This document shows positions 1 to 64,000 of a stretch of 64,000 nt of DNA, piece by piece. The notes under the pieces were generated by a model. That model was not told the origin of the DNA and searched no databases. It saw only the letters and a program-made list of their open reading frames with translations. How positions within the stretch are numbered: position 1 is the stretch's first letter; each line of letters starts with the position of its first letter. The DNA lies in assembly GCA_019703815.1 (NCBI GenBank), contig AP023052.1, positions 744,001 to 808,000 on the forward strand, in the 5' to 3' direction. This DNA comes from Thaumasiovibrio occultus (GTDB lineage Bacteria > Pseudomonadota > Gammaproteobacteria > Enterobacterales > Vibrionaceae). The position numbers and the translations under genes are program-made.

Positions 1-25
1 GCGATTTACCACTCTGCCTTGAACA

Positions 26-1558
26 TTAAGCCGAGCAACAGCGATTTGCGGCTCTTTGCAAAAATGTGAGCGACATCAACCCAAACGCGACGAAAAGCCA
101 CAGGGGTAATGAGCCATAACGGTTGAACGGCGTTGTGCCCGTCATGGGTTGTACCATACCGCGCAAGGTGGCTTGCTCAAACTGCGGGATCGTAGCGGTG
201 ATTTGGCCGCGATAATCGATCAGGGCCGAGATCCCGGTGTTGGTGGCACGGATCATTGGACGACCGAATTCGATGGCACGCATTTGGGCAATTTCTAAGT
301 GCTGGTATGGGCCAATTGATTTACCAAACCATGCATCGTTCGACAGGGTGAGCAGAATATCGGTTTCTGGGGTGATGTTCTGGCGCACTTGTTCATTGAA
401 GGCGACTTCATAGCACAGCGCGGGCGCAATGTGATGACCGGCGACCTCAAGGTTTGGCTGAATATAGTTACCCCGGCTAAACGAAGAGACTAACATCTCG
501 AAGTTAGGCAGCAGCGGGCTGAGTAACTCGCCAAACGGCACATACTCACCAAATGGCAGCAAGTGATGCTTGCTGTAACGCTGTGCGGTGTCGTAGCGAT
601 ACCGTGGCTGGTTGTTGTTGCCGAGCGTCAAAATGTTGTTGTAATACTCTTCATCGGCGGTGTAATCGAGCACCCCAGTGATCAAGCCGGTATTATTCAT
701 TTTCGCCGCGCTATCCATATTGGTGAGGTATTCGATGACTTCCTCTTCCAACGCGGGGATCGCAGCTTCTGGCCACACCACAATATCGGCGTCCCAGTTT
801 TCTCGTGTCATGTCGGCATAGCGCATTAAGGTCGGCCAGCGCATGCTTGGCTGCCACTTTAACGCTTGGGGAATATTGCCTTGGATTACGGCAACATCCA
901 TGCCGGTTTCACCCTTAGGGGTCACCCATGTAGGAAGCCAGCTCAGCCCTGTCACCAACACCACACCAACGATAGTGCCCAATGCGGTGCGGGGGGACTT
1001 TTGTTGCCACAGCACGCCACTGCTCGCGATAAGCAAGATGGCGAGAGTGATCCCTTCCACACCCAATATTGGAGCGAGAGGCGCCATCGGGCCGGTGGTT
1101 TGGCTGTAACCAAGCCACAGCCACGGAAAGCCGGTAAATGCCCAGCCGCGCAACCAATCAAGCAGTAGCCATAAAATAGGCGCCCATACTAATAAACGTA
1201 GCGTGTTGGGCACACAGCAAAACAGACGGCGATAAAGATAGCCAAATAGTGCAGGGTAGAGGGCCAGATAGAGCACTAACAGGGCGATCAGGGTCAGACC
1301 TGCCGCCAGAGGCAGTCCACCAAAAGTGCCAATGCTGACATATACCCAGCTAACGCCGGTGCCAAACTGGCCTAAGCCCCATAGCAAACCCAGCCAGGCA
1401 CCTTGTTTCGGGGTGGCGTTTTCGAGCAGGTAAAACAGAATAAAAACAGAAAGGATAGCCAATGGCCACCAACTGAAAGGCGCAAAGGCGAGGGTCGCGA
1501 TAGCGCCAGAAAAAACGGCCCCGACGGGCCGTGATACGTTTGAGAGTTTCGCTAACAT
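26..1558 (-). CDS. lnt: Apolipoprotein N-acyltransferase Lnt
   Basis: Inner-membrane enzyme that adds the third acyl chain to the N-terminal cysteine of lipoproteins, the last maturation step before Lol sorting. The 510-residue product has about six hydrophobic segments in its first 210 residues, then a nitrilase-like domain. The expected Glu-Lys-Cys catalytic set is visible: E264 in VVWPEAAIP, K330 just before the LPFGEYVPF motif, and C382 in ALCYEVAF. A last hydrophobic helix closes the protein near residue 490. It lies 15 bp downstream of corC, the usual gammaproteobacterial order, so both are probably co-transcribed. Full length for the family; identification is secure. Confidence 0.97.
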   Translation of the reverse strand: MLAKLSNVSRPVGAVFSGAIATLAFAPFSWWPLAILSVFILFYLLENATPKQGAWLGLLWGLGQFGTGVSWVYVSIGTFGGLPLAAGLTLIALLVLYLALYPALFGYLYRRLFCCVPNTLRLLVWAPILWLLLDWLRGWAFTGFPWLWLGYSQTTGPMAPLAPILGVEGITLAILLIASSGVLWQQKSPRTALGTIVGVVLVTGLSWLPTWVTPKGETGMDVAVIQGNIPQALKWQPSMRWPTLMRYADMTRENWDADIVVWPEAAIPALEEEVIEYLTNMDSAAKMNNTGLITGVLDYTADEEYYNNILTLGNNNQPRYRYDTAQRYSKHHLLPFGEYVPFGELLSPLLPNFEMLVSSFSRGNYIQPNLEVAGHHIAPALCYEVAFNEQVRQNITPETDILLTLSNDAWFGKSIGPYQHLEIAQMRAIEFGRPMIRATNTGISALIDYRGQITATIPQFEQATLRGMVQPMTGTTPFNRYGSLPLWLFVAFGLMSLTFLQRAANRCCSA

Positions 1559-1573
1559 ACTCAGCGCTCTAAA

Positions 1574-2443
1574 TTAAGACAGTGTTGGTTTCGGTGCATC
1601 TTCTGGCACGGTCACTTGCAACTGTACAATTCGACGATTGTCGGCAGAGGTCACTTTGAAGGCGTAACCGTTGATATCGACCACTTCGCCGCGATCCGGT
1701 AAGTGACCAAAGCTGGTCATCACCAAACCACCCACGGTGTCGACTTCTTCGTCACTAAATTCAGTGTCGAAAATCGAGTTGAAGTCTTCAATCGTGGTCA
1801 AGGCTTTCACCGCATAGGTGTGTTTGCTGAGTTTGCGAATTTCTTGCTCTTCGTCATCGTCAAACTCATCTTCAATGTCACCCACAATCTCTTCCAGGAT
1901 GTCTTCGATGGTGATCAAACCGGATACACCGCCAAATTCATCGACCACGATCGCCATGTGATAACGCTCCTCTCGGAACTCTTTCAACAGGCGGTCAACA
2001 CGCTTGCTTTCCGGCACAACGACAGCTGGACGTAAGATTTCGTCCATGCTGAAAGGATCGCTGTCGGTACGCAGGTAGCGCAGTAGATCTTTGGCAAGCA
2101 AGATCCCTTCGACATGATCTTTGTCGTCACTGATCACCGGGTAGCGTGAGTGCGCTGATTCGATGATGACATCAATAAAGTCTTCTACCTTCTCAGAGCG
2201 TTCCAGTGTGACCATTTGCGAACGCGGGATCATGATGTCACGTACACGCATCTCAGAGATCTGCATGACGCCTTCTAGCATGTCACGGGTATCGTGGTCG
2301 ATCAGGTCATTTTCTTCACTGTCACGGAATACTTCGACCAACTCTTCGCGGTTTTGTGGTTCACCTTGAAACAGTTGGCCAATACGTTCTAAGAAGGTCT
2401 TTCGACTCGGACCATCCGAGTTTTGTGAATTGTCGTCGTTCAT
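1574..2443 (-). CDS. corC: CBS-domain protein CorC (magnesium/cobalt efflux family)
   Basis: Cytosolic protein of the CorC/HlyC family, genetically tied to magnesium and cobalt export. The 289 residues show an acidic N-terminal part, two CBS motifs at about residues 70-190 ([12 protein letters not shown]-like start seen as [15 protein letters not shown], and [22 protein letters not shown]) and a C-terminal CorC_HlyC domain ending near the stop. It is encoded between ybeY and lnt on the same strand, the conserved miaB-ybeZ-ybeY-corC-lnt order. The biochemical role is less certain than the family assignment. Confidence 0.95.
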
Positions 2444-2511
2444 TTTGTCTTCAATAAAAAACGCTATCAGAAGTGTGATAGCACACTAAAGCTAACAGGT
2501 GGGAATGCGGG

Positions 2512-2976
2512 TTAGCTTTTTTCTGCGGCATACGGGTCTTCATACCCCATCGCCTGCATAATTTGAGTTTCCAAGGCTTCCATTTCTTCGGCCTCGTCAT
2601 CCTCTATATGGTCATAACCTAGCAAATGCAAGCTACCATGTACAACCATATGTGCCCAATGTGACAGAAGTGGCTTTTGTTGCTCAATTGCTTCGGCTTC
2701 TACCACTTGGCGACAGATGATCAAATCGCCCAGCAGTGGCAACTCGATACCCGGAGGGGCATCAAAAGGAAACGACAGAACATTCGTCGGTTTATCTTTG
2801 CCACGGTAGTCATGGTTGAGCTGGTGGCTTTCGGCTTCGTCAACCAAACGGATCGTTACTTCTGACTGATCACGTACGGTGGCAACGGCAGCTTCGTACC
2901 AACGTTGTACGTCTGCTTCAGAGGGTAAGCCTTCGGCAGACTCGGTTGCAATTTGCAGGTCAATATAGTGACTCAT
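2512..2976 (-). CDS. ybeY: Endoribonuclease YbeY
   Basis: Single-strand-specific metal-dependent endoribonuclease needed for 16S rRNA 3'-end maturation and 70S ribosome quality control. The 154-residue product carries the family zinc site [11 protein letters not shown] near residues 115-125, with the three histidines spaced as in YbeY/UPF0054 proteins. Its ATG overlaps the TGA of ybeZ (ATGA), which fixes the start and indicates translational coupling. Length is normal for the family. Confidence 0.96.
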
Positions 2977-4064
2977 GATTCGCTGTTCTCGGTGGCTTTC
3001 GCCAGTACTTCTACCGCAGCTTGTTGTAGTTTTGCTTGTTGCTCACTACGACGTTTTTCTGCTTCTTTCTTATCTTTTTGTTCTTGGGCTTCCCACACTT
3101 CGTAAGCCTGAACAATGCGTGCGACCACAGGGTGGCGTACCACATCATCTGACTGGAAGAAGTTGAAGCTGATTTCATCGACTTCAGACAGCACTTCAAT
3201 CGCGTGGCGCAAGCCTGATTTGGCGTGGCGCGGCAAGTCGATTTGGGTGACGTCACCGGTGATTACGGCGCGGGAGTTAAAGCCAATACGGGTAAGGAAC
3301 ATTTTCATCTGCTCCACCGTCGTGTTTTGGCTTTCGTCGAGAATAATAAACGCGTCGTTTAACGTACGGCCACGCATGTACGCCAGCGGTGCCACTTCGA
3401 TAACGTTACGCTCCATGAGCTTCTCAACACGCTCAAAGCCCATCATCTCAAAAAGCGCATCGTACAGCGGGCGCAGGTAAGGGTCGACTTTTTGTGACAA
3501 ATCGCCCGGTAAGAAGCCCAGCTTTTCGCCGGCTTCAACCGCAGGGCGGGTCAGCAATATACGGCGCACTTCTTGACGCTCAAGCGCATCAACGGCGGCC
3601 GCGACAGCGAGGTAGGTTTTACCCGTACCGGCAGGACCAATACCAAAAGTAATGTCGTGGGTGATCATGTTCGAGACGTACTGCGCTTGGTTTGGCGTAC
3701 GAGGTTTGATCACACCCTTTTTGGTTTTGATATGGATTTCTTTGCCGTAAGGGATCGACGATTCGACGTGTTGCTCTAATACGCCAGACTCGATAATCGC
3801 CAGATGGATAGCATCAGGCTCGATATCTGCAATGACATTGCGCACAGGGGCGGTATCGACGTAAAGGTCTTTTAAAATATTGATGGCGGCTTCAGCAGTA
3901 TGTTGCTTGCCGACAACAGAGAATTGATTGCTGCGGTGGTTGATCTCAACGCCCAGACGACGTTCAAGGTGTTTGATATTGTCGTCAAATGGGCCACAAA
4001 GGCTAGACAGACGATGGTTGTCTGCGGGTTCGAGGGTAAGCTCGAGGGTGATAATTTTACTCAA
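2973..4064 (-). CDS. ybeZ: PhoH-family ATPase YbeZ
   Basis: PhoH-like P-loop ATPase, the usual partner of YbeY in RNA metabolism. In 363 residues it has an N-terminal KH-like region, a Walker A motif GPAGTGKT at about residues 143-150 and a Walker B motif IILDESQN around residue 240. The C-terminus is a charged Lys/Gln/Glu-rich tail (about residues 325-363) that may be flexible. It overlaps ybeY by four bases and lies 55 bp after miaB. RNA helicase activity has been proposed for this family, but the exact substrate is unknown. Confidence 0.95.
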
Positions 4065-4119
4065 TGTTGCCTCACATTAGGCTGTCAGCCCGAAGGCTGA
4101 CAGCGGATCGATGAGCTTA

Positions 4120-5544
4120 TTAAGGAGTATATACTCCCACGCCCAAATCATCTTCTTTGCGGGTCTTTTCCATGACTTCAGCTGGAGACATGGCTACACG
4201 CAAGTCCATCTCTGCTTCGGTGCGAAGGAGTTCGCCACGCAGAGAGTTTGCAAATACGTCAGTGATCTTCACATCAACGAACTGACCAATCAAGTCAGCA
4301 GAGCCAGCAAAGTTCACTACACGGTTGTTTTCGGTACGACCGCGTAGCTCCATCAGATCTTTCTTCGATGGACCTTCAACCAGAATACGTTGCTCGGTGC
4401 CAAGCATCAGGCGCGAGTAACGCATGGCTTGAGTGTTGATTTGCTGTTGCAATTCATACAGGCGCGCTTTCTTGGTCTCTTCAGGCAGATCGCAAGGGTA
4501 GTCCGCCGCTGGCGTACCTGGACGTGCTGAAAAGATAAAGCTAAAGCTCATATCAAAATCAACATCGCGGATCAGCTTCATGGTTGCTTGGAAGTCCATG
4601 TCTGACTCACCAGGGAACGCTACGATGAAGTCTGAGCTGATGGTAATGCCTGGGCGCGCTTTGTGTAACTTACGGATGATAGATTTGTATTCAATCGCCG
4701 TGTGTGGACGCTTCATCATGGTCAAAATACGGTCTGAGCCGCTTTGTACCGGCAGGTGTAGGAAGCTCACCAATTCTGGGGTGTCTTCGTACACGGCGAT
4801 AATGTCGTCAGTAAACTCGATAGGGTGGCTGGTTGTGAAGCGAATGCGGTCGATACCGTCAATCGCGGCCACGTAGCGTAGTAGCTCTGCAAACGAGCAA
4901 ATTTCGCCATCGTGAGTTTCGCCACGGTAGGCATTCACGTTTTGGCCTAGTAGGTTAACTTCACGTACGCCTTGCTCTGCCAATTGCGCGATTTCGTACA
5001 GCACGTCATCCATTGGGCGGCTAACTTCTTCACCACGGGTGTATGGTACCACGCAGTAAGTACAGTATTTCGAGCAGCCTTCCATGATAGAAACGAAGGC
5101 GGTTGGGCCTTCAGCGCGAGGCTCAGGCAGGCTGTCAAACTTTTCAATCTCTGGGAAAGAGATGTCCATTACTGGACCGTGATCAGCACGAGATTGTTTG
5201 ATCATCTCAGGCAGACGGTGCAGGGTTTGCGGACCGAAGATAACATCGACATAAGGTGCGCGTTCGCGGATGTGGTCGCCTTCTTGTGTTGCAACACAGC
5301 CACCCACACCGATCACTAGGTCCGGTTTTTTATCTTTCAGCGTTTTCCAACGACCCAACTGGTGGAATACCTTCTCTTGCGCTTTTTCACGAATAGAACA
5401 GGTATTCAGGAGTAGCACATCTGCTTCTTCTGGTTCCTCGGTAAGCTCGTAGCCGTTGGCGGCATTTAGCAAGTCGGCCATTTTCGATGAATCGTATTCA
5501 TTCATCTGGCAACCCCAGGTTCTAATCAGCAGTTTCTTCGCCAT
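4120..5544 (-). CDS. miaB: tRNA-2-methylthio-N6-dimethylallyladenosine synthase MiaB
   Basis: Radical-SAM methylthiotransferase that converts i6A37 to ms2i6A37 in tRNAs reading UNN codons. The 474-residue protein has the N-terminal methylthiotransferase domain with three cysteines (C12, C49, C83) for the auxiliary iron-sulfur cluster, the radical-SAM motif C157-x3-C161-x2-C164, and a C-terminal TRAM domain (about 380-445). It is the first gene of the minus-strand operon. Its targets include the Leu(UAA)/Phe/Tyr-type tRNAs, not the Leu(UAG) tRNAs abundant in the nearby array. Confidence 0.97.
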
Positions 5545-5994
5545 GTCTAACTCTTCGATTTAACTAAAACAATTGCTTCTTCAGTGTGTTAGGTGTGCTA
5601 AATACACCTATGTTTTTCAGTGGTTTTATCGGTAGTTTAGCACCGCCACTGTTAGCAAGCCGCGTATTGTACTGCTTTAAGGTCCGGCTGACTAGATCAT
5701 CACCACATTCGATGTCGCCTGCGTTAGTCAGGATCTCGTCAAGAAGACAATCATTGGACTTTGAGTTCCACGTGCAGTCGCTAACATCCAAGAAAAGGCA
5801 GCGCCAAGCACTTCATCGTCACTGTCTTTCGCGCAAGGTGATCCGGCAGGAAATGCGTTTTAGCGCTGTCGTGTTGATGTTCGTCTCTACTGAAGACAAA
5901 AGGTAAGAGATCACTGATGGGTAGATCTGCTTTACGAGCGTTTTGGCTTTTCTGGTAGACTGAGAGGATAAATCAATAGCTTGATTAGGGATAA
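5545..5994. other. Intergenic region between divergent miaB and ubiF
   Basis: About 450 bp separate the two divergent genes and should hold both promoters. An interrupted palindrome, AGGTGT then seven bases then ACACCT, lies at 5591-5609, upstream of miaB. Short reading frames exist on both strands here, but none has a recognisable product or a convincing ribosome binding site. I see no RNA gene. Confidence 0.5.
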
Positions 5995-7158
5995 ATGATG
6001 GAGCATGTCGAATGCGTTGTTGTTGGCGGCGGTATGGTTGGGGCAGCGGCTGCGCTGGGACTCGCGCAGCAGGGGAAAAGAGTTGCTGTGATCGAAAGCT
6101 CACCGCCAGCGCCGTTTGATGCAACGCAGCCTCACGATCTACGAGTATCGGCCATTTCACCGCAAACAGTTCGCCTGCTTGAGCATCTTGGCGTGTGGGA
6201 ATCGCTGACAGTTATGCGCCTATGCCCGCTCAAACGTTTATCGACGTGGGAGCTGCCAGAGTGTCGCACCACCTTTGATGCAGCCACGCTGGGAATGGAA
6301 TGGTTAGGCTATATCGTTGAGAACCGCGTGATCCAGCTAGCACTATGGCAAGCGTTTGAGCATCATCCTAATTTACAGTTACATGCCAACACGCGGGTGC
6401 TGAGTATTTTGCAATCAGACAATCACGCGCAAGTGGAACTAGATAATGGCACCGTGATTGATACTCAAATCGTTATCGCGGCGGATGGGGCTAATTCGCC
6501 GGTGCGTCAGCAAACCGGTATCGGGGTGACGGCATGGGACTATCGCCACCATTGCATGCTGATCAACGTTACCACGGACTATCCGCAGCAAGATATTACT
6601 TGGCAGCAATTTACCCCAGACGGCCCCCGTTCTTTCTTACCGCTAGATGGACAGAATGCGTCGCTAGTGTGGTATGACAGCCCGGCGCGGATCGCGCAGT
6701 TGATGCAAATGCCATCAACTCAGCTAGAGAAGGAAATCGCGACCCACTTCCCGCCAGAGGTAGGCTCGGTGACGGTGCAAGGGCGTGGTGCGTTTCCGTT
6801 AACACGACGCCATGCGCAGCATTACAGTAAAGGACGTGTCGTATTGATGGGGGATTCGGCGCACACTATCAACCCGCTGGCAGGACAAGGCGTTAATTTG
6901 GGTTTTAAAGATGTGGCTGCGTTTCTTGAACTTGCGCAGGACGAGCATGATTTTAGTGCGCCTGAGAAACTATTTAATTGTTACGCACTTAAACGTAAAC
7001 CAGACAACTTGATCATGCAGTCAGCGATGGACTTTTTCTATGGCACGTTCAGTAATGATCTCAAACCGCTGGCGTTTTTACGTAACGCTGGCCTCGCCAT
7101 TGCGGATAAATCCGGTCCTATCAAAGCACAAGTTCTTAAATACGCCATGGGTTTGTAA
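5995..7158 (+). CDS. ubiF: 2-polyprenyl-3-methyl-6-methoxy-1,4-benzoquinol hydroxylase (UbiF type)
   Basis: FAD-dependent monooxygenase of aerobic ubiquinone biosynthesis, of the UbiH/UbiF/VisC family. The 387-residue protein begins with a Rossmann dinucleotide motif (VVGGGMVGAAAALGL, residues 8-22) and has the conserved second FAD motif GDSAHTINPLAGQGVNLG near residues 285-302. The nearest known relatives by pattern are UbiF hydroxylases, but UbiH/UbiI paralogues are similar, so the reaction assignment is slightly less sure than the family. A second ATG three bases downstream (5998) has slightly better spacing from the AGGGA ribosome binding site. A strong terminator follows. Confidence 0.88.
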   Translation: MMEHVECVVVGGGMVGAAAALGLAQQGKRVAVIESSPPAPFDATQPHDLRVSAISPQTVRLLEHLGVWESLTVMRLCPLKRLSTWELPECRTTFDAATLGMEWLGYIVENRVIQLALWQAFEHHPNLQLHANTRVLSILQSDNHAQVELDNGTVIDTQIVIAADGANSPVRQQTGIGVTAWDYRHHCMLINVTTDYPQQDITWQQFTPDGPRSFLPLDGQNASLVWYDSPARIAQLMQMPSTQLEKEIATHFPPEVGSVTVQGRGAFPLTRRHAQHYSKGRVVLMGDSAHTINPLAGQGVNLGFKDVAAFLELAQDEHDFSAPEKLFNCYALKRKPDNLIMQSAMDFFYGTFSNDLKPLAFLRNAGLAIADKSGPIKAQVLKYAMGL

Positions 7159-7189
7159 CCAAAAATACTGTCAAGGGATAGTTAAGAGA

Positions 7190-7223
7190 GACAATCTGTC
7201 GAAAGATAGATTGTCTTTTTTTT
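7190..7223 (+). terminator. Rho-independent terminator after ubiF
   Basis: GACAATCT pairs with AGATTGTC around a GTCGAAAGAT loop and is followed by eight T residues. It separates ubiF from the epimerase gene downstream. Confidence 0.85.
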
Positions 7224-7297
7224 GCAAATCCGAGGGAGTTTCTGCCTGCATATACTTCAAGTCATCGCTTAACATGGGTTTGCATAGGTAGGCTTTT

Positions 7298-8308
7298 ATG
7301 AAGTTCTTGGTGACAGGTGCCGCAGGGTTTATTGGCAGTGCAGTTTCGCAGCGTTTGCTCGCGATGGGGCATGAGGTGGTCGGGGTTGATAATCTCAACG
7401 ACTATTATTCGCCCGCACTTAAGCGTGCCCGGTTAGCACAGCTAGACAATCCGCAGTTCTACTTCGCCGAGCTTGATATCGAAGATAATGCCCAAGTTGC
7501 ACAACTGTTTCAGACGCATCAGTTTCAACGGGTGATCCACCTTGCTGCTCAAGCGGGCGTGCGCTACTCCATCGATAATCCGCAGGCTTACATGCAAAGT
7601 AATTTTGTCGGTATGTTGGCCATTTTGGAAAGCTGCCGACATCACCAGATAGAGCATCTGGTTTATGCGTCAAGTAGCTCAGTGTATGGCTTGAACCAAT
7701 CAATTCCGTTTGCGGAAACTGACAGTGTTGATCATCCGGTCTCGTTTTATGCTGCGAGCAAGAAAGCCAACGAGCTAATGGCCCACAGCTACTCTCACCT
7801 CTATCAAATTCCTACCACAGGCCTGCGTTTTTTTACTGTTTACGGCCCGTGGGGGCGTCCTGATATGGCGCTGTTTAAATTTACGCAGAAGATATTGGCC
7901 GGTGAGCCGATTGAGATCTTCAACCACGGCAACCTGTTTCGCGATTTTACTTACATTGACGATATCGTTGAGGGCGTAGTGCGGGTACAAGATGCAGCGC
8001 CCGCACCTTGTGATAACTGGGTGGTGGAGTCGGGCGAAATCAACCGCAGTAGTGCACCGTATCAAGTGTTTAATATTGGCCGTGGTGAACCCGTGCGGTT
8101 ATCCGACTTTGTCGATTGTCTAGAACAAGAGCTGGGCGTAAAAGCGATCAAAGAGTATTTGCCAATGCAGGCCGGTGATGTGTTTCAGACCTATGCCGAT
8201 ACCAGCGCTTTGGAAAGCTGTGTCGATTACAAGCCGCAGGTAAGTTTGCAGCAAGGGATCAGAGAGTTTGTGAACTGGTACCGTGATTACTATCAGATTG
8301 AGCGTTAG
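7298..8308 (+). CDS. NAD-dependent epimerase, UDP-glucuronate 4-epimerase-like
   Basis: Extended short-chain dehydrogenase that probably interconverts UDP-glucuronate and UDP-galacturonate for surface polysaccharide. The 336 residues start with the Rossmann motif GAAGFIGS (residues 7-14) and contain the catalytic pair Y-x3-K in FYAASKKAN near residue 150. The signatures GVRYSI, TGLRFFTVYGPWGRPDMAL and FRDFTYIDDIVEGV are typical of GalE-family uronate epimerases. The ATG is preceded by an AGGTAGG sequence. It stands alone between a terminator and the tRNA array, over 40 kb from the polysaccharide operon. Substrate is inferred from motif similarity only. Confidence 0.85.
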   Translation: MKFLVTGAAGFIGSAVSQRLLAMGHEVVGVDNLNDYYSPALKRARLAQLDNPQFYFAELDIEDNAQVAQLFQTHQFQRVIHLAAQAGVRYSIDNPQAYMQSNFVGMLAILESCRHHQIEHLVYASSSSVYGLNQSIPFAETDSVDHPVSFYAASKKANELMAHSYSHLYQIPTTGLRFFTVYGPWGRPDMALFKFTQKILAGEPIEIFNHGNLFRDFTYIDDIVEGVVRVQDAAPAPCDNWVVESGEINRSSAPYQVFNIGRGEPVRLSDFVDCLEQELGVKAIKEYLPMQAGDVFQTYADTSALESCVDYKPQVSLQQGIREFVNWYRDYYQIER

Positions 8309-8432
8309 CAAAAGATCAGTAGATAAGCGTGGAAGAAAATATAGGGGTGAGAGTAGAGCGTTCCAATACGGCGATTAAACGAAGGGAGACAACAGCAAAG
8401 AAGCGTCACGCTGGATAAGACATTTCCAAACG

Positions 8433-8458
8433 AAAAAAACCACCGAAGTGGTTTTTTT
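8433..8458. terminator. Bidirectional terminator between epimerase gene and tRNA array
   Basis: AAACCAC-CGAA-GTGGTTT forms a tight hairpin with A residues on one side and T residues on the other. It can end both the plus-strand epimerase transcript and the long minus-strand tRNA transcript. Confidence 0.85.
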
Positions 8459-8495
8459 GTCTTTCACTGGAACGCGTCCAACTGAAAGAAGAAGA

Positions 8496-8580
8496 TGGTG
8501 CGGGAGGAGAGACTTGAACTCTCACACCTTGCGGCGCCAGAACCTAAATCTGGTGCGTCTACCAATTTCGCCACCCCCGC
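8496..8580 (-). tRNA. tRNA-Leu(UAG)
   Basis: 85-nt class II tRNA with long variable arm and encoded CCA. Anticodon loop TTTAGGT on a CCAGA/TCTGG stem. Version with GCGGGGG acceptor strand. Last gene of the minus-strand array. Confidence 0.97.
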
Positions 8581-8633
8581 ATAAATTTTATTTTACATCC
8601 GATCTTTCAATTGTTCAAAAAAGAAAGAAGAGA

Positions 8634-8720
8634 TGGTGCGCAAGGGGGGACTTGAACCCCCACATCCTTAAGGACACTAGCACCTGAAGCTAGCGCGTCT
8701 ACCAATTCCGCCACCTGCGC
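8634..8720 (-). tRNA. tRNA-Leu(CAG)
   Basis: 87-nt class II tRNA with encoded CCA; loop TTCAGGT on a CTAGC/GCTAG stem gives anticodon CAG. The only Leu(CAG) gene in the array. Confidence 0.97.
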
Positions 8721-8774
8721 AAATTTTTGTTTGCCACATTCATTCATATCAAGTTTAGCTTGAAAGGAAAGAAG

Positions 8775-8849
8775 TGGCAGGGCTACCTGGATTCGAACCA
8801 GGGAATGGCGGCATCAAAAGCCGCTGCCTTACCGCTTGGCGATAGCCCT
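8775..8849 (-). tRNA. tRNA-Gln(UUG)
   Basis: 75-nt tRNA with acceptor AGGGCTA/TAGCCCT, loop TTTTGAT on GCGGC/GCCGC, anticodon TTG, encoded CCA. Confidence 0.97.
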
Positions 8850-8881
8850 GCAGATACGTTTTACAACGTTATCTTAAATGA

Positions 8882-8966
8882 TGGTGCGGGAAGAGAGACT
8901 TGAACTCTCACACCTTGCGGCGCCAGAACCTAAATCTGGTGCGTCTACCAATTTCGCCATCCCCGC
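8882..8966 (-). tRNA. tRNA-Leu(UAG)
   Basis: 85-nt class II tRNA, GCGGGGA acceptor version, anticodon TAG, encoded CCA. Confidence 0.97.
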
Positions 8967-9080
8967 AGAATCTTTTCTGCCTAACTGACTCTAACTTCTA
9001 GGAAGCCTTGAGTTGTTAGTTGCTGTCATCGACAGTCTTTGTGTCTTACAAATTGATGAGATCAATCGATAAGAAAATAA

Positions 9081-9165
9081 TGGTGCGGGAGGAGAGACTT
9101 GAACTCTCACACCTTGCGGCGCCAGAACCTAAATCTGGTGCGTCTACCAATTTCGCCACCCCCGC
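9081..9165 (-). tRNA. tRNA-Leu(UAG)
   Basis: 85-nt class II tRNA, GCGGGGG acceptor version, anticodon TAG. First of three identical positions in the 817-bp repeat. Confidence 0.97.
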
Positions 9166-9207
9166 AAATTTTGTGTGCCACTTACAACGCTCAAAAGAGA
9201 GAAGAAG

Positions 9208-9282
9208 TGGCAGGGCTACCTGGATTCGAACCAGGGAATGGCGGCATCAAAAGCCGCTGCCTTACCGCTTGGCGATAGCCCT
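9208..9282 (-). tRNA. tRNA-Gln(UUG)
   Basis: 75 nt, anticodon TTG, encoded CCA; same sequence as the other Gln copies. Confidence 0.97.
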
Positions 9283-9315
9283 GCAGATACGTTTTTCAAC
9301 GTTATCTTCAATTAA

Positions 9316-9400
9316 TGGTGCGGGAAGAGAGACTTGAACTCTCACACCTTGCGGCGCCAGAACCTAAATCTGGTGCGTCTACCAATTTCGCCATCCCCGC
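9316..9400 (-). tRNA. tRNA-Leu(UAG)
   Basis: 85 nt, GCGGGGA acceptor version, anticodon TAG, encoded CCA. Confidence 0.97.
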
Positions 9401-9470
9401 ACAACAAATTGTTGTCTTAACGACTTCAGTGAAGTCACTAAGGGAGTTACTGTGGCAAGTAACAAATAAA

Positions 9471-9547
9471 TGGTGGCTACGACGGGATTCGAACCTGTGA
9501 CCCCATCATTATGAGTGATGTGCTCTAACCAACTGAGCTACGTAGCC
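9471..9547 (-). tRNA. tRNA-Met(CAU), elongator
   Basis: 77-nt tRNA with acceptor GGCTACG/CGTAGCC, loop CTCATAA on CATCA/TGATG, anticodon CAT and encoded CCA. The fully paired first acceptor base pair argues for the elongator rather than initiator form. Confidence 0.95.
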
Positions 9548-9591
9548 AATACATAATCGCTAATCAAGTTGTTAGCCACTATGAGAAATAG

Positions 9592-9666
9592 TGGCAGGGC
9601 TACCTGGATTCGAACCAGGGAATGGCGGCATCAAAAGCCGCTGCCTTACCGCTTGGCGATAGCCCT
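9592..9666 (-). tRNA. tRNA-Gln(UUG)
   Basis: 75 nt, anticodon TTG, encoded CCA. Confidence 0.97.
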
Positions 9667-9698
9667 GCAGATACGTTTTACAACGTTATCTTAAATGA

Positions 9699-9783
9699 TG
9701 GTGCGGGAAGAGAGACTTGAACTCTCACACCTTGCGGCGCCAGAACCTAAATCTGGTGCGTCTACCAATTTCGCCATCCCCGC
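9699..9783 (-). tRNA. tRNA-Leu(UAG)
   Basis: 85 nt, GCGGGGA acceptor version, anticodon TAG, encoded CCA. Confidence 0.97.
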
Positions 9784-9897
9784 AGAATCTTTTCTGCCTA
9801 ACTAACTCAAACTTCTAGTAGCCTTGAGTTGTTAGTTGCTGTCATCGACAGTCTTTTGTGTCTTATCAATTGATGAGATCAATCGATAAGAGAGTAA

Positions 9898-9982
9898 TGG
9901 TGCGGGAGGAGAGACTTGAACTCTCACACCTTGCGGCGCCAGAACCTAAATCTGGTGCGTCTACCAATTTCGCCACCCCCGC
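9898..9982 (-). tRNA. tRNA-Leu(UAG)
   Basis: 85 nt, GCGGGGG acceptor version, anticodon TAG; 817 bp from its copy at 9081. Confidence 0.97.
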
Positions 9983-10024
9983 AAATTTTGTGTGCCACTT
10001 ACAACGCTCAAAAGAGGGAAGAAG

Positions 10025-10099
10025 TGGCAGGGCTACCTGGATTCGAACCAGGGAATGGCGGCATCAAAAGCCGCTGCCTTACCGCTTGGCGATAGCCCT
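10025..10099 (-). tRNA. tRNA-Gln(UUG)
   Basis: 75 nt, anticodon TTG, encoded CCA; 817 bp from its copy at 9208. Confidence 0.97.
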
Positions 10100-10132
10100 G
10101 CAGATACGTTTTTCAACGTTATCTTCAATTAA

Positions 10133-10217
10133 TGGTGCGGGAAGAGAGACTTGAACTCTCACACCTTGCGGCGCCAGAACCTAAATCTGGTGCGTCTACC
10201 AATTTCGCCATCCCCGC
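10133..10217 (-). tRNA. tRNA-Leu(UAG)
   Basis: 85 nt, GCGGGGA acceptor version, anticodon TAG; 817 bp from its copy at 9316. Confidence 0.97.
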
Positions 10218-10287
10218 ACAACAAATTGTTGTCTTAACGACTTCAGTGAAGTCACTAAGGGAGTTACTGTGGCAAGTAACAAATAAA

Positions 10288-10364
10288 TGGTGGCTACGAC
10301 GGGATTCGAACCTGTGACCCCATCATTATGAGTGATGTGCTCTAACCAACTGAGCTACGTAGCC
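10288..10364 (-). tRNA. tRNA-Met(CAU), elongator
   Basis: 77 nt, anticodon CAT, encoded CCA; 817 bp from its copy at 9471. Confidence 0.95.
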
Positions 10365-10408
10365 AATACATAATCGCTAATCAAGTTGTTAGCCACTATG
10401 AGAAATAG

Positions 10409-10483
10409 TGGCAGGGCTACCTGGATTCGAACCAGGGAATGGCGGCATCAAAAGCCGCTGCCTTACCGCTTGGCGATAGCCCT
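10409..10483 (-). tRNA. tRNA-Gln(UUG)
   Basis: 75 nt, anticodon TTG; 817 bp from its copy at 9592. Confidence 0.97.
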
Positions 10484-10515
10484 GCAGATACGTTTTACAA
10501 CGTTATCTTAAATGA

Positions 10516-10600
10516 TGGTGCGGGAAGAGAGACTTGAACTCTCACACCTTGCGGCGCCAGAACCTAAATCTGGTGCGTCTACCAATTTCGCCATCCCCGC
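10516..10600 (-). tRNA. tRNA-Leu(UAG)
   Basis: 85 nt, GCGGGGA acceptor version, anticodon TAG; 817 bp from its copy at 9699. Confidence 0.97.
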
Positions 10601-10714
10601 AGAATCTTTTCTGCCTAACTAACTCAAACTTCTAGTAGCCTTGAGTTGTTAGTTGCTGTCATCGACAGTCTTTTGTGTCTTATCAATTGATGAGATCAAT
10701 CGATAAGAGAGTAA

Positions 10715-10799
10715 TGGTGCGGGAGGAGAGACTTGAACTCTCACACCTTGCGGCGCCAGAACCTAAATCTGGTGCGTCTACCAATTTCGCCACCCCCGC
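10715..10799 (-). tRNA. tRNA-Leu(UAG)
   Basis: 85 nt, GCGGGGG acceptor version, anticodon TAG; 817 bp from its copy at 9898. Confidence 0.97.
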
Positions 10800-10841
10800 A
10801 AATTTTGTGTGCCACTTACAACGCTCAAAAGAGGGAAGAAG

Positions 10842-10916
10842 TGGCAGGGCTACCTGGATTCGAACCAGGGAATGGCGGCATCAAAAGCCGCTGCCTTACC
10901 GCTTGGCGATAGCCCT
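10842..10916 (-). tRNA. tRNA-Gln(UUG)
   Basis: 75 nt, anticodon TTG; 817 bp from its copy at 10025. Confidence 0.97.
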
Positions 10917-10949
10917 GCAGATACGTTTTTCAACGTTATCTTCAATTAA

Positions 10950-11034
10950 TGGTGCGGGAAGAGAGACTTGAACTCTCACACCTTGCGGCGCCAGAACCTA
11001 AATCTGGTGCGTCTACCAATTTCGCCATCCCCGC
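10950..11034 (-). tRNA. tRNA-Leu(UAG)
   Basis: 85 nt, GCGGGGA acceptor version, anticodon TAG; 817 bp from its copy at 10133. Confidence 0.97.
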
Positions 11035-11104
11035 ACAACAAATTGTTGTCTTAATAACTTCAGCGAAGTCATCAAGGGAGTTACTGTGGCAAGTAACAAA
11101 TAAA

Positions 11105-11181
11105 TGGTGGCTACGACGGGATTCGAACCTGTGACCCCATCATTATGAGTGATGTGCTCTAACCAACTGAGCTACGTAGCC
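11105..11181 (-). tRNA. tRNA-Met(CAU), elongator
   Basis: 77 nt, anticodon CAT; 817 bp from its copy at 10288. The tandem repeat register ends here. Confidence 0.95.
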
Positions 11182-11231
11182 ATATGTATATCGCTGCCCT
11201 CAAAGAGCGGAGCAGTATACCTTAAAAAATT

Positions 11232-11306
11232 TGGCAGGGCTACCTGGATTCGAACCAGGGAATGGCGGCATCAAAAGCCGCTGCCTTACCGCTTGGCGAT
11301 AGCCCT
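11232..11306 (-). tRNA. tRNA-Gln(UUG)
   Basis: 75 nt, anticodon TTG, encoded CCA. Its upstream flank differs from the repeated copies, so it lies outside the 817-bp register. Confidence 0.97.
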
Positions 11307-11335
11307 ACAGATACGTTTACAACGTTATCTTAAAG

Positions 11336-11420
11336 TGGTGCGGGAAGAGAGACTTGAACTCTCACACCTTGCGGCGCCAGAACCTAAATCTGGTGCGTCT
11401 ACCAATTTCGCCATCCCCGC
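11336..11420 (-). tRNA. tRNA-Leu(UAG)
   Basis: 85 nt, GCGGGGA acceptor version, anticodon TAG, encoded CCA. Confidence 0.97.
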
Positions 11421-11447
11421 ACATTGTAACCTCCCTAAGGAGGAGAG

Positions 11448-11524
11448 TGGTGGCTACGACGGGATTCGAACCTGTGACCCCATCATTATGAGTGATGTGC
11501 TCTAACCAACTGAGCTACGTAGCC
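11448..11524 (-). tRNA. tRNA-Met(CAU), elongator
   Basis: 77 nt, anticodon CAT, encoded CCA. First gene of the array, about 60 nt downstream of the promoter. Confidence 0.95.
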
Positions 11525-11592
11525 ATAATCTCTATTTTTGCGATTTCCACCGCCGTTGCTCTTACGATGCCGTGACGCTGGAAACGGGGCGC

Positions 11593-11621
11593 ATTATGCT
11601 TACCTCGTCAAAAACCGTCAA
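11593..11621 (-). promoter_or_regulatory. Sigma-70 promoter of the tRNA array
   Basis: Read on the minus strand: -35 TTGACG (11621-11616), a 17-bp spacer, -10 CATAAT (11598-11593), then a GC-rich discriminator GCGCCCC. This layout is typical of strong, stringently controlled stable-RNA promoters. Transcription would start near 11586. Confidence 0.85.
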
Positions 11622-11825
11622 CCATTTTTTTGCAGAAAACGGGATTTCTAAATCGTTCGCTGGATATTTGGACAAAACGCTGCTTGTGGCAGCAAAAACT
11701 GGCCAAAATATCTGCCCGGTTTCGATAGCAAGCATGCCAATTGAGGATGTGCGCTGGTACGCAAACTGGAAAAGAAAAGCGGTGCGGTTCAAAGGAGAAA
11801 CAAAAAGGACAAACAGGGGGCAGAA

Positions 11826-11852
11826 AAAAGCCGCCAAGAGGAGGCGGCTTTT
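11826..11852 (-). terminator. Rho-independent terminator after ychF
   Basis: On the minus strand a GCCGCC/GGCGGC stem is followed by a run of T. It begins a few bases after the ychF stop codon. Confidence 0.85.
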
Positions 11853-11861
11853 GGGTGTTTT

Positions 11862-12953
11862 TTAAACGTTGAAGCGGAAGTGAACCACATCGCCGTCTTT
11901 TACAATGTATTCTTTACCTTCCAGACGCCATTTACCGGCATCTTTCGCACCGCTCTCACCACGGAACTGAATGTAATCGTCGTAGCCGATCACTTCTGCA
12001 CGGATGAAGCCTTTTTCGAAGTCAGTATGGATTTTACCCGCTGATTGCGGCGCAGTTGCACCGACAGGGATGGTCCATGCGCGCACTTCTTTCACGCCAG
12101 CGGTGAAGTAAGTTTGCAGATCTAGCAGAGAATAACCGCTACGGATCACGCGGTTTAGGCCCGGCTCTTCGATACCCATATCAGATAGGAACTCTTCACG
12201 ATCTGCGTCGTCTAGCTCTGCAATTTCAGACTCGATAGCGGCACAAACAGGCACAACTACCGCGTTTTCTTTCTCTGCGAACTCACGTACTTGATCGAGG
12301 AACGGGTTGTTTTCGAAACCGTCTTCATTCACGTTCGCGATGTACATGGTTGGTTTTAGCGTTAGGAAGTTGAGGTAGTCGATCGCTGCCGCTTCTTCTT
12401 TTGTTAGCTCAACAGAGCGTGCCATACCGCCTTCCGTTAGGGTCGGTAGCATCTTCTCAAGGACAGTGATTTCGAATTTCGCATCTTTATCACCGCCTTT
12501 TGCACGTTTCGCTAGGCGTTGGATTGCACGCTCACAGGTGTCAAGATCCGCCAGCGCCAACTCTAGGTTGATCACTTCGATATCTGAAAGCGGGTTGATC
12601 TTACCGGCAACGTGGATGATGTTATCGTTCTCAAAACAGCGAACAACGTGACCGATCGCGTCAGTTTCACGGATGTTAGCTAGGAATTTGTTACCCAAGC
12701 CTTCACCTTTAGATGCACCGGCAACAAGACCTGCGATGTCAACGAACTCCATGGTTGTTGGCAGGATGCGCTCTGGCTTCACGATTTCAGCCAATGCGTC
12801 TAGACGTAGATCTGGCACAGGCACCACGCCCGTGTTTGGCTCGATAGTACAGAACGGGAAGTTCGCCGCTTCGATACCTGCTTTGGTCAGCGCGTTGAAC
12901 AGAGTTGATTTACCAACGTTTGGCAATCCGACAATACCGCATTTAAAACCCAT
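11862..12953 (-). CDS. ychF: Redox-regulated ATPase/GTPase YchF (OLA1 family)
   Basis: Universally conserved Obg-family P-loop protein that hydrolyses ATP, binds ribosomes and is linked to oxidative stress response. The 363 residues begin with [17 protein letters not shown] (Walker A at 9-16), carry DIAGLV as the G3 region near residue 72, and end with a TGS domain (about 280-363). It follows pth by about 50 bp on the same strand, the usual arrangement. Length and motifs are normal. Confidence 0.97.
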
Positions 12954-13005
12954 TGATGGAACCCTTTGCTATGTGTTCGGTTAAGCATAGTCGCCAAGCG
13001 ACGTG

Positions 13006-13596
13006 CTATTCTGCTTTGAAAGTATGTAGACGGTTTTGTGCCTTACTTAGGCCATCCTTCATAAGGATGTCGATACAGCGCGTGGCTTCATCCACAGCGG
13101 CATCAATGCACTCTTGCTCTTTAGCTGGTGCTTTACCTAACACAAATCCCGCGACACGGTTCTTGTCGCCCGGATGACCAATGCCGATCCGCAGGCGATA
13201 AAATTCTTTGTTGTTACCCATCTTGCTGATGATGTCGCGCAAGCCATTGTGCCCGCCATGACCGCCGCCTTTTTTGAATTTGGCCACCCCAGGTGGCAGA
13301 TCCAATTCATCATGGGCAACCATGATCTGCTCTACCGGAATTTGGTAGAACTTGGCCAATGCCGAGACCGCTTTACCTGAAAGGTTCATGTAGGTCGAAG
13401 GGATCAGTAGACGGATCTCGCTGCTACCTACGGTAATATGCCCTGTCCAGCCAAAGAACTTTGGCTCGTCTTTTAACGTGACATTGTGAATACGGGCAAG
13501 CTCTTGCACTACCCATGCGCCGGCATTGTGGCGCGTGCGCTCATACTCTTTGCCCGGGTTTGCCAAGCCGACAAGAAGGCGAATTTCGCTGCTCAC
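13006..13596 (-). CDS. pth: Peptidyl-tRNA hydrolase
   Basis: Releases amino acids or peptides from tRNA after abortive translation. I chose the GTG at 13596 because it gives the family start (M)[14 protein letters not shown] and a normal 196-residue product; a longer in-frame extension to 13695 would add unconserved sequence and cross the prs terminator. Catalytic histidine lies in RTRHNAG near residue 22, and the HDELDLPPG motif is near residue 94. Followed closely by ychF. Confidence 0.95.
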
Positions 13597-13660
13597 GAAG
13601 TCTCTCTCAACGGTGATAGGATAAAAAAAGTGGCTTATGTTACCACATTCCCAAAACGAC

Positions 13661-13684
13661 AACACCCCGCCGAAGCGGGGTGCT
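13661..13684 (-). terminator. Terminator between prs and pth
   Basis: On the minus strand ACCCCGC-TTCG-GCGGGGT forms a very stable hairpin with a UUCG tetraloop, followed by a T-rich stretch (GTTGTCGTTTT). It ends the prs transcript. Confidence 0.8.
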
Positions 13685-13756
13685 GAACTAAGCAAAGCAC
13701 AAGGGAGTGATTCACTCTGACTTGTGCTATGCCCGTCAATAGCGTTGGACGCGTAA

Positions 13757-14704
13757 TTACGCGTTGAACATCGCAGAGATTGACTCTTCGTTGCTGATGC
13801 GACGGATCGCTTCAGCTAGCATGCCAGATAGAGACAGCTGCTTCACTTTACCAGTGGCTTGCATCTCTTCAGTCAGCGTAATTGAGTCAGTCACGATCAC
13901 TTGGTCTAGAACTGAGTTCTTGATGTTCTGAGGTGCGTTACCAGAGAAAACAGCGTGAGTCGCGTAAGCGAATACACGTTTCGCGCCGCGCTCTTTTAGC
14001 GCTTCTGCTGCTTTACACAGTGTGCCACCGGTGTCGATCATGTCATCAACGATCACGCAGTCGCGACCTTCAACATCACCGATCAGGTTCATCACTTCAG
14101 ACACGTTCGCACGTGGGCGACGCTTGTCAACGATAGCGATGTCGATATCGCCAAGCGCTTTCGCTGTTGCACGAGCACGTACAACGCCACCTAGGTCAGG
14201 AGAAACCACAACTGGGTTATCTAGACCACGGGTTTGCATGTCTTCAAGAAGCACAGGCGTACCGAAGATGTTGTCTACAGGTACGTCGAAGAAACCTTGG
14301 ATTTGCTCTGCGTGCAGATCGACAGTCAGAACGCGGTCAACACCCACGTTAGACAGGAAGTCAGCGATCACTTTAGCAGTGATAGGCACACGAGATGAAC
14401 GCACACGGCGGTCTTGGCGAGCGTAACCGAAGTAAGGGATAACCGCAGTAATACGACCAGCAGAGGCACGACGCAGCGCATCGATCATCACGATCAGTTC
14501 CATCAAGTTATCGTTGGTAGGCGCACAGGTAGATTGGATAATGAAAACATCGCTACCACGCACGTTTTCATTAATCTGCACTGCAATTTCGCCATCAGAG
14601 AAACGACCAACAGATGCATCTCCTAGAGAGATGTAAAGACGATCAGCAATACGTTGGGCTAGTTCTGGTGTAGCGTTACCAGCAAAAAGCTTCATATCAG
14701 GCAC
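13757..14704 (-). CDS. prs: Ribose-phosphate pyrophosphokinase Prs
   Basis: Makes PRPP from ribose 5-phosphate and ATP for nucleotide, histidine, tryptophan and NAD synthesis. The 315-residue product keeps the FGYARQDRR loop near residue 97 and the PRPP motif DDMIDTGGT near residues 220-228. The start is GTG (GTG CCT GAT ATG), giving the same [14 protein letters not shown] start as the E. coli enzyme; an AGG lies eight bases upstream. It follows ispE at 39 bp, as in other gammaproteobacteria. Confidence 0.97.
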
Positions 14705-14743
14705 GGTGGAAACCTCAGGGTTGCGTCCAAAATGTTGTCTGGC

Positions 14744-15592
14744 TTATGACTGTTGTAAAGTCTTCAGCAAAGGAGAGTTGTTGATACCTTGGGCAACAAA
14801 ACCACTCAGCCAGTCGGGTAATTTTTTAAATACGGTCTCGGCTTCTTCGCGAGTGTTAAACTCAGCAAAAACACAGGCACCGGTTCCGGTCAATCTTGAC
14901 GGCGCATATTCTAGCAGCCACGAAAGCGCCTTATCAACCTCGGGATGCAGTTCTGAGACAATCTTTTCGCAATCGTTTTCGTAATTTAGGCCCAAAAGCG
15001 TTGCCATATCTCGTTTCGGCGTGTCTCGTTTTAATTTTGGATGAGTGAAAATAGAGACGGTTGCGACGTCCACCGGTGGCTTAACAACAAGATAAAATTG
15101 CTCTTTTGGCTGGGCATTGCGGAAAATTTCACCGACGCCTTCGGCAAAGGCGGCGCGTCCGCGAACAAACACCGGCACATCGGCACCCAGCTTGACCCCG
15201 ATATCGGCTAATTCATCTTCACTTAAACCGGTTTGCCACAGGTGATTGAGGGCAACCAGGGTGGTGGCGGCGTTGGATGAACCACCACCAATGCCGCCGC
15301 CCATCGGCAGGATTTTCTCCAGCTCGATATGCGCGCCAAGAGAGCAGCCTGTTTTTTGCTTCAGCGCTATCGCGGCTTTGTAGATCAAATTGCTCTCTAA
15401 CGGCACCCCAGGGATCGCGGGGGCGAGGGTGATCGCGTCGCTGTTATTGACACTAATGGTCAGGGTGTCGCCATGATCAAGAAATTGGAACAGGGTTTGA
15501 AGCTCATGGTAGCCGTCTGCACGACGGCCATTGATGTAGAGAAAGAGGTTCAGTTTCGCTGGAGATGGCCAGGCAGAAGGCGCGGTGTTCAT
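14744..15592 (-). CDS. ispE: 4-diphosphocytidyl-2-C-methyl-D-erythritol kinase IspE
   Basis: GHMP kinase of the MEP isoprenoid pathway. The product (282 residues) contains the ATP-binding glycine loop [14 protein letters not shown] near residues 95-108 and the KLNLFLY start region. The start at 15592 is chosen because its ATG overlaps the lolB TGA (ATGA); another in-frame ATG lies four codons upstream. Part of a lolB-ispE-prs operon. Confidence 0.95.
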
Positions 15593-16206
15593 TCGGTTTT
15601 CCATTGCTTAATGCGGATCAAAATGGTGCGATCGCTGCTTTTGAGGGTCAGCTTGGTTGGCATCGCGGGGGTCAGGGCATAATCGTATTGATCATAAGTC
15701 AGTACCCAAGGCTCGCCATCCAACATAATGGTAACATCTTGTAAGCGTTGATATTCGTTTAAGGTGTAGCTGTCAGCGCCGTTCGGCAGGCCAAGTAACC
15801 AATCGCCAAGCTCAGAAAAGGGCAGGGCAAGGCCGGTCAGCTGGTAGGTCATCTCGTTGATGTCGTGGCCCAAATAGGTTTGGCCGTCAGCATCGGTAAT
15901 GCTGGTCAGTGCGGGCGTTTTCTCGACCGAGAGGATCGTTTTGCCGACAAAGCTGGTAAGGCGAATGCGATCTTTGTCTGGCTCATGAGCCCAAAACAAG
16001 CTGCTGCTGTAGCGCTGGGTTTGGTCGCGATAGGCCAAACTGCCGGTGGCGGTATAGGTTGAAATGGCGTCCAGTTGCGCTTGATGTTTATCCCATTCGG
16101 TTTGGGTTGGCGGCGCTAAGGTTACACAGCCGGTGGTCAGCAGCGCACCCAAGCCAAGGGTCAAATAACGGATTTGATTAATACGGTGTTGAAAATTTGA
16201 GAACAC
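15589..16206 (-). CDS. lolB: Outer-membrane lipoprotein receptor LolB
   Basis: Accepts lipoproteins from LolA and inserts them into the inner leaflet of the outer membrane. The 205-residue precursor has a signal peptide ending in a lipobox (LLTTGC, cysteine near residue 27) and a beta-barrel-type body with WxxxQYDY near the C-terminus. It is transcribed divergently from hemA across 117 bp and overlaps ispE by four bases, a conserved gammaproteobacterial layout. Confidence 0.94.
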
Positions 16207-16323
16207 TGCCCTATTTCCTGTGTCAGGTTGTTAAAACAGTTTGCTTTTATTCATAGTGGTCATCAAGTAAAATCACTAATCACCCCACGATAATTTGTAG
16301 TAGAGATCGCAAGCCCCTTACTC

Positions 16324-17577
16324 ATGACTTTGCTTGTTTTAGGAATCAATCATAAGACCGCTCCGGTAGAGCTGCGCGAAAAAGTTGCTTTTTCGCCAGA
16401 GAAATTGCCGCAGGCGTTGCAAGCCTTGTCTGAACATGAGCAGGTGAGCAGCAGTGTGATTGTTTCGACGTGCAACCGCACCGAACTCTACTGTCATTTA
16501 GACTCGCCAGGCAGTCATGGATTGATCGATTGGCTAAGCGAGTTTCATCATCTCAGTCTCGAAGATCTGCTACCTAGCCTGTATGTCCATGAGGACCAAG
16601 CCGCGGTTAAGCACTTAATGCGGGTGGCAAGTGGTTTGGACTCATTAGTGCTGGGTGAGCCGCAGATCTTTGGCCAGATCAAGCAAGCCTATTCTGAATC
16701 ACGCCAAGCTGATGCCATTCAAGGTACGCTCGAAAAACTGTTCCAGAAAGTTTTCACCGTTGCCAAACGGGTACGCACCGAAACCGATATCGGCGGCAAT
16801 GCAGTATCGGTGGCCTTTGCGGCTTGTTCGCTGGCAAAACAGATCTTCGAGTCGCTGTCACAAAGCACGGTGATGTTGATTGGTGCCGGGGAAACCATTG
16901 AGCTGGTGGCGCGCCATCTGTTTGAGAACGGCTGCCAGAAGTTGATTGTGGCTAACCGCACGCCGGAAAATGCCTACAAATTGGTGGAAGAGTTTGGGGT
17001 TGAGGTGATCAGTTTGCCTGAAATCCCGGAACACTTGCATCGAGCGGATATCGTGATCAGCTCCACCGCCAGTCCGCTGCCGATTTTGGGTAAGGGCATG
17101 GTGGAAAACGCAATTAAAGCGCGTCGATACCAACCTATGTTGATGGTGGATATAGCTGTGCCAAGGGATATTGAATCAGAAGTAGGCGACTTGCGCGACG
17201 TCTACCTTTATACTGTCGACGATCTTCAGTCAATCATCGCTAAGAATATTGAACAGCGCAAAGTGGCCGCGATTAAGGCTGAGGCGATTATCAGTGAAGA
17301 AAGCGCTCAGTTTATGCATTGGTTGCGCTCACTGGAAGCGGTCAGCACCATTCGTGAGTATCGCGAGCAGGCCGATGATATTCGTGATCTGTTTTTGCAA
17401 CGCGGCTTGCAAGCGCTAAAGAACGGCGGTGATCCCGAGCAGATCCTGACGGAACTGAGTAACAAATTAACTAATAAATTAATCCATGCACCAACCAAGG
17501 CCATGCAGCAAGCAGCACAGAACGGTGAGTCTGAAAAGCTCCTGCAAATCCGTGAAACCCTTGGGCTGGAAGAGTAA
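16324..17577 (+). CDS. hemA: Glutamyl-tRNA reductase HemA
   Basis: First committed enzyme of the C5 heme pathway; reduces glutamyl-tRNA to glutamate-1-semialdehyde. The 417 residues start [15 protein letters not shown], with the nucleophilic C50 in [10 protein letters not shown] and an NADPH-binding domain around residues 170-310. Followed after 14 bp by prfA. The upstream Shine-Dalgarno is poor, as often seen for hemA. Confidence 0.97.
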
Positions 17578-17591
17578 TCAAATCTGAGTCT

Positions 17592-18680
17592 ATGAAACCA
17601 TCTATCCTTCAAAAACTTCAGACGCTAGAAGAGCGTTATGAAGAAGTGCAACACCTTCTTGGCGATCCATCGATCATCAGCGATCAAGAGCGTTTCCGTG
17701 CGCTTTCTCGTGAATACTCTCAGTTGGAAGAAGTGACTAAATGCTTCCAAAGCTATCAGCAAGCACAAGAAGATTTAGTGGCTGCCGAAGAGATGGCGAA
17801 CGAAGACGACGCGGAAATGCGCGAGATGGTGCAAGACGAGATCAAAGATGCGAAGCAACGCATCGAAGCGCTGACTGACGAGCTGCAAATCTTGTTGTTG
17901 CCAAAAGATCCGAACGATAGCCGTAACTGCTTCGTGGAAATTCGCGCCGGTGCCGGCGGTGATGAAGCGGGCATTTTCGCAGGTGATCTGTTCCGCATGT
18001 ACAGTAAATACGCCGAATCAAAAGGCTGGCGTATCGAAGTTGTGAACTCGAATGCCAGTGAGCAAGGCGGCTACAAAGAGATGATCGCCAAAGTGAACGG
18101 CGATGGCGCGTACGGTGTATTGAAGTTTGAATCCGGCGGTCACCGTGTTCAGCGTGTACCTGCGACGGAATCACAAGGCCGTATTCACACCTCAGCTTGT
18201 ACTGTCGCGATTTTGCCAGAAGTGCCGGAAGCGGAGATCCCTGAGATCAACGCCGGCGATCTGAAAATCGACACCTTCCGTGCCTCGGGCGCGGGTGGTC
18301 AGCACGTTAACACCACCGATTCGGCAATCCGTATTACCCATTTACCAACCGGTATCGTGGTGGAATGTCAGGACGAGCGTTCACAGCACAAGAACAAAGC
18401 CAAAGCGATGTCGGTGCTAGCGGCGCGTATCATCAAAGCAGAAGAAGAAAAGCGTCACGCCGAAGAAGCGTCGACGCGTCGTAACCTCTTGGGTAGTGGC
18501 GATCGCAGTGACCGTATCCGTACTTACAACTACCCACAAGGTCGTGTGTCGGATCACCGCATTAACTTGACCGTGTATCGCTTGAACGAAGTGATGGAAG
18601 GGGATCTCGATAGCCTGATTGGTCCTGTGGTGCAAGAACACCAAGCCGATCAGCTTGCCGCACTGGCAGATAACAACTAA
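17592..18680 (+). CDS. prfA: Peptide chain release factor 1
   Basis: Recognises UAA and UAG stop codons and triggers peptide release. The 362-residue protein has the catalytic GGQ motif ([13 protein letters not shown]) near residue 233, the target of PrmC methylation, whose gene follows two bases after the stop. Length and order hemA-prfA-prmC are standard. Confidence 0.97.
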
Positions 18681-18682
18681 CC

Positions 18683-19522
18683 ATGCAAATTGCCCAATGG
18701 TTACAAACGACGCAGCTGCAACTGGCTGCGTCGGGTTCTCCCAGCCCTGCAATTGATGCAGAAGTGCTGCTCCTTCACGTACTCCAACAAAACCGCAGTT
18801 ATCTTTTCACTTGGCCAGATAAAGTGCTTGATGATGCTCAATTAGCGCAACTCAGCGCCTTGGTTGAACGTCGTCAAAACGGTGAGCCTGTCGCGTATAT
18901 TACCGGTAGCCGCGAATTTTGGTCGCTCAATTTGGCGGTGAGCCCTGCGACGTTGATCCCACGCCCGGATACTGAGCTGTTGGTTGAGTTGGCGTTAGCA
19001 GCTTTACCTCCATCGCATGCCACTATTTTGGATCTCGGCACAGGAACTGGGGCGATAGCCCTTGCAATTGGCAGTGAGCGCCCCGATTGTAAAGTCATCG
19101 GTGTCGACATTCAGCCGGACGCAGTGGCATTGGCAACACAAAATGGCCAAACCAACGGGGTGAGTAATTGTGAGTTCTTGCCAAGCAGTTGGTTTAGCGC
19201 GTTGACAACGCAACGCTTTGAATTGATTGTCAGTAATCCACCGTATATCGACCCGCAAGACCCGCACCTGTCACAAGGTGATGTGCGTTTTGAACCCTTA
19301 TCGGCATTGATCGCTGAGGATAAAGGAATGGCCGATATCCAGCACATTGCGACTGAAAGTCGTGGGTTTTTGTTGGACGGTGGCTGGTTGATGTTTGAAC
19401 ATGGGTACGATCAAGGGCTGGCGTCACGTCAATGTCTCTCTGCATTGGGTTACGTTGAGGTGGAAACAAAACAAGACTATGCCGGTCATGATCGCGTAAC
19501 ACTGGGACGCTGGAAGGGATAA
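18683..19522 (+). CDS. prmC: Release factor glutamine methyltransferase PrmC (HemK)
   Basis: S-adenosylmethionine-dependent enzyme that methylates the glutamine of the GGQ motif in RF1 and RF2. The 279 residues show an N-terminal helical domain, the SAM motif DLGTGTGAIALAI (about residues 113-125) and the NPPY catalytic motif (VSNPPYID, near residue 185). Tightly packed between prfA and sirB2. Another NPPY methyltransferase gene, prmB, is present at 42.7 kb. Confidence 0.96.
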   Translation: MQIAQWLQTTQLQLAASGSPSPAIDAEVLLLHVLQQNRSYLFTWPDKVLDDAQLAQLSALVERRQNGEPVAYITGSREFWSLNLAVSPATLIPRPDTELLVELALAALPPSHATILDLGTGTGAIALAIGSERPDCKVIGVDIQPDAVALATQNGQTNGVSNCEFLPSSWFSALTTQRFELIVSNPPYIDPQDPHLSQGDVRFEPLSALIAEDKGMADIQHIATESRGFLLDGGWLMFEHGYDQGLASRQCLSALGYVEVETKQDYAGHDRVTLGRWKG

Positions 19523-19525
19523 GCC

Positions 19526-19912
19526 ATGTACATAGCGCTAAAACATATTCATTTGATGCTGATCGTGATCAGTGTCAGTCTGTTTGTTTTCCGTTTCGTG
19601 TTGAATTGGAAAGCATCGCCCCTTTTGAAGAAAAAGCCACTGCGCATTGCACCGCATGCGATTGACACCTTATTGCTGCTCAGCGGAATAGGACTGATCG
19701 CCGCGACCGGTTTTGTGTTTGTGCCCTTTACCGAAGGCGGTGCGTGGCTGACGACTAAGTTGACCTGTGTGCTGGCCTATATTGCGTTGGGTGTGTTCGC
19801 CTTTCGCGGTAAGAACCGCTTTTTTCAGATCTTCTCGTTTTTCGGCGCATTGGGTTGGTTGCTAATGGCGTACAACATTGCCACCACCAAGGTGCCAACA
19901 TTGTTTGGGTAA
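19526..19912 (+). CDS. sirB2: SirB2-family membrane protein
   Basis: Small 128-residue inner-membrane protein with four predicted hydrophobic segments and the family start YIALKHIHLMLI. Function is not established; the family name comes from an old Salmonella invasion phenotype. It sits three bases after prmC and 12 bp before sirB1, as in Enterobacteriaceae (ychQ). Confidence 0.9.
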   Translation: MYIALKHIHLMLIVISVSLFVFRFVLNWKASPLLKKKPLRIAPHAIDTLLLLSGIGLIAATGFVFVPFTEGGAWLTTKLTCVLAYIALGVFAFRGKNRFFQIFSFFGALGWLLMAYNIATTKVPTLFG

Positions 19913-19924
19913 TTTGAGGTAACG

Positions 19925-21615
<1,691 letters not shown>

Positions 21616-21663
21616 GCGGTTGAGCGAGACGTTGTCGCCAATACTGCCGAGTTTCGGTAATAA

Positions 21664-21693
21664 AAATCCCAGCCATGTGCTGGGATTTTTTAT
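21664..21693. terminator. Bidirectional terminator between convergent kdsA and chemoreceptor gene
   Basis: AATCCCAGC pairs with GCTGGGATT, flanked by A on one side and T on the other. It can serve both converging genes. Confidence 0.85.
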
Positions 21694-21726
21694 GGGCGGG
21701 ATGTCTAAAACCTAGCGTTAAATGGC

Positions 21727-23598
21727 TCAGACCCTGAATTTTTCCACCTCGGATTTGAGCTGATTGGCAAGCTCTGCGAGTGCGCTGGCTTGTTCAACGG
21801 CTTCCTGCGCTTCAACAGCAAGCTCGTCTGACACGCTGCGCACGCTTTGGGTGTTGCGGGTAATATCTTGGGTGACCAGCGATTGCTCTTCGGCTGCCGA
21901 GGCGATGTGGGTGGCCATATCGCTGATCTCGTTAATCGCCTTGGTGATATCTTGCAAGCTCGACACCGCTTGGTTGGCGTCGACCACACTTGTTTCTGCC
22001 AACTGGCGGCTATCCGTCATGTGAGTGACCGCTTCTTTGGTGATCCGTTTAAGGGTTTCGATGGTGGATTGAATTTCGGCGGTAGAGTCGTGTGTGCGCT
22101 GGCTCAGTACGCGAACTTCATCGGCGACGACGGCAAAACCGCGGCCTTGCTCTCCGGCACGGGCGGCTTCGATCGCCGCATTCAGAGCGAGTAGGTTGGT
22201 TTGCTCTGCGATTTCTTGAATCGCCGACAAAATGGTGTTGATGTTCTGGGTATGTTCATTCAGCGCGTTAATCACATCCGTCGCGGTTTGCACTTCACTA
22301 GCGAGCATGGAAATCGACGCTTGACTGGTGCCCACTTGCGCCGCGCCGCTATCAGAAAGTTGCACGCTCACGTGTGCCGTGCGGGCAGTTTGCTCGGCGT
22401 TGCTCGCCACTTCATTGGTGGTGGTGGCCATTTCTTCAATCGCCGCCGCAACGCTGGCGATATTATCTTGTTGCACACTGATGTTATGGGCGCGGTGCGT
22501 TGCTTGCGTCGCGGTTTGATGCGACTGCGCGCCAAGCTGATCTGCGACCGATTTCATTCGCGTCACCATCGCATGCATATGGCTGACAAATTGGTTGAAG
22601 TTATGGGCCAGTTCGCCCACTTCATCCTTGGTTCTTGGCTCTAACCGTTGAGTCAAATCGCCTTTACCTTGCGCAATCGTGCTTAACGCCTCAGAGACGC
22701 GGCCCAGATCGCGGAACAGAAAACCGATCAACGCGCTGATCGCAACGCCAATAACGGCGGTTATAATAAGGCTCATCACTGCTACGGCTTTAATCGCGTC
22801 ATACACCGCAGCAAACTCGATGGATTTATCGAGTTCAACCACCAAGGTCCAATTGGTGCCATTGATAGGCTGGAAGTACATCAAGTAGGTGTTATCAGCC
22901 GTCTCGAAGGGCACTAATTGCTTGGCATCAATCGCCGATGAAATCACGGCTTGGCGCAGATCTGGGTGGATATTGGTTGCCGGCTTTTGCATCAAGTCGC
23001 TATTGGCGTGGCCAAGGACTAAATCGTTTTCGAGTAGGAAGACACGGCTACCTTCACCGAGGTTCACTTGGGTCAGATCGTGGATCAGATCGTCTAAAAT
23101 AATGTCGCCTGCCACCACACCCAGCTGTTGGCCGTTATGCGTTACTGGTAAAGCCACTGAAACCAAGGTCTCTTTGGTGGTCACGTCTTGGTAGGACGAG
23201 GTAATGATCATGCCGTTTTGGGCGCTGGCTTCTTGATACCAATCGCGAGTGCGAGGATCGAAGCCTTCTGGCATTTCATCATCTACGCTTAAATGCATCT
23301 CGCCGGTGGCAGTGCCGAAGTAGACATCGTAGAAATCACCCGATAGGCGCGCTTGGATCAGTGCCGATTCACTATGCCCTTGGCGCTGTGATTGCGCCGC
23401 AGACGCGACGATTTGTCCTTGCGATGCAATCCATTCACTGAGCTTGTGACTGACAGCTGCCGCTACCGCTTGGGTTTTGACATAGACCGCTTGATTGCCA
23501 AACTGGTAATAGCTTTTTCCTATGATTACCGCCATCACAAGGGCCATGGCGAGAACAGCGGTGAGGGTGGCTCCGGTTAGTTTTTGTTTTAATGTCAT
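21727..23598 (-). CDS. Methyl-accepting chemotaxis protein with dCache sensor
   Basis: Transmembrane chemoreceptor of 623 residues. The start MTLKQKLTG (23598) is chosen because it begins the standard MCP N-terminus; an extension of 17 residues is possible. It has an N-terminal membrane helix, a periplasmic dCache domain ([11 protein letters not shown] near residue 110 and [10 protein letters not shown] near 155, the region that binds amino acids in related receptors), a second helix near 270-295, a HAMP domain, and the conserved signalling hairpin ([20 protein letters not shown]) near 475. It is divergent from the MetJ-controlled transporter gene, so an amino-acid ligand is plausible but unproven. 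Confidence 0.93.
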
Positions 23599-23815
23599 AG
23601 AGTAGCACTCATCAGTGGGGTAAATGTTGCGCCTTAAATAGGCATGCAATGTCTATTTTGTGGTCCATAATAACATTGTCAATAAGTTAAGGGTTTGTTT
23701 ATCAATGGATTTTGTCGTTTGCGGGAAGTGTCAAAGTTGAAACATTTGCATGCCAAGTAACACATTTATAGGTGTCTAGCTTTTATGCTGCTGGTGGGTT
23801 TGTGTTTGGGCGTTT

Positions 23816-23847
23816 AGACGTCTAGATGTTGACATGGATAGATGTGT
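23816..23847 (+). promoter_or_regulatory. Tandem MetJ boxes overlapping a promoter
   Basis: Four adjoining 8-mers, AGACGTCT, AGATGTTG, ACATGGAT and AGATGTGT, resemble the MetJ met-box consensus AGACGTCT; the first matches exactly. A -35 TTGACA (23829-23834) with a 17-bp spacer and a weak -10 TAGTCT (23852-23857) lies inside them, so bound MetJ-SAM would block transcription of the NhaC-family gene. Confidence 0.75.
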
Positions 23848-23890
23848 AAATTAGTCTTCATCAAAATTACAGAATAACGAGCTTCAAAAC

Positions 23891-25213
23891 ATGACACGCA
23901 CAACATCAACGCCCACTGCTAGCGCTTTGTTACCTTTAGGGCTTTTCCTGACGCTTTTCATCGGAACTGGGGTTTATTACACCTTTACAGGTGTGGAGAT
24001 GGCGTTTTATCAATTAAAAGCTCCGGTCGCGGCCTTGCCTGCCGTGGTATTGGCAGTATTGCTGAGTAAAGAGAAGTTAAACACCACGATTGAGCATTTC
24101 TTTAAAGGGGTTGGTCATAGCGACATTATTGCCATGTGCATGATTTACCTGCTAGCGGGTGCATTTAGCACCATGGCGGTGGTCACCGGTGGCGCGAATG
24201 CGACGGTCAATTTGGGTCTGTCGGTGATCCCAACCGCGTTGATCTTACCGGGCTTGTTTGTGGTCAGTGCTTTTATTGCCACCTCAATGGGGACATCGAT
24301 GGGAACCATTGGTGCTGTGGCGCCGGTGGCCTTGGGGATCGCGCAAACAGCAGGGATCGATATCGCACTGACGGCGGGCGTCGTGATGAGTGGTGCGATG
24401 TTTGGCGATAACCTTTCTATTATTTCTGATACCACGATTGCTGCAACCCGCTCGCAGGGCTGTGAGATGAAAGACAAGTTTCGCGAGAACGTGAAAATCG
24501 CGATGCCAGCGGCGTTGATCGCCATGGTGATCTTTTTCTTCGCGAGTAAATCGACCCCGGTGCCGATGACATCGGATATCGAGTGGCTGAAAGTGCTGCC
24601 TTATATCACCATTTTGGTGCTGGCGGTCGCGGGTGTGAATGTGTTTGTCGTGTTATCGCTGGGCATTCTTTTTGCGGGTATCGTGGGCTTTGTCGAACTG
24701 GATGGCTTTACGGTTGCCACGTTTGCGAACACCATTTACCAAGGCTTTAGCTCGATGCAGGAGATCTTCTTGCTGTCGATGTTGATCGGTGGTCTGGGCG
24801 AGTTAATGCGTCGTCAGGGTGGGTTGGCGTTTATCACCGAGCAAGTGAGCAAAGTAATGCACCGTCATCCGCATCATCAACGCGGCGGAGAAGCGGCAAT
24901 TGCAGGTTTAGTGAGTTTAACCAACATCTGTACCGCCAATAACACGGTGGCGATTATTGTGGCAGGTGGCGTTGCGCGAGAAGTGGCGGAAGAAAATGAA
25001 GTGACTCCACGTCGCAGTGCCAGCTTGCTCGATATTTTCTCGTGCGTGGTGCAAGGGCTCTTGCCGTATGGCGCACAAGCTCTGTTGCTAGGTCAATTGT
25101 TTATGCTGTCGCCAATGACGGTGGTATCGCATTCTTATTACTGTATGTTGCTGGCGCTTGCTGCTGTTGTGGCGATCTTCATTCGCCACCAAAAGAGCGC
25201 GCGCAAAGCGTAA
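23891..25213 (+). CDS. metT: NhaC-superfamily transporter, probable methionine transporter MetT
   Basis: Inner-membrane secondary transporter of 440 residues with about eleven hydrophobic segments. Signature stretches such as FIATSMGTSMGTIGAVAP and GAMFGDNLSIISDTTIAATRSQG place it in the NhaC Na+/H+ antiporter superfamily. Members controlled by MetJ or methionine riboswitches have been named MetT and proposed as methionine transporters; here tandem MetJ boxes precede the gene, which supports that role over sodium export. A terminator follows immediately. Transport substrate is inferred from regulation only. Confidence 0.8.
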   Translation: MTRTTSTPTASALLPLGLFLTLFIGTGVYYTFTGVEMAFYQLKAPVAALPAVVLAVLLSKEKLNTTIEHFFKGVGHSDIIAMCMIYLLAGAFSTMAVVTGGANATVNLGLSVIPTALILPGLFVVSAFIATSMGTSMGTIGAVAPVALGIAQTAGIDIALTAGVVMSGAMFGDNLSIISDTTIAATRSQGCEMKDKFRENVKIAMPAALIAMVIFFFASKSTPVPMTSDIEWLKVLPYITILVLAVAGVNVFVVLSLGILFAGIVGFVELDGFTVATFANTIYQGFSSMQEIFLLSMLIGGLGELMRRQGGLAFITEQVSKVMHRHPHHQRGGEAAIAGLVSLTNICTANNTVAIIVAGGVAREVAEENEVTPRRSASLLDIFSCVVQGLLPYGAQALLLGQLFMLSPMTVVSHSYYCMLLALAAVVAIFIRHQKSARKA

Positions 25214-25242
25214 CGTATTCGCTAATATGCACGATTTTCATG

Positions 25243-25269
25243 ATCCCAGCCTTGTGCTGGGATTTTTTG
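25243..25269 (+). terminator. Rho-independent terminator after metT
   Basis: ATCCCAGC-CTTGT-GCTGGGAT followed by TTTTT; the stem is the same as in the kdsA terminator. Confidence 0.88.
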
Positions 25270-25588
25270 TTTCTCGCGCATGAGTTCAACGTAGTTAATT
25301 GAGCGTTTGCGGTACTAATCTTATTTATCCAAAGTGTTACCCAAACTACTCTGGTTGTGAAGATTGATAGCGCTAAAGGTATTAATGAGTCAAAACTCTC
25401 TATGCCTTTAAGGAAAGCTTGGTGGCTTGTAGTCGTAGTTAGTTAAGTTGTATTGTGATCTATTTATCATTAATGGTGAAATATCAATGCATTAATCGCT
25501 GTGTAATTTAGACTTTGACCGTTTTCGGCATGCTGTCGATAAATCAAATTATTTGCTGTCAGACACAGCTCATACATAGGTGAGAATA
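25270..25588. other. Leader region of the 5'-nucleotidase gene
   Basis: About 320 bp with no gene. A sequence TGTGATCTATTTATCATT near 25455-25473 resembles half a CRP site (good left arm, poor right arm), too weak to annotate. The ribosome binding site AGGTGAG lies just before the nucleotidase ATG. Confidence 0.4.
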
Positions 25589-27268
25589 ATGAAACACAAG
25601 GGTTTAGTGCGCACCGCGTTGTGCAGTGCAATTTTGGCTGGCTTGATGGGATGTACCAATGCTGAAGTTGAAACAGCGCAGGTACAGAATTGGGAGCAGG
25701 ATAAGACCTACCACTTAACTATTCTTCACACCAACGATAACCATGGCCGTTTCTGGCACAACCAAAATGGCGAATATGGCATGGCAGCACGTAAAACGCT
25801 GCTTGATCGTCTTCGCGCAGATGTAGAAGCGCAAGGTGGTACTGCATTGTTGCTATCGGGCGGTGACATTAACACCGGTGTGCCTGAGTCTGACATGCTA
25901 GATGCAGAACCTGATTTCAAAGGGATGAACCTACTGGGTTACGATGCGATGGCGCTAGGTAACCACGAGTTTGACAACACCCTTGATGTGCTAATGCAGC
26001 AACAAGAGTGGGCAGACTTCCCAATGCTGTCGGCGAACATTTACGATCGCGAATCCGGTGAGCGTCAATTCCAGCCGTACCAAATTTTTGAACAGCAAGG
26101 TCTGAAAATTGCGGTTGTGGGCCTAACCACCGAAGATACCGCGAAAGTAGTCAGCCCTGAGAACGTGGCGACTCTGGAGTTCCGCGATCCGAAAGCAGAA
26201 GCGCAGGCGCTGATCAACGAGTTGCAAGAAACCGAAAAACCGGACGTGATCATCGCGGTAACCCACATGGGTCACTATGTGGATGGTAAGCACGGTGTGA
26301 ATGCTCCAGGTGATGTGGCACTGGCGCGTTACATTGAAGCGGGTGACTTGGACATGGTTGTGGGTGGTCACTCACAAGAGCCTGTCTGTATGGAAGGCCC
26401 GAACATGTATAGCAAGACGTTCCGTCCAGGTGACGAGTGCCGTCCTGACCAACAAAACGGGACGTGGATTGTGCAAGCACACGAGTGGGGCAAGTACGTT
26501 GGTAAAGCTGACTTCGAATTCCGCAACGGTGAGTTGAGCCTAGTTAACTATGACTTGATCCCAGTGAACCTAAAAGAGAAGGTCACTCAAGAAGACGGCA
26601 GCAGTGTGCGCGTGTTCATTCAAGATGAAATCCCACACGATCAAGCGGTGAGCGACTTCTTGCGCCCATTCCAAGAGCGTGGCCAAGAGCTGCTGGGCGA
26701 AGTTGTGGGTGAAACCACCGGTAAACTGGAAGGTGACCGTAACGTGGTACGTTTCCAACAAACCAACCTAGGCCGCTTGATTGCTAAAGCTCACATGGAG
26801 CGCGCGAACGCTGACTTCGCAGTAATGAACTCAGGCGGTGTGCGTGACTCTATCGCAGAAGGTGAGTTCACTTACCGTGACGTTCTGATCGTTCAGCCAT
26901 TTGGTAACATCGTGACCTACACCGACATGGTGGGTGCAGAAGTGATTGATTACTTGAACGTTGTGGCGACCAAGCCAGTCGATTCAGGTGCTTACGCACA
27001 GTTCTACGGCGTTGAAATGACGGTTGAGAACAATCAAGTTAGCGACGTACGTATCGGTGGTGAAGCGATCGATCTAGAAAAAACGTACCGCTTTACCGTA
27101 CCTGAGTTCAACGCCGCAGGTGGTGATGGCTATCCAGTGATCACTGATCACGCAGGCCACGTGAACACCGGCTTTGTTGATGCAGAAGTGCTGAAAGCCT
27201 ACATGCAAGAAAACAGCCCAATCAACCCAGCGGATTTTGATCCTCAAGGTGAAATTGAGTACAAATAA
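25589..27268 (+). CDS. nutA: Secreted 5'-nucleotidase lipoprotein NutA
   Basis: UshA/NutA-type 5'-nucleotidase that dephosphorylates extracellular nucleotides so nucleosides can be taken up. The 559-residue precursor has a signal peptide with lipobox LMGC (cysteine near residue 22), so it is a lipoprotein as in marine vibrios. The calcineurin-type metal site is visible: HTNDNHGRF, GNHEFDN and THMGH; the C-terminal nucleotide-binding domain covers about residues 360-540 (NSGGVR and FNAAGGDGYP). The ATG at 25589 is chosen over an in-frame GTG nine bases upstream because AGGTGAG lies seven bases before it. A strong terminator follows. Confidence 0.95.
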   Translation: MKHKGLVRTALCSAILAGLMGCTNAEVETAQVQNWEQDKTYHLTILHTNDNHGRFWHNQNGEYGMAARKTLLDRLRADVEAQGGTALLLSGGDINTGVPESDMLDAEPDFKGMNLLGYDAMALGNHEFDNTLDVLMQQQEWADFPMLSANIYDRESGERQFQPYQIFEQQGLKIAVVGLTTEDTAKVVSPENVATLEFRDPKAEAQALINELQETEKPDVIIAVTHMGHYVDGKHGVNAPGDVALARYIEAGDLDMVVGGHSQEPVCMEGPNMYSKTFRPGDECRPDQQNGTWIVQAHEWGKYVGKADFEFRNGELSLVNYDLIPVNLKEKVTQEDGSSVRVFIQDEIPHDQAVSDFLRPFQERGQELLGEVVGETTGKLEGDRNVVRFQQTNLGRLIAKAHMERANADFAVMNSGGVRDSIAEGEFTYRDVLIVQPFGNIVTYTDMVGAEVIDYLNVVATKPVDSGAYAQFYGVEMTVENNQVSDVRIGGEAIDLEKTYRFTVPEFNAAGGDGYPVITDHAGHVNTGFVDAEVLKAYMQENSPINPADFDPQGEIEYK

Positions 27269-27291
27269 GCTTAGTGTTCTTGCTTAGAGAA

Positions 27292-27318
27292 AAACCCGCC
27301 AAATGGCGGGTTTTTTTG
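27292..27318 (+). terminator. Rho-independent terminator after nutA
   Basis: AACCCGCC-AAAT-GGCGGGTT followed by a T run. Confidence 0.9.
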
Positions 27319-27367
27319 TTTTCTAACCTCTAAATTACCTTACTTAGTAGGTGTTGAGCGTTCAATA

Positions 27368-28060
27368 CTAGCTAGTAAACGATAGAGGAATAAATCGATT
27401 GTTTGACCTTTCGAGGGTGATGGCGATGCCATTGCCTGTGCTGAAGGGGATATTGAACCCGACAAAGTTACTCTCTATGCTCCACGGGCACGTTCTTCTT
27501 TCAATCGTGAAACTGTAATAGTTATTTCTTGGCTCAACTTGTCCATCAAGGTGGCAAGTTCCTAACAATTTGTGCTCTTGTAAGTAAAGATCGAAATATC
27601 CATTCGTGTTCACGGTTAGCGTCGCATTACTACCTTGATAGGTATCAGCCAATGCGACGAGATCGACGACATTGGATGCTTTATCTAGCGCGGAGATCAA
27701 CGAGGTGTTGTTATACGTTGCGACAAAGTTAGCCTCGTCGTTGCCATTGAATGTAACGGTCGCTGAACCTGAATAGTTCGCACTACCAGAAAAATTATTC
27801 AGGTTAGAAAGCCTTAAGGAATTGCCATTGACTTTAATAGAGCGGCTCGTCAGGGACACATCGGTCGCGCTATCGGAGAAGGTGACGTAATCCGGCGCAA
27901 CAAACAATGTGCGGCTGTAAGTTGGGTTTCCTTCAAAATAGACGCCGCTGAAGCGGCTTAAATCGATGTTGTTTCCGTGGTTGTTGTCTGAACCGCCAAC
28001 ACTGATATTACATCCGGCGGCTGTAAAAGTGGTGAGAAGTATTACGGCTAGTTGCTTCAT
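27368..28060 (-). CDS. Putative lipoprotein of unknown function
   Basis: 230-residue protein with a signal peptide and probable lipobox (AAGC, cysteine at residue 17), followed by a Gly/Asn/Asp-rich linker. The mature part is rich in Ser, Thr, Asn and alternating hydrophobic residues, suggesting a beta-sandwich or barrel-like fold, and has two cysteines near the end (GTCHLDG and RRTCPW) that may form a disulfide. I do not recognise a family. It is convergent with nutA and stands alone. Confidence 0.75.
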   Translation of the reverse strand: MKQLAVILLTTFTAAGCNISVGGSDNNHGNNIDLSRFSGVYFEGNPTYSRTLFVAPDYVTFSDSATDVSLTSRSIKVNGNSLRLSNLNNFSGSANYSGSATVTFNGNDEANFVATYNNTSLISALDKASNVVDLVALADTYQGSNATLTVNTNGYFDLYLQEHKLLGTCHLDGQVEPRNNYYSFTIERRTCPWSIESNFVGFNIPFSTGNGIAITLERSNNRFIPLSFTS

Positions 28061-28307
28061 GCTGCCTTGCTCGGTGATTGAAAACGCGGCGACAATATCA
28101 CTATTAATAAAGTGATTATTAGTTATTCAGCGCGCTTTGGTAAAGTGTTTCGATAGGATTCACATTCGCTTCGCAATCGGTGGATGATTGCAGTTTTGGC
28201 TTAGTGACATTTCGTAAAATCAAGTACTAGGATTTCATAACTCTTTTCGCCCGCAGCAAAGACACAGTGGTACTATTGGGCTGTTTGTCATGTCTTATGA
28301 GGTCGCT

Positions 28308-28781
28308 ATGACGCCGGCTATCAATTTGCTCAAAAAGAAAAAAATCACGCACCAAGTTCATCAATATCATCATGATCCGGCCAATACGGATTTCGGCCAA
28401 GAAGCGGTGGATGCACTTGGGCAGGATCCTGCTCGTGTTTTCAAAACCTTACTGTTTGCCATGAACGGCGATCAGAAGCAATTAGCGGTGGCCGTGGTGC
28501 CAGTGGGGAAAATGCTCGATCTAAAATCGGCAGCCAAAGCGGCAGGGTGCAAAAAAGCTGAAATGGCCCAACCGACGGTAGCCGAGAAAGTAACAGGCTA
28601 TATTGTAGGAGGGATCAGTCCCTTGGGGCAGAAAAAGGCGTTGCCAACCTTTATTGATGCGAGTGCGGAAAACTTCGCTACCATTTGTGTGAGCGCCGGG
28701 CGTCGCGGGTTGGAGATCGAGCTTGCACCGAAGGATCTTGCCCTAATGTCGAGAGCTCACTTTGCGGATATCGCAAAATAA
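28308..28781 (+). CDS. ybaK: Cys-tRNA(Pro)/Cys-tRNA(Cys) deacylase YbaK
   Basis: Trans-editing factor that removes cysteine from mischarged tRNA-Pro. The 157-residue product [12 protein letters not shown]... belongs to the YbaK/EbsC family, with the GISPLGQKK motif near residue 105 forming the editing pocket. The ATG at 28308 is preferred over an upstream in-frame ATG because an AGG lies eight bases before it and it matches the family start. Confidence 0.93.
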
Positions 28782-28851
28782 ACAAACCGCAGATATCAAA
28801 GTTGCAAAGTAATTACCGGCGTTGTCGTTGAAGTTAGAGCGGAGGTAAGCC

Positions 28852-29235
28852 ATGCGAATGATGTTGTTGTTAGCTGGGGTGTTGTCGTTTCCGGTAATGG
28901 CTAATTCACTCACTGTGTGTCAATTGTTGTCGGACGATCAAGGCGGTGTCACTTATTGTCTCAATCGGCTTTCTTACCATGCCCAAATCCGTCTGGATGA
29001 AAACCTGGCCTCACTCCTTGCCGAGCGCGAAGAGCTCGATGTGATCACGCAGCAGCAATATCAGGCCGCCCAATCACTTACCGCAGCCCATGCACAGTTT
29101 TTAGGCTGGAGAGAAGCAAAATGCTTATCGGTAAAAGCGAGCTATGCCAGCGGCAATGGGGCAGAGCAAGCGTACCTTGCCTGTAAAACCGATGAAACGG
29201 TCGCGTTCGCTGATTGGCTTGGCCAGCAGCTATAA
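28852..29235 (+). CDS. LprI/DUF1311-type periplasmic protein
   Basis: 127-residue exported protein with a signal peptide cleaved after about residue 18 (VMA-NS). The mature part has four cysteines and a helical RLDENLASLLAEREEL...FLGWREAKC arrangement resembling the LprI/DUF1311 domain, a family that includes lysozyme-inhibitor-like lipoproteins. No lipobox is present. A strong GGAGGT ribosome binding site precedes the ATG. Family assignment is by motif pattern and moderately sure; function unknown. Confidence 0.75.
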   Translation: MRMMLLLAGVLSFPVMANSLTVCQLLSDDQGGVTYCLNRLSYHAQIRLDENLASLLAEREELDVITQQQYQAAQSLTAAHAQFLGWREAKCLSVKASYASGNGAEQAYLACKTDETVAFADWLGQQL

Positions 29236-29282
29236 TTTCCCACCAGCAAGTTAGCTCGCTTGCTGGTGGCGCTGTTAACAGT

Positions 29283-29888
29283 TTAATTGGCGCTGGTAGA
29301 ATGTGCGTAAATTGTACGTAGATTAGCGGCGAATAGCGTTTTCAGGTAATCAGAGTAAAACTCGGTATAGTGGATGCCGTGCTCATCTGCGATCTCCTCG
29401 AAATCAAAGTTATCGACGAACTCTAGCGTTGCATCGCGTAACAATTCCATTTCTTGCGATTCTTCGTCATCGTCGTAATCGACGGTCACTACTTCTGTGA
29501 TGGTACAGCTGCTATAGCGAGCCACAATCTCGTCAATGTTGTCATACGCGCCGTACGCATCGAGATAGAGCTCTTGCTCATCATTGTCGAACACTTTTGC
29601 TAAGAAGTGCACAGGCTCATCGTTGTCGTAAAGAACGGTAAGCTGTGCGTCGTAGCGGTCGATTAAGTTATCTAACATCGCTTCGGCATAAACCGCGCAG
29701 CCGTGATGCGCAAAGCGCAGCGCAAGATCATCGGCGGGCTTTTTCAGCCGTTGCGTGATCACCGCATCAAGCTCTTCGTCATTGATTTTTTCGACCATAG
29801 CCGGATAGGCCTTAACAAATTGTTCGGCTTCGTCTTGCTCCATTTCATGTCGGCTTAACAATTCGAGTAGATTGAGTTCGTTAGACAT
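29283..29888 (-). CDS. Acidic cytosolic protein of unknown function
   Basis: 201-residue, strongly acidic protein (many Asp/Glu, with runs such as VDYDDDEESQEME near residue 137) and no signal or membrane segment. The middle holds a predicted alpha/beta section (LTVLYDNDEPVHFLAKVFDNDE). It is expressed from its own unit, convergent with the DUF1311 gene. I do not recognise a family; codon use resembles neighbouring core genes, so it is probably a real lineage gene. Confidence 0.75.
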   Translation of the reverse strand: MSNELNLLELLSRHEMEQDEAEQFVKAYPAMVEKINDEELDAVITQRLKKPADDLALRFAHHGCAVYAEAMLDNLIDRYDAQLTVLYDNDEPVHFLAKVFDNDEQELYLDAYGAYDNIDEIVARYSSCTITEVVTVDYDDDEESQEMELLRDATLEFVDNFDFEEIADEHGIHYTEFYSDYLKTLFAANLRTIYAHSTSAN

Positions 29889-30090
29889 GTTTCACCTTAC
29901 TGCTGTAAATCCTTTCGGAGGGGATGATGAGGTGATTATCGTAAAGTTAAAGCGTGACGAGAGTTATTGGTAGTTTTCACTTTTGCGGTGCTTTTCCATA
30001 AAAAGTTGGAATAGAACTGAGGAGTAGGTGGCTAGACGGTACTATTTGAAGCGAGCGAAACGAGTATTGAATGCGGCTAAGATATTTCCA

Positions 30091-30583
30091 TCCGCCAGAA
30101 CGAGAAAAGTCCCGACTTTCGCGAGGCTTTCGAATGTGGTCGGTGAGGGGGATTCGATGCGACTGGGCCTCCAGCCCCTGACCCGATATGTTTCGTTGTG
30201 GCAGCCCCAGCTTTGTTTTACCGCTGGTGAGATATCTATCCGCCAGAACGAGAAAAGCCCCGACTTGCGTCGAGGCTTTCGAATGTGGTCGGTGAGGGGG
30301 ATTTGATGCGACTGGGCTTCCAGCCCCTGACCCGCTATGTGTCGTTGTTGAAGTCCTAGCTTTGTTTTACCGCTGCTGAGATGTCTATCCGCCAGAACGA
30401 GAAAAGCCCCGACTTGCGTCGAGGCTTTCGAATGTGGTCGGTGAGGGGGATTCGATGCGACTGGGCCTCCAGCCCACGACCCGCTATGTGTCGTTGTTGA
30501 AGTCCTTGCTTTGTTTTACCGCTGATGAGATGTCTATCCGCCAGAACGAGAAAAGCCCCGACTTGCGTCGAGGCTTTCGAATG
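30091..30583 (-). repeat. 149-bp tandem repeats carrying tRNA-Pro 3' ends and terminators
   Basis: Downstream of tRNA-Pro the sequence repeats at 149-bp spacing. Copies of the tRNA 3' end (minus strand TCGAATCCCC then CTCACCGACCA) lie at 30137-30157, 30286-30306 and 30435-30455, exactly in register with the real 3' end at 30584. Each is followed, in the direction of transcription, by a GCAA-loop terminator hairpin like that of the tRNA gene. The farthest copy is most diverged. The layout is analogous to the E. coli tyrT repeats that give rtT RNA. Confidence 0.85.
30549..30577 (-). terminator. Terminator of tRNA-Pro gene (first of four similar hairpins)
   Basis: On the minus strand AAGCCTCGAC-GCAA-GTCGGGGCTT is followed by TTTCTC. 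Equivalent hairpins occur near 30400, 30251 and, weakened, 30102. Confidence 0.8.
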
Positions 30584-30660
<77 letters not shown>

Positions 30661-30700
30661 ATTGTGCTCTGCAGTTCGCTGTGCCCTGCTGAGGTGGCCT

Positions 30701-30728
30701 ATATTACTCGGCAGATTTTTTTTGGCAA
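30701..30728 (-). promoter_or_regulatory. Promoter of tRNA-Pro
   Basis: Minus strand: -35 TTGCCA (30728-30723), 16-bp spacer, -10 TAATAT (30706-30701), then a GC-rich discriminator GGCCACC, consistent with stringent control. Confidence 0.75.
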
Positions 30729-30990
30729 GGGGTAAATCACACTTTTTTCTCTTTTAAATGCTGACTGCTGAACTTTTGTTCTTTGTCTCGAGATCTGGCG
30801 TAAATCCTGCTTCAGTTTTGAGCAAAACGTCACAGTTGTGCGTAACAGAGGGAATAAAACGTCAGCGCGTTTTACAGATTGAAGCAAACTTCGCCACTCA
30901 GTTTTCTGCCATTCATCAGGGACTAGCCTTTGCGGATCAATTTTTTTATGCTGAGAGCAGAGAGTTGTCTCCTGCTATTTGGAGGTCGAG
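30729..30990. other. Region between the divergent tRNA-Pro promoter and smrA
   Basis: About 260 bp. Apart from the GGAGGT ribosome binding site just before smrA I see no gene or clear operator. Confidence 0.4.
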
Positions 30991-31572
30991 ATGCACGACG
31001 ATGATGAAATGAGCCTATTTCGGGAAATGATGGCCGATGTGGCTCCGATGGCGCAGGATAAAATTGAACAAAAGAAAAAACATCTTGTGACTGATGCGCA
31101 TTTAGCACGGCAAGTCGCAGCGCAATCGCTAACAGAGAGTCAACCTGAATATTTGTCGATTGATTACGCCGATATGGTGAAGCCTGATGATGAGCTGGCG
31201 TTTAAGCGTGATGGGGTACAAGATGGCGTATTTCGTAAAATGCGCTTAGGTAAGTATGAGATCCAAGCGCGTTTAGACTTACACCGCAAAACCTTGGCAC
31301 AAGCGCGGGAAGAAGTGTTGCAGTTTTTGACTCAGTGTCAGCGAATGGATATTCGCCAAGTGGTGATCGTGCACGGTAAAGGTGAAAAATCTAATCCGCC
31401 CGCGTTAATGAAGAGCTTTTTGGCGGCGTGGTTGATGCAAATTAGCGATGTGCTGTGTTTTCACTCAGCGCTGCGCCAGCATGGCGGCGTAGGCGCGGTG
31501 TATGTTTCCATCAAAAAGAGCGCTGAGAAAAAGTTAGAGAATAGAGAGCGTCACCAAAAGCGTCTTGGCTAG
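30991..31572 (+). CDS. smrA: Smr-domain endonuclease SmrA
   Basis: 193-residue protein with a charged N-terminal half and a C-terminal Smr domain (about 90-175) showing the LDLH motif (RLDLHRKTLAQARE) and VIVHGKGEKS, with HGGVGAVYV near the end. These are the conserved Smr nuclease-fold signatures; N-terminal pattern (DDEMSLFREMM) matches SmrA/YdaL. The ATG at 30991 is chosen because GGAGGT lies seven bases upstream; an in-frame TTG at 30979 overlaps that site. Smr proteins have nicking or RNA cleavage activities; the substrate here is unknown. Confidence 0.92.
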   Translation: MHDDDEMSLFREMMADVAPMAQDKIEQKKKHLVTDAHLARQVAAQSLTESQPEYLSIDYADMVKPDDELAFKRDGVQDGVFRKMRLGKYEIQARLDLHRKTLAQAREEVLQFLTQCQRMDIRQVVIVHGKGEKSNPPALMKSFLAAWLMQISDVLCFHSALRQHGGVGAVYVSIKKSAEKKLENRERHQKRLG

Positions 31573-31647
31573 CCAATGTGGCGAGTGAAGATGTCGGCTG
31601 AGTGGCTTACGGGCGCAGTGAAATGCGCCCTTTTTGATCGTTGGTGA

Positions 31648-32283
31648 TCAAGGCTGACAGCGCAGCGTTAAGGTTTGCGCAAATGCTTTGCCAAAATCTT
31701 CTTGTGGCTGGTTTCCTTCTTGATCAATCGCTTTAGCCGCTTCGAGCATGGCATCGGTAATTTCAGGCTCGATCACGGTTAAGGTGCAACTCTGTGCTAA
31801 TGCTTCTGGCAATGTCGGGTACTGCTCTGGCTTGTAGAATGCCGACACATAGTACGTAGGCTCGAAGGTGGTCCAGCGTAGCTCACTGCCTGCCAACTCA
31901 CTGAAGGTAACTGGGGTAGAAAAGGGCAAGGTAAAGCGAAACACCAGTAGGCTTTTCTCTTGGGTCATTGACGGATCAGTAGGATGCTCTGTTTGCAGGC
32001 GTTCGCCATTGAGATAAAACTCACTGAGTCCTTGATTTTGCGCCACCGACAGCATGAGATCGGGCAACAAAGCATCAAGCTCGGTTTGTGGCACTTGGGC
32101 CACAAGGTTTTTCCCCATCACCATTTGGCTCGAGGTCATCGGATCGAACGCCCAAGTGAAAGTGATCGCCTTGATCTGTTGCGCTTGTGTCTGCAACTGG
32201 CTGGTCAGGAACATCCAAGAGTGCGGGTGAGCCCAAACAGTTGTGGATAAGAAAGTCAGTACGAGGAAAAGGATACGGCGCAT
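31648..32283 (-). CDS. DUF1007-family periplasmic protein
   Basis: 211-residue protein with a signal peptide cleaved after about residue 18 (VWA-HPHSW). The mature N-terminus HPHSWM is the DUF1007 hallmark and could bind metal. DUF1007 genes often accompany nickel/cobalt or zinc transporters of the RcnA/HoxN type, but no such transporter gene follows here (smrA is convergent). A perfect palindrome resembling a Zur box lies 21 bp upstream, suggesting zinc control. Confidence 0.85.
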   Translation of the reverse strand: MRRILFLVLTFLSTTVWAHPHSWMFLTSQLQTQAQQIKAITFTWAFDPMTSSQMVMGKNLVAQVPQTELDALLPDLMLSVAQNQGLSEFYLNGERLQTEHPTDPSMTQEKSLLVFRFTLPFSTPVTFSELAGSELRWTTFEPTYYVSAFYKPEQYPTLPEALAQSCTLTVIEPEITDAMLEAAKAIDQEGNQPQEDFGKAFAQTLTLRCQP

Positions 32284-32303
32284 AGAGTCATCAATTGGTC
32301 AAT

Positions 32304-32336
32304 AAAAAGCACTGTTATAATATAACAGTGCTTTTT
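32304..32336. promoter_or_regulatory. 33-bp perfect palindrome with Zur-box core
   Basis: The core TGTTATAATATAACA (32313-32327) fits the gammaproteobacterial Zur consensus and is extended symmetrically to AAAAAGCAC and GTGCTTTTT. It sits just before the DUF1007 start, as an operator should. The same palindrome could also act as the terminator of the protease gene upstream on the same strand, since TTTTT follows on the minus strand; the two roles are not exclusive. Confidence 0.7.
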
Positions 32337-32371
32337 ACATTCAAGTCAATTTGTGGTGAGAATGTTACTGA

Positions 32372-35098
32372 TTAGGATGACTTGGCGCGGAGGCTGGCAA
32401 GGCTCTGATGTTTTTGCCCTTGCGCATACATAATGATGCGGTCAGCGGTGCGCGGCTTGAGGGTGTCGACTACAAAGCGGATCATGTCGGCTCGCGAGAG
32501 ATGACGGATCGCCGCTGCGACGCGCTCGCGATGATCAAAATTCACATCTTTATTGCCAATGGCGGTCCAAAAACGCTGTGCTCGTGCGCGTACATTGGCA
32601 TCCGGCTCGGAAAGCTGGGCTACTAATCCGGCTTTGCTGCTCTCCCAATTTTCTTCGTTCAACTCGATCAGCTCTAAAGCAAAGGCATTGATGAATTCAT
32701 CAATGGCGGTGCGTAGTTGATCGGTGCCAACCTGAGGGGATTGAATGTAGAAGATCAATCCAGGATGGCGATTGAGTGGCAAGTTGGAGGTGCCCACCAT
32801 GTAACCAAGCTGCTGTTTGGTGCGCAGCTGGTGGAAGAACGTGGCCGACATTAAGTGGTTAGCCAGCAAATAGGTCGCGAAGGCTTCCGGAGAGCTGGTA
32901 GGCGATTGATAGTAAATTAAGATCGCCGAGTCATCGTGAGCCACTTCCATCTCGTACGCGCGAGTGCCTAAGCCGGCTAGCTTATGCAAGGGGCGCTCAG
33001 ATTCGGTATAGCGCTGATCGTTAACGCGGAACGAGTCTTTGAGCGTCTCGGCAATAGCGAGTGCATCTTCTCGCCGCCAATCGCCATAAAGAAATGCATC
33101 GATATGCAGCTCTTGCAAGATCTGTTCGACGAACTCAGGTAACTCATCAAGAGTGATGGTATCGAGCGCCTTTAAAAGCTCAGAGTAGGGCGGATTATTA
33201 GGCTGTAAGATCCCCGACAGCATATTAAAGAGCTGGGAGATCGGTTTCTCTCTGGTCGCGTTTTGCCAGTTTCGTTTGAGCAAAGCTTTTATGAATTCAA
33301 AGCGTTCTGTTTTGAAGCTGCGATTAATAAACCGGTTCAATAACAGCGACAACAGCAAAGGTTGTTTCTCAGCAAAACCAGACAGCTGCAAGGTAACGCC
33401 ACCTTGATGGGCGTAGATGTTGTAACCGAGTCCGGCAATTTCTGCTTGGTAGGCGTTTTCGTTACACGCTTCCAACAGCATTTCGACGCACAGCTTGGTC
33501 ATCACTAGATTGCGCACGGAAGAAACCGCGTGCGGGCTATCGATTGCGACGTAGATATAGCCTTTGGGCAGGTGAAACTCTGTTTCTTGCTTATGCCATA
33601 AGCAAAAGCCTGGCAATTCTTGGATTAACTCGGGCAGCGCTTGAGCCTCAGCGGCGGGTTTCGGATCTAGCTGGTGGCTGATAAACGGGTTTTGCTCTGG
33701 CAGTTGATGCGTATCGAAAGACGCAGGGCTTTGCCAGCGTGTTAACTGTTCGCGAGTGAACGCTTGAACCGAATAGGGGGTGTTGTACCACTTTGCTATG
33801 CGGTCGGTCTCGACACCTTTCGCCACTTTGGTTAGGCGCATGTTTTCCGGCACCATCAAGGCAAGCAATTGCTTGATCAGCGTTTCGTCGTAGCCGCTCA
33901 TCATGTAATCGCCATAGATGATATCGTCGGGCGCATAGTTCAGCAAATTAAGAACCAAGTAGCTGACCGTATCGAGCGGGCGGGAGGCCTCTTGGAAGCG
34001 AAATGCCGATTCCAGTACAGCCTGCTTCTCGTCATAACGCCACTCGGCCAAGCCTTCGCCTTTGATGAGCTGCAGGTATGCAAAGACCTCTTCGACGATC
34101 TCATCGATTTGCGCTAACCCCGCTGGTGTGAGGTTAATACTGATCGTGAATTCGCGAAAGTTGGATCCCGATATCCCACCACCGGCGGATAATCCGTTGA
34201 TCAATCCTTTGGCTTTTAAACTCGACAGCAAACTGCCCGGTCCTTCATAACCGATCAAATGCGCGATATAGGATAACGGCTTCACACGATAGTGTTGATC
34301 GATGTTGGGCAGTGCGAACGCTAACGTCAGTTTGCGGACATCTTTAATCGGTTCAATGCGGATCAACTTGGCTTGCTGCTCTGGCATGAGCAACGGGACG
34401 TCAATCTTGTGATCGTTAGTATCGACTCTTGGAATATCGACAAAGAACTGTTCGGCAAACGCAGCAAGTTGATCCAGAGATTGCGGCCCGAGCAACACCA
34501 AGCCCATGCGGTGGGCTGAATAGTGGGTTTGATAAAAGCGCAGTAGATCGTCACGTACCGGATGCTCAGGTCTATCTTCAAGGGTATCTTGGCTGCCGAC
34601 CGAAAACTTACAGAAAGGATGCGCAGGGTTTACCGTTTCTTTGTGGACTTGATATATGCGGCGGACATCGTCGTTAATTTTGAGCTTATATTCAGAGTCA
34701 ACCGCATTACGTTCTTTATCAACGGCATCGGCATTGAATAGCGGCGCAGTAAAAAACTGGGCGAAACGATCTAACCCTTCAGCGAACGCATTCGGTCGAA
34801 CATCAAAGAAATAGGTGGTGTTTTCTGTACCTGTCCACGCGTTATTGTTGCCGCCAGCTAAATTAATGAAGGTTTGGAAGTCGCCGATAATCGGGTATTT
34901 TTCAGTGCCCAGAAACAGCATGTGCTCAAGAAAATGGGCCATCCCTTCACGATCGTCGGGATCGTGAAAATGACCAACTTCGACTGAAAGCGCCGCCGCT
35001 GAACGCGTTGCGGAAGGATCATTCACCAAAAATACTCGCAATTCATTGGATAACACCAAAGCGCGGTAGGAGCGGTGATCATTGGGGCTGATGTGCAC
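32372..35098 (-). CDS. Pitrilysin/insulinase-family zinc peptidase
   Basis: M16 metalloprotease of 908 residues. The inverted zinc motif HFLEHMLFLGT (H-x2-E-H) lies near residue 58, with the distal glutamate region AVDSEYK near 140. Two M16 domains and inactive C-terminal repeats account for the length, which is like E. coli protease III and eukaryotic insulysin. There is no signal peptide, so it is probably cytosolic, unlike E. coli PtrA. The GTG at 35098 is chosen since AAGGAAGGG precedes it and it gives the conserved (M)HISPND start; an in-frame ATG lies six codons upstream. Confidence 0.93.
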   Translation of the reverse strand: MHISPNDHRSYRALVLSNELRVFLVNDPSATRSAAALSVEVGHFHDPDDREGMAHFLEHMLFLGTEKYPIIGDFQTFINLAGGNNNAWTGTENTTYFFDVRPNAFAEGLDRFAQFFTAPLFNADAVDKERNAVDSEYKLKINDDVRRIYQVHKETVNPAHPFCKFSVGSQDTLEDRPEHPVRDDLLRFYQTHYSAHRMGLVLLGPQSLDQLAAFAEQFFVDIPRVDTNDHKIDVPLLMPEQQAKLIRIEPIKDVRKLTLAFALPNIDQHYRVKPLSYIAHLIGYEGPGSLLSSLKAKGLINGLSAGGGISGSNFREFTISINLTPAGLAQIDEIVEEVFAYLQLIKGEGLAEWRYDEKQAVLESAFRFQEASRPLDTVSYLVLNLLNYAPDDIIYGDYMMSGYDETLIKQLLALMVPENMRLTKVAKGVETDRIAKWYNTPYSVQAFTREQLTRWQSPASFDTHQLPEQNPFISHQLDPKPAAEAQALPELIQELPGFCLWHKQETEFHLPKGYIYVAIDSPHAVSSVRNLVMTKLCVEMLLEACNENAYQAEIAGLGYNIYAHQGGVTLQLSGFAEKQPLLLSLLLNRFINRSFKTERFEFIKALLKRNWQNATREKPISQLFNMLSGILQPNNPPYSELLKALDTITLDELPEFVEQILQELHIDAFLYGDWRREDALAIAETLKDSFRVNDQRYTESERPLHKLAGLGTRAYEMEVAHDDSAILIYYQSPTSSPEAFATYLLANHLMSATFFHQLRTKQQLGYMVGTSNLPLNRHPGLIFYIQSPQVGTDQLRTAIDEFINAFALELIELNEENWESSKAGLVAQLSEPDANVRARAQRFWTAIGNKDVNFDHRERVAAAIRHLSRADMIRFVVDTLKPRTADRIIMYAQGQKHQSLASLRAKSS

Positions 35099-35324
35099 TG
35101 TGTTCCCTTCCTTCATTTTTGAGTAAGTTAATTATGACGGGGATAAGCCGACGTGGCAAACCAATGCTTTACCTAATGCACAAGGGGTTGATAGCATAGC
35201 GTCCTTGTTACTTGGATTTGTGCGCAACTTTGACGTATGTTGAAGTGAAGTAACAAGCCCTACAGCATGATAAAAAGCAGAGCGCATCTGTATTCATGTA
35301 CCTCTTAAAAAAACGGATAACTAT

Positions 35325-35789
35325 ATGCACATCCTCATAATGCGTCATGGCGAAGCGCAAACTTTTGCTCAGACCGATCCTCTCCGTCCTCTGACAGAAT
35401 TCGGTCGTCAGGCCTCGATTGAAATGGGCGAGCGATTAAAAAACAAAGGATTCGAATCGATTGATGTGGCTTGGGTTAGCCCATACTTGCGTGCCGAACA
35501 AACGTGGCGCGCGTTGCAAACCCATATTGGTGCGAAGAAAGTGACGAGCGAAGAAGACATCACGCCTTACGGTGATGCAGAGCTGGTAGCGAGCTACATT
35601 AAAGCCTTTGTTCAGGTTGAACGACCACAATCTTTGATGCTGGTTTCGCATCTTCCGCTGGTAGGCTACCTTACGGCAGAACTAGCTGTGCCAATGCAGC
35701 CGCCGATGTTCCCCACATCGACTGTGGCCTGCATCGAATACGATCCCGACACAGGTGCCAGCGAACTCAGTTGGATGGAAGGGGTGTAA
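35325..35789 (+). CDS. sixA: Phosphohistidine phosphatase SixA
   Basis: 154-residue histidine-phosphatase-superfamily enzyme that removes phosphate from histidine of phosphotransfer proteins (ArcB HPt domain, and NPr in the nitrogen PTS). The catalytic RHG motif is at the start (IMRHGEAQ, residues 5-12), and the second histidine is in VSHLPLVG near residue 110. Normal length. Confidence 0.95.
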   Translation: MHILIMRHGEAQTFAQTDPLRPLTEFGRQASIEMGERLKNKGFESIDVAWVSPYLRAEQTWRALQTHIGAKKVTSEEDITPYGDAELVASYIKAFVQVERPQSLMLVSHLPLVGYLTAELAVPMQPPMFPTSTVACIEYDPDTGASELSWMEGV

Positions 35790-35868
35790 TCGCCCCATTT
35801 AAACTGTGTGGCATGGGTGAAATGATCACCCATGTCGTAATAACGCCAACGAAGTTAGCCTGACTTAC

Positions 35869-36402
35869 TTACTCTAAGGTCGGGCAGTGAAACTGGGCCA
35901 GTTGCAGAGGCGCAATCTGGTAAACCTCGCGCAATCTATCGCTGAGCTGTTGCAGTCGCTCAGGCATGCCATTCGATAAAATCTGTAACACCTCATTGTG
36001 CACCTTTGCTGAGAACGCGAATCTGTCGGTATCGACGCCGTTGAGATTGTCACAACTTACCTGAAACTGAAATCCACAACTCTCACACAGTATCCATTCA
36101 AACGCTTGCGGGCGAATTTCAACAACTTCAAATTCGGCCTGTTTTTCTGCATCTCGCCCATCTGGCACATACCAATAGCCGTAATCGACCTGTAATCGAC
36201 GCTGAGGGCCGGCGACGCACCAGTGCGCCAGCTCATGCATTGCAGAGGCAAAAAAGCCGTGAGCAAAGATAACACGGTGTTGGGGATGCTCATGATCAGC
36301 GGGCAAGTAAATAGGTTCATCATCGCCTTTTACTAAAATGGTGTTGAGACGTTCACTGAATAAGTCGTTGAAAGTATTGATGAGTAATTCGGTTGAGTGC
36401 AT
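35869..36402 (-). CDS. epmC: Elongation factor P hydroxylase EpmC
   Basis: Non-heme iron enzyme (YfcM) that hydroxylates the beta-lysylated lysine of elongation factor P. The 177-residue product has the iron site HELAHW near residue 57 and the family block FEWILCESCGFQFQVSCDNLNG near residues 102-123 (with three cysteines). Encoded in the aroC-prmB-smrB-yfcL neighbourhood, as in E. coli. Confidence 0.93.
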   Translation of the reverse strand: MHSTELLINTFNDLFSERLNTILVKGDDEPIYLPADHEHPQHRVIFAHGFFASAMHELAHWCVAGPQRRLQVDYGYWYVPDGRDAEKQAEFEVVEIRPQAFEWILCESCGFQFQVSCDNLNGVDTDRFAFSAKVHNEVLQILSNGMPERLQQLSDRLREVYQIAPLQLAQFHCPTLE

Positions 36403-36865
36403 TGAAATCGAGAATCCTGATATTTTGGCGCCATATTACCGTGATGCTCTATCGATGCCTAGTGCGAGTGAACTGGCTTTAACGGGAGTCGTTACTCATC
36501 GCTCGTGAGTGGGAAGAGGGATTTTTTTAATTCATTCAGAGAATTAACAGTGAACTGACATCGTGTTCTTCTGCTCGTATAGATTTAGAACTAGATTAAT
36601 TCTTAATGGGTATCTAGTTATTCATAATGGTTTGCATCTAAAATTTACATGCTTTTGTTGAATATTCGTCGGGATGGTTTACGCTTTTCTTGTATGCAAT
36701 CTGGTGCGCATTGGTTTTGTTGTTCAATTCACTAGATGGTGCAACTGAATGAGCAGCGGCACTTGCAATCATTGTCAGAATATGACGCAACGCGCTTTGG
36801 TGTTGATGGCTAGCAGAGCACCAAAAGGGCGCTGGGGAAGAGTATAAAATGATGAGGAGAACATC
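36403..36865. other. Long leader before the lipoprotein/YjbH pair
   Basis: About 460 bp, rather AT-rich in its first two thirds. No gene or known RNA recognised. A good ribosome binding site (GAGGAG) precedes the GTG of the lipoprotein gene. Length would allow a long regulated 5' leader. Confidence 0.4.
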
Positions 36866-37786
36866 GTGAAACTAACAGCAATAGCAGCGGTTTTACCAGC
36901 AATCCTGCTTTCAGGTTGCTTTTTAGATAGTGACAGTGGGGATCCTTCTGGGCCAAGCGGGACCGGTGTGCAGGGATTCGACTTTGCCGTTGAAAAGATG
37001 CAAGTTGACTATGTTTGCACAGATAACAATGGCGACAAAATAACAAAAGGTACAGCAAGCCAACTGACTGATTTTAATGGTCGAGCAACCATCAATGACA
37101 CGGTCTTTTTGACTCGCACTAATGAGTGTGCGGTTACGATGACAGGGTTGTCAGGGGCAAGAGATACCCGGAACGCCAAAAACATGGAAGGCGTAGTCTA
37201 TGAAATTCCTAGGGGACTATTGCAAGTCGGGAAAATGCCAGTCGCTTCACCATTGACAACGTTAATTGCTAAAGAAGTTGAGAAAGCTCAGCAAAATAAT
37301 AGTGGAGCAGCCCAAGATCCAAGAGCTATAGCCGATCAAGTGTTTGAAGATTTAGGCATTGTTGGCGATGGAGTAGACGTTGATGATCTGCTGTTTGATT
37401 TGGATAACACCATGACACAGTTAGAGAACAGCAGCGATGATAAGAGGTTTAAAGAACTTGCTTCAAGAACACAGGTGTTATCTGACTTACTTGACGGTGG
37501 TAATGCAGATAATCTTGAGCTTGATGAGTTAGTGACACTTACAACTGTGTTGGGTAATAACCTAGCTAGCGTCGAGGGTTTCCCTGTAGACGAAGAAGCT
37601 GGCACGGCGGTAATTGCCAACTACTCAACTATAGATACAACGACACTCGAGGAAATCGTAGTCGCGGGTGAACTATCTGATAGTCAGAAAGCAGCGTATC
37701 CAACTACAGTAACTGAAATTCCTCGCCCACCAACAGGCGCGACTGGTTCTGGTTCTGGTGGCAGTTCTGGCGGTGGCGGTGGCTAA
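36866..37786 (+). CDS. Putative lipoprotein with glycine-rich tail
   Basis: 306-residue protein with signal peptide and clear lipobox LSGC (cysteine at residue 18), then an Asp/Ser/Gly-rich linker. The body is acidic and rich in Thr, Asn and Asp, with cysteines at about 50 and 90. The last 17 residues are almost only Gly and Ser. Start is GTG with GAGGAG six bases upstream. It precedes a YjbH-family gene, separated by a hairpin, so they may act together at the outer membrane. I do not recognise a family. Confidence 0.8.
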   Translation: MKLTAIAAVLPAILLSGCFLDSDSGDPSGPSGTGVQGFDFAVEKMQVDYVCTDNNGDKITKGTASQLTDFNGRATINDTVFLTRTNECAVTMTGLSGARDTRNAKNMEGVVYEIPRGLLQVGKMPVASPLTTLIAKEVEKAQQNNSGAAQDPRAIADQVFEDLGIVGDGVDVDDLLFDLDNTMTQLENSSDDKRFKELASRTQVLSDLLDGGNADNLELDELVTLTTVLGNNLASVEGFPVDEEAGTAVIANYSTIDTTTLEEIVVAGELSDSQKAAYPTTVTEIPRPPTGATGSGSGGSSGGGGG

Positions 37787-37817
37787 TATTATTAGCTTTA
37801 GCTGATTTTTGCAGCGT

Positions 37818-37852
37818 AAAGGCTTCTTCATTTATGAAGGAGCCTTTTGTTT
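37818..37852 (+). terminator. Hairpin between the lipoprotein and yjbH-like genes
   Basis: AAGGCTTCTTCA pairs imperfectly with TGAAGGAGCCTT around TTTA, followed by TTGTTT. It may terminate or attenuate transcription into the next gene. Confidence 0.7.
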
Positions 37853-37906
37853 GCTAGATGAGATGAAGCTGGTGAAAAACGATTTAAATTAGACAAAGGA
37901 ATGACT

Positions 37907-40000
37907 ATGTACCGATTAATAGGCTTAGCAAGCTTATTGGCTTTTGCAACTCAAGCCAATGTAGATACTTTTTTGAGTAATCAAAGTTATACCGGCTTGG
38001 TGTTCACCCCAAACGCGCAGACGACGCCTTTTGGTACATTAGCTTACTCTTTTGGTCATGGCGTACCGACAGATGAAGAAGACTTGCGATACGGGGAAGT
38101 CGGCGATGTCGACAACTGGTTATTTAATGGAGGTATGACCCATTGGGCTGAGGCTACCGGGCGGATCGTTACCGAAACGTATGATGTTAATCTTTATCAA
38201 GAGCCAGGAGGGATCCGCGATTTATCGATAAGTTTGAAATTCAACGTACCCATTATCAAGCAATATACGGGTGTTGATCTCGCGTTTGGTTTTCAAGATA
38301 TCGAAGGGGCGGCGAACAACTACGAAACCCAATTTGTTGTTGCGGATACCGAATTTGTGCTCAGTGAGAAGGGTTTCCCCGGTGCGATTCGAGTGTCTGC
38401 GGGGTACGGAAAATCGACCCTTACGGGCGGGATCATGGAAGGAGCCTTTGGTGGTTTTGAATGGCAACCAATAGAGGGTATTCAGCTCGTTGCTGAGCAT
38501 GACAGTACTGAGGTTAATACTGCTATTCGCGTTGTAACCCCTGATGGATTTTTACCTGCGGGGGCGAAATTAGGGGCTCAGTATGTGCCTTGGACGGGGC
38601 ATGGTGAAACCACCGATATTTGGAACCTCAATGCCAGTGTGCCAGCGTTTGGCATGCAACTCACCCACACGCCAATAGATGTAAACACAAAAATATCTCT
38701 TGAAGATAAGTTAGACATAGCGCTAACCCAATATAAGGACCCAACCATATCGGATTTAGTGAACGCTTTGGTCAATGAAGGGTTTATTGATGTTCAAGTA
38801 GGGCAGAAGCAATCTGATCACGACGATGTGTTAATAGTACGGCTAGAAAACCGTCGCTATTTCCACAACCAAATAGATGGTTTGGGCGTTGCGATGGGCA
38901 TTATAGCAAGTTTAGGCCCGCTGAAACTAAGTGATGGAGAGCAGCCCAGTGAGTTTGAAGTGGTAATGCATGTCAATGGACTTCCGGTGATCAGCGCGCA
39001 AACGGAGTATGCGTGTTACCGTGAATATTTGGCGACAGATATAAGCTGCTCGGACTTGCAGTTTTCAACGCAAGGGCTCAATAAAGAGTTAACGGCAAGT
39101 CAGTGGTATAACGCAGCAGCCAATGGCGGATTAGGTAAAGCGCAACTTATATTTTCACCCTCTATTTATTACGGGCTAGCGACAGAGTACGGATTCTTTG
39201 ATTATTCGTTAGCACTAAGCAGTAATCTCTATTTCCCTCTCTGGAAAGGTGCAGCAGTCGATGTGCGCCATCTACTACCTTTAAGCAACAGTGATGATTA
39301 CGATGAAGGCGGACGGTTTAGCTCTGATCTGCATGAGAATGAAGTAGACCGAATTTTATTGCATCAAACCTTCACTACTGATTTTAACTTGCGAACGCAA
39401 TTTAGCGCAGGCCGTATGTATGGCGATTACACCGGTGTGCTCAATGAATCTGTATGGTTTTCTCCTAAAGGCTATCACAATCTAGGTTTTCAGATCGCCC
39501 GTTTGGAACCTGATACGCGCTACACTGATGATGGAAAATATCGAGACGATATTGAGCCGTTGCTCTATTACTACAGCTTGCATGTGCCTGAGTATGCTTG
39601 GGAACTACAAGGGGAATACGGTGAATTTTGGAGTGGTGATGAAGGTTTTAGCGTGACAAGCCGGCATTGGTTAGGGGATGTCCAGTTAGCCGCGCGTTAC
39701 CTTAACACGGAGGATGAAGAATATATGAGTTTGGCTTTCCAGTTGCCGATAACGCCATGGCGGGAAATGAAGCCGGATGTGGTACAAGTGAGAGGTATTG
39801 ATCAGTTTGAGTTTATGGTTCAGACCAGAATAAATAATGATATCAACTATCTAAACTACGGCTTAGGCAATAGCATCTTATTGCAAAATAACCTTAAACG
39901 CCGCTATAACAACCGTGGCCGACAAGGCGTGAATTACTATTATGAAAATGCACAGCGTCTGCGCAATGCCTACTTACGTTATCTCGAAATAACCTCCTAA
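37907..40000 (+). CDS. YjbH-domain outer-membrane protein
   Basis: 697-residue exported protein, signal peptide ending near residue 17. The N-terminal SYTGLVFTPNAQTTPFGTLAYSF is characteristic of the YjbH family (exopolysaccharide-linked outer-membrane proteins of the YjbEFGH type). The second half is rich in aromatic residues and alternating strands, as in beta-barrels, ending in a basic region. The other yjb genes are not present nearby. The ATG at 37907 is chosen over 37901 because AAGGA would be too close to the first. Involvement in polysaccharide export is family inference. Confidence 0.85.
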   Translation: MYRLIGLASLLAFATQANVDTFLSNQSYTGLVFTPNAQTTPFGTLAYSFGHGVPTDEEDLRYGEVGDVDNWLFNGGMTHWAEATGRIVTETYDVNLYQEPGGIRDLSISLKFNVPIIKQYTGVDLAFGFQDIEGAANNYETQFVVADTEFVLSEKGFPGAIRVSAGYGKSTLTGGIMEGAFGGFEWQPIEGIQLVAEHDSTEVNTAIRVVTPDGFLPAGAKLGAQYVPWTGHGETTDIWNLNASVPAFGMQLTHTPIDVNTKISLEDKLDIALTQYKDPTISDLVNALVNEGFIDVQVGQKQSDHDDVLIVRLENRRYFHNQIDGLGVAMGIIASLGPLKLSDGEQPSEFEVVMHVNGLPVISAQTEYACYREYLATDISCSDLQFSTQGLNKELTASQWYNAAANGGLGKAQLIFSPSIYYGLATEYGFFDYSLALSSNLYFPLWKGAAVDVRHLLPLSNSDDYDEGGRFSSDLHENEVDRILLHQTFTTDFNLRTQFSAGRMYGDYTGVLNESVWFSPKGYHNLGFQIARLEPDTRYTDDGKYRDDIEPLLYYYSLHVPEYAWELQGEYGEFWSGDEGFSVTSRHWLGDVQLAARYLNTEDEEYMSLAFQLPITPWREMKPDVVQVRGIDQFEFMVQTRINNDINYLNYGLGNSILLQNNLKRRYNNRGRQGVNYYYENAQRLRNAYLRYLEITS

Positions 40001-40012
40001 ATCCAATGTATG

Positions 40013-40037
40013 GCTGGGACTGTGCTCCCAGCTTTTT
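40013..40037 (+). terminator. Rho-independent terminator after the yjbH-like gene
   Basis: GCTGGGA-CTGTGC-TCCCAGC followed by TTTTT. Confidence 0.85.
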
Positions 40038-40263
40038 CTTGCTTTTTGAATGTATTTAACGCATTATTCACGGTTCATTTACCAAGCGAACATTAGTCTT
40101 CTGCTCTCTGCTTGATTGCATAAATATACAAACAAAATTGCGCAATTACAGGGAACGTCCGCATATACAGTCGCGGTTATCGCGTAAAGCGCTACTTACG
40201 CAGTGTTGAGAAGAGTGATGTGTCGTCGCTTGGTTAGAAACACAGCGCACAACAGAGGACGTC

Positions 40264-41349
40264 ATGGCAGGAAATTCAATAGGACAGTTGTTTCGTGTCA
40301 CCACATTCGGTGAAAGTCATGGATTGGCTTTAGGTTGTATTGTTGATGGTTGTCCACCAGGATTGACCATTACAGAAACCGATTTACAGTTTGATTTAGA
40401 CCGTCGCCGTCCTGGCACTTCAAAATATACCACTCAACGTCGCGAACCCGATCAGGTTAAGATCTTATCAGGGGTGTTTGAAGGGGTAACTACCGGCACT
40501 TCTATTGGTTTATTGATCGAAAATACCGATCAACGATCAAAAGACTACTCCGCGATTTCTCAACTTTTCCGCCCAGGTCATGCTGACTATACCTATCACC
40601 AAAAGTACGGTGTGCGTGATTATCGTGGTGGTGGCCGCTCTTCTGCGCGAGAAACAGCCATGCGCGTTGCTGCGGGTGCGATAGCGAAAAAGTACCTCAA
40701 AGAAATTCATGGGATTGAGATCATTGGCTACCTGTCACAGATGGGCGATGTTGCCGTTGATCTTGTTGATCCAACCATCATCAATGATAACCCGTTCTTT
40801 TGCCCAGATCCCAACAAGATTGATGCACTGGACGAACTGATCCGCGCATTGAAAAAAGAAGGGGATTCTATTGGTGCCAAGGTCACGGTGATTGCGAAAG
40901 GTGTGCCAGTGGGATTGGGGGAGCCAGTATTTGATCGTCTTGATGCCGAGATTGCCCATAGTTTGATGTCTATTAACGCAGTGAAAGGGGTGGAAATCGG
41001 TGATGGCTTTGGTGTGGTTAACCAAAAGGGCTCTGAGCATCGTGATCCCCTGACGCCAAATGGTTTTGGCTCGAACCATGCGGGCGGTGTGCTTGGTGGT
41101 ATTTCATCTGGTCAAGACATTGTTGCCCATATCGCATTGAAACCGACGTCCAGTATTACCGTGCCAGGTGAGACGATTGATATCAACGGCGAGACTGCGG
41201 AAGTGATCACCAAAGGTCGCCACGATCCTTGCGTTGGGATCCGAGCGGTGCCGATCGCCGAAGCGATGCTAGCCATTACATTAATGGATCACTTACTACG
41301 CCACCGTGGCCAAAATGCAGGAGTGGTGACGTCGACACCGGCAATTTAA
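40264..41349 (+). CDS. aroC: Chorismate synthase
   Basis: Last step of the shikimate pathway; converts EPSP to chorismate with reduced FMN. The 361 residues show the signature GESHG near residue 17, RPGHADYTY and [11 protein letters not shown] near 125-135, and the DPC segment near the end. AGAGGA precedes the ATG. Located in the epmC/smrB/prmB neighbourhood common to gammaproteobacteria. Confidence 0.97.
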
Positions 41350-41420
41350 AACGCATTCACATTACGCTAAGAAGCAAGTAAGCATAATAAAATAGCAACA
41401 GGGATATAAAGGGAAGTCAG

Positions 41421-41555
41421 ATGCGCTCTGAAGGAACAAAAGTGAAGGAACAAGCGGACAGTAAATCATCGAAGCAACGCGCTGCCGAGGCGCGTCGTAA
41501 GATCGAAGAGTATTTTGAGCAAAAAGCGTTAGAAAAAGAAATTGGGCTAGGTTAA
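41421..41555 (+). CDS. Small PA3496-like putative envelope-integrity protein
   Basis: A 44-codon gene encoding a charged protein whose second half (KQRAAEARRKIEEYFEQKAL) is helical and resembles the PA3496 family of small proteins (basic helix then E-x-L/F-E-x3-L). The ATG has GGGAAG upstream and a terminator follows the stop, so it looks like a real gene after aroC. Family match is from memory of the pattern and moderately sure. Confidence 0.65.
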   Translation: MRSEGTKVKEQADSKSSKQRAAEARRKIEEYFEQKALEKEIGLG

Positions 41556-41585
41556 TCCTACGTACCGCTCAGAAACACTTGAAAG

Positions 41586-41607
41586 CCGCTCGAAAGAGCG
41601 GTTTTTT
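41586..41607 (+). terminator. Rho-independent terminator after the small protein gene
   Basis: CCGCTC-GAAA-GAGCGG followed by six T residues. Confidence 0.9.
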
Positions 41608-41636
41608 ATATCAGAAAGATCTTAGCGGAAGATAGA

Positions 41637-42044
41637 TTATAAATAATCATCGGCGCTAAATAAGCGCAACCGACCCACTTTTTCGACTTTGCCTTGATTC
41701 ATCATTGTGACCTCAGTATTCGCGCAGATAACCAAACGTCGACGGAGTTCACTTTCGATATAATAGTGCTCACAGGCGCCATTTCTAGCGCTATCAATAC
41801 GAGTGTAGATAGAGACACCGGAGGGTGAGATGATGCTCGCCCTAAAATTAAAAGTGAGTGTACTACCAGACGGAGAGATTAACATCGGCATAGTGTGACC
41901 ATCAGACCACATGATCTCGCCATTTGCGGTAAAAGGCAGAGTGTTTGAAGTATTCGCGCTGGACGATGAATAACTTGCACATCCTGCCAACATAACAACG
42001 CAAAGCATCGATAATAGCGCATTGATAAATTGTGTGTTTTTCAT
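41637..42044 (-). CDS. Small putative lipoprotein
   Basis: 135-residue protein with signal peptide and lipobox LAGC (cysteine at residue 22), then a Ser-rich linker. The mature part has two cysteines (about 91 and 107) and a beta-rich pattern. No family recognised. It lies 100 bp after smrB on the same strand, so it may be read through from that gene. Confidence 0.75.
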   Translation of the reverse strand: MKNTQFINALLSMLCVVMLAGCASYSSSSANTSNTLPFTANGEIMWSDGHTMPMLISPSGSTLTFNFRASIISPSGVSIYTRIDSARNGACEHYYIESELRRRLVICANTEVTMMNQGKVEKVGRLRLFSADDYL

Positions 42045-42144
42045 AGTCCGTTCACGCCTAATGTTGACAATTGATCGTTAAACGATGCGGCAAAGAGCCC
42101 CATTGTTTCATTTCACCACAGTGATCCGTTACTCTCTTTTCCAA

Positions 42145-42696
42145 TCAACGTTCAGGCACTTCTAGCAGAACGAGAAGAGCGCCGTTACCACCAAACTCAA
42201 GCGGAGCCTGATGAAACGCCATAACATCGGGATGTTGAGCTAACCACATAGGTACTCGTTGCTTTAAAATGTTTTTACCCAATCCGTGCATTACACAGCA
42301 ACACGACACATCTTCTTTAATACACGTTGCGATCATTGCCGCTAGTTCGCGTTTAGCTTCCTGCTGCGTCATACCGTGCATATCTAAGAAAACATCGGGC
42401 ACGTAAACACCACGGCGCAGTTTTTTCACTTCGAACTTTGAGACATCATGACGCGCGTAGTGCATCGGTCCTGTTTCGCTCAGTAGTGGCTCAAATTCAT
42501 CTGAAAAGTAGAATTCGTGATTCTGTTGATCCTTTATCGACACCCCAGAGGATTTTCTTGAGCGCTTTTCGAGGTTTTTTGCTGCTGGCTTTCGGGTATC
42601 GTGAGTTATGGTATCATTGACCATCGTTTTAACGCCTTTTACAGCGTCTCTGAACAATGACATATCCTCATCGTTCTCGGGCTTGTAATTTTTCAT
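42145..42696 (-). CDS. smrB: Smr-domain endonuclease/ribosome rescue factor SmrB
   Basis: 183-residue protein (YfcN). In E. coli SmrB is recruited to collided ribosomes and cleaves the mRNA. The N-terminal MSLFRDAV motif and the Smr domain (LDMHGMTQQEAKREL near 100 and CCVMHGLGKNIL near 130, GGNGALLVLLE at the end) are intact. The start MKNYKPENDED at 42696 is chosen because upstream in-frame codons run into the divergent prmB gene. The DxH and GxG catalytic elements of the family are present. Confidence 0.94.
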   Translation of the reverse strand: MKNYKPENDEDMSLFRDAVKGVKTMVNDTITHDTRKPAAKNLEKRSRKSSGVSIKDQQNHEFYFSDEFEPLLSETGPMHYARHDVSKFEVKKLRRGVYVPDVFLDMHGMTQQEAKRELAAMIATCIKEDVSCCCVMHGLGKNILKQRVPMWLAQHPDVMAFHQAPLEFGGNGALLVLLEVPER

Positions 42697-42747
42697 CGTC
42701 GTATATCCTGATGTAATGGCGGTATTGTGCCCTAATTGGAGGCTAAT

Positions 42748-43680
42748 TTGGACAAGATTTTTGTAGATGAAGCAGTACATGAGCTTCACACCCTGCAGGA
42801 CATTCTGCGTTGGACGGTAAGCCGTTTTAACGCAGCGGGGCTGTTTTATGGTCACGGAACCGACAACGCATGGGATGAAGCAGTCCAATTGGTATTGCCT
42901 AGCCTCTATCTGCCTATTGATATTCCGGCACATGTTAGAGAGTCGCGTTTAACCAGCAGTGAAAAACTGCGCGTGGTTGAGCGTGTGGTGCGTCGTATTA
43001 ACGACCGTGTCCCAACCGCTTATTTGACGAATAAGTCATGGTTTTGTGGGTTAGAGTTCTTCGTTGATGAGCGCGTGTTGGTACCTCGCTCACCCATCGC
43101 AGAGCTTATCGAAAATCAATTCCAACCTTGGCTGGTGGACGAGCCAACCCGCATTATGGATCTGTGTACTGGTAGTGGTTGCATCGGTATTGCATGTGCC
43201 TATGCCTTCCCTGAAGCAGAAGTAGATATTGTTGATATCTCAACGGATGCACTTGCCGTTGCCGAGCAAAATATTCAAGACCACGGTTTAGAGCAACAAG
43301 TGATCCCATTGCGCTCAGATCTGCTGCGTGACGTCCCGAAAGACAAGTACGATCTTATCGTGTCGAATCCACCTTATGTGGATGAAGAAGACATGAATAG
43401 CTTGCCGGACGAGTTTACTCATGAACCTGAGCTCGGTTTAGCGGCGGGTACTGATGGCCTTAAACTGGTTAACCGTATTCTATCAAACGCGCCGGATTAC
43501 CTGACAGAGAACGGTATTTTGGTCTGTGAAGTGGGCAACTCAATGATCCACATGCAAGAGCAATATCCTCACGTGCCGTTTACTTGGCTAGAATTTGAAA
43601 ACGGCGGACACGGCGTGTTTATGATCACGCGCCAACAACTGGTTGAGTGTGCGGATACCTTTAAACTGTATCGTGACTAA
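42748..43680 (+). CDS. prmB: Ribosomal protein uL3 glutamine methyltransferase PrmB
   Basis: SAM-dependent methyltransferase that modifies a glutamine of ribosomal protein L3. The 310-residue product has the SAM motif [12 protein letters not shown] near 137 and NPPYVDEED near 205. The start is TTG at 42748, because GGAGG lies five bases upstream and it gives the conserved (M)DKIFVDEA start. It is divergent from smrB with only 51 bp between. Confidence 0.95.
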
Positions 43681-43701
43681 TATCGGTATTTAGATTAATG
43701 A

Positions 43702-43730
43702 TGATGCCAGCGTTTGCTGGCATTTGTTTT
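43702..43730 (+). terminator. Hairpin between prmB and yfcL
   Basis: GATGCCAGC-GTTT-GCTGGCATT followed by TGTTTT; probably an attenuator or terminator between the two genes. Confidence 0.65.
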
Positions 43731-43742
43731 GTGGCGGAGCCT

Positions 43743-44003
43743 ATGATTGAATTATTTGAACAAGAACTATTGGAAAAAATCGATAACTATGTTGAAACGG
43801 CATCGGATGATGAACTGTTCGCTTCTGGCTACTTGAGAGGCCATATCTCTCTCTGTGCAGCCGACTGCGAAGAGCAAGGCATTGAGGGAAAAACGGACTT
43901 TATTAGAATGATTAACGAGAGCCTTGAGAACGCTAAAAACGAATTGAGTCCGGCCGACTATATTATTGTAAAAAGGGAGTTGGACAAACTGTTGATAAGC
44001 TAA
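43743..44003 (+). CDS. yfcL: YfcL-family protein
   Basis: 86-residue acidic cytosolic protein of unknown function, with MIELFEQELLEKIDNYVETASDDELFASGYLRGH typical of YfcL split over residues 1-34. The start at 43743 is chosen because GGAG precedes it; longer in-frame starts overlap the hairpin after prmB. Belongs to the conserved aroC/prmB/smrB/epmC neighbourhood. Confidence 0.87.
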   Translation: MIELFEQELLEKIDNYVETASDDELFASGYLRGHISLCAADCEEQGIEGKTDFIRMINESLENAKNELSPADYIIVKRELDKLLIS

Positions 44004-44067
44004 GTTTTGCTGAGCTAGCCATAGGTTTGGTAAGATTCAATGTATATACAGTTGTACGCAAATACAT

Positions 44068-44113
44068 AGTGTAGGAGTAACGAGCACTTACTTGTATGAG
44101 TGACTCCTACACT
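44068..44113. repeat. 11-bp inverted repeat between yfcL and galU
   Basis: AGTGTAGGAGT at 44068-44078 is matched exactly by ACTCCTACACT at 44103-44113, with an inner partial CACT/AGTG pair. No T run follows on either side, so it is not a classical terminator, though it lies between convergent genes. Confidence 0.6.
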
Positions 44114-44128
44114 TGAATCATATGTTGT

Positions 44129-45028
44129 TTATTTAGCAGCTGCGATAGATTTTAAATATGCAGAAAAATCGTCTTTCAGCGCGTCGTGGCGCACCGCATA
44201 CTCAACAAAGGCTTTCACATAACCCAGCTTGTCACCACAATCATGTGATTTACCTGTCATGTGAAACGCATTAACCACTTCGTCTTCCATTAGCATAGCA
44301 ATCGCATCGGTGAGTTGGATTTCATCGCCAGCGCCAAGTGGAGTGACAAGTAGTTTTTCCCAAATCGACTTTGAAAGCACATATCGACCAACCACGGCTA
44401 AATTGGATGGCGCGTCTTGTACTTTGGGCTTTTCAACCATACCGACCATCTGGCAAGACTCACCTGCAACCAGTGTTGCACCTTTACAATCAGCAACACC
44501 GTATTTAGACACATCTTCCATCGCAACAGGCTCAACCATAATTTGGCTTTCACCAGTCGCCTCGAATTTCTGGATCATTGCGGCGAGGTTTTCTTTAGAT
44601 TGATCCGCTGTGTACTCATCCAAAATCACATCCGGAAGAACGACCGCGAAAGGCTCCTCACCGACCAACGGTTTTGCACAAAGAACGGCATGCCCAAGTC
44701 CTTTTGCTTGACCCTGACGCACATGCATAATGGTCACGTCTTTTGGACAGATGGTTTGGATCTCTTCAAGAAGCTGACGTTTGACACGTTTTTCAAGCGT
44801 CGATTCTAGCTCGTAAGAGGTATCAAAGTGGTTTTCAATCGCATTTTTTGATGAGTGCGTAACCAGTACGATCTCTTTAATGCCGGCAGCCACACACTCG
44901 TTGACGATATATTGAATAAGCGGTTTATCAACCAGAGGAAGCATTTCTTTAGGAATCGCTTTGGTTGCAGGCAACATTCGTGTGCCTAGGCCCGCAACCG
45001 GTATTACAGCTTTTCTAATTTTGGTCAT
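44129..45028 (-). CDS. galU: UTP-glucose-1-phosphate uridylyltransferase GalU
   Basis: Makes UDP-glucose for lipopolysaccharide, capsule and trehalose-type sugars. The 299 residues start [27 protein letters not shown] (nucleotidyl-transferase loop at 10-20, split here for description) and continue with [10 protein letters not shown]. The start at 45028 is the family methionine; an upstream in-frame extension of 14 residues is unconserved. Located between core genes and the sulfate operon. Confidence 0.95.
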
Positions 45029-45235
45029 CTTGTTTGGCGCTCCATTACGATGGCACTGATTGCGATACATAGTACAGACAAAACAACACTGCGTGAATAC
45101 AGTGTTGTTTTTAGTATGGGCTAACGCATATAAACGAATATTCTGGGCGATAAATCATTCTAGCAGTCGCCATAAACGTGAGCCTAAGTAGATTTCCCCT
45201 CAAGGATAGCTCCTATCGCCCTTGCACCAATGAGA

Positions 45236-46207
45236 CTATTCATTTGCGCTACTGTAATACGCTTCAACGTGGTAGATAAAAGAATCAACGTCTGTTTGGT
45301 GAAGTGAATTAACACCAGCTGCAGCCTCTCTGCCTCCGCCTGTTGGGAAACGGCTGCAAATTTCACCAGCGCCTTGTTTATTGGTTAAAGGTGCTCTTAA
45401 GGAGACAGTATAAGTCACACCATCTCTATTTTTTGTGAAAACTGCGTGTGCTTTTGATGGGGCACTGTTAGCTAATGCGTTGCCAAACACGCCACTTACT
45501 CGGCGAGCCCATGCTTCATCCGCCAACTCGATAACGTTGAGTAATGCGGACGAGTATATGGACGGCGATGTTTCAGCTTTTTGAATATCAGCCTCGTAGG
45601 CGGTCTTGAGTACAAAATAGGGTGAAACAGGATCTTCTAACAAGGCAAAAGGGGAACTGTAGGTGTAGAGTTTCAAATATAGTTCATCGGGAGAGTAATG
45701 GAGATCAGATACATCGGTTCCATAGCCGTTGTAATTGATCAGCGTCCCTAATTCTTTCAGAAATTCCGCTTGTTTCGCAGTAAAGCCGGCTTTAGTCGCT
45801 AATTGATCAGCGGCGGCAATTAAATTATCGCCGTACGCTGCCGTGATTGCCCATGCGTGAAAGCGTCCACCTAGCAGTGCGTCGACAATGAGGCTTGTGC
45901 AAGTATTCGCGTCGAGGTCGATATGAGCCGTTAGTAAATCTGATGACGGGAGTGGACCGGAACGGTGATGATCGACGTAAGTCACATTTACGCCTTTTTC
46001 AAGGGCGACTGAAAGCTCTGCGATGTTCTTCTCCATCGAAATATCGAGAACCGTATAGCTATCCTCTGCAACAGGATTAACCTTACTGAGGAGCTTAATA
46101 TCTCTTTTCACCCCAGTTACTAACCTAGATTTCTTTGGCTGCGCTAAGCGTAGCTGAAGCAGTGCGATGATCCCGTCGGCATCACCGTTAAAAATGTCAT
46201 AATGCAT
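45236..46207 (-). CDS. DHH-family phosphoesterase
   Basis: 323-residue cytosolic protein with the metal motifs NGDADG (residues 7-12) and DHH (VDHHRSG, near 79) and a C-terminal GGGREAAAG typical of DHHA1 substrate-binding domains. Family members degrade oligoribonucleotides or cyclic dinucleotides and pAp. Its place just after the sulfate-activation operon suggests pAp hydrolysis (pAp arises from PAPS use), but that is only inference; it may belong to another branch. Confidence 0.85.
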   Translation of the reverse strand: MHYDIFNGDADGIIALLQLRLAQPKKSRLVTGVKRDIKLLSKVNPVAEDSYTVLDISMEKNIAELSVALEKGVNVTYVDHHRSGPLPSSDLLTAHIDLDANTCTSLIVDALLGGRFHAWAITAAYGDNLIAAADQLATKAGFTAKQAEFLKELGTLINYNGYGTDVSDLHYSPDELYLKLYTYSSPFALLEDPVSPYFVLKTAYEADIQKAETSPSIYSSALLNVIELADEAWARRVSGVFGNALANSAPSKAHAVFTKNRDGVTYTVSLRAPLTNKQGAGEICSRFPTGGGREAAAGVNSLHQTDVDSFIYHVEAYYSSANE

Positions 46208-46286
46208 AGGCGCAAAATCGGCTATCGAAGATAGCGTCGATCCTCCTCTGAGTGCATGTTGTGCTAATAAAAGTAAAAGATTGTTC

Positions 46287-46925
46287 TTACGCTAAATAGC
46301 CGTGTTTTTCTAAATAGAGGATGACTTCACTAGCGCAGGCTTCAATCGATTTGTCAGCGGTTTTTACGTGAATTTCCGGTTTAACTGGCGACTCGTAGGC
46401 AGAATCAATCCCGGTGAAGTTCTTTATTTCTCCCGCTCGCGCCTTCTTGTATAGTCCCTTGGGATCGCGTTGCTCGCAAACGTCGATCGGCGTGTCGATA
46501 AACACTTCTAAAAATACGTTGTCAGCCAACTTCGAGCGCGCTAATTCGCGATCGGCGATAAACGGAGAGATAAACGCGGTAGTGACAATTAATCCCGCAT
46601 CGACAAAAAGGTTGGCAACTTCACCAATGCGGCGAATGTTTTCGACGCGCTCTTCATCGGAGAAACCCAGATCGCTGTTGAGTCCGTGGCGGACGTTATC
46701 CCCATCAAGCACGTATGTGTGGCAGTCTCGTTGGTTGAGCAGTACATCAACCGCATTTGCGATAGTCGATTTTCCTGAGCCGCTTAAGCCGGTAAACCAA
46801 AGTACACAAGCTTTATGGCCTTTTAACGCAGCGCGCTGCTGTGTATTGACGCTTGCTTGATGCCAAACGACATTATCTGATTTATCGTCATTGTGTTTTT
46901 CGATATAAGGAGAAGAGGTAGTCAT
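46287..46925 (-). CDS. cysC: Adenylylsulfate kinase CysC
   Basis: Phosphorylates APS to PAPS in sulfate assimilation. The 212 residues carry the P-loop GLSGSGKST near 45-53, DGDNVRHGL near 75-83 and [11 protein letters not shown] near 155. AAGGA lies upstream of the ATG. Follows the SLC13 permease gene by 23 bp. Confidence 0.97.
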
Positions 46926-46948
46926 AAAAATTGTCCTTTTGTATCCGC

Positions 46949-48676
46949 TTAAAACGGAAAGAAAACAGGAATAGCACTAACAGTTACCGCGCCATACACC
47001 AAGCTCACGGGCAGCCCTACTTTGACGAAATCTTTTAAATTGTATTGGCCTGCATTGAATACCATCAGGTTGGTTTGATATCCGTACGGGCTTACAAAGC
47101 TCGCGCTCGCCCCAAATGCGACAGCCATCACAAAGGGCATCACATTGGCGTCCAGCCCAAGTGCCATACCGTAGGCGATAGGGAAGATCAGTGCCGCCGC
47201 TGCGTTGTTTGTTACTAGCTCGGTTAAAAGCCAAGTGACGACGTAGATCATCACCATGGCCGCAAACACATTTTGCGATAAATAGCTTGATGATATGTAG
47301 TCACTCAGTTGATAGAAAAGTTCGCCATTGGTTAGGGCTTGAGACAACATCAGCGCTGTTGAGACAATCAACCAGATGTCGATAGGAAGACGACGGGTAA
47401 TTTCGGTTGGTGTCAGAGAGCCGATGAAAATGAGAAGACCGGCTAGCAGTAAACAGCCCTTCAGCAAGGATATAACGCCTAATGCGGCCGCTGCGACAAC
47501 AGCGAGAAAACCGAAAATCACACACCATTCTTTCCAGCCCGAAAGCTTGGTTTCTGGCTCTACGTCACTCACGTTAATAAAGTTCTTAACCAAGTTGTTG
47601 CGATTAGCAAAATCTCTACCGACCGCTAACACTAGAAAATCGCCGGCTTGCAGTGTGACATCACCGAGTTTACCCGACACACGTTCTCCATCGCGGCGAA
47701 TAGCAACAACCGCAGCATTGAAGAGAGCACGGAATCCTGCTGCTTTAAGATTTTTTCCTACTAATTGGCTTTCTGGTCTGATCACGACTTCTTGTAAATT
47801 CGAACTAAGTAAGCCATTGCTGTCAGCAAAGAGGGTTAAGCCATTGAACTGGCTCAACTGCATGACTTTGTTGACGTCACCATTAAAGATCAAACGGTCA
47901 CCTGCCTCAACGGTTTCAGTCGGGCCGACAGGGCTTATCAATCTACCGTCTCTCGCTATTTCAATGAGAAACAGCGACTCCAAATGACGTAGGCCGTTTT
48001 GTTCAACGGTTTTACCTATTAGATCAGAGCTGTTGTCGACTTTCGCATCAATGAAGTATTGCTTGTAATCGTCGCTTTTCATCTCGCCGTCAGGTAGAAA
48101 GCGACAGCTAAAATACATGGTGATACCGCACGTGATCACGAGCAGCAATCCGATGATGGTAAATGAAAAGAACCCAAGTGACGTGGTTGTCGCTTCAATG
48201 TAGAGGCTGTTTACGATCAGGTTGGTTGAGGTGCCGATGAGCGTGAGCGTGCCACCCAAAATCGCGGCAAATGAAAGCGGGATCAGTAACCGACTGCCAT
48301 TGTGGTAGTTATTGTTTCTTATCGGAGCAATAAGCGTAGCGACAACTGCTGTGTTATTTAAAAAAGCAGAAGAAAAAACAGTGGAGAAGAACAATCTCAA
48401 CCAAGTCACGCGATAGCCGGGTACGATCATAAAGGCGGCAACTCGGCGCAAAATACTGGTTTTCTCTAGCGCGAAGGAGCACACGATAAGCAACACGAGC
48501 GTGAGTAGGCCGGGATTGGCGATACTGTTTAGCAATTGGTCTTGCGTCACAAGTCCAAAAGCATTCAACGCCAGCAAGCAACTACCAAATACGAGCGCTG
48601 GACGATTTTGGAAAGCGATTAATCCTATGATGGTACTGACAAAAATTGCCAGTACCAAACCGTCCTGCATACTCAT
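46949..48676 (-). CDS. SLC13-family permease with TrkA-C domains (sulfate transporter)
   Basis: 575-residue inner-membrane protein with about eleven hydrophobic segments and two cytosolic TrkA-C regions between about residues 205 and 375 ([12 protein letters not shown] and [13 protein letters not shown]). The C-terminal half shows the SLC13 pattern [17 protein letters not shown]. It overlaps cysN by one base (stop TAA shares an A with the ATG) and precedes cysC, so a role as sulfate importer replacing CysTWA/CysZ is likely. This arrangement is common in vibrios. Confidence 0.9.
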
Positions 48677-50103
48677 TATTTAAGCAGCTTTCCTAGATCT
48701 TTAGCATCCCAATGAGGGAAATGCTTACGGATCAGTTGATTGAGCTCAAGCTCGAATGCAGACACATTCGCCGGTGTTTGCTCTAGGCTCAGTTGATCTG
48801 ATAGCGGCTTGCGGATCATGCCAGCGCCGACCGTGCTGTTGGTTAACTTATCAATGATGATAAACGAGCCAGTTTCACGGTTAGTATCATATTCATCGAA
48901 GTGAACAGGCGCTTGCAAAGCAAACTGACATTGACCCATCTCATTGAGTTCGAGTTTACTCGACTCGCTGTGCTCTAAAGTGTTCACATCAACTTTATGG
49001 TCAATGGCAATCACTTGCCCTGATACCGCTTTACAGCCCACCTTGATGGTGTATTCGCGGTCGGTGTGGAGTGCGTTTTCACTCATCCAAACGACATCGG
49101 CTTCAAACGCTGAAGCGCTTGATGGGCGCTGATGCGGGCGAGCGAGCATGTCACCTCGGCTCACATCGATTTCATCTTCAAGGGTGATCGTAACTGATTG
49201 ACCAGCGAATGCGTAATCTAGATCGCCATCAAATGTGGTGATCGTTTTGACTTTGCTTTCTTTACCCGATGGCAGTGAAACAACCGTATCGCCAACGCGG
49301 ATGTCGCCCGCGGCAATGGTGCCACTAAAGCCGCGGAAGTCGGGATTAGGACGAAGCACATACTGAACAGGGAAGCGGAACTCATCGAGGCTATCGTTTG
49401 AGCGAACATCTACCGTATTTAGCAACTTCATCAATGGCGCGCCAGGGTACCAACTCATATCTTCGCTTTCGTTCACAACGTTATCGCCTTTTAGGGCTGA
49501 AATAGGTACGAAGCGAATATCTTCAAACTTCAATTTGCTGGAAAATTGGCGATAGTCTTCTTTTATCTTGCGATAGATATCTTGGCTGTAATCAACCAGG
49601 TCCATCTTATTAACCGCGATAATGACGTGTTTGATACCAAGCTGAGAAACGATATAGCTGTGACGACGCGTCTGTACTTGAACGCCATGACGTGCATCAA
49701 TAAGAATAATCGCGAGATCACAAGTGGATGCGCCAGTTGCCATGTTGCGTGTGTACTGCTCATGCCCAGGGGTATCGGCAATAATAAATTTGCGTTTCTC
49801 AGTTGAGAAATAGCGGTAAGCAACGTCGATGGTAATACCTTGCTCTCGCTCAGATTGAAGACCGTCAACCAACAGCGCGAGATCGAAATCTTCGTTAGTG
49901 GTGTTAAACTTCTTAGAGTCTTTTTCGATGGCGGCCATTTGATCTTCAAAGATCATTTTACTATCGAAAAGTAAGCGTCCAATTAGGGTTGATTTACCGT
50001 CATCGACACTGCCGCAGGTCAAAAAACGCAGCATATCCTTGTTCTCGTGAACGCGCAGGTATTCTTCAATGTCAGTTGCAATAAGATTAGACGAATGAGA
50101 CAT
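48676..50103 (-). CDS. cysN: Sulfate adenylyltransferase subunit 1 (GTPase) CysN
   Basis: GTPase subunit of ATP sulfurylase. The 475-residue protein is an EF-Tu-like GTPase with P-loop GSVDDGKST near 31-39, DTPGHEQY near 114 and NKMD near 169, followed by beta-barrel domains. Preceded by a good AAGGGAG ribosome binding site. Works with CysD; no fused kinase is present, as cysC is separate. Confidence 0.97.
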
Positions 50104-50266
50104 CTTTGATTCTCCCTTACAAATCCATTTTCCATATTGGATTTGCGTGATCCATTATTCAGTGTTTCCAACGGACTGATTTGTCGTTGAAAACTTGATT
50201 CAACGAGCGCCTGAGCTGGAATGGTTAGGTTCGATAATCCATACAGCGTGGCGCGCTGCCTTCAGG
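50104..50266. other. Spacer between cysD and cysN with two hairpins
   Basis: 163 bp with CAAATCCA/TGGATTTG (50120-50127 and 50138-50145) and CGTTGAA/TTCAACG (50185-50191 and 50199-50205). Neither ends in a T run. The subunits are usually more closely linked, so mRNA processing or tuning of subunit ratio is possible. Confidence 0.5.
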
Positions 50267-51175
50267 CTAGAAGTAGCCTTCCATTTTCTTCTTCTCCATC
50301 GAGCCAGCTGAATCGTGGTCTATAACCCGTCCTTGGCGCTCTGATGTCGTACACAGCAACATCTCTTGGATAATTTCAGGCAGTGTTTTGGCTTCCGATT
50401 CGACCGCGCCGGTTAATGGATAACAACCGAGGGTTCTGAATCGTACCATTTTGTGTTGAATGTCTTCATTTGGCTCAAGCGGCATACGTTCGTCGTCGAC
50501 CATGATCAAGGTGCCATCGCGCTCGACTACCGGACGCTCTGCAGATAGATAAAGCGGTACAATCTCAATATTTTCTAGGTAGATGTATTGCCAGATATCA
50601 AGCTCAGTCCAGTTAGAGAGCGGGAACACGCGGATGCTTTCGCCTTTATCGACTTTAGAGTTATAGACATTCCAAAGTTCAGGTCGCTGATTTTTCGGGT
50701 CCCAACGGTGATTCTTGTCGCGAAACGAATACACCCGCTCTTTGGCTCGCGATTTCTCTTCATCACGTCGAGCGCCACCAAATGCGGCATCAAAACCATA
50801 CTTGTCCAGTGCTTGTTTGAGTGCCTGCGTTTTCATTATGTCGGTATGTTTTGCGCTACCGTGAGTAAATGGGCCGACGCCCATCTCCAAACCTTCTGGG
50901 TTTTTATGGACGATCAGATCGAAGTCATATTGTTCTGCCAGGCGATCGCGGAACGCAATCATTTCTTTAAACTTCCAGTCGGTATCGACATGAAGCAAAG
51001 GAAAAGGGATCTTTCCTGGGTAGAAGGCTTTTCGTGCTAAGTGCAGCAAGACTGAGGAATCTTTACCGATAGAGTAAAGCATGACGGGGTTTTCAAACTC
51101 TGCTGCTACTTCCCTGATGATCTGAATAGACTCAGCTTCCAGAGCCTTCAAGTGAGTTAATCGATTGTCATTCAT
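50267..51175 (-). CDS. cysD: Sulfate adenylyltransferase subunit 2 CysD
   Basis: Catalytic subunit of ATP sulfurylase, forming APS from ATP and sulfate. The 302 residues carry the PP-loop [12 protein letters not shown] near 35-46, and [16 protein letters not shown] near 135-150. First gene of the cysD-cysN-SLC13-cysC operon. Confidence 0.97.
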
Positions 51176-51882
51176 TTTGGTAATCCGTTAACTGTTCGCT
51201 CGTCACTATGAGGTGTTACCTCACACCACTATCATTAGAATAATACACTTGGTGCATACTCAACGTCTTGATAGTGAAACCATACAAATAACCTAACACA
51301 CAGCAGGGATGCCGCATTATCCTACTTTGTTATATGTAACGTAACTGGGCTATAACATTGAAATGTCAGGAAATATCTAATTCAATATTAATCAACTGGA
51401 TAGATTTAAAATTCTTGAAACTACGAATGCTTGAATACACGAATCGTAAGTGGTTATGCGTTTCCAATTGGCAAAAACTTATCTTGGTTTATCTGAACGA
51501 ATGAAGATGATAACTAGCTTGTGCGGTGCTTAATGCTAGAGGCAAATTAATGCTGAACGCTGTGGCCTGCATATGTATAATGTCAGATTATTCAATATAG
51601 CCTCATGTGTATTTGATTTATCAATCTCTTCAATACGTTATAGATATTGAAAGGGATAAATTGATAAAACTTGCTCTTGAATAGGAAAAACAAAGATTTA
51701 ATGACAGTCTGTGGGGTACTGCAACCCAAGGGCGGTAGCGTGGCTCTTTACTGCTAGATTCTGACCATTCGCTGCTCAGTGTCAATTTGCATATTTTTCG
51801 TGTGCTTTGTGTGAAGACTAGTTCATGTCGTTGGTGTTTTTTCTCATTCCGAATGTGTCCAGCTTTAGTGTGTACGTATTTT
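51176..51882. other. Intergenic region between cysD and the polysaccharide operon
   Basis: About 700 bp, AT-rich, without a convincing gene. Near cysD lies the palindrome TGAGGT-GTT-ACCTCA (51209-51223). A -10 TATAAT at 51576-51581 with a weak -35 (CTGAAC, 17 bp upstream) is a possible promoter of the plus-strand operon. The JUMPstart/ops element follows at 51705-51742. Confidence 0.5.
51705..51742 (+). promoter_or_regulatory. JUMPstart with ops element (RfaH recruitment site)
   Basis: The 12-mer GGCGGTAGCGTG at 51731-51742 is an exact ops element; the preceding CAGT...GTGGGGTACTG region fits the JUMPstart pattern. It lies about 140 bp upstream of the first polysaccharide gene and in its sense, so RfaH-dependent antitermination of the following long operon is expected. 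Confidence 0.92.
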
Positions 51883-53073
51883 ATGAACCCAATTCTCCCT
51901 CTCATCGGTCGCACCGATGCTCTGTTTACGCAAGACATCGCCCAGCATGAAGCTGAGCTTTCTAACATCGTTTCTCAGTCTCGTTTTCTTGTTCTCGGCG
52001 GTGCGGGCTCAATTGGCCAAGCGGTGACTAAAGAGATCTTCAAACGTCATCCGAAAAAGCTTCATGTTGTCGATATCAGCGAAAACAATATGGTGGAATT
52101 GGTCCGCGATATTCGCAGTTCATTTGGCTACATCGACGGTGATTTCCAAACCTTCGCTTTGGACATTGGCTCGATTGAGTACGATGCGTTTATTAAGGCG
52201 GATGGTCAGTACGACTACGTACTAAACTTGTCTGCACTTAAACATGTTCGCAGCGAAAAAGATCCGTTTACCTTGATGCGTATGATCGATGTGAACGTGT
52301 TCAACACCGACAAAACCATTCAACAATCGATCGATGCGGGCGTGAAGAAATACTTCTGCGTCTCGACCGACAAAGCGGCTAACCCAGTCAACATGATGGG
52401 CGCCTCTAAGCGCATTATGGAAATGTTCTTGATGCGCAAGAGCGAACAAATCGCGATTTCTACTGCGCGTTTCGCCAACGTGGCATTTTCCGATGGCTCT
52501 TTGCTGCACGGCTTTAACCAGCGTTTGCAAAAGAACCAGCCGATCGTGGCACCCAACGACATTAAGCGTTACTTCGTGACGCCACAAGAATCAGGCGAGT
52601 TGTGTTTGATGTCGTGCATTTTTGGTGAAAATCGTGACATTTTCTTCCCGAAATTGAGTGAAGCATTGCACCTGATTACTTTTGCTGATATCGCGGTGAA
52701 ATATCTTGAGCAGCGTGGCTACGAGCCTTATTTGTGTGCCAACGAAGACGAAGCGCGTGAACTGGCGCACACGCTGCCTGAACAAGGCAAGTGGCCATGC
52801 CTGTTCACTGAAAGTGATACCACTGGTGAAAAAGACTTCGAAGAATTCTTTACTGACAACGAAACGCTCGACATGGCGCGTTTTGACAACCTTGGCGTGA
52901 TCAAAAACGAGCCATTGTACGAGCCTGAAAAGTTGGCGCTGTTTGAATCGACCATCGCGCAGATGAAAACAGATCGTGCTTGGACCAAAGAGCAAATCGT
53001 TGAGCTGTTTTTTGCCATGATCCCAGATTTTGGTCATAAAGAGACTGGCAAATACCTCGACAGCAAGATGTAA
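51883..53073 (+). CDS. legB: Nucleotide-sugar 4,6-dehydratase LegB
   Basis: 396-residue SDR of the capsular polysaccharide dehydratase type; starts the legionaminic acid route by 4,6-dehydration of a GDP- or UDP-GlcNAc. It has the Rossmann motif GGAGSIGQA near 39-47, VSTDKAANPVNMMGASKR (about 170-187, containing the catalytic region) and the extra C-terminal segment FTESDTTGEKDFEEFF typical of LegB proteins. The ATG at 51883 matches the family start LLPLIGR; a longer frame upstream is unconserved. Ribosome binding site is weak. First gene after the ops element. Confidence 0.9.
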   Translation: MNPILPLIGRTDALFTQDIAQHEAELSNIVSQSRFLVLGGAGSIGQAVTKEIFKRHPKKLHVVDISENNMVELVRDIRSSFGYIDGDFQTFALDIGSIEYDAFIKADGQYDYVLNLSALKHVRSEKDPFTLMRMIDVNVFNTDKTIQQSIDAGVKKYFCVSTDKAANPVNMMGASKRIMEMFLMRKSEQIAISTARFANVAFSDGSLLHGFNQRLQKNQPIVAPNDIKRYFVTPQESGELCLMSCIFGENRDIFFPKLSEALHLITFADIAVKYLEQRGYEPYLCANEDEARELAHTLPEQGKWPCLFTESDTTGEKDFEEFFTDNETLDMARFDNLGVIKNEPLYEPEKLALFESTIAQMKTDRAWTKEQIVELFFAMIPDFGHKETGKYLDSKM

Positions 53074-53082
53074 GGAATGAGC

Positions 53083-54234
53083 ATGAAACCGTCATCGATT
53101 GTCGAGTTTGTTCGCGACACCTACCAAACCAACGATTTCATTCCGCTGCACGCGCCGACCTTTGATGGCAACGAAAAAGCGTATGTGATGGAAACCATCG
53201 ACAGCACCTTCGTCTCGAGTGTGGGTAAGTTTGTTGATGAATTTGAACATAAAATTGAAGCCTTTACAGGCACGGCGAAAGCGGTGGCCACCGTTAACGG
53301 TACGGCTGCATTGCACGCGGCGCTTTACATGGCGGGCGTTGAGCGCGGTGATTTTGTGATCACCCAAGCGCTGACGTTTGTCGCGACTTGTAATGCGCTA
53401 TACCACATGGGCGCGGAGCCTATTTTTGTCGATGTATCGCCAGTGAGTCTGGGCTTATGTCCTAAAGCGCTTGAGCGTTACCTTGAAGAGCACGCAGAAC
53501 TGACCGAGCAAGGCTGTTTCCATAAAGGGCGCAAACAACGCATTAAAGCGGTGGTGCCAATGCATACGTTCGGACATCCAGTAGAATTGGATGAGCTGAT
53601 CGCGCTGTGTCACAAATGGCAACTTGCGCTGGTGGAAGACGCGGCGGAAAGCCTAGGCTCATTTTACAAAGGCCAGCACACCGGCATACTGGGTGAGTTT
53701 GGCGCGGTGAGTTTTAACGGCAACAAGATCATCACCACCGGTGGGGGTGGCATGGTGCTGTGTCGCGATCTGGAAGATGGCAAGCGCACCAAACACGTGA
53801 CCACTACGGCAAAAGTGCCGCACCCGTTTGAGTTCTATCACGATGAAGCGGGCTTTAACTATCGTATGCCAAACCTCAATGCAGCTCTAGGCTGCGCGCA
53901 GATGGAAGTGCTGGATAGCTATTTAGCGCAAAAACGCGTGCTTGCCGCGCGTTATGAGCAGTTTTTTGCTAGCAGTGACATTCGTTTTGTCACGGAGCCA
54001 AGTTACGCGCAGTCAAACTACTGGCTTAATGCCGTGATTTGTCCAGACAGCGAAATGCGCGATGCGCTGCTGGCGGGCACTAATGATGCTGGCGTGATGA
54101 CCCGCCCGATTTGGAAGTTGATGCACCGCTTACCGATGTTTGCCAATGCGCCGCGTGGTGATTTAACGCAATCGGAATTTATTGAAGCGCACTTAGTCAA
54201 CTTGCCAAGTACGCCTGTGGTTCTGGCGGACTGA
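53083..54234 (+). CDS. legC: PLP aminotransferase LegC
   Basis: 383-residue DegT/DnrJ/EryC1/StrS aminotransferase that aminates the 4-keto sugar made by LegB. PLP lysine K215 lies in SFNGNKIITTGGGG, with VEDAAESLGS near 183-192 and the substrate-loop MPNLNAALG near 270. The ATG at 53083 is used because AAGGA is six bases upstream; another ATG lies six bases earlier. Nine bases after legB. Confidence 0.92.
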   Translation: MKPSSIVEFVRDTYQTNDFIPLHAPTFDGNEKAYVMETIDSTFVSSVGKFVDEFEHKIEAFTGTAKAVATVNGTAALHAALYMAGVERGDFVITQALTFVATCNALYHMGAEPIFVDVSPVSLGLCPKALERYLEEHAELTEQGCFHKGRKQRIKAVVPMHTFGHPVELDELIALCHKWQLALVEDAAESLGSFYKGQHTGILGEFGAVSFNGNKIITTGGGGMVLCRDLEDGKRTKHVTTTAKVPHPFEFYHDEAGFNYRMPNLNAALGCAQMEVLDSYLAQKRVLAARYEQFFASSDIRFVTEPSYAQSNYWLNAVICPDSEMRDALLAGTNDAGVMTRPIWKLMHRLPMFANAPRGDLTQSEFIEAHLVNLPSTPVVLAD

Positions 54235-54385
54235 CGCGAAGGTCGCCGATGCGCTTTCGGTTTGCGGCGCAATGAGCCGCTGAGCGGTCAGGCATCGAGC
54301 GGCACTTAATTCGGTTGCAAGGCCACGCTAGATAGAAACTATCAGGCTTTGCAACTGGCTGAGACCTTTCAAAGGAGCGAGTGAC
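54235..54385. other. Spacer between legC and legG with a long imperfect hairpin
   Basis: 151 bp in an otherwise closely packed operon. GGTTGCAAGGCC, TAGATAG, CTATCA and GGCTTTGCAACT (about 54312-54356) can fold back on one another. A separate GC-rich part precedes it. No T run follows. AAAGGAGCGAGTGAC provides the legG ribosome binding site. Confidence 0.55.
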
Positions 54386-55567
54386 ATGACGTCAGCGCAC
54401 AACAAAAAAGTCGCGGTGTTTACTGGCACAAGAGCAGAGTATGGTCTGCTCTTTTGGCTTTTAAAAGACATCCAAAATGATCCGGAATTGCAACTGCAGT
54501 TGCTGGTGTCAGGCATGCATCTCTCGCCAGAGTTTGGTGAAACCTATCAACAAATCGAGCGAGATGGCTTTCACATCGATGAGAAGATTGAGATCTTACT
54601 CTCTTCGGATTCGGCAGTAGGTACTGCGAAAAGCATGGGACTGGGCGTGCTTGGCTTTGCTGATGCGCTGGCGCGTTTAGCCCCTGATGTATTGGTGATT
54701 TTAGGTGACCGCTTTGAAGCATTGGCCGCGGCGCAAACCGCAATGATCCTGCGCATTCCTATCATTCACCTGCACGGCGGCGAGATCACCGAAGGGGCGT
54801 ACGATGATGCCATTCGCCACGCGATCACCAAGTTAAGTTATTTGCATGGCACCTCGACCGAGGAATATCGCCAGCGCGTGATCCAGTTGGGTGAAGCGCC
54901 TGAGCGGGTACGCAATATTGGTGCGATTGGTCTTGACCATCTAAAGCGCGCCGAGTTTATGTCGGTCTCAGAGCTTTCTGAGTCACTCGATTTCTCGTTA
55001 ACAAAGCCTTATTTTTTGGTCACCTACCATCCAGTTACCTTGGGCAATGAAGCGCCAGAAGCGTCATTCCAAGCGCTGCTCAATGCTCTTGATGAACACC
55101 CAGCTCACCAAGTGATTTTGACCTATCCGAACGCCGATGACGGCGGGCGTCGCATTATTCCAATCTTAGAGGCGTACGCCAAAGCGAGACCTGAGCGCGT
55201 CTTGGCGATCCCATCTTTGGGTCAAGTGCGTTACCTAAGCGCGGTGAAGCATGCCGCGGCGGTAGTAGGCAACTCATCCAGTGGTATCATTGAAGTGCCT
55301 GCGTTTGATGTGCCAACCGTCAATATTGGTGCGCGCCAGAAAGGGCGTTTGGCGGCGAAAAGTGTTTTACATTGTGCGCCAACGCAAGCGGCGATCGGTG
55401 ATGCAATGACGCAAGCGCTGTCTCGCAGTTACTGCCAAGATGGGGAAGTGATTGACAACCCTTATGGGCAAGGCGACAGCAGTGGGCAGGTGATTGAGAT
55501 GATCAAATCACTGCAGTTTGACCCATGTAAAACCTTTTTTGATGTCGCTTTTGAGCGAGTGGAGTAA
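54386..55567 (+). CDS. legG: Hydrolysing NDP-sugar 2-epimerase LegG (NeuC family)
   Basis: 393-residue enzyme that removes the nucleotide and epimerises C2, giving 2,4-diacetamido-2,4,6-trideoxy-mannose, the substrate for LegI. N-terminal VFTGTRAEYGLLFWLL, HLHGGEITEGAYDDAIRHA (about 127-145) and VGNSSSGIIEVP (near 288) are the NeuC/UDP-GlcNAc 2-epimerase signatures. Preceded by a strong AAGGAG. NeuC and LegG are hard to tell apart by motif; the 4,6-dehydratase and aminotransferase beside it favour LegG. Confidence 0.9.
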   Translation: MTSAHNKKVAVFTGTRAEYGLLFWLLKDIQNDPELQLQLLVSGMHLSPEFGETYQQIERDGFHIDEKIEILLSSDSAVGTAKSMGLGVLGFADALARLAPDVLVILGDRFEALAAAQTAMILRIPIIHLHGGEITEGAYDDAIRHAITKLSYLHGTSTEEYRQRVIQLGEAPERVRNIGAIGLDHLKRAEFMSVSELSESLDFSLTKPYFLVTYHPVTLGNEAPEASFQALLNALDEHPAHQVILTYPNADDGGRRIIPILEAYAKARPERVLAIPSLGQVRYLSAVKHAAAVVGNSSSGIIEVPAFDVPTVNIGARQKGRLAAKSVLHCAPTQAAIGDAMTQALSRSYCQDGEVIDNPYGQGDSSGQVIEMIKSLQFDPCKTFFDVAFERVE

Positions 55568-55570
55568 CCC

Positions 55571-56644
55571 ATGACCCTAATTATTGCTGAAGCCGGCGTG
55601 AATCATAATGGCGATGAAGCCTTGGCGTTTCAGTTAGTGGATGCGGCCCATCAAGCGGGCGCGGACATTGTGAAATTCCAAACCTTTAAAGCGAAAAATT
55701 TGGTGACCGAGCAGGCCAAACAAGCTGAATACCAAGTCACCAACACCCAAAAAGAAGAATCGCAGTTGGCGATGCTAAGCCGTTTAGAGCTCTCTTATGA
55801 GGTGCATCATCAATTGGTGCAGCATTGTCAATCGCTGGGGATTGAGTTTCTCTCGACCGCGTTCGACTCAGAAAGTCTGGTATTCTTGGTGCAAGACTTG
55901 GGTTTGAAGCGCCTTAAGCTGCCATCTGGCGAGCTAACCAATGCGCCTTTGGTGCTTGAGCATGCTCGCACTGGGTGCGATTTGATTGTTTCCACTGGCA
56001 TGGCAACCATGGCCGAAATTGAAACCGCACTGGGCGTGATCGCCTTTGGTTACACCGCTGAGCGCGATGCCGAGCCATCGATGCAAGCATTCCAAGAGGC
56101 GTACGCCTCGGCGTTGGGGCAACAAGCACTGAAAGAAAAAGTGACCATCTTGCACTGCACCACCGAATACCCTGCGCCAATGGAAGAGATCAATTTGCGC
56201 GCGATGGACACCTTAGGCAGCGCGTTTGATTTACCAGCGGGCTATTCTGATCACAGCGAAGGGATCACCATTCCTATTGCTGCGGTGGCGCGCGGCGCGG
56301 TACTGATTGAAAAGCACTTCACTCTCGATAAAAACATGGAAGGGCCGGATCATAAAGCGTCCCTTGAGCCACATGAGCTGGCAGCCATGGTGACGGCGAT
56401 CCGTCAAGTGGAAGTGGCGCTGGGTAGCCGCGTAAAATCGCCTACCGTGTCGGAAGTGAAAAACAAGGCCGTAGCGCGAAAAAGCTTGGTGGCCGCGCGT
56501 GCGATCAAAGCGGGCGAAGCCTTTGATGCCGATAATGTCACCATCAAACGTCCGGGCTCTGGTCAATCACCATACCATTATTGGGATTTGCTCAAGCGCC
56601 GCGCAGGACAAGATTACCAAGCCGGAGATCTGATCTTTGAATAA
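55571..56644 (+). CDS. legI: N,N'-diacetyllegionaminate synthase LegI (NeuB family)
   Basis: 357-residue NeuB-type synthase that condenses the six-carbon sugar with phosphoenolpyruvate to form the nonulosonic acid. AEAGVNHNGD at 7-16, KFQTFKAKNLV near 35, and PAGYSDHSEGI near 222 are the family signatures; a C-terminal SAF/antifreeze-like domain covers about 290-357. Three bases after legG. Confidence 0.93.
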   Translation: MTLIIAEAGVNHNGDEALAFQLVDAAHQAGADIVKFQTFKAKNLVTEQAKQAEYQVTNTQKEESQLAMLSRLELSYEVHHQLVQHCQSLGIEFLSTAFDSESLVFLVQDLGLKRLKLPSGELTNAPLVLEHARTGCDLIVSTGMATMAEIETALGVIAFGYTAERDAEPSMQAFQEAYASALGQQALKEKVTILHCTTEYPAPMEEINLRAMDTLGSAFDLPAGYSDHSEGITIPIAAVARGAVLIEKHFTLDKNMEGPDHKASLEPHELAAMVTAIRQVEVALGSRVKSPTVSEVKNKAVARKSLVAARAIKAGEAFDADNVTIKRPGSGQSPYHYWDLLKRRAGQDYQAGDLIFE

Positions 56645-57305
56645 ACTCGATAGACCGATTGTACTGATCGGTGGCGGTGGGCATGCTGCGGTGTTAGCGG
56701 ATCTGTTGCTGCGCCAAGGCGAAACCATCGCGGCAGTGATAGCCCCCGATGAGATTGCCGAGCGCGGCGTGTTTGCCCAGTTACTGCAATTGGGCACGGC
56801 GCACCATCGTCAAGACAGCGATGTTGCGCAGTTTACGCCAGAGTCGGTCTATTTGGTGAATGGGTTAGGGATGATGCCGAAATCGAACTTTCGCAAGCGT
56901 CTTAATCAAGCGTTTCTTGCCAAGGGATATCAGTTTGCCTCAGTGATTGCCACAAGCGCAGAGATCTCCCCTTTTGCCACGCTCGAAGATGGGGTGCAAA
57001 TTCTCGCTGGGGCGATCGTCCAAGCGGGCGCGCGCATTGGCGCGCACTGCATCGTCAATACCGCTGCCATGGTCGAGCACGATTGCGAGCTTGGGCAATA
57101 CAACCACCTTGCGCCGCGCGCGACCTTGTGTGGCCAAGTCTGTACGGGTGACGATGTGTATATCGGCGCGGGTGCGACGTTGATTCAATGCTTATCATTG
57201 GGCGCTGGCGCGATCGTTGGCGCTGGGGCAATACTGACCCGCGATCTTGCGGCTGGCGAAATCGCCTATCCAGCGAGAGCTGTAATTAAAACAATTGAAA
57301 ATTAA
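56637..57305 (+). CDS. NeuD/LegH-like sugar acyltransferase
   Basis: 222-residue protein of the NeuD family: N-terminal PglD-like domain (VLIGGGGHAAVLADLL, 9-24) and a C-terminal left-handed beta-helix of hexapeptide repeats with the NTAAMVEHDCELGQYNHLAPRA block near 138-160, where H is the catalytic base. It probably N-acetylates the 4-amino sugar (LegH/PglD role) or O-acetylates the product. TTG start at 56637 overlaps the end of legI; GGAG is nine bases upstream. The operon has no other acetyltransferase, so the LegH role is likely. Confidence 0.85.
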   Translation: MNKLDRPIVLIGGGGHAAVLADLLLRQGETIAAVIAPDEIAERGVFAQLLQLGTAHHRQDSDVAQFTPESVYLVNGLGMMPKSNFRKRLNQAFLAKGYQFASVIATSAEISPFATLEDGVQILAGAIVQAGARIGAHCIVNTAAMVEHDCELGQYNHLAPRATLCGQVCTGDDVYIGAGATLIQCLSLGAGAIVGAGAILTRDLAAGEIAYPARAVIKTIEN

Positions 57306-57318
57306 AGAAAGGTGATCC

Positions 57319-58380
57319 ATGAGCCACTGTTGGAATAACGTGCTGATCAAACCCGACAATACCATGCGTGATGCTTTGGAAATCATCAACAATGAGGCGC
57401 TGCGTGTGGTGCTGGTGGTTGATGAAGCGCAGCGTTTGCTGGGGGTGGTCACCGATGGGGATATCCGTCGAGGCTTGCTGAAAAATTTACCGCTGACGGA
57501 AACCGTCGACAAGGTGATGAACACGTCTCCGACTTTTGCAGCGGTGGGCACCTCACGTGACGATTTGATTGCCCTGATGGAGCAACGCGGGATCTTGTCG
57601 GTGCCACTGATTGATGATGATGGCGTTATTGTCGGACTAGAAACGCTCCATGGGGCGTTACATCAGCCAAAGCATGCTAACCCTGTATTCATTATGGCTG
57701 GGGGGTTTGGTACTCGACTGCGTCCATTAACCGACAGTTGCCCCAAACCAATGTTAAAAATTGGCAATAAACCCATTTTAGAAACGGTGATCCGTAGCTT
57801 TATTAAAGCGGGCTTTGAGAATTTCTACATTTCGACGCATTACATGCCAGAACAAATCGAGGCGCATTTTGGTGATGGTAGCGATCTGGGTGTTTCCATT
57901 ACCTACGTGTACGAAGAAAGCCCACTTGGTACCGGTGGCGCGTTGGGTTTACTGCCCCAAGATCTGCCGAAAGATTTGCCGCTCATCATGATGAATGGTG
58001 ACGTGTTGACCAAAGTCGATTTTCAGCGTCTACTCGATTTCCATGTGGAAAATGATGCGGATGCCACCATGTGTGTGCGCGAATACGAATATCAAATCCC
58101 GTACGGCGTGATCAACGGCGAAGGTAACAAAATCGTCGGTATGGTGGAAAAGCCGATTCAACGCTTCTTTGTTAATGCTGGGATTTATGTTGTCTCACCG
58201 CGCGTGATCCAATCGGTGCCGATGAACCATCGCATCGACATGCCAACCCTGCTTGAAGAGCACATGAACGAGCGTGACAAGATCATGATGTTCCCAATTC
58301 ACGAATACTGGCTCGATATCGGTCGTATGGACGACTTTAATCGTGCTCAAGCTGACATTCATACCTTGGGAATGGACTGA
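57319..58380 (+). CDS. ptmE: Glucosamine-1-phosphate guanylyltransferase-like PtmE
   Basis: 353-residue fusion: two CBS motifs at about 10-120, then a nucleotidyltransferase domain (FIMAGGFGTRLRPLTDSCPKP, roughly 128-148, and NGDVLTKVDF near 230). This CBS-NTP-transferase layout is that of Campylobacter PtmE, which makes GDP-glucosamine for the GDP-linked legionaminic route. The CBS part may sense nucleotides. AAGG precedes the ATG at good spacing. Nucleotide specificity is inferred from the architecture and context. Confidence 0.85.
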   Translation: MSHCWNNVLIKPDNTMRDALEIINNEALRVVLVVDEAQRLLGVVTDGDIRRGLLKNLPLTETVDKVMNTSPTFAAVGTSRDDLIALMEQRGILSVPLIDDDGVIVGLETLHGALHQPKHANPVFIMAGGFGTRLRPLTDSCPKPMLKIGNKPILETVIRSFIKAGFENFYISTHYMPEQIEAHFGDGSDLGVSITYVYEESPLGTGGALGLLPQDLPKDLPLIMMNGDVLTKVDFQRLLDFHVENDADATMCVREYEYQIPYGVINGEGNKIVGMVEKPIQRFFVNAGIYVVSPRVIQSVPMNHRIDMPTLLEEHMNERDKIMMFPIHEYWLDIGRMDDFNRAQADIHTLGMD

Positions 58381-59379
58381 ATGAACGTACCTTCTTCTAT
58401 AAGTAAAGTCGCGGTGATTGGGTTGGGCAATATCGCGACTCGTCATCGTCGCAACCTAAAAGCGCTGTATCCAAATGTCACGTTGCTTGCGATGTCAGCG
58501 AGTGGTCGAATTCCTGAAGAAGCGATCAGCGATTGTGATGGGATAGTCGGTAGCATTGATGAATTGATTGCTCAACGAGTGCAACTTGTCATTGTGGCAT
58601 CGCCAGCACCATTTCACGCTCGCCACGCCATAGCATTACTCGAAGCGAATATACCCGTTCTGATAGAAAAGCCATTGGCGACAACCAGCGAGGATTGCCA
58701 AGCTATCTGTAAGGCTGCTGAACGAAGTGGTACGCCTGTCGCGGTTGGCTATTGCTTACGTTACTTAAGTTCCGCTCTGCAGATCAAAGCTCTGTTCGAG
58801 CAAGGAATTCTTGGAGAGTTGTATCACGCGCATATAGAGATTGGTCAGTACCTACCGGATTGGCGCCCGAGCAAAGACTACCGTGAATGTGTGTCGGCAC
58901 GCCCAGAACTGGGTGGCGGTGCATTGTTAGAACTCAGCCATGAACTCGATTACAGCCAATGGTTGCTAGGGCCCTTAGCGGTTCAACATGCCATTTTGCG
59001 TTCTTCTCATGAACTTGGCCTTGAGGTTGAAGACAGTGCAGATGTCATGAGCACGACGCAATCTGGCGCGGTGGTGACCATTCATCTTGATTTCCTACAG
59101 CGTCAAGCGTATCGACGTTGCCGTTTTGTCGGTCAGTTGGGCGCTTTAGAGTGGGATTTGATTGGTAACGCGATTTATTTCACTGATGGTGAAGGGCGAC
59201 GTGCTCTTTACAGTGAACCTGAGTGGGATAAAAACCAAATGTATTTAGAGATGGTTCGTGATTTTGTGGCTGCCACTCAGCACCAAACCAACCAAGCGAT
59301 TACTCTGCAAGAAGCGAGCTTGAGTGTGTCTCTTATCGAAAAAATTAAGCAACAGGCTCAGCCTAAAGCGGTGAGTTGA
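58381..59379 (+). CDS. ptmF: Gfo/Idh/MocA-family oxidoreductase, PtmF-like
   Basis: 332-residue NAD(P)-dependent oxidoreductase with Rossmann motif VIGLGNIATRH (12-22) and EKPLATTSEDC near 92-102, typical of the Gfo/Idh/MocA family. It starts directly after the ptmE stop and precedes legF, the position of ptmF in the Campylobacter ptm cluster, where PtmF and PtmA are implicated in supplying the amino-sugar precursor. The exact reaction here is not known. Confidence 0.8.
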   Translation: MNVPSSISKVAVIGLGNIATRHRRNLKALYPNVTLLAMSASGRIPEEAISDCDGIVGSIDELIAQRVQLVIVASPAPFHARHAIALLEANIPVLIEKPLATTSEDCQAICKAAERSGTPVAVGYCLRYLSSALQIKALFEQGILGELYHAHIEIGQYLPDWRPSKDYRECVSARPELGGGALLELSHELDYSQWLLGPLAVQHAILRSSHELGLEVEDSADVMSTTQSGAVVTIHLDFLQRQAYRRCRFVGQLGALEWDLIGNAIYFTDGEGRRALYSEPEWDKNQMYLEMVRDFVAATQHQTNQAITLQEASLSVSLIEKIKQQAQPKAVS

Positions 59380-59380
59380 G

Positions 59381-60073
59381 ATGATGAAGAACTTTGCTTT
59401 TATCTTTGTTCGTGGTGGTTCTAAAGGATTACCACGTAAAAACATTAAGTTACTTGCTGGCAAGCCATTACTGCAATATTCGGTTGATACCGCGCTGGCT
59501 GTGCCGTCTATTGATCAAGTGTTTGTCTCCACGGAAGATGCCGAAATTGCTGACGTTGCTCGCCGCTCTGGTGCAGTTGTGATTGATCGTCCTGTGGAGC
59601 TGGCAAGCGACACCAGCCCGGAATGGCTTTCATGGCGTCATGCAATCGAGTGGGCGAAAGAGCATTATGGTGCATTTGATGGGTTTGTTAGCCTGCCAGC
59701 CACGAGTCCGCTGAGATCTGTTGATGATGTCGAAGCGGCTATGCGAAAACGCATTGAGGCGAAGGCCGATATTTGTATCTCAGTGACACCAGCAAGTCGA
59801 AGCCCTTATTTCAATATGGTCAAGCACACGGATGCAGGATTTGTTGAACTCGTGAACAAACCACAAGGTGAAGTGACGCGCCGCCAAGATGCGCCAGAAG
59901 TGTTCGATATCACCACTGTGGTTTACGCGACAACGCCAGATTTTGTGCTTAATCACTATGGCATCTTTACTGGAAAGGTCACCAGCATCGAAGTGCCCAA
60001 AGAGCGTGCGGTGGATATCGATGATATTTACGATTTTAAATTGGCAGAAGCGATTGTGCAGGAGCAGTGCTAA
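59381..60073 (+). CDS. legF: CMP-N,N'-diacetyllegionaminate synthetase LegF
   Basis: 230-residue CMP-nonulosonate synthetase of the NeuA/PseF/LegF family; activates the sugar with CTP. The N-terminal motif FVRGGSKGLPRKN (8-20) and SLPATSPLRSVDDVE near 103-117 are conserved. Starts one base after ptmF and shares its last base with the ATG of the next gene. Confidence 0.9.
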   Translation: MMKNFAFIFVRGGSKGLPRKNIKLLAGKPLLQYSVDTALAVPSIDQVFVSTEDAEIADVARRSGAVVIDRPVELASDTSPEWLSWRHAIEWAKEHYGAFDGFVSLPATSPLRSVDDVEAAMRKRIEAKADICISVTPASRSPYFNMVKHTDAGFVELVNKPQGEVTRRQDAPEVFDITTVVYATTPDFVLNHYGIFTGKVTSIEVPKERAVDIDDIYDFKLAEAIVQEQC

Positions 60074-60843
60074 TGGAACGACTACTTGATAATAAAACCA
60101 TCTTGATTGCAGGCGCAGGCGGTTTGTTGGGGACTCAGCTTGTGGCTGCGGTATTGGCGCAAGGTGCCAACGTTATTGCTGCTGATTTGCACGTTGAAGC
60201 GATGCGCGAGCGTTTAGTTAAGCAAGGGGTTCAAATCGGCGATTCTGCGTTGACGCTCACTGAGCTTGATATTACCAGCGAGAGTAGTGTGAAAGGCTTG
60301 TTTGCTCAGTTTGAACGTATTGATGGCGCGGTTAATACGACTTACCCACGTAATAAAACTTACGGCGCACACTTTTATGATGTCACGCTTGAGAGTTTTA
60401 ACGACAACTTGTCATTACATCTAGGCAGCGCTTTTTTGTTTACTCAGCAATGTGCGAGCTATTTTTCCGCTCGTCAGCAGCCATTTTCGTTGGTCAATAT
60501 TTCCTCTATCTACGGCGTAGTGGCACCTAAGTTCTCGATTTATGATAACACGTCAATGACCATGCCCGTTGAGTATGCTGCGATCAAATCGGCGATCCAA
60601 CATTTGAACAAGTATGTGGTGGCCTATGTGAATGACAGCCGATTCCGCATTAACAGTGTCAGCCCGGGAGGCATCTTCGATCATCAACCTGAAGCGTTTC
60701 TTGAGGCATATAAAAAACAAACTCATGGTGCGGGTATGCTAGATGTGAGTGAGGTACTTGGCTCAGTCATGTTCTTACTGTCAGAACAATCTCGTTACGT
60801 GACTGGTCAGAACATTATTGTCGATGATGGCTTTTCTCTGTGA
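60073..60843 (+). CDS. ptmA: Short-chain dehydrogenase, PtmA-like
   Basis: 256-residue classical SDR: glycine motif AGAGGLLGTQ (13-22), catalytic serine in VNISSIYG near 142 and YAAIK (Y-x3-K) near 170. The ATG at 60073 overlaps the legF stop codon and has CAGGAG upstream; a GTG six bases earlier is less likely. Order ptmE-ptmF-legF-ptmA matches the Campylobacter cluster. Substrate not established. It is the last gene before the AT-rich section. Confidence 0.82.
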   Translation: MERLLDNKTILIAGAGGLLGTQLVAAVLAQGANVIAADLHVEAMRERLVKQGVQIGDSALTLTELDITSESSVKGLFAQFERIDGAVNTTYPRNKTYGAHFYDVTLESFNDNLSLHLGSAFLFTQQCASYFSARQQPFSLVNISSIYGVVAPKFSIYDNTSMTMPVEYAAIKSAIQHLNKYVVAYVNDSRFRINSVSPGGIFDHQPEAFLEAYKKQTHGAGMLDVSEVLGSVMFLLSEQSRYVTGQNIIVDDGFSL

Positions 60844-62331
60844 GTGGTTTTTCATCCAAGCAATCACTAATTAATACGGTGTGTAACTTCTCTTCCTTGT
60901 TGATTAACGTTTTATTGTTAGTTGTGATGACGCCATATTTAATTAAGAATATTGGGATATCAAGTTACGGAGTATTTGCGCTTTCAGCGGTTTTTGTAGA
61001 CTATGTAAGCATACTTACACAGTCAATTACTGGTACTATTAATAGAGAAGTAGGGGTTAAATACCACAAAGGAAATATTATAGATGCCAATGAAGTGTAT
61101 AGTACGTCTGTTTATGTTGTATTATGCGTTTCGTCATTGATTTTCCTTATCGGGTTAATCCTGTTCTACAACATTGGAAGTATTATTTCAATAGATGAGG
61201 TGATGGTGCACGATGCAGGGATTTTGTTCTTTTGTGTTTTCGTTTCTCTTGCCGTTTCAATATTTAACTCCACTTTATTTGTGATATTTTCTCTGGATAA
61301 TAAAACCAATTATATCCAGGCTGTGAACCTGTTTAGATCTTTTTCCCGTTTCATTGCGATTGTTTTTTTATTTGAACTTGGTTTTGATAATTTAGCTTTT
61401 ATTGGAATTGCAACTTTGATTTCCTCACTTCTTTCTCTTGGGCTTAGTTTTATATTAACAAGACTGGTTGATGTTGAACTTAAGTTTTTAATTAGAGGTT
61501 TTAACCGGTCTGTTGCATGTTGTTTATTGTGCTTTGGTGGCTGGTTTTTAGTCAATCAAGTTGGCCTTGTTATGTTTTCTAAAACAGATATTTTATTGAT
61601 TAATGAGTATCTAGGTTCTTCTAGTTTCTGGTAGTTATGCTGTAGCACAAAAATAGGTGATTTTTTTTAGGGTATATAGTGGTGTTATCATTACGTTAGT
61701 TTCTCCTTATTTGATTTACTACTTTGGTAGGAGTACTAGTAAAGATGGAAAATACCTATCAGACTTTTATGTCTGTTTTGTCTGTGTCGTCTGCGATACT
61801 ATGTCTAGTATCTATTTATGTGGTATTTTATTCTAGTGAGATAATTTATATTTGGCTTGGAAGTGGATATGATGATGTTAGTGTCATAGTTTCCATAATG
61901 GTAATACCTATGGTTCTCTATAGGCATGGAACCTTTTTCTTCTCTGTTGTTAACTTCTGGCAATGTTCGTTTTACAGGATTAGTGACGATATTAATTGGG
62001 GTTCTTTCGGTTTTATTTAATTTTTTGTATTTGAATGGCTATTTCTCAATAGATGTTGATGATGTTCTTGTTGTGACGTCAATAACAAGTTTTTCTTTAT
62101 TTTTCAAGAATGCAGTAATATTGCCGGCTTTTTCGATCTTTAAACTAGGGGTGTTGCTTTCTGATGTTTTAAGGTTATACAAGATAGTTATTATTGTTGC
62201 TATATCGTCTTTTTTTATTTATTTATTTTTAGATGTTGTGGTGTCTGGGGTTGATATTTTTTAAAATTAACGGTCATGTGGTAGTGACTTTATTTTATTT
62301 TGTTTTTCCATTGTTGTTCTTTATTGGTTAA
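60840..62331 (+). pseudogene. Wzx-like polysaccharide flippase, broken by frameshifts
   Basis: A flippase of the MOP/Wzx superfamily, moving lipid-linked repeat units across the inner membrane. The first 264 codons are intact (start GTG at 60840 overlapping the ptmA stop), with about seven membrane segments. Then homology continues in shifting frames: SYAVAQK after 61630, IGDFFRVYSG after an A-run at about 61655 and a T-run at about 61667, FYSSEIIYIWLG after about 61780, LLLTSGNVRFTGL after about 61935, and a last membrane segment after a T-run at about 62262. About six single-base shifts are needed. Read together the product would be some 495 residues, normal for Wzx. Confidence 0.8.
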
Positions 62332-62376
62332 AGCGATTGTACTTTGTAGATTTAATTAATTTTTCAAGGGGTAAAA

Positions 62377-63393
62377 GTGACATCTAGAGAAATAGTTTTT
62401 TCCGTAATTATTCCCGTATACAATGGTGAAGATTTTATTCGCCGTTGTCTAGACTCGATAGTTTCACAAAGCTGTAGTGTTGAGTATGAAGTTATAGTAG
62501 TAGATGATGCATCAACTGATAATACAGCTGTGCTGCTAAGTAAGTACGCTAGTGAGTTTGACGGTTATGTTCAAGTGGTGACGCATGAGGAAAATAAGCG
62601 TCAAGGTGGTGCCAGGAATACAGGGTTAGATATTGCTAGAGGGAAATACATACTGTTTCTTGATGCTGATGATTGGCTTGAGCTTGATGCTTTGAATACA
62701 TTGGAAAAGAATTGGATAATAACTTTGATATTATCCAATTTGGTCATTTTACTACTGATGGTGAATGCTATAAAAAGAGAACCCTTCAATAAATTAGGGC
62801 TTTCATTACCTTTGGAAAGAAAGCAAATGGCTGGTTTTATTCTTTTCCCTAATTCATTTGTAACAAAACTTTACAAGGCTAGCCTATTTAATGGTGATTC
62901 TAAGTTGAGGTTTCGTGAGAACATTTTTTATGAGGATAATTGTTTTGCTGCGGATTTAGCACTAAAGGAAACCCAATATTAAAGTAATAGATCGGTATTT
63001 GTACAATTATTATCAAAATTGTTTTTCAACGACGCGATTAAAGAACGATGCCAGACAATTTGAACGTGCTGAATCTGCTTTGGTTCTGTTAGGTATTTTT
63101 AGAAGTGATACCGATTTTTATAATGAGTTCACTGAAGAAATTGAGTATAGATTCTTTGAGCTATTTTTGATGAATTCTCTGGTTTCTTTCTATAAATTAT
63201 TTGATTCATTTCCTTTGGATGAGCTTGTCAATTTGGTTTGTGTTTTTAAAGGAAAGGGTTTTTTATATTTAGTAATAAATATTTCAAGAAACTAAGCTTT
63301 AGAAAGAGATTTTCAATGCGTATTTTGATTACTTTCCCTAACTTGTTTTGTAAAGCACTGGTTTTTTTTAAAGTATGCAGAAGCAAAAATTAA
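62377..63393 (+). pseudogene. Family-2 glycosyltransferase, broken by frameshifts
   Basis: GT-A fold transferase starting GTG at 62377 with AGGGG upstream. FSVIIPVYNGEDFIRRCLDS (8-27), VDDASTDNT and FLDADDW are the GT2 donor-site motifs. Frame shifts occur near 62703 (a short section reads NNFDIIQFGHFTTDGE in another frame), near 62785, near 62975 (then VIDRYLYNYYQN), and near 63280 (then KLSFRKRFSMRILI) before the stop at 63393. The repaired protein would have about 338 residues. Acceptor unknown; part of the AT-rich strain-specific section. Confidence 0.78.
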
Positions 63394-64000
63394 ATGAGCT
63401 GGTTTTGTCGGCTCTTGATAATGAGAATAATATAGATAGAATTCTATGCTCGGTTAGCGATTATCGATTTAGACCCGAAAGATTCACATCGAAACCTTTT
63501 GGTTTGTCTATCTCTCTTCTTAATGTTTTAACTTTTTTATCATTCCATATGCACTTTCTTGGGTAAGGAAAACGAAAGTAACAGCAAGAGAAGAGAGGCA
63601 GAGATTGTTCTTTAGTTGTTCGTTGATATCAAAAAAAATACAGAAAGATCAACTTCCTTTTGTAAGCTCTCTTGAGATTTGTTGGGGGTGGTCTCCTTTT
63701 GGCATTTCCATTGTTGAATATTATAGTTGTGTGGTTTCTGCAATCTTTGACTCTAGGTTCAGCCTCAATAATGGGGCGTGTTTGGTTTTTATTCCAGATA
63801 TGCTCTTGTTAAAGAAAGAAATATCCAGAGTAAGTTTGACAGAGTTAGTAATTACGAATCATTATGATCGATGGGCCTACTTCTTGTGTGAGATTGCAAA
63901 AGAACTAAATGTAAAAGTTACGCTTTTTCAACATGGTATATTATCGAGAAAATATATTCAGCCAAATTTTATCTCAAAAATAGATAAGTTGTATGTGTTT
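63375..64000 (+). pseudogene. Probable glycosyltransferase, frameshifted and cut by the window end
   Basis: Starts ATG at 63375 overlapping the previous gene by 19 bases; frame is lost near 63555 and recovered as VTAREERQRLFFS and onward. The open part includes VITNHYDRWAYFLCEIAKEL and VKVTLFQHGILSRKY, a pattern like sialyl- or polysialyl-type transferases and other capsule enzymes that carry a QHG motif. It could be the legionaminic acid transferase, but the family is not certain. The 3' end lies beyond the window. Confidence 0.6.

Follow-up and report, generated by a model that had tools for sequence, protein, structure and literature searches.

Nextera XT libraries have been reported to strongly under-represent low-GC DNA, with a coverage loss that grows as GC falls (PMC6796507). 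Long-read assemblies have been described as more error-prone, and as needing more polishing, where the Illumina library is biased (PMC6325685), and false pseudogenes arising from low coverage have been documented as well (PMC11017572). The stretch of DNA considered here, referred to as the window, comprises 64,000 nucleotides of Thaumasiovibrio occultus and corresponds to C1:744,001-808,000 of a 4.50 Mb genome, which is available as two contigs (C1 and C2) of 3.14 and 1.37 Mb in an assembly that looks like a finished two-chromosome genome. Towards the end of the window, three successive genes are broken by a dense cluster of frame changes, and these are very probably base-level errors in the assembled sequence which the organism itself does not carry.

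The features concerned are listed in Table 1. Upstream of the cluster lies a group of sugar biosynthesis genes which includes a LegC-family aminotransferase (TIGR04181) and a NeuB-type synthase (TIGR03569), both above the cut-off, with normal GC and no visible frame break. The sugar is predicted to be nonulosonic, probably of the legionaminic type, and named relatives of a neighbouring gene include Vibrio, Aeromonas and Psychromonas. Directly after this sugar cluster, at 60.8 kb, the GC content drops and stays low, with values of 0.27-0.38 per 300 bp and 32% overall, against ~49% for the genome. The three affected genes resemble those usually found in a surface-sugar cluster.

Table 1. Features at the distal end of the window, in window coordinates, with the evidence on which each is based.
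Feature	Position	Strand	Basis
Neighbouring genes for nonulosonic (probably legionaminic-type) acid biosynthesis	51898..60843	+	TIGR04181, TIGR03569, open frames
Putative flippase-like membrane gene, ~515 codons	60840..62387	+	Three-frame translation, homologue identity, minimum-change count
Family-2 glycosyltransferase gene	62377..63394	+	PF00535, alignments, stops, coding-frame HMM
Third gene, possibly sialyl/legionaminyl-transferase-like	63375..64000, past the window to ~64,387	+	Homologue identity, stops, HMM
AT-rich tract holding the cluster	60850..64000; end at ~64.45 kb, outside the window		GC profile

Three-frame translation and a minimum-change count indicate that reading through the stops of the three genes between ~61.62 and 64.15 kb takes at least 11 frame changes (7 + 2 + 2), a count that depends on the assumed gene ends (62380, 63390 and 64386). 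Two more shifts, at ~62.71 and ~62.79 kb, come from homology to a Paracoccus glycosyltransferase (L109), no stop forcing either of them, while the pair at ~61.65/61.67 kb can be read as one in-frame stop instead, a reading which the alignment prefers at penalty 15. The total is therefore given as 11-14 frame changes in ~2.5-2.75 kb. An earlier note on this DNA had placed about eleven shifts in three successive genes between 61625 and 63560, and the 10-12 counted there uphold it; the last change, at ~64.14 kb, falls beyond that end and outside the window. The same note described the preceding 61 kb as essentially free of shifts. A reading by eye of positions 1-60,843, based on open frames and on the segments given by the HMM, with homology left aside, agrees, with no gene visibly split between frames. 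As an observation, the cluster is confirmed as real.

Controls for chance were obtained with a frameshift-tolerant aligner and with a coding-frame HMM. At penalty 15, the aligner places 7 shifts in 644 aligned codons here, three in the flippase-like gene, three in the glycosyltransferase and one in the third gene (over 204 + 246 + 194 aligned codons). In 40 pairs of intact AT-rich genes with a mean identity of 32%, the same aligner finds none in 11,297 codons at this penalty; lowering it to 12 gives 8 shifts, and to 10 gives 13. The HMM, trained on AT-rich genes, makes 4 state changes in 295 kb of intact AT-rich open reading frames (ORFs), which is an in-sample test, and at the same setting makes 12 between 61.6 and 64.4 kb, including gene borders and one unresolved stretch. 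A raw count of frame switches over 679 kb was also considered and was dropped, most of the switches being ordinary gene borders; four other dense places that were inspected turned out to be runs of separate genes.

Alignments and control together show that protein similarity is kept on both sides of those frame breaks that were tested by homology, and for these shifts the earlier claim that homology resumes in another frame holds. Among plasmids, no close DNA relatives of the broken stretch were found, and in a search of the 295 other family genomes the only matches were 29-53 bases long, in 13 of them, which ruled out a base-by-base comparison. A scan of genome contigs with the intact part of the first gene likewise found no relative. 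Scanning with the neighbouring intact gene yielded 30 loci, the source of both the homologues of the third gene and the AT-rich controls.

The first gene, putatively a flippase, is open to ~61,615 and then carries 7 frame changes, or 5 together with one in-frame stop. Its identity to a homologue from the same family (L014, genome G102) is 30% in the intact half and, with shifts marked, 27-29% in the broken half, a value that the frameshift-tolerant alignment can slightly inflate. The pieces gave no convincing Pfam match, and the first half of the homologue matches Rft-1 weakly, below the curated cut-off. The homologous gene itself is also divided, close to a run of C (L014:1531-1575), between two open frames, a split which may be an error or phase variation.

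In the glycosyltransferase the catalytic part is intact, with a PF00535 match at 1.7e-33, and shifts fall near 62.71, 62.79, 62.97, 63.26-63.29 and 63.36 kb. The first three are stable at every penalty tried against the intact Paracoccus protein, which is the best of three homologues fetched; the other two (L107 and L108) place shifts less consistently, 0 and 1 respectively at penalty 15 and none at 20. When a further 22 glycosyltransferase ORFs, a set in which some genes occur twice, were aligned at penalty 12, four shifted near 62.71 kb, one crossed without a shift and 17 stopped matching at or before 62,712. The further frame changes in this gene come from stops and the coding-frame HMM. 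The third gene shares 29-35% identity with proteins whose genes lie close to these same sugar genes in a member of the Colwelliaceae (L068) and in Aeromonas veronii (L063), both of which support its shift at ~64.14-64.19 kb at penalties 15 and 20 and neither at 30; the shift at ~63.54 kb is based on stops and the HMM. Its match to PF07922 is weak and sub-threshold (E 0.056), and the product is possibly a sialyl/legionaminyl-transferase-like protein. The real genes are probably intact, encoding a flippase-like protein and two transferases of the legionaminic-type sugar cluster.

Homopolymers account for part of the pattern. For 14 shift intervals set by hand, runs of at least 6 occur in 5 against 1.26 expected (P 0.005) and runs of at least 5 in 7 against 3.4 expected (P 0.03), while runs of at least 4, present in 9 against 6.8 expected, show no clear excess (P 0.17). 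The earlier note had placed several shifts in A or T runs. The cluster is thus only partly homopolymer-linked.

The composition of the tract is likewise an incomplete guide. Its first 780 bp are clean (P ~0.04 for 13 uniformly spread shifts); the border of the cluster is therefore not a matter of GC alone and would have to be set by coverage. Thirteen islands with GC <0.37 occur in the 1.494 Mb examined (an N stretch left out). By eye, and without homology for most, six of the 13 look frame-broken, the flagged one included, three hold intact ORFs, two are non-coding and two are uninspected. The broken-looking islands have a GC of 31-36%, and one of them, at C1:915 kb, may be merely truncated. 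At C2:717174-718905 (L146:17174-18905), an AT-rich island carries an AAA ATPase, possibly OLD-like, gene in several frames, its AAA_21 match being confined to the last part of the profile (238-303 of 304) and neighbouring pieces lying in other frames; these breaks are probably errors of a similar kind. At C2:257.5 kb, where GC is slightly above the limit, a sugar-isomerase-like gene also seems to be split, and C1:2005.2-2009.3 kb, the other large AT-rich island, has no clean ORFs. Intact AT-rich genes do exist elsewhere, for example at C1:2038.7-2039.5 kb and C2:259.5-260.3 kb.

A statistic based on sequence segments, or windows, of different GC content was also compiled. Of the 21 overlapping segments of this genome that fall in the lowest GC class, 12 are poor in ORFs of at least 150 aa (3 of 6 within the flagged island, 3 of 6 within the island with the adapter described below, 6 of 9 elsewhere), compared with 1 of 151 in the 30 related loci. 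This control is not neutral, as the loci were chosen for a sugar gene and are densely packed with genes, whereas the segments of this genome include intergenic DNA. With the flagged island excluded (GC <0.36, non-overlapping segments, ORFs of at least 200 aa), the figures are 6 of 11 against 2 of 129. In all GC classes up to 0.50, however, long open frames are scarcer in this genome than in the related loci, with 40 of 103 segments poor in them against 3 of 188 at GC 0.38-0.42, an excess that follows in part from the same difference in gene density. Against random stretches of a genome of the same genus (G001), the lowest class gives 12 of 21 versus 1 of 5 and the next class 6 of 21 versus 5 of 29. 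The statistic is suggestive only, the difference from G001 being weak.

A direct technical trace is present in the assembly, in the largest other AT-rich island and not in the window. On the minus strand of C1:2,005,686-2,005,769 (L096:15686-15769), 27 of 27 bases of the P5 adapter are found together with the Nextera tagmentation end, an 18-mer with 2 mismatches; after the adapter, the plus strand continues with 15 A's and then with apparently unrelated sequence of no evident meaning. A P5 and tagmentation end followed by poly-A is taken here, from adapter names and read layout, to be a read running off a short insert. The adapter was found once, in this genome only, among 296 sampled family genomes, while no adapter was found in the window, TruSeq being among those searched there, and no P7 adapter in the whole genome. 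Such a read would presumably find its way into a finished chromosome only at a place with next to no other coverage. An adapter within a chromosome is in itself a concrete and fixable error.

Two other loci were noted. On the minus strand of the window, positions 8496-11524 hold an array of 23 tRNA genes (Leu, Gln and Met) in near-identical repeats, in which a 300-nt unit occurs three times at a spacing of 817 bases and is at least 98% alike; the copy number of this array could also be an assembly matter. At C2:1115882-1116067 (L106), a lone 61-aa piece between other genes resembles, by eye, the C-terminal end of a short-chain dehydrogenase and is possibly a gene remnant.

The earlier note had suggested sequencing or assembly error in AT-rich DNA, and this suggestion is backed by the kept frames, by the other broken-looking AT-rich islands and by the assembled Nextera read-through. 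Short reads from a tagmentation (Nextera) library would probably have missed the very AT-rich islands, where the consensus would then rest on few or unpolished reads and single-base insertions and deletions, partly in A/T runs, would remain. We infer the read type, the coverage gap and the intact state of the organism's own genes.

True decay has also to be weighed, in which the organism itself lost the function of the three genes, now drifting as pseudogenes, for example after loss of a surface sugar. The genes are adjacent and probably belong to one pathway, so that losing one could relax selection on the others, and the 7 of 14 shift intervals with a run of at least 5 are places where slippage is common. 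Decay should, as the earlier note pointed out, add substitutions and stops. Ratios computed from the values given for Vibrio mutation-accumulation lines in PMC5854121 amount to ~17-18 substitutions per single-base indel in the wild type and 4-12 in mutS mutants. On these ratios and a uniform spectrum, 11-13 shifts predict 9-12 new stops (wild type) or 2-8 (mutators), numbers which the transition-biased fraction lowers by about a quarter. The inferred path runs through 1,136 codons, of which 260 belong to the intact part, and meets no in-frame stop; at most one is needed, a test softened by the path having been chosen to avoid stops. With the V. cholerae mutS ratio (PMC5854121), 2-3 stops are predicted and the probability of one or no stop is 0.23-0.32, which makes the test weak in that case. 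The upstream sugar genes look intact, and decay leaves the adapter read in the second AT-rich island unexplained. True decay is thus considered very unlikely.

Fainter still is the prospect that the indels are real and that single-base hypermutation in AT-rich DNA is striking a surface-sugar export and transfer module whose protein sequence is otherwise preserved. The module would then have been inactivated by several hits very recently, or a so far undescribed mutator specific for indels would be at work in AT-rich islands.

A mutator, or locus-specific hypermutation in the form of phase variation by slippage, would suit surface-sugar genes, which are classic contingency loci; 5 of the region's 10 runs of at least 6 coincide with a shift interval, and the homologous gene in L014 is also split into two open frames. 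However, mutS (an 863-aa open frame) and mutL (683 aa), the two genes covered by the mismatch-repair check, are full length and without stops, and 9 of the 14 shift intervals lack a run of at least 6, with shifts spread over 11-14 sites and not limited to a single long repeat tract or a handful of them. Phase variation does not operate through a dozen off-switches at once, and unrelated AT-rich genes (the ATPase and the sugar-isomerase-like gene) look broken too, leaving this explanation barely credible. Programmed frameshifting or other unusual decoding, which would keep the genes functional and would need homology to resume as it does after the testable shifts, is practically dismissed by at least 11 shifts, some forward and some backward, that are scattered over unrelated sites in the three genes, since to our knowledge no decoding handles at least 11 such shifts.

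If the frame changes are assembly errors, this genome, and perhaps others produced in like manner, may have genes in AT-rich islands misannotated as pseudogenes. Genes for surface polysaccharides, which are often AT-rich, are for that reason exposed to such errors.

Comparison with the described cases shows likeness and difference in each. The spurious pseudogenes reported for low-coverage and hybrid assemblies (PMC11017572) are, as is proposed here, frameshifted genes that are really intact; that report treats genome-wide rates, whereas here the errors appear in AT-rich islands. Long-read assemblies with a GC-biased Illumina library, as described in PMC6325685, resemble the present one in their residual indels, which are over-represented at homopolymers and worse with biased short-read libraries, although the sequencing platforms are known here only through the Nextera-type adapter, which points to short-read chemistry. 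As for the low-GC loss reported for Nextera XT (PMC6796507), the adapter found here is of the Nextera type, which may or may not mean the XT kit, the coverage loss here is presumed, and the occurrence of the breaks in islands of 31-36% GC is in line with that loss.
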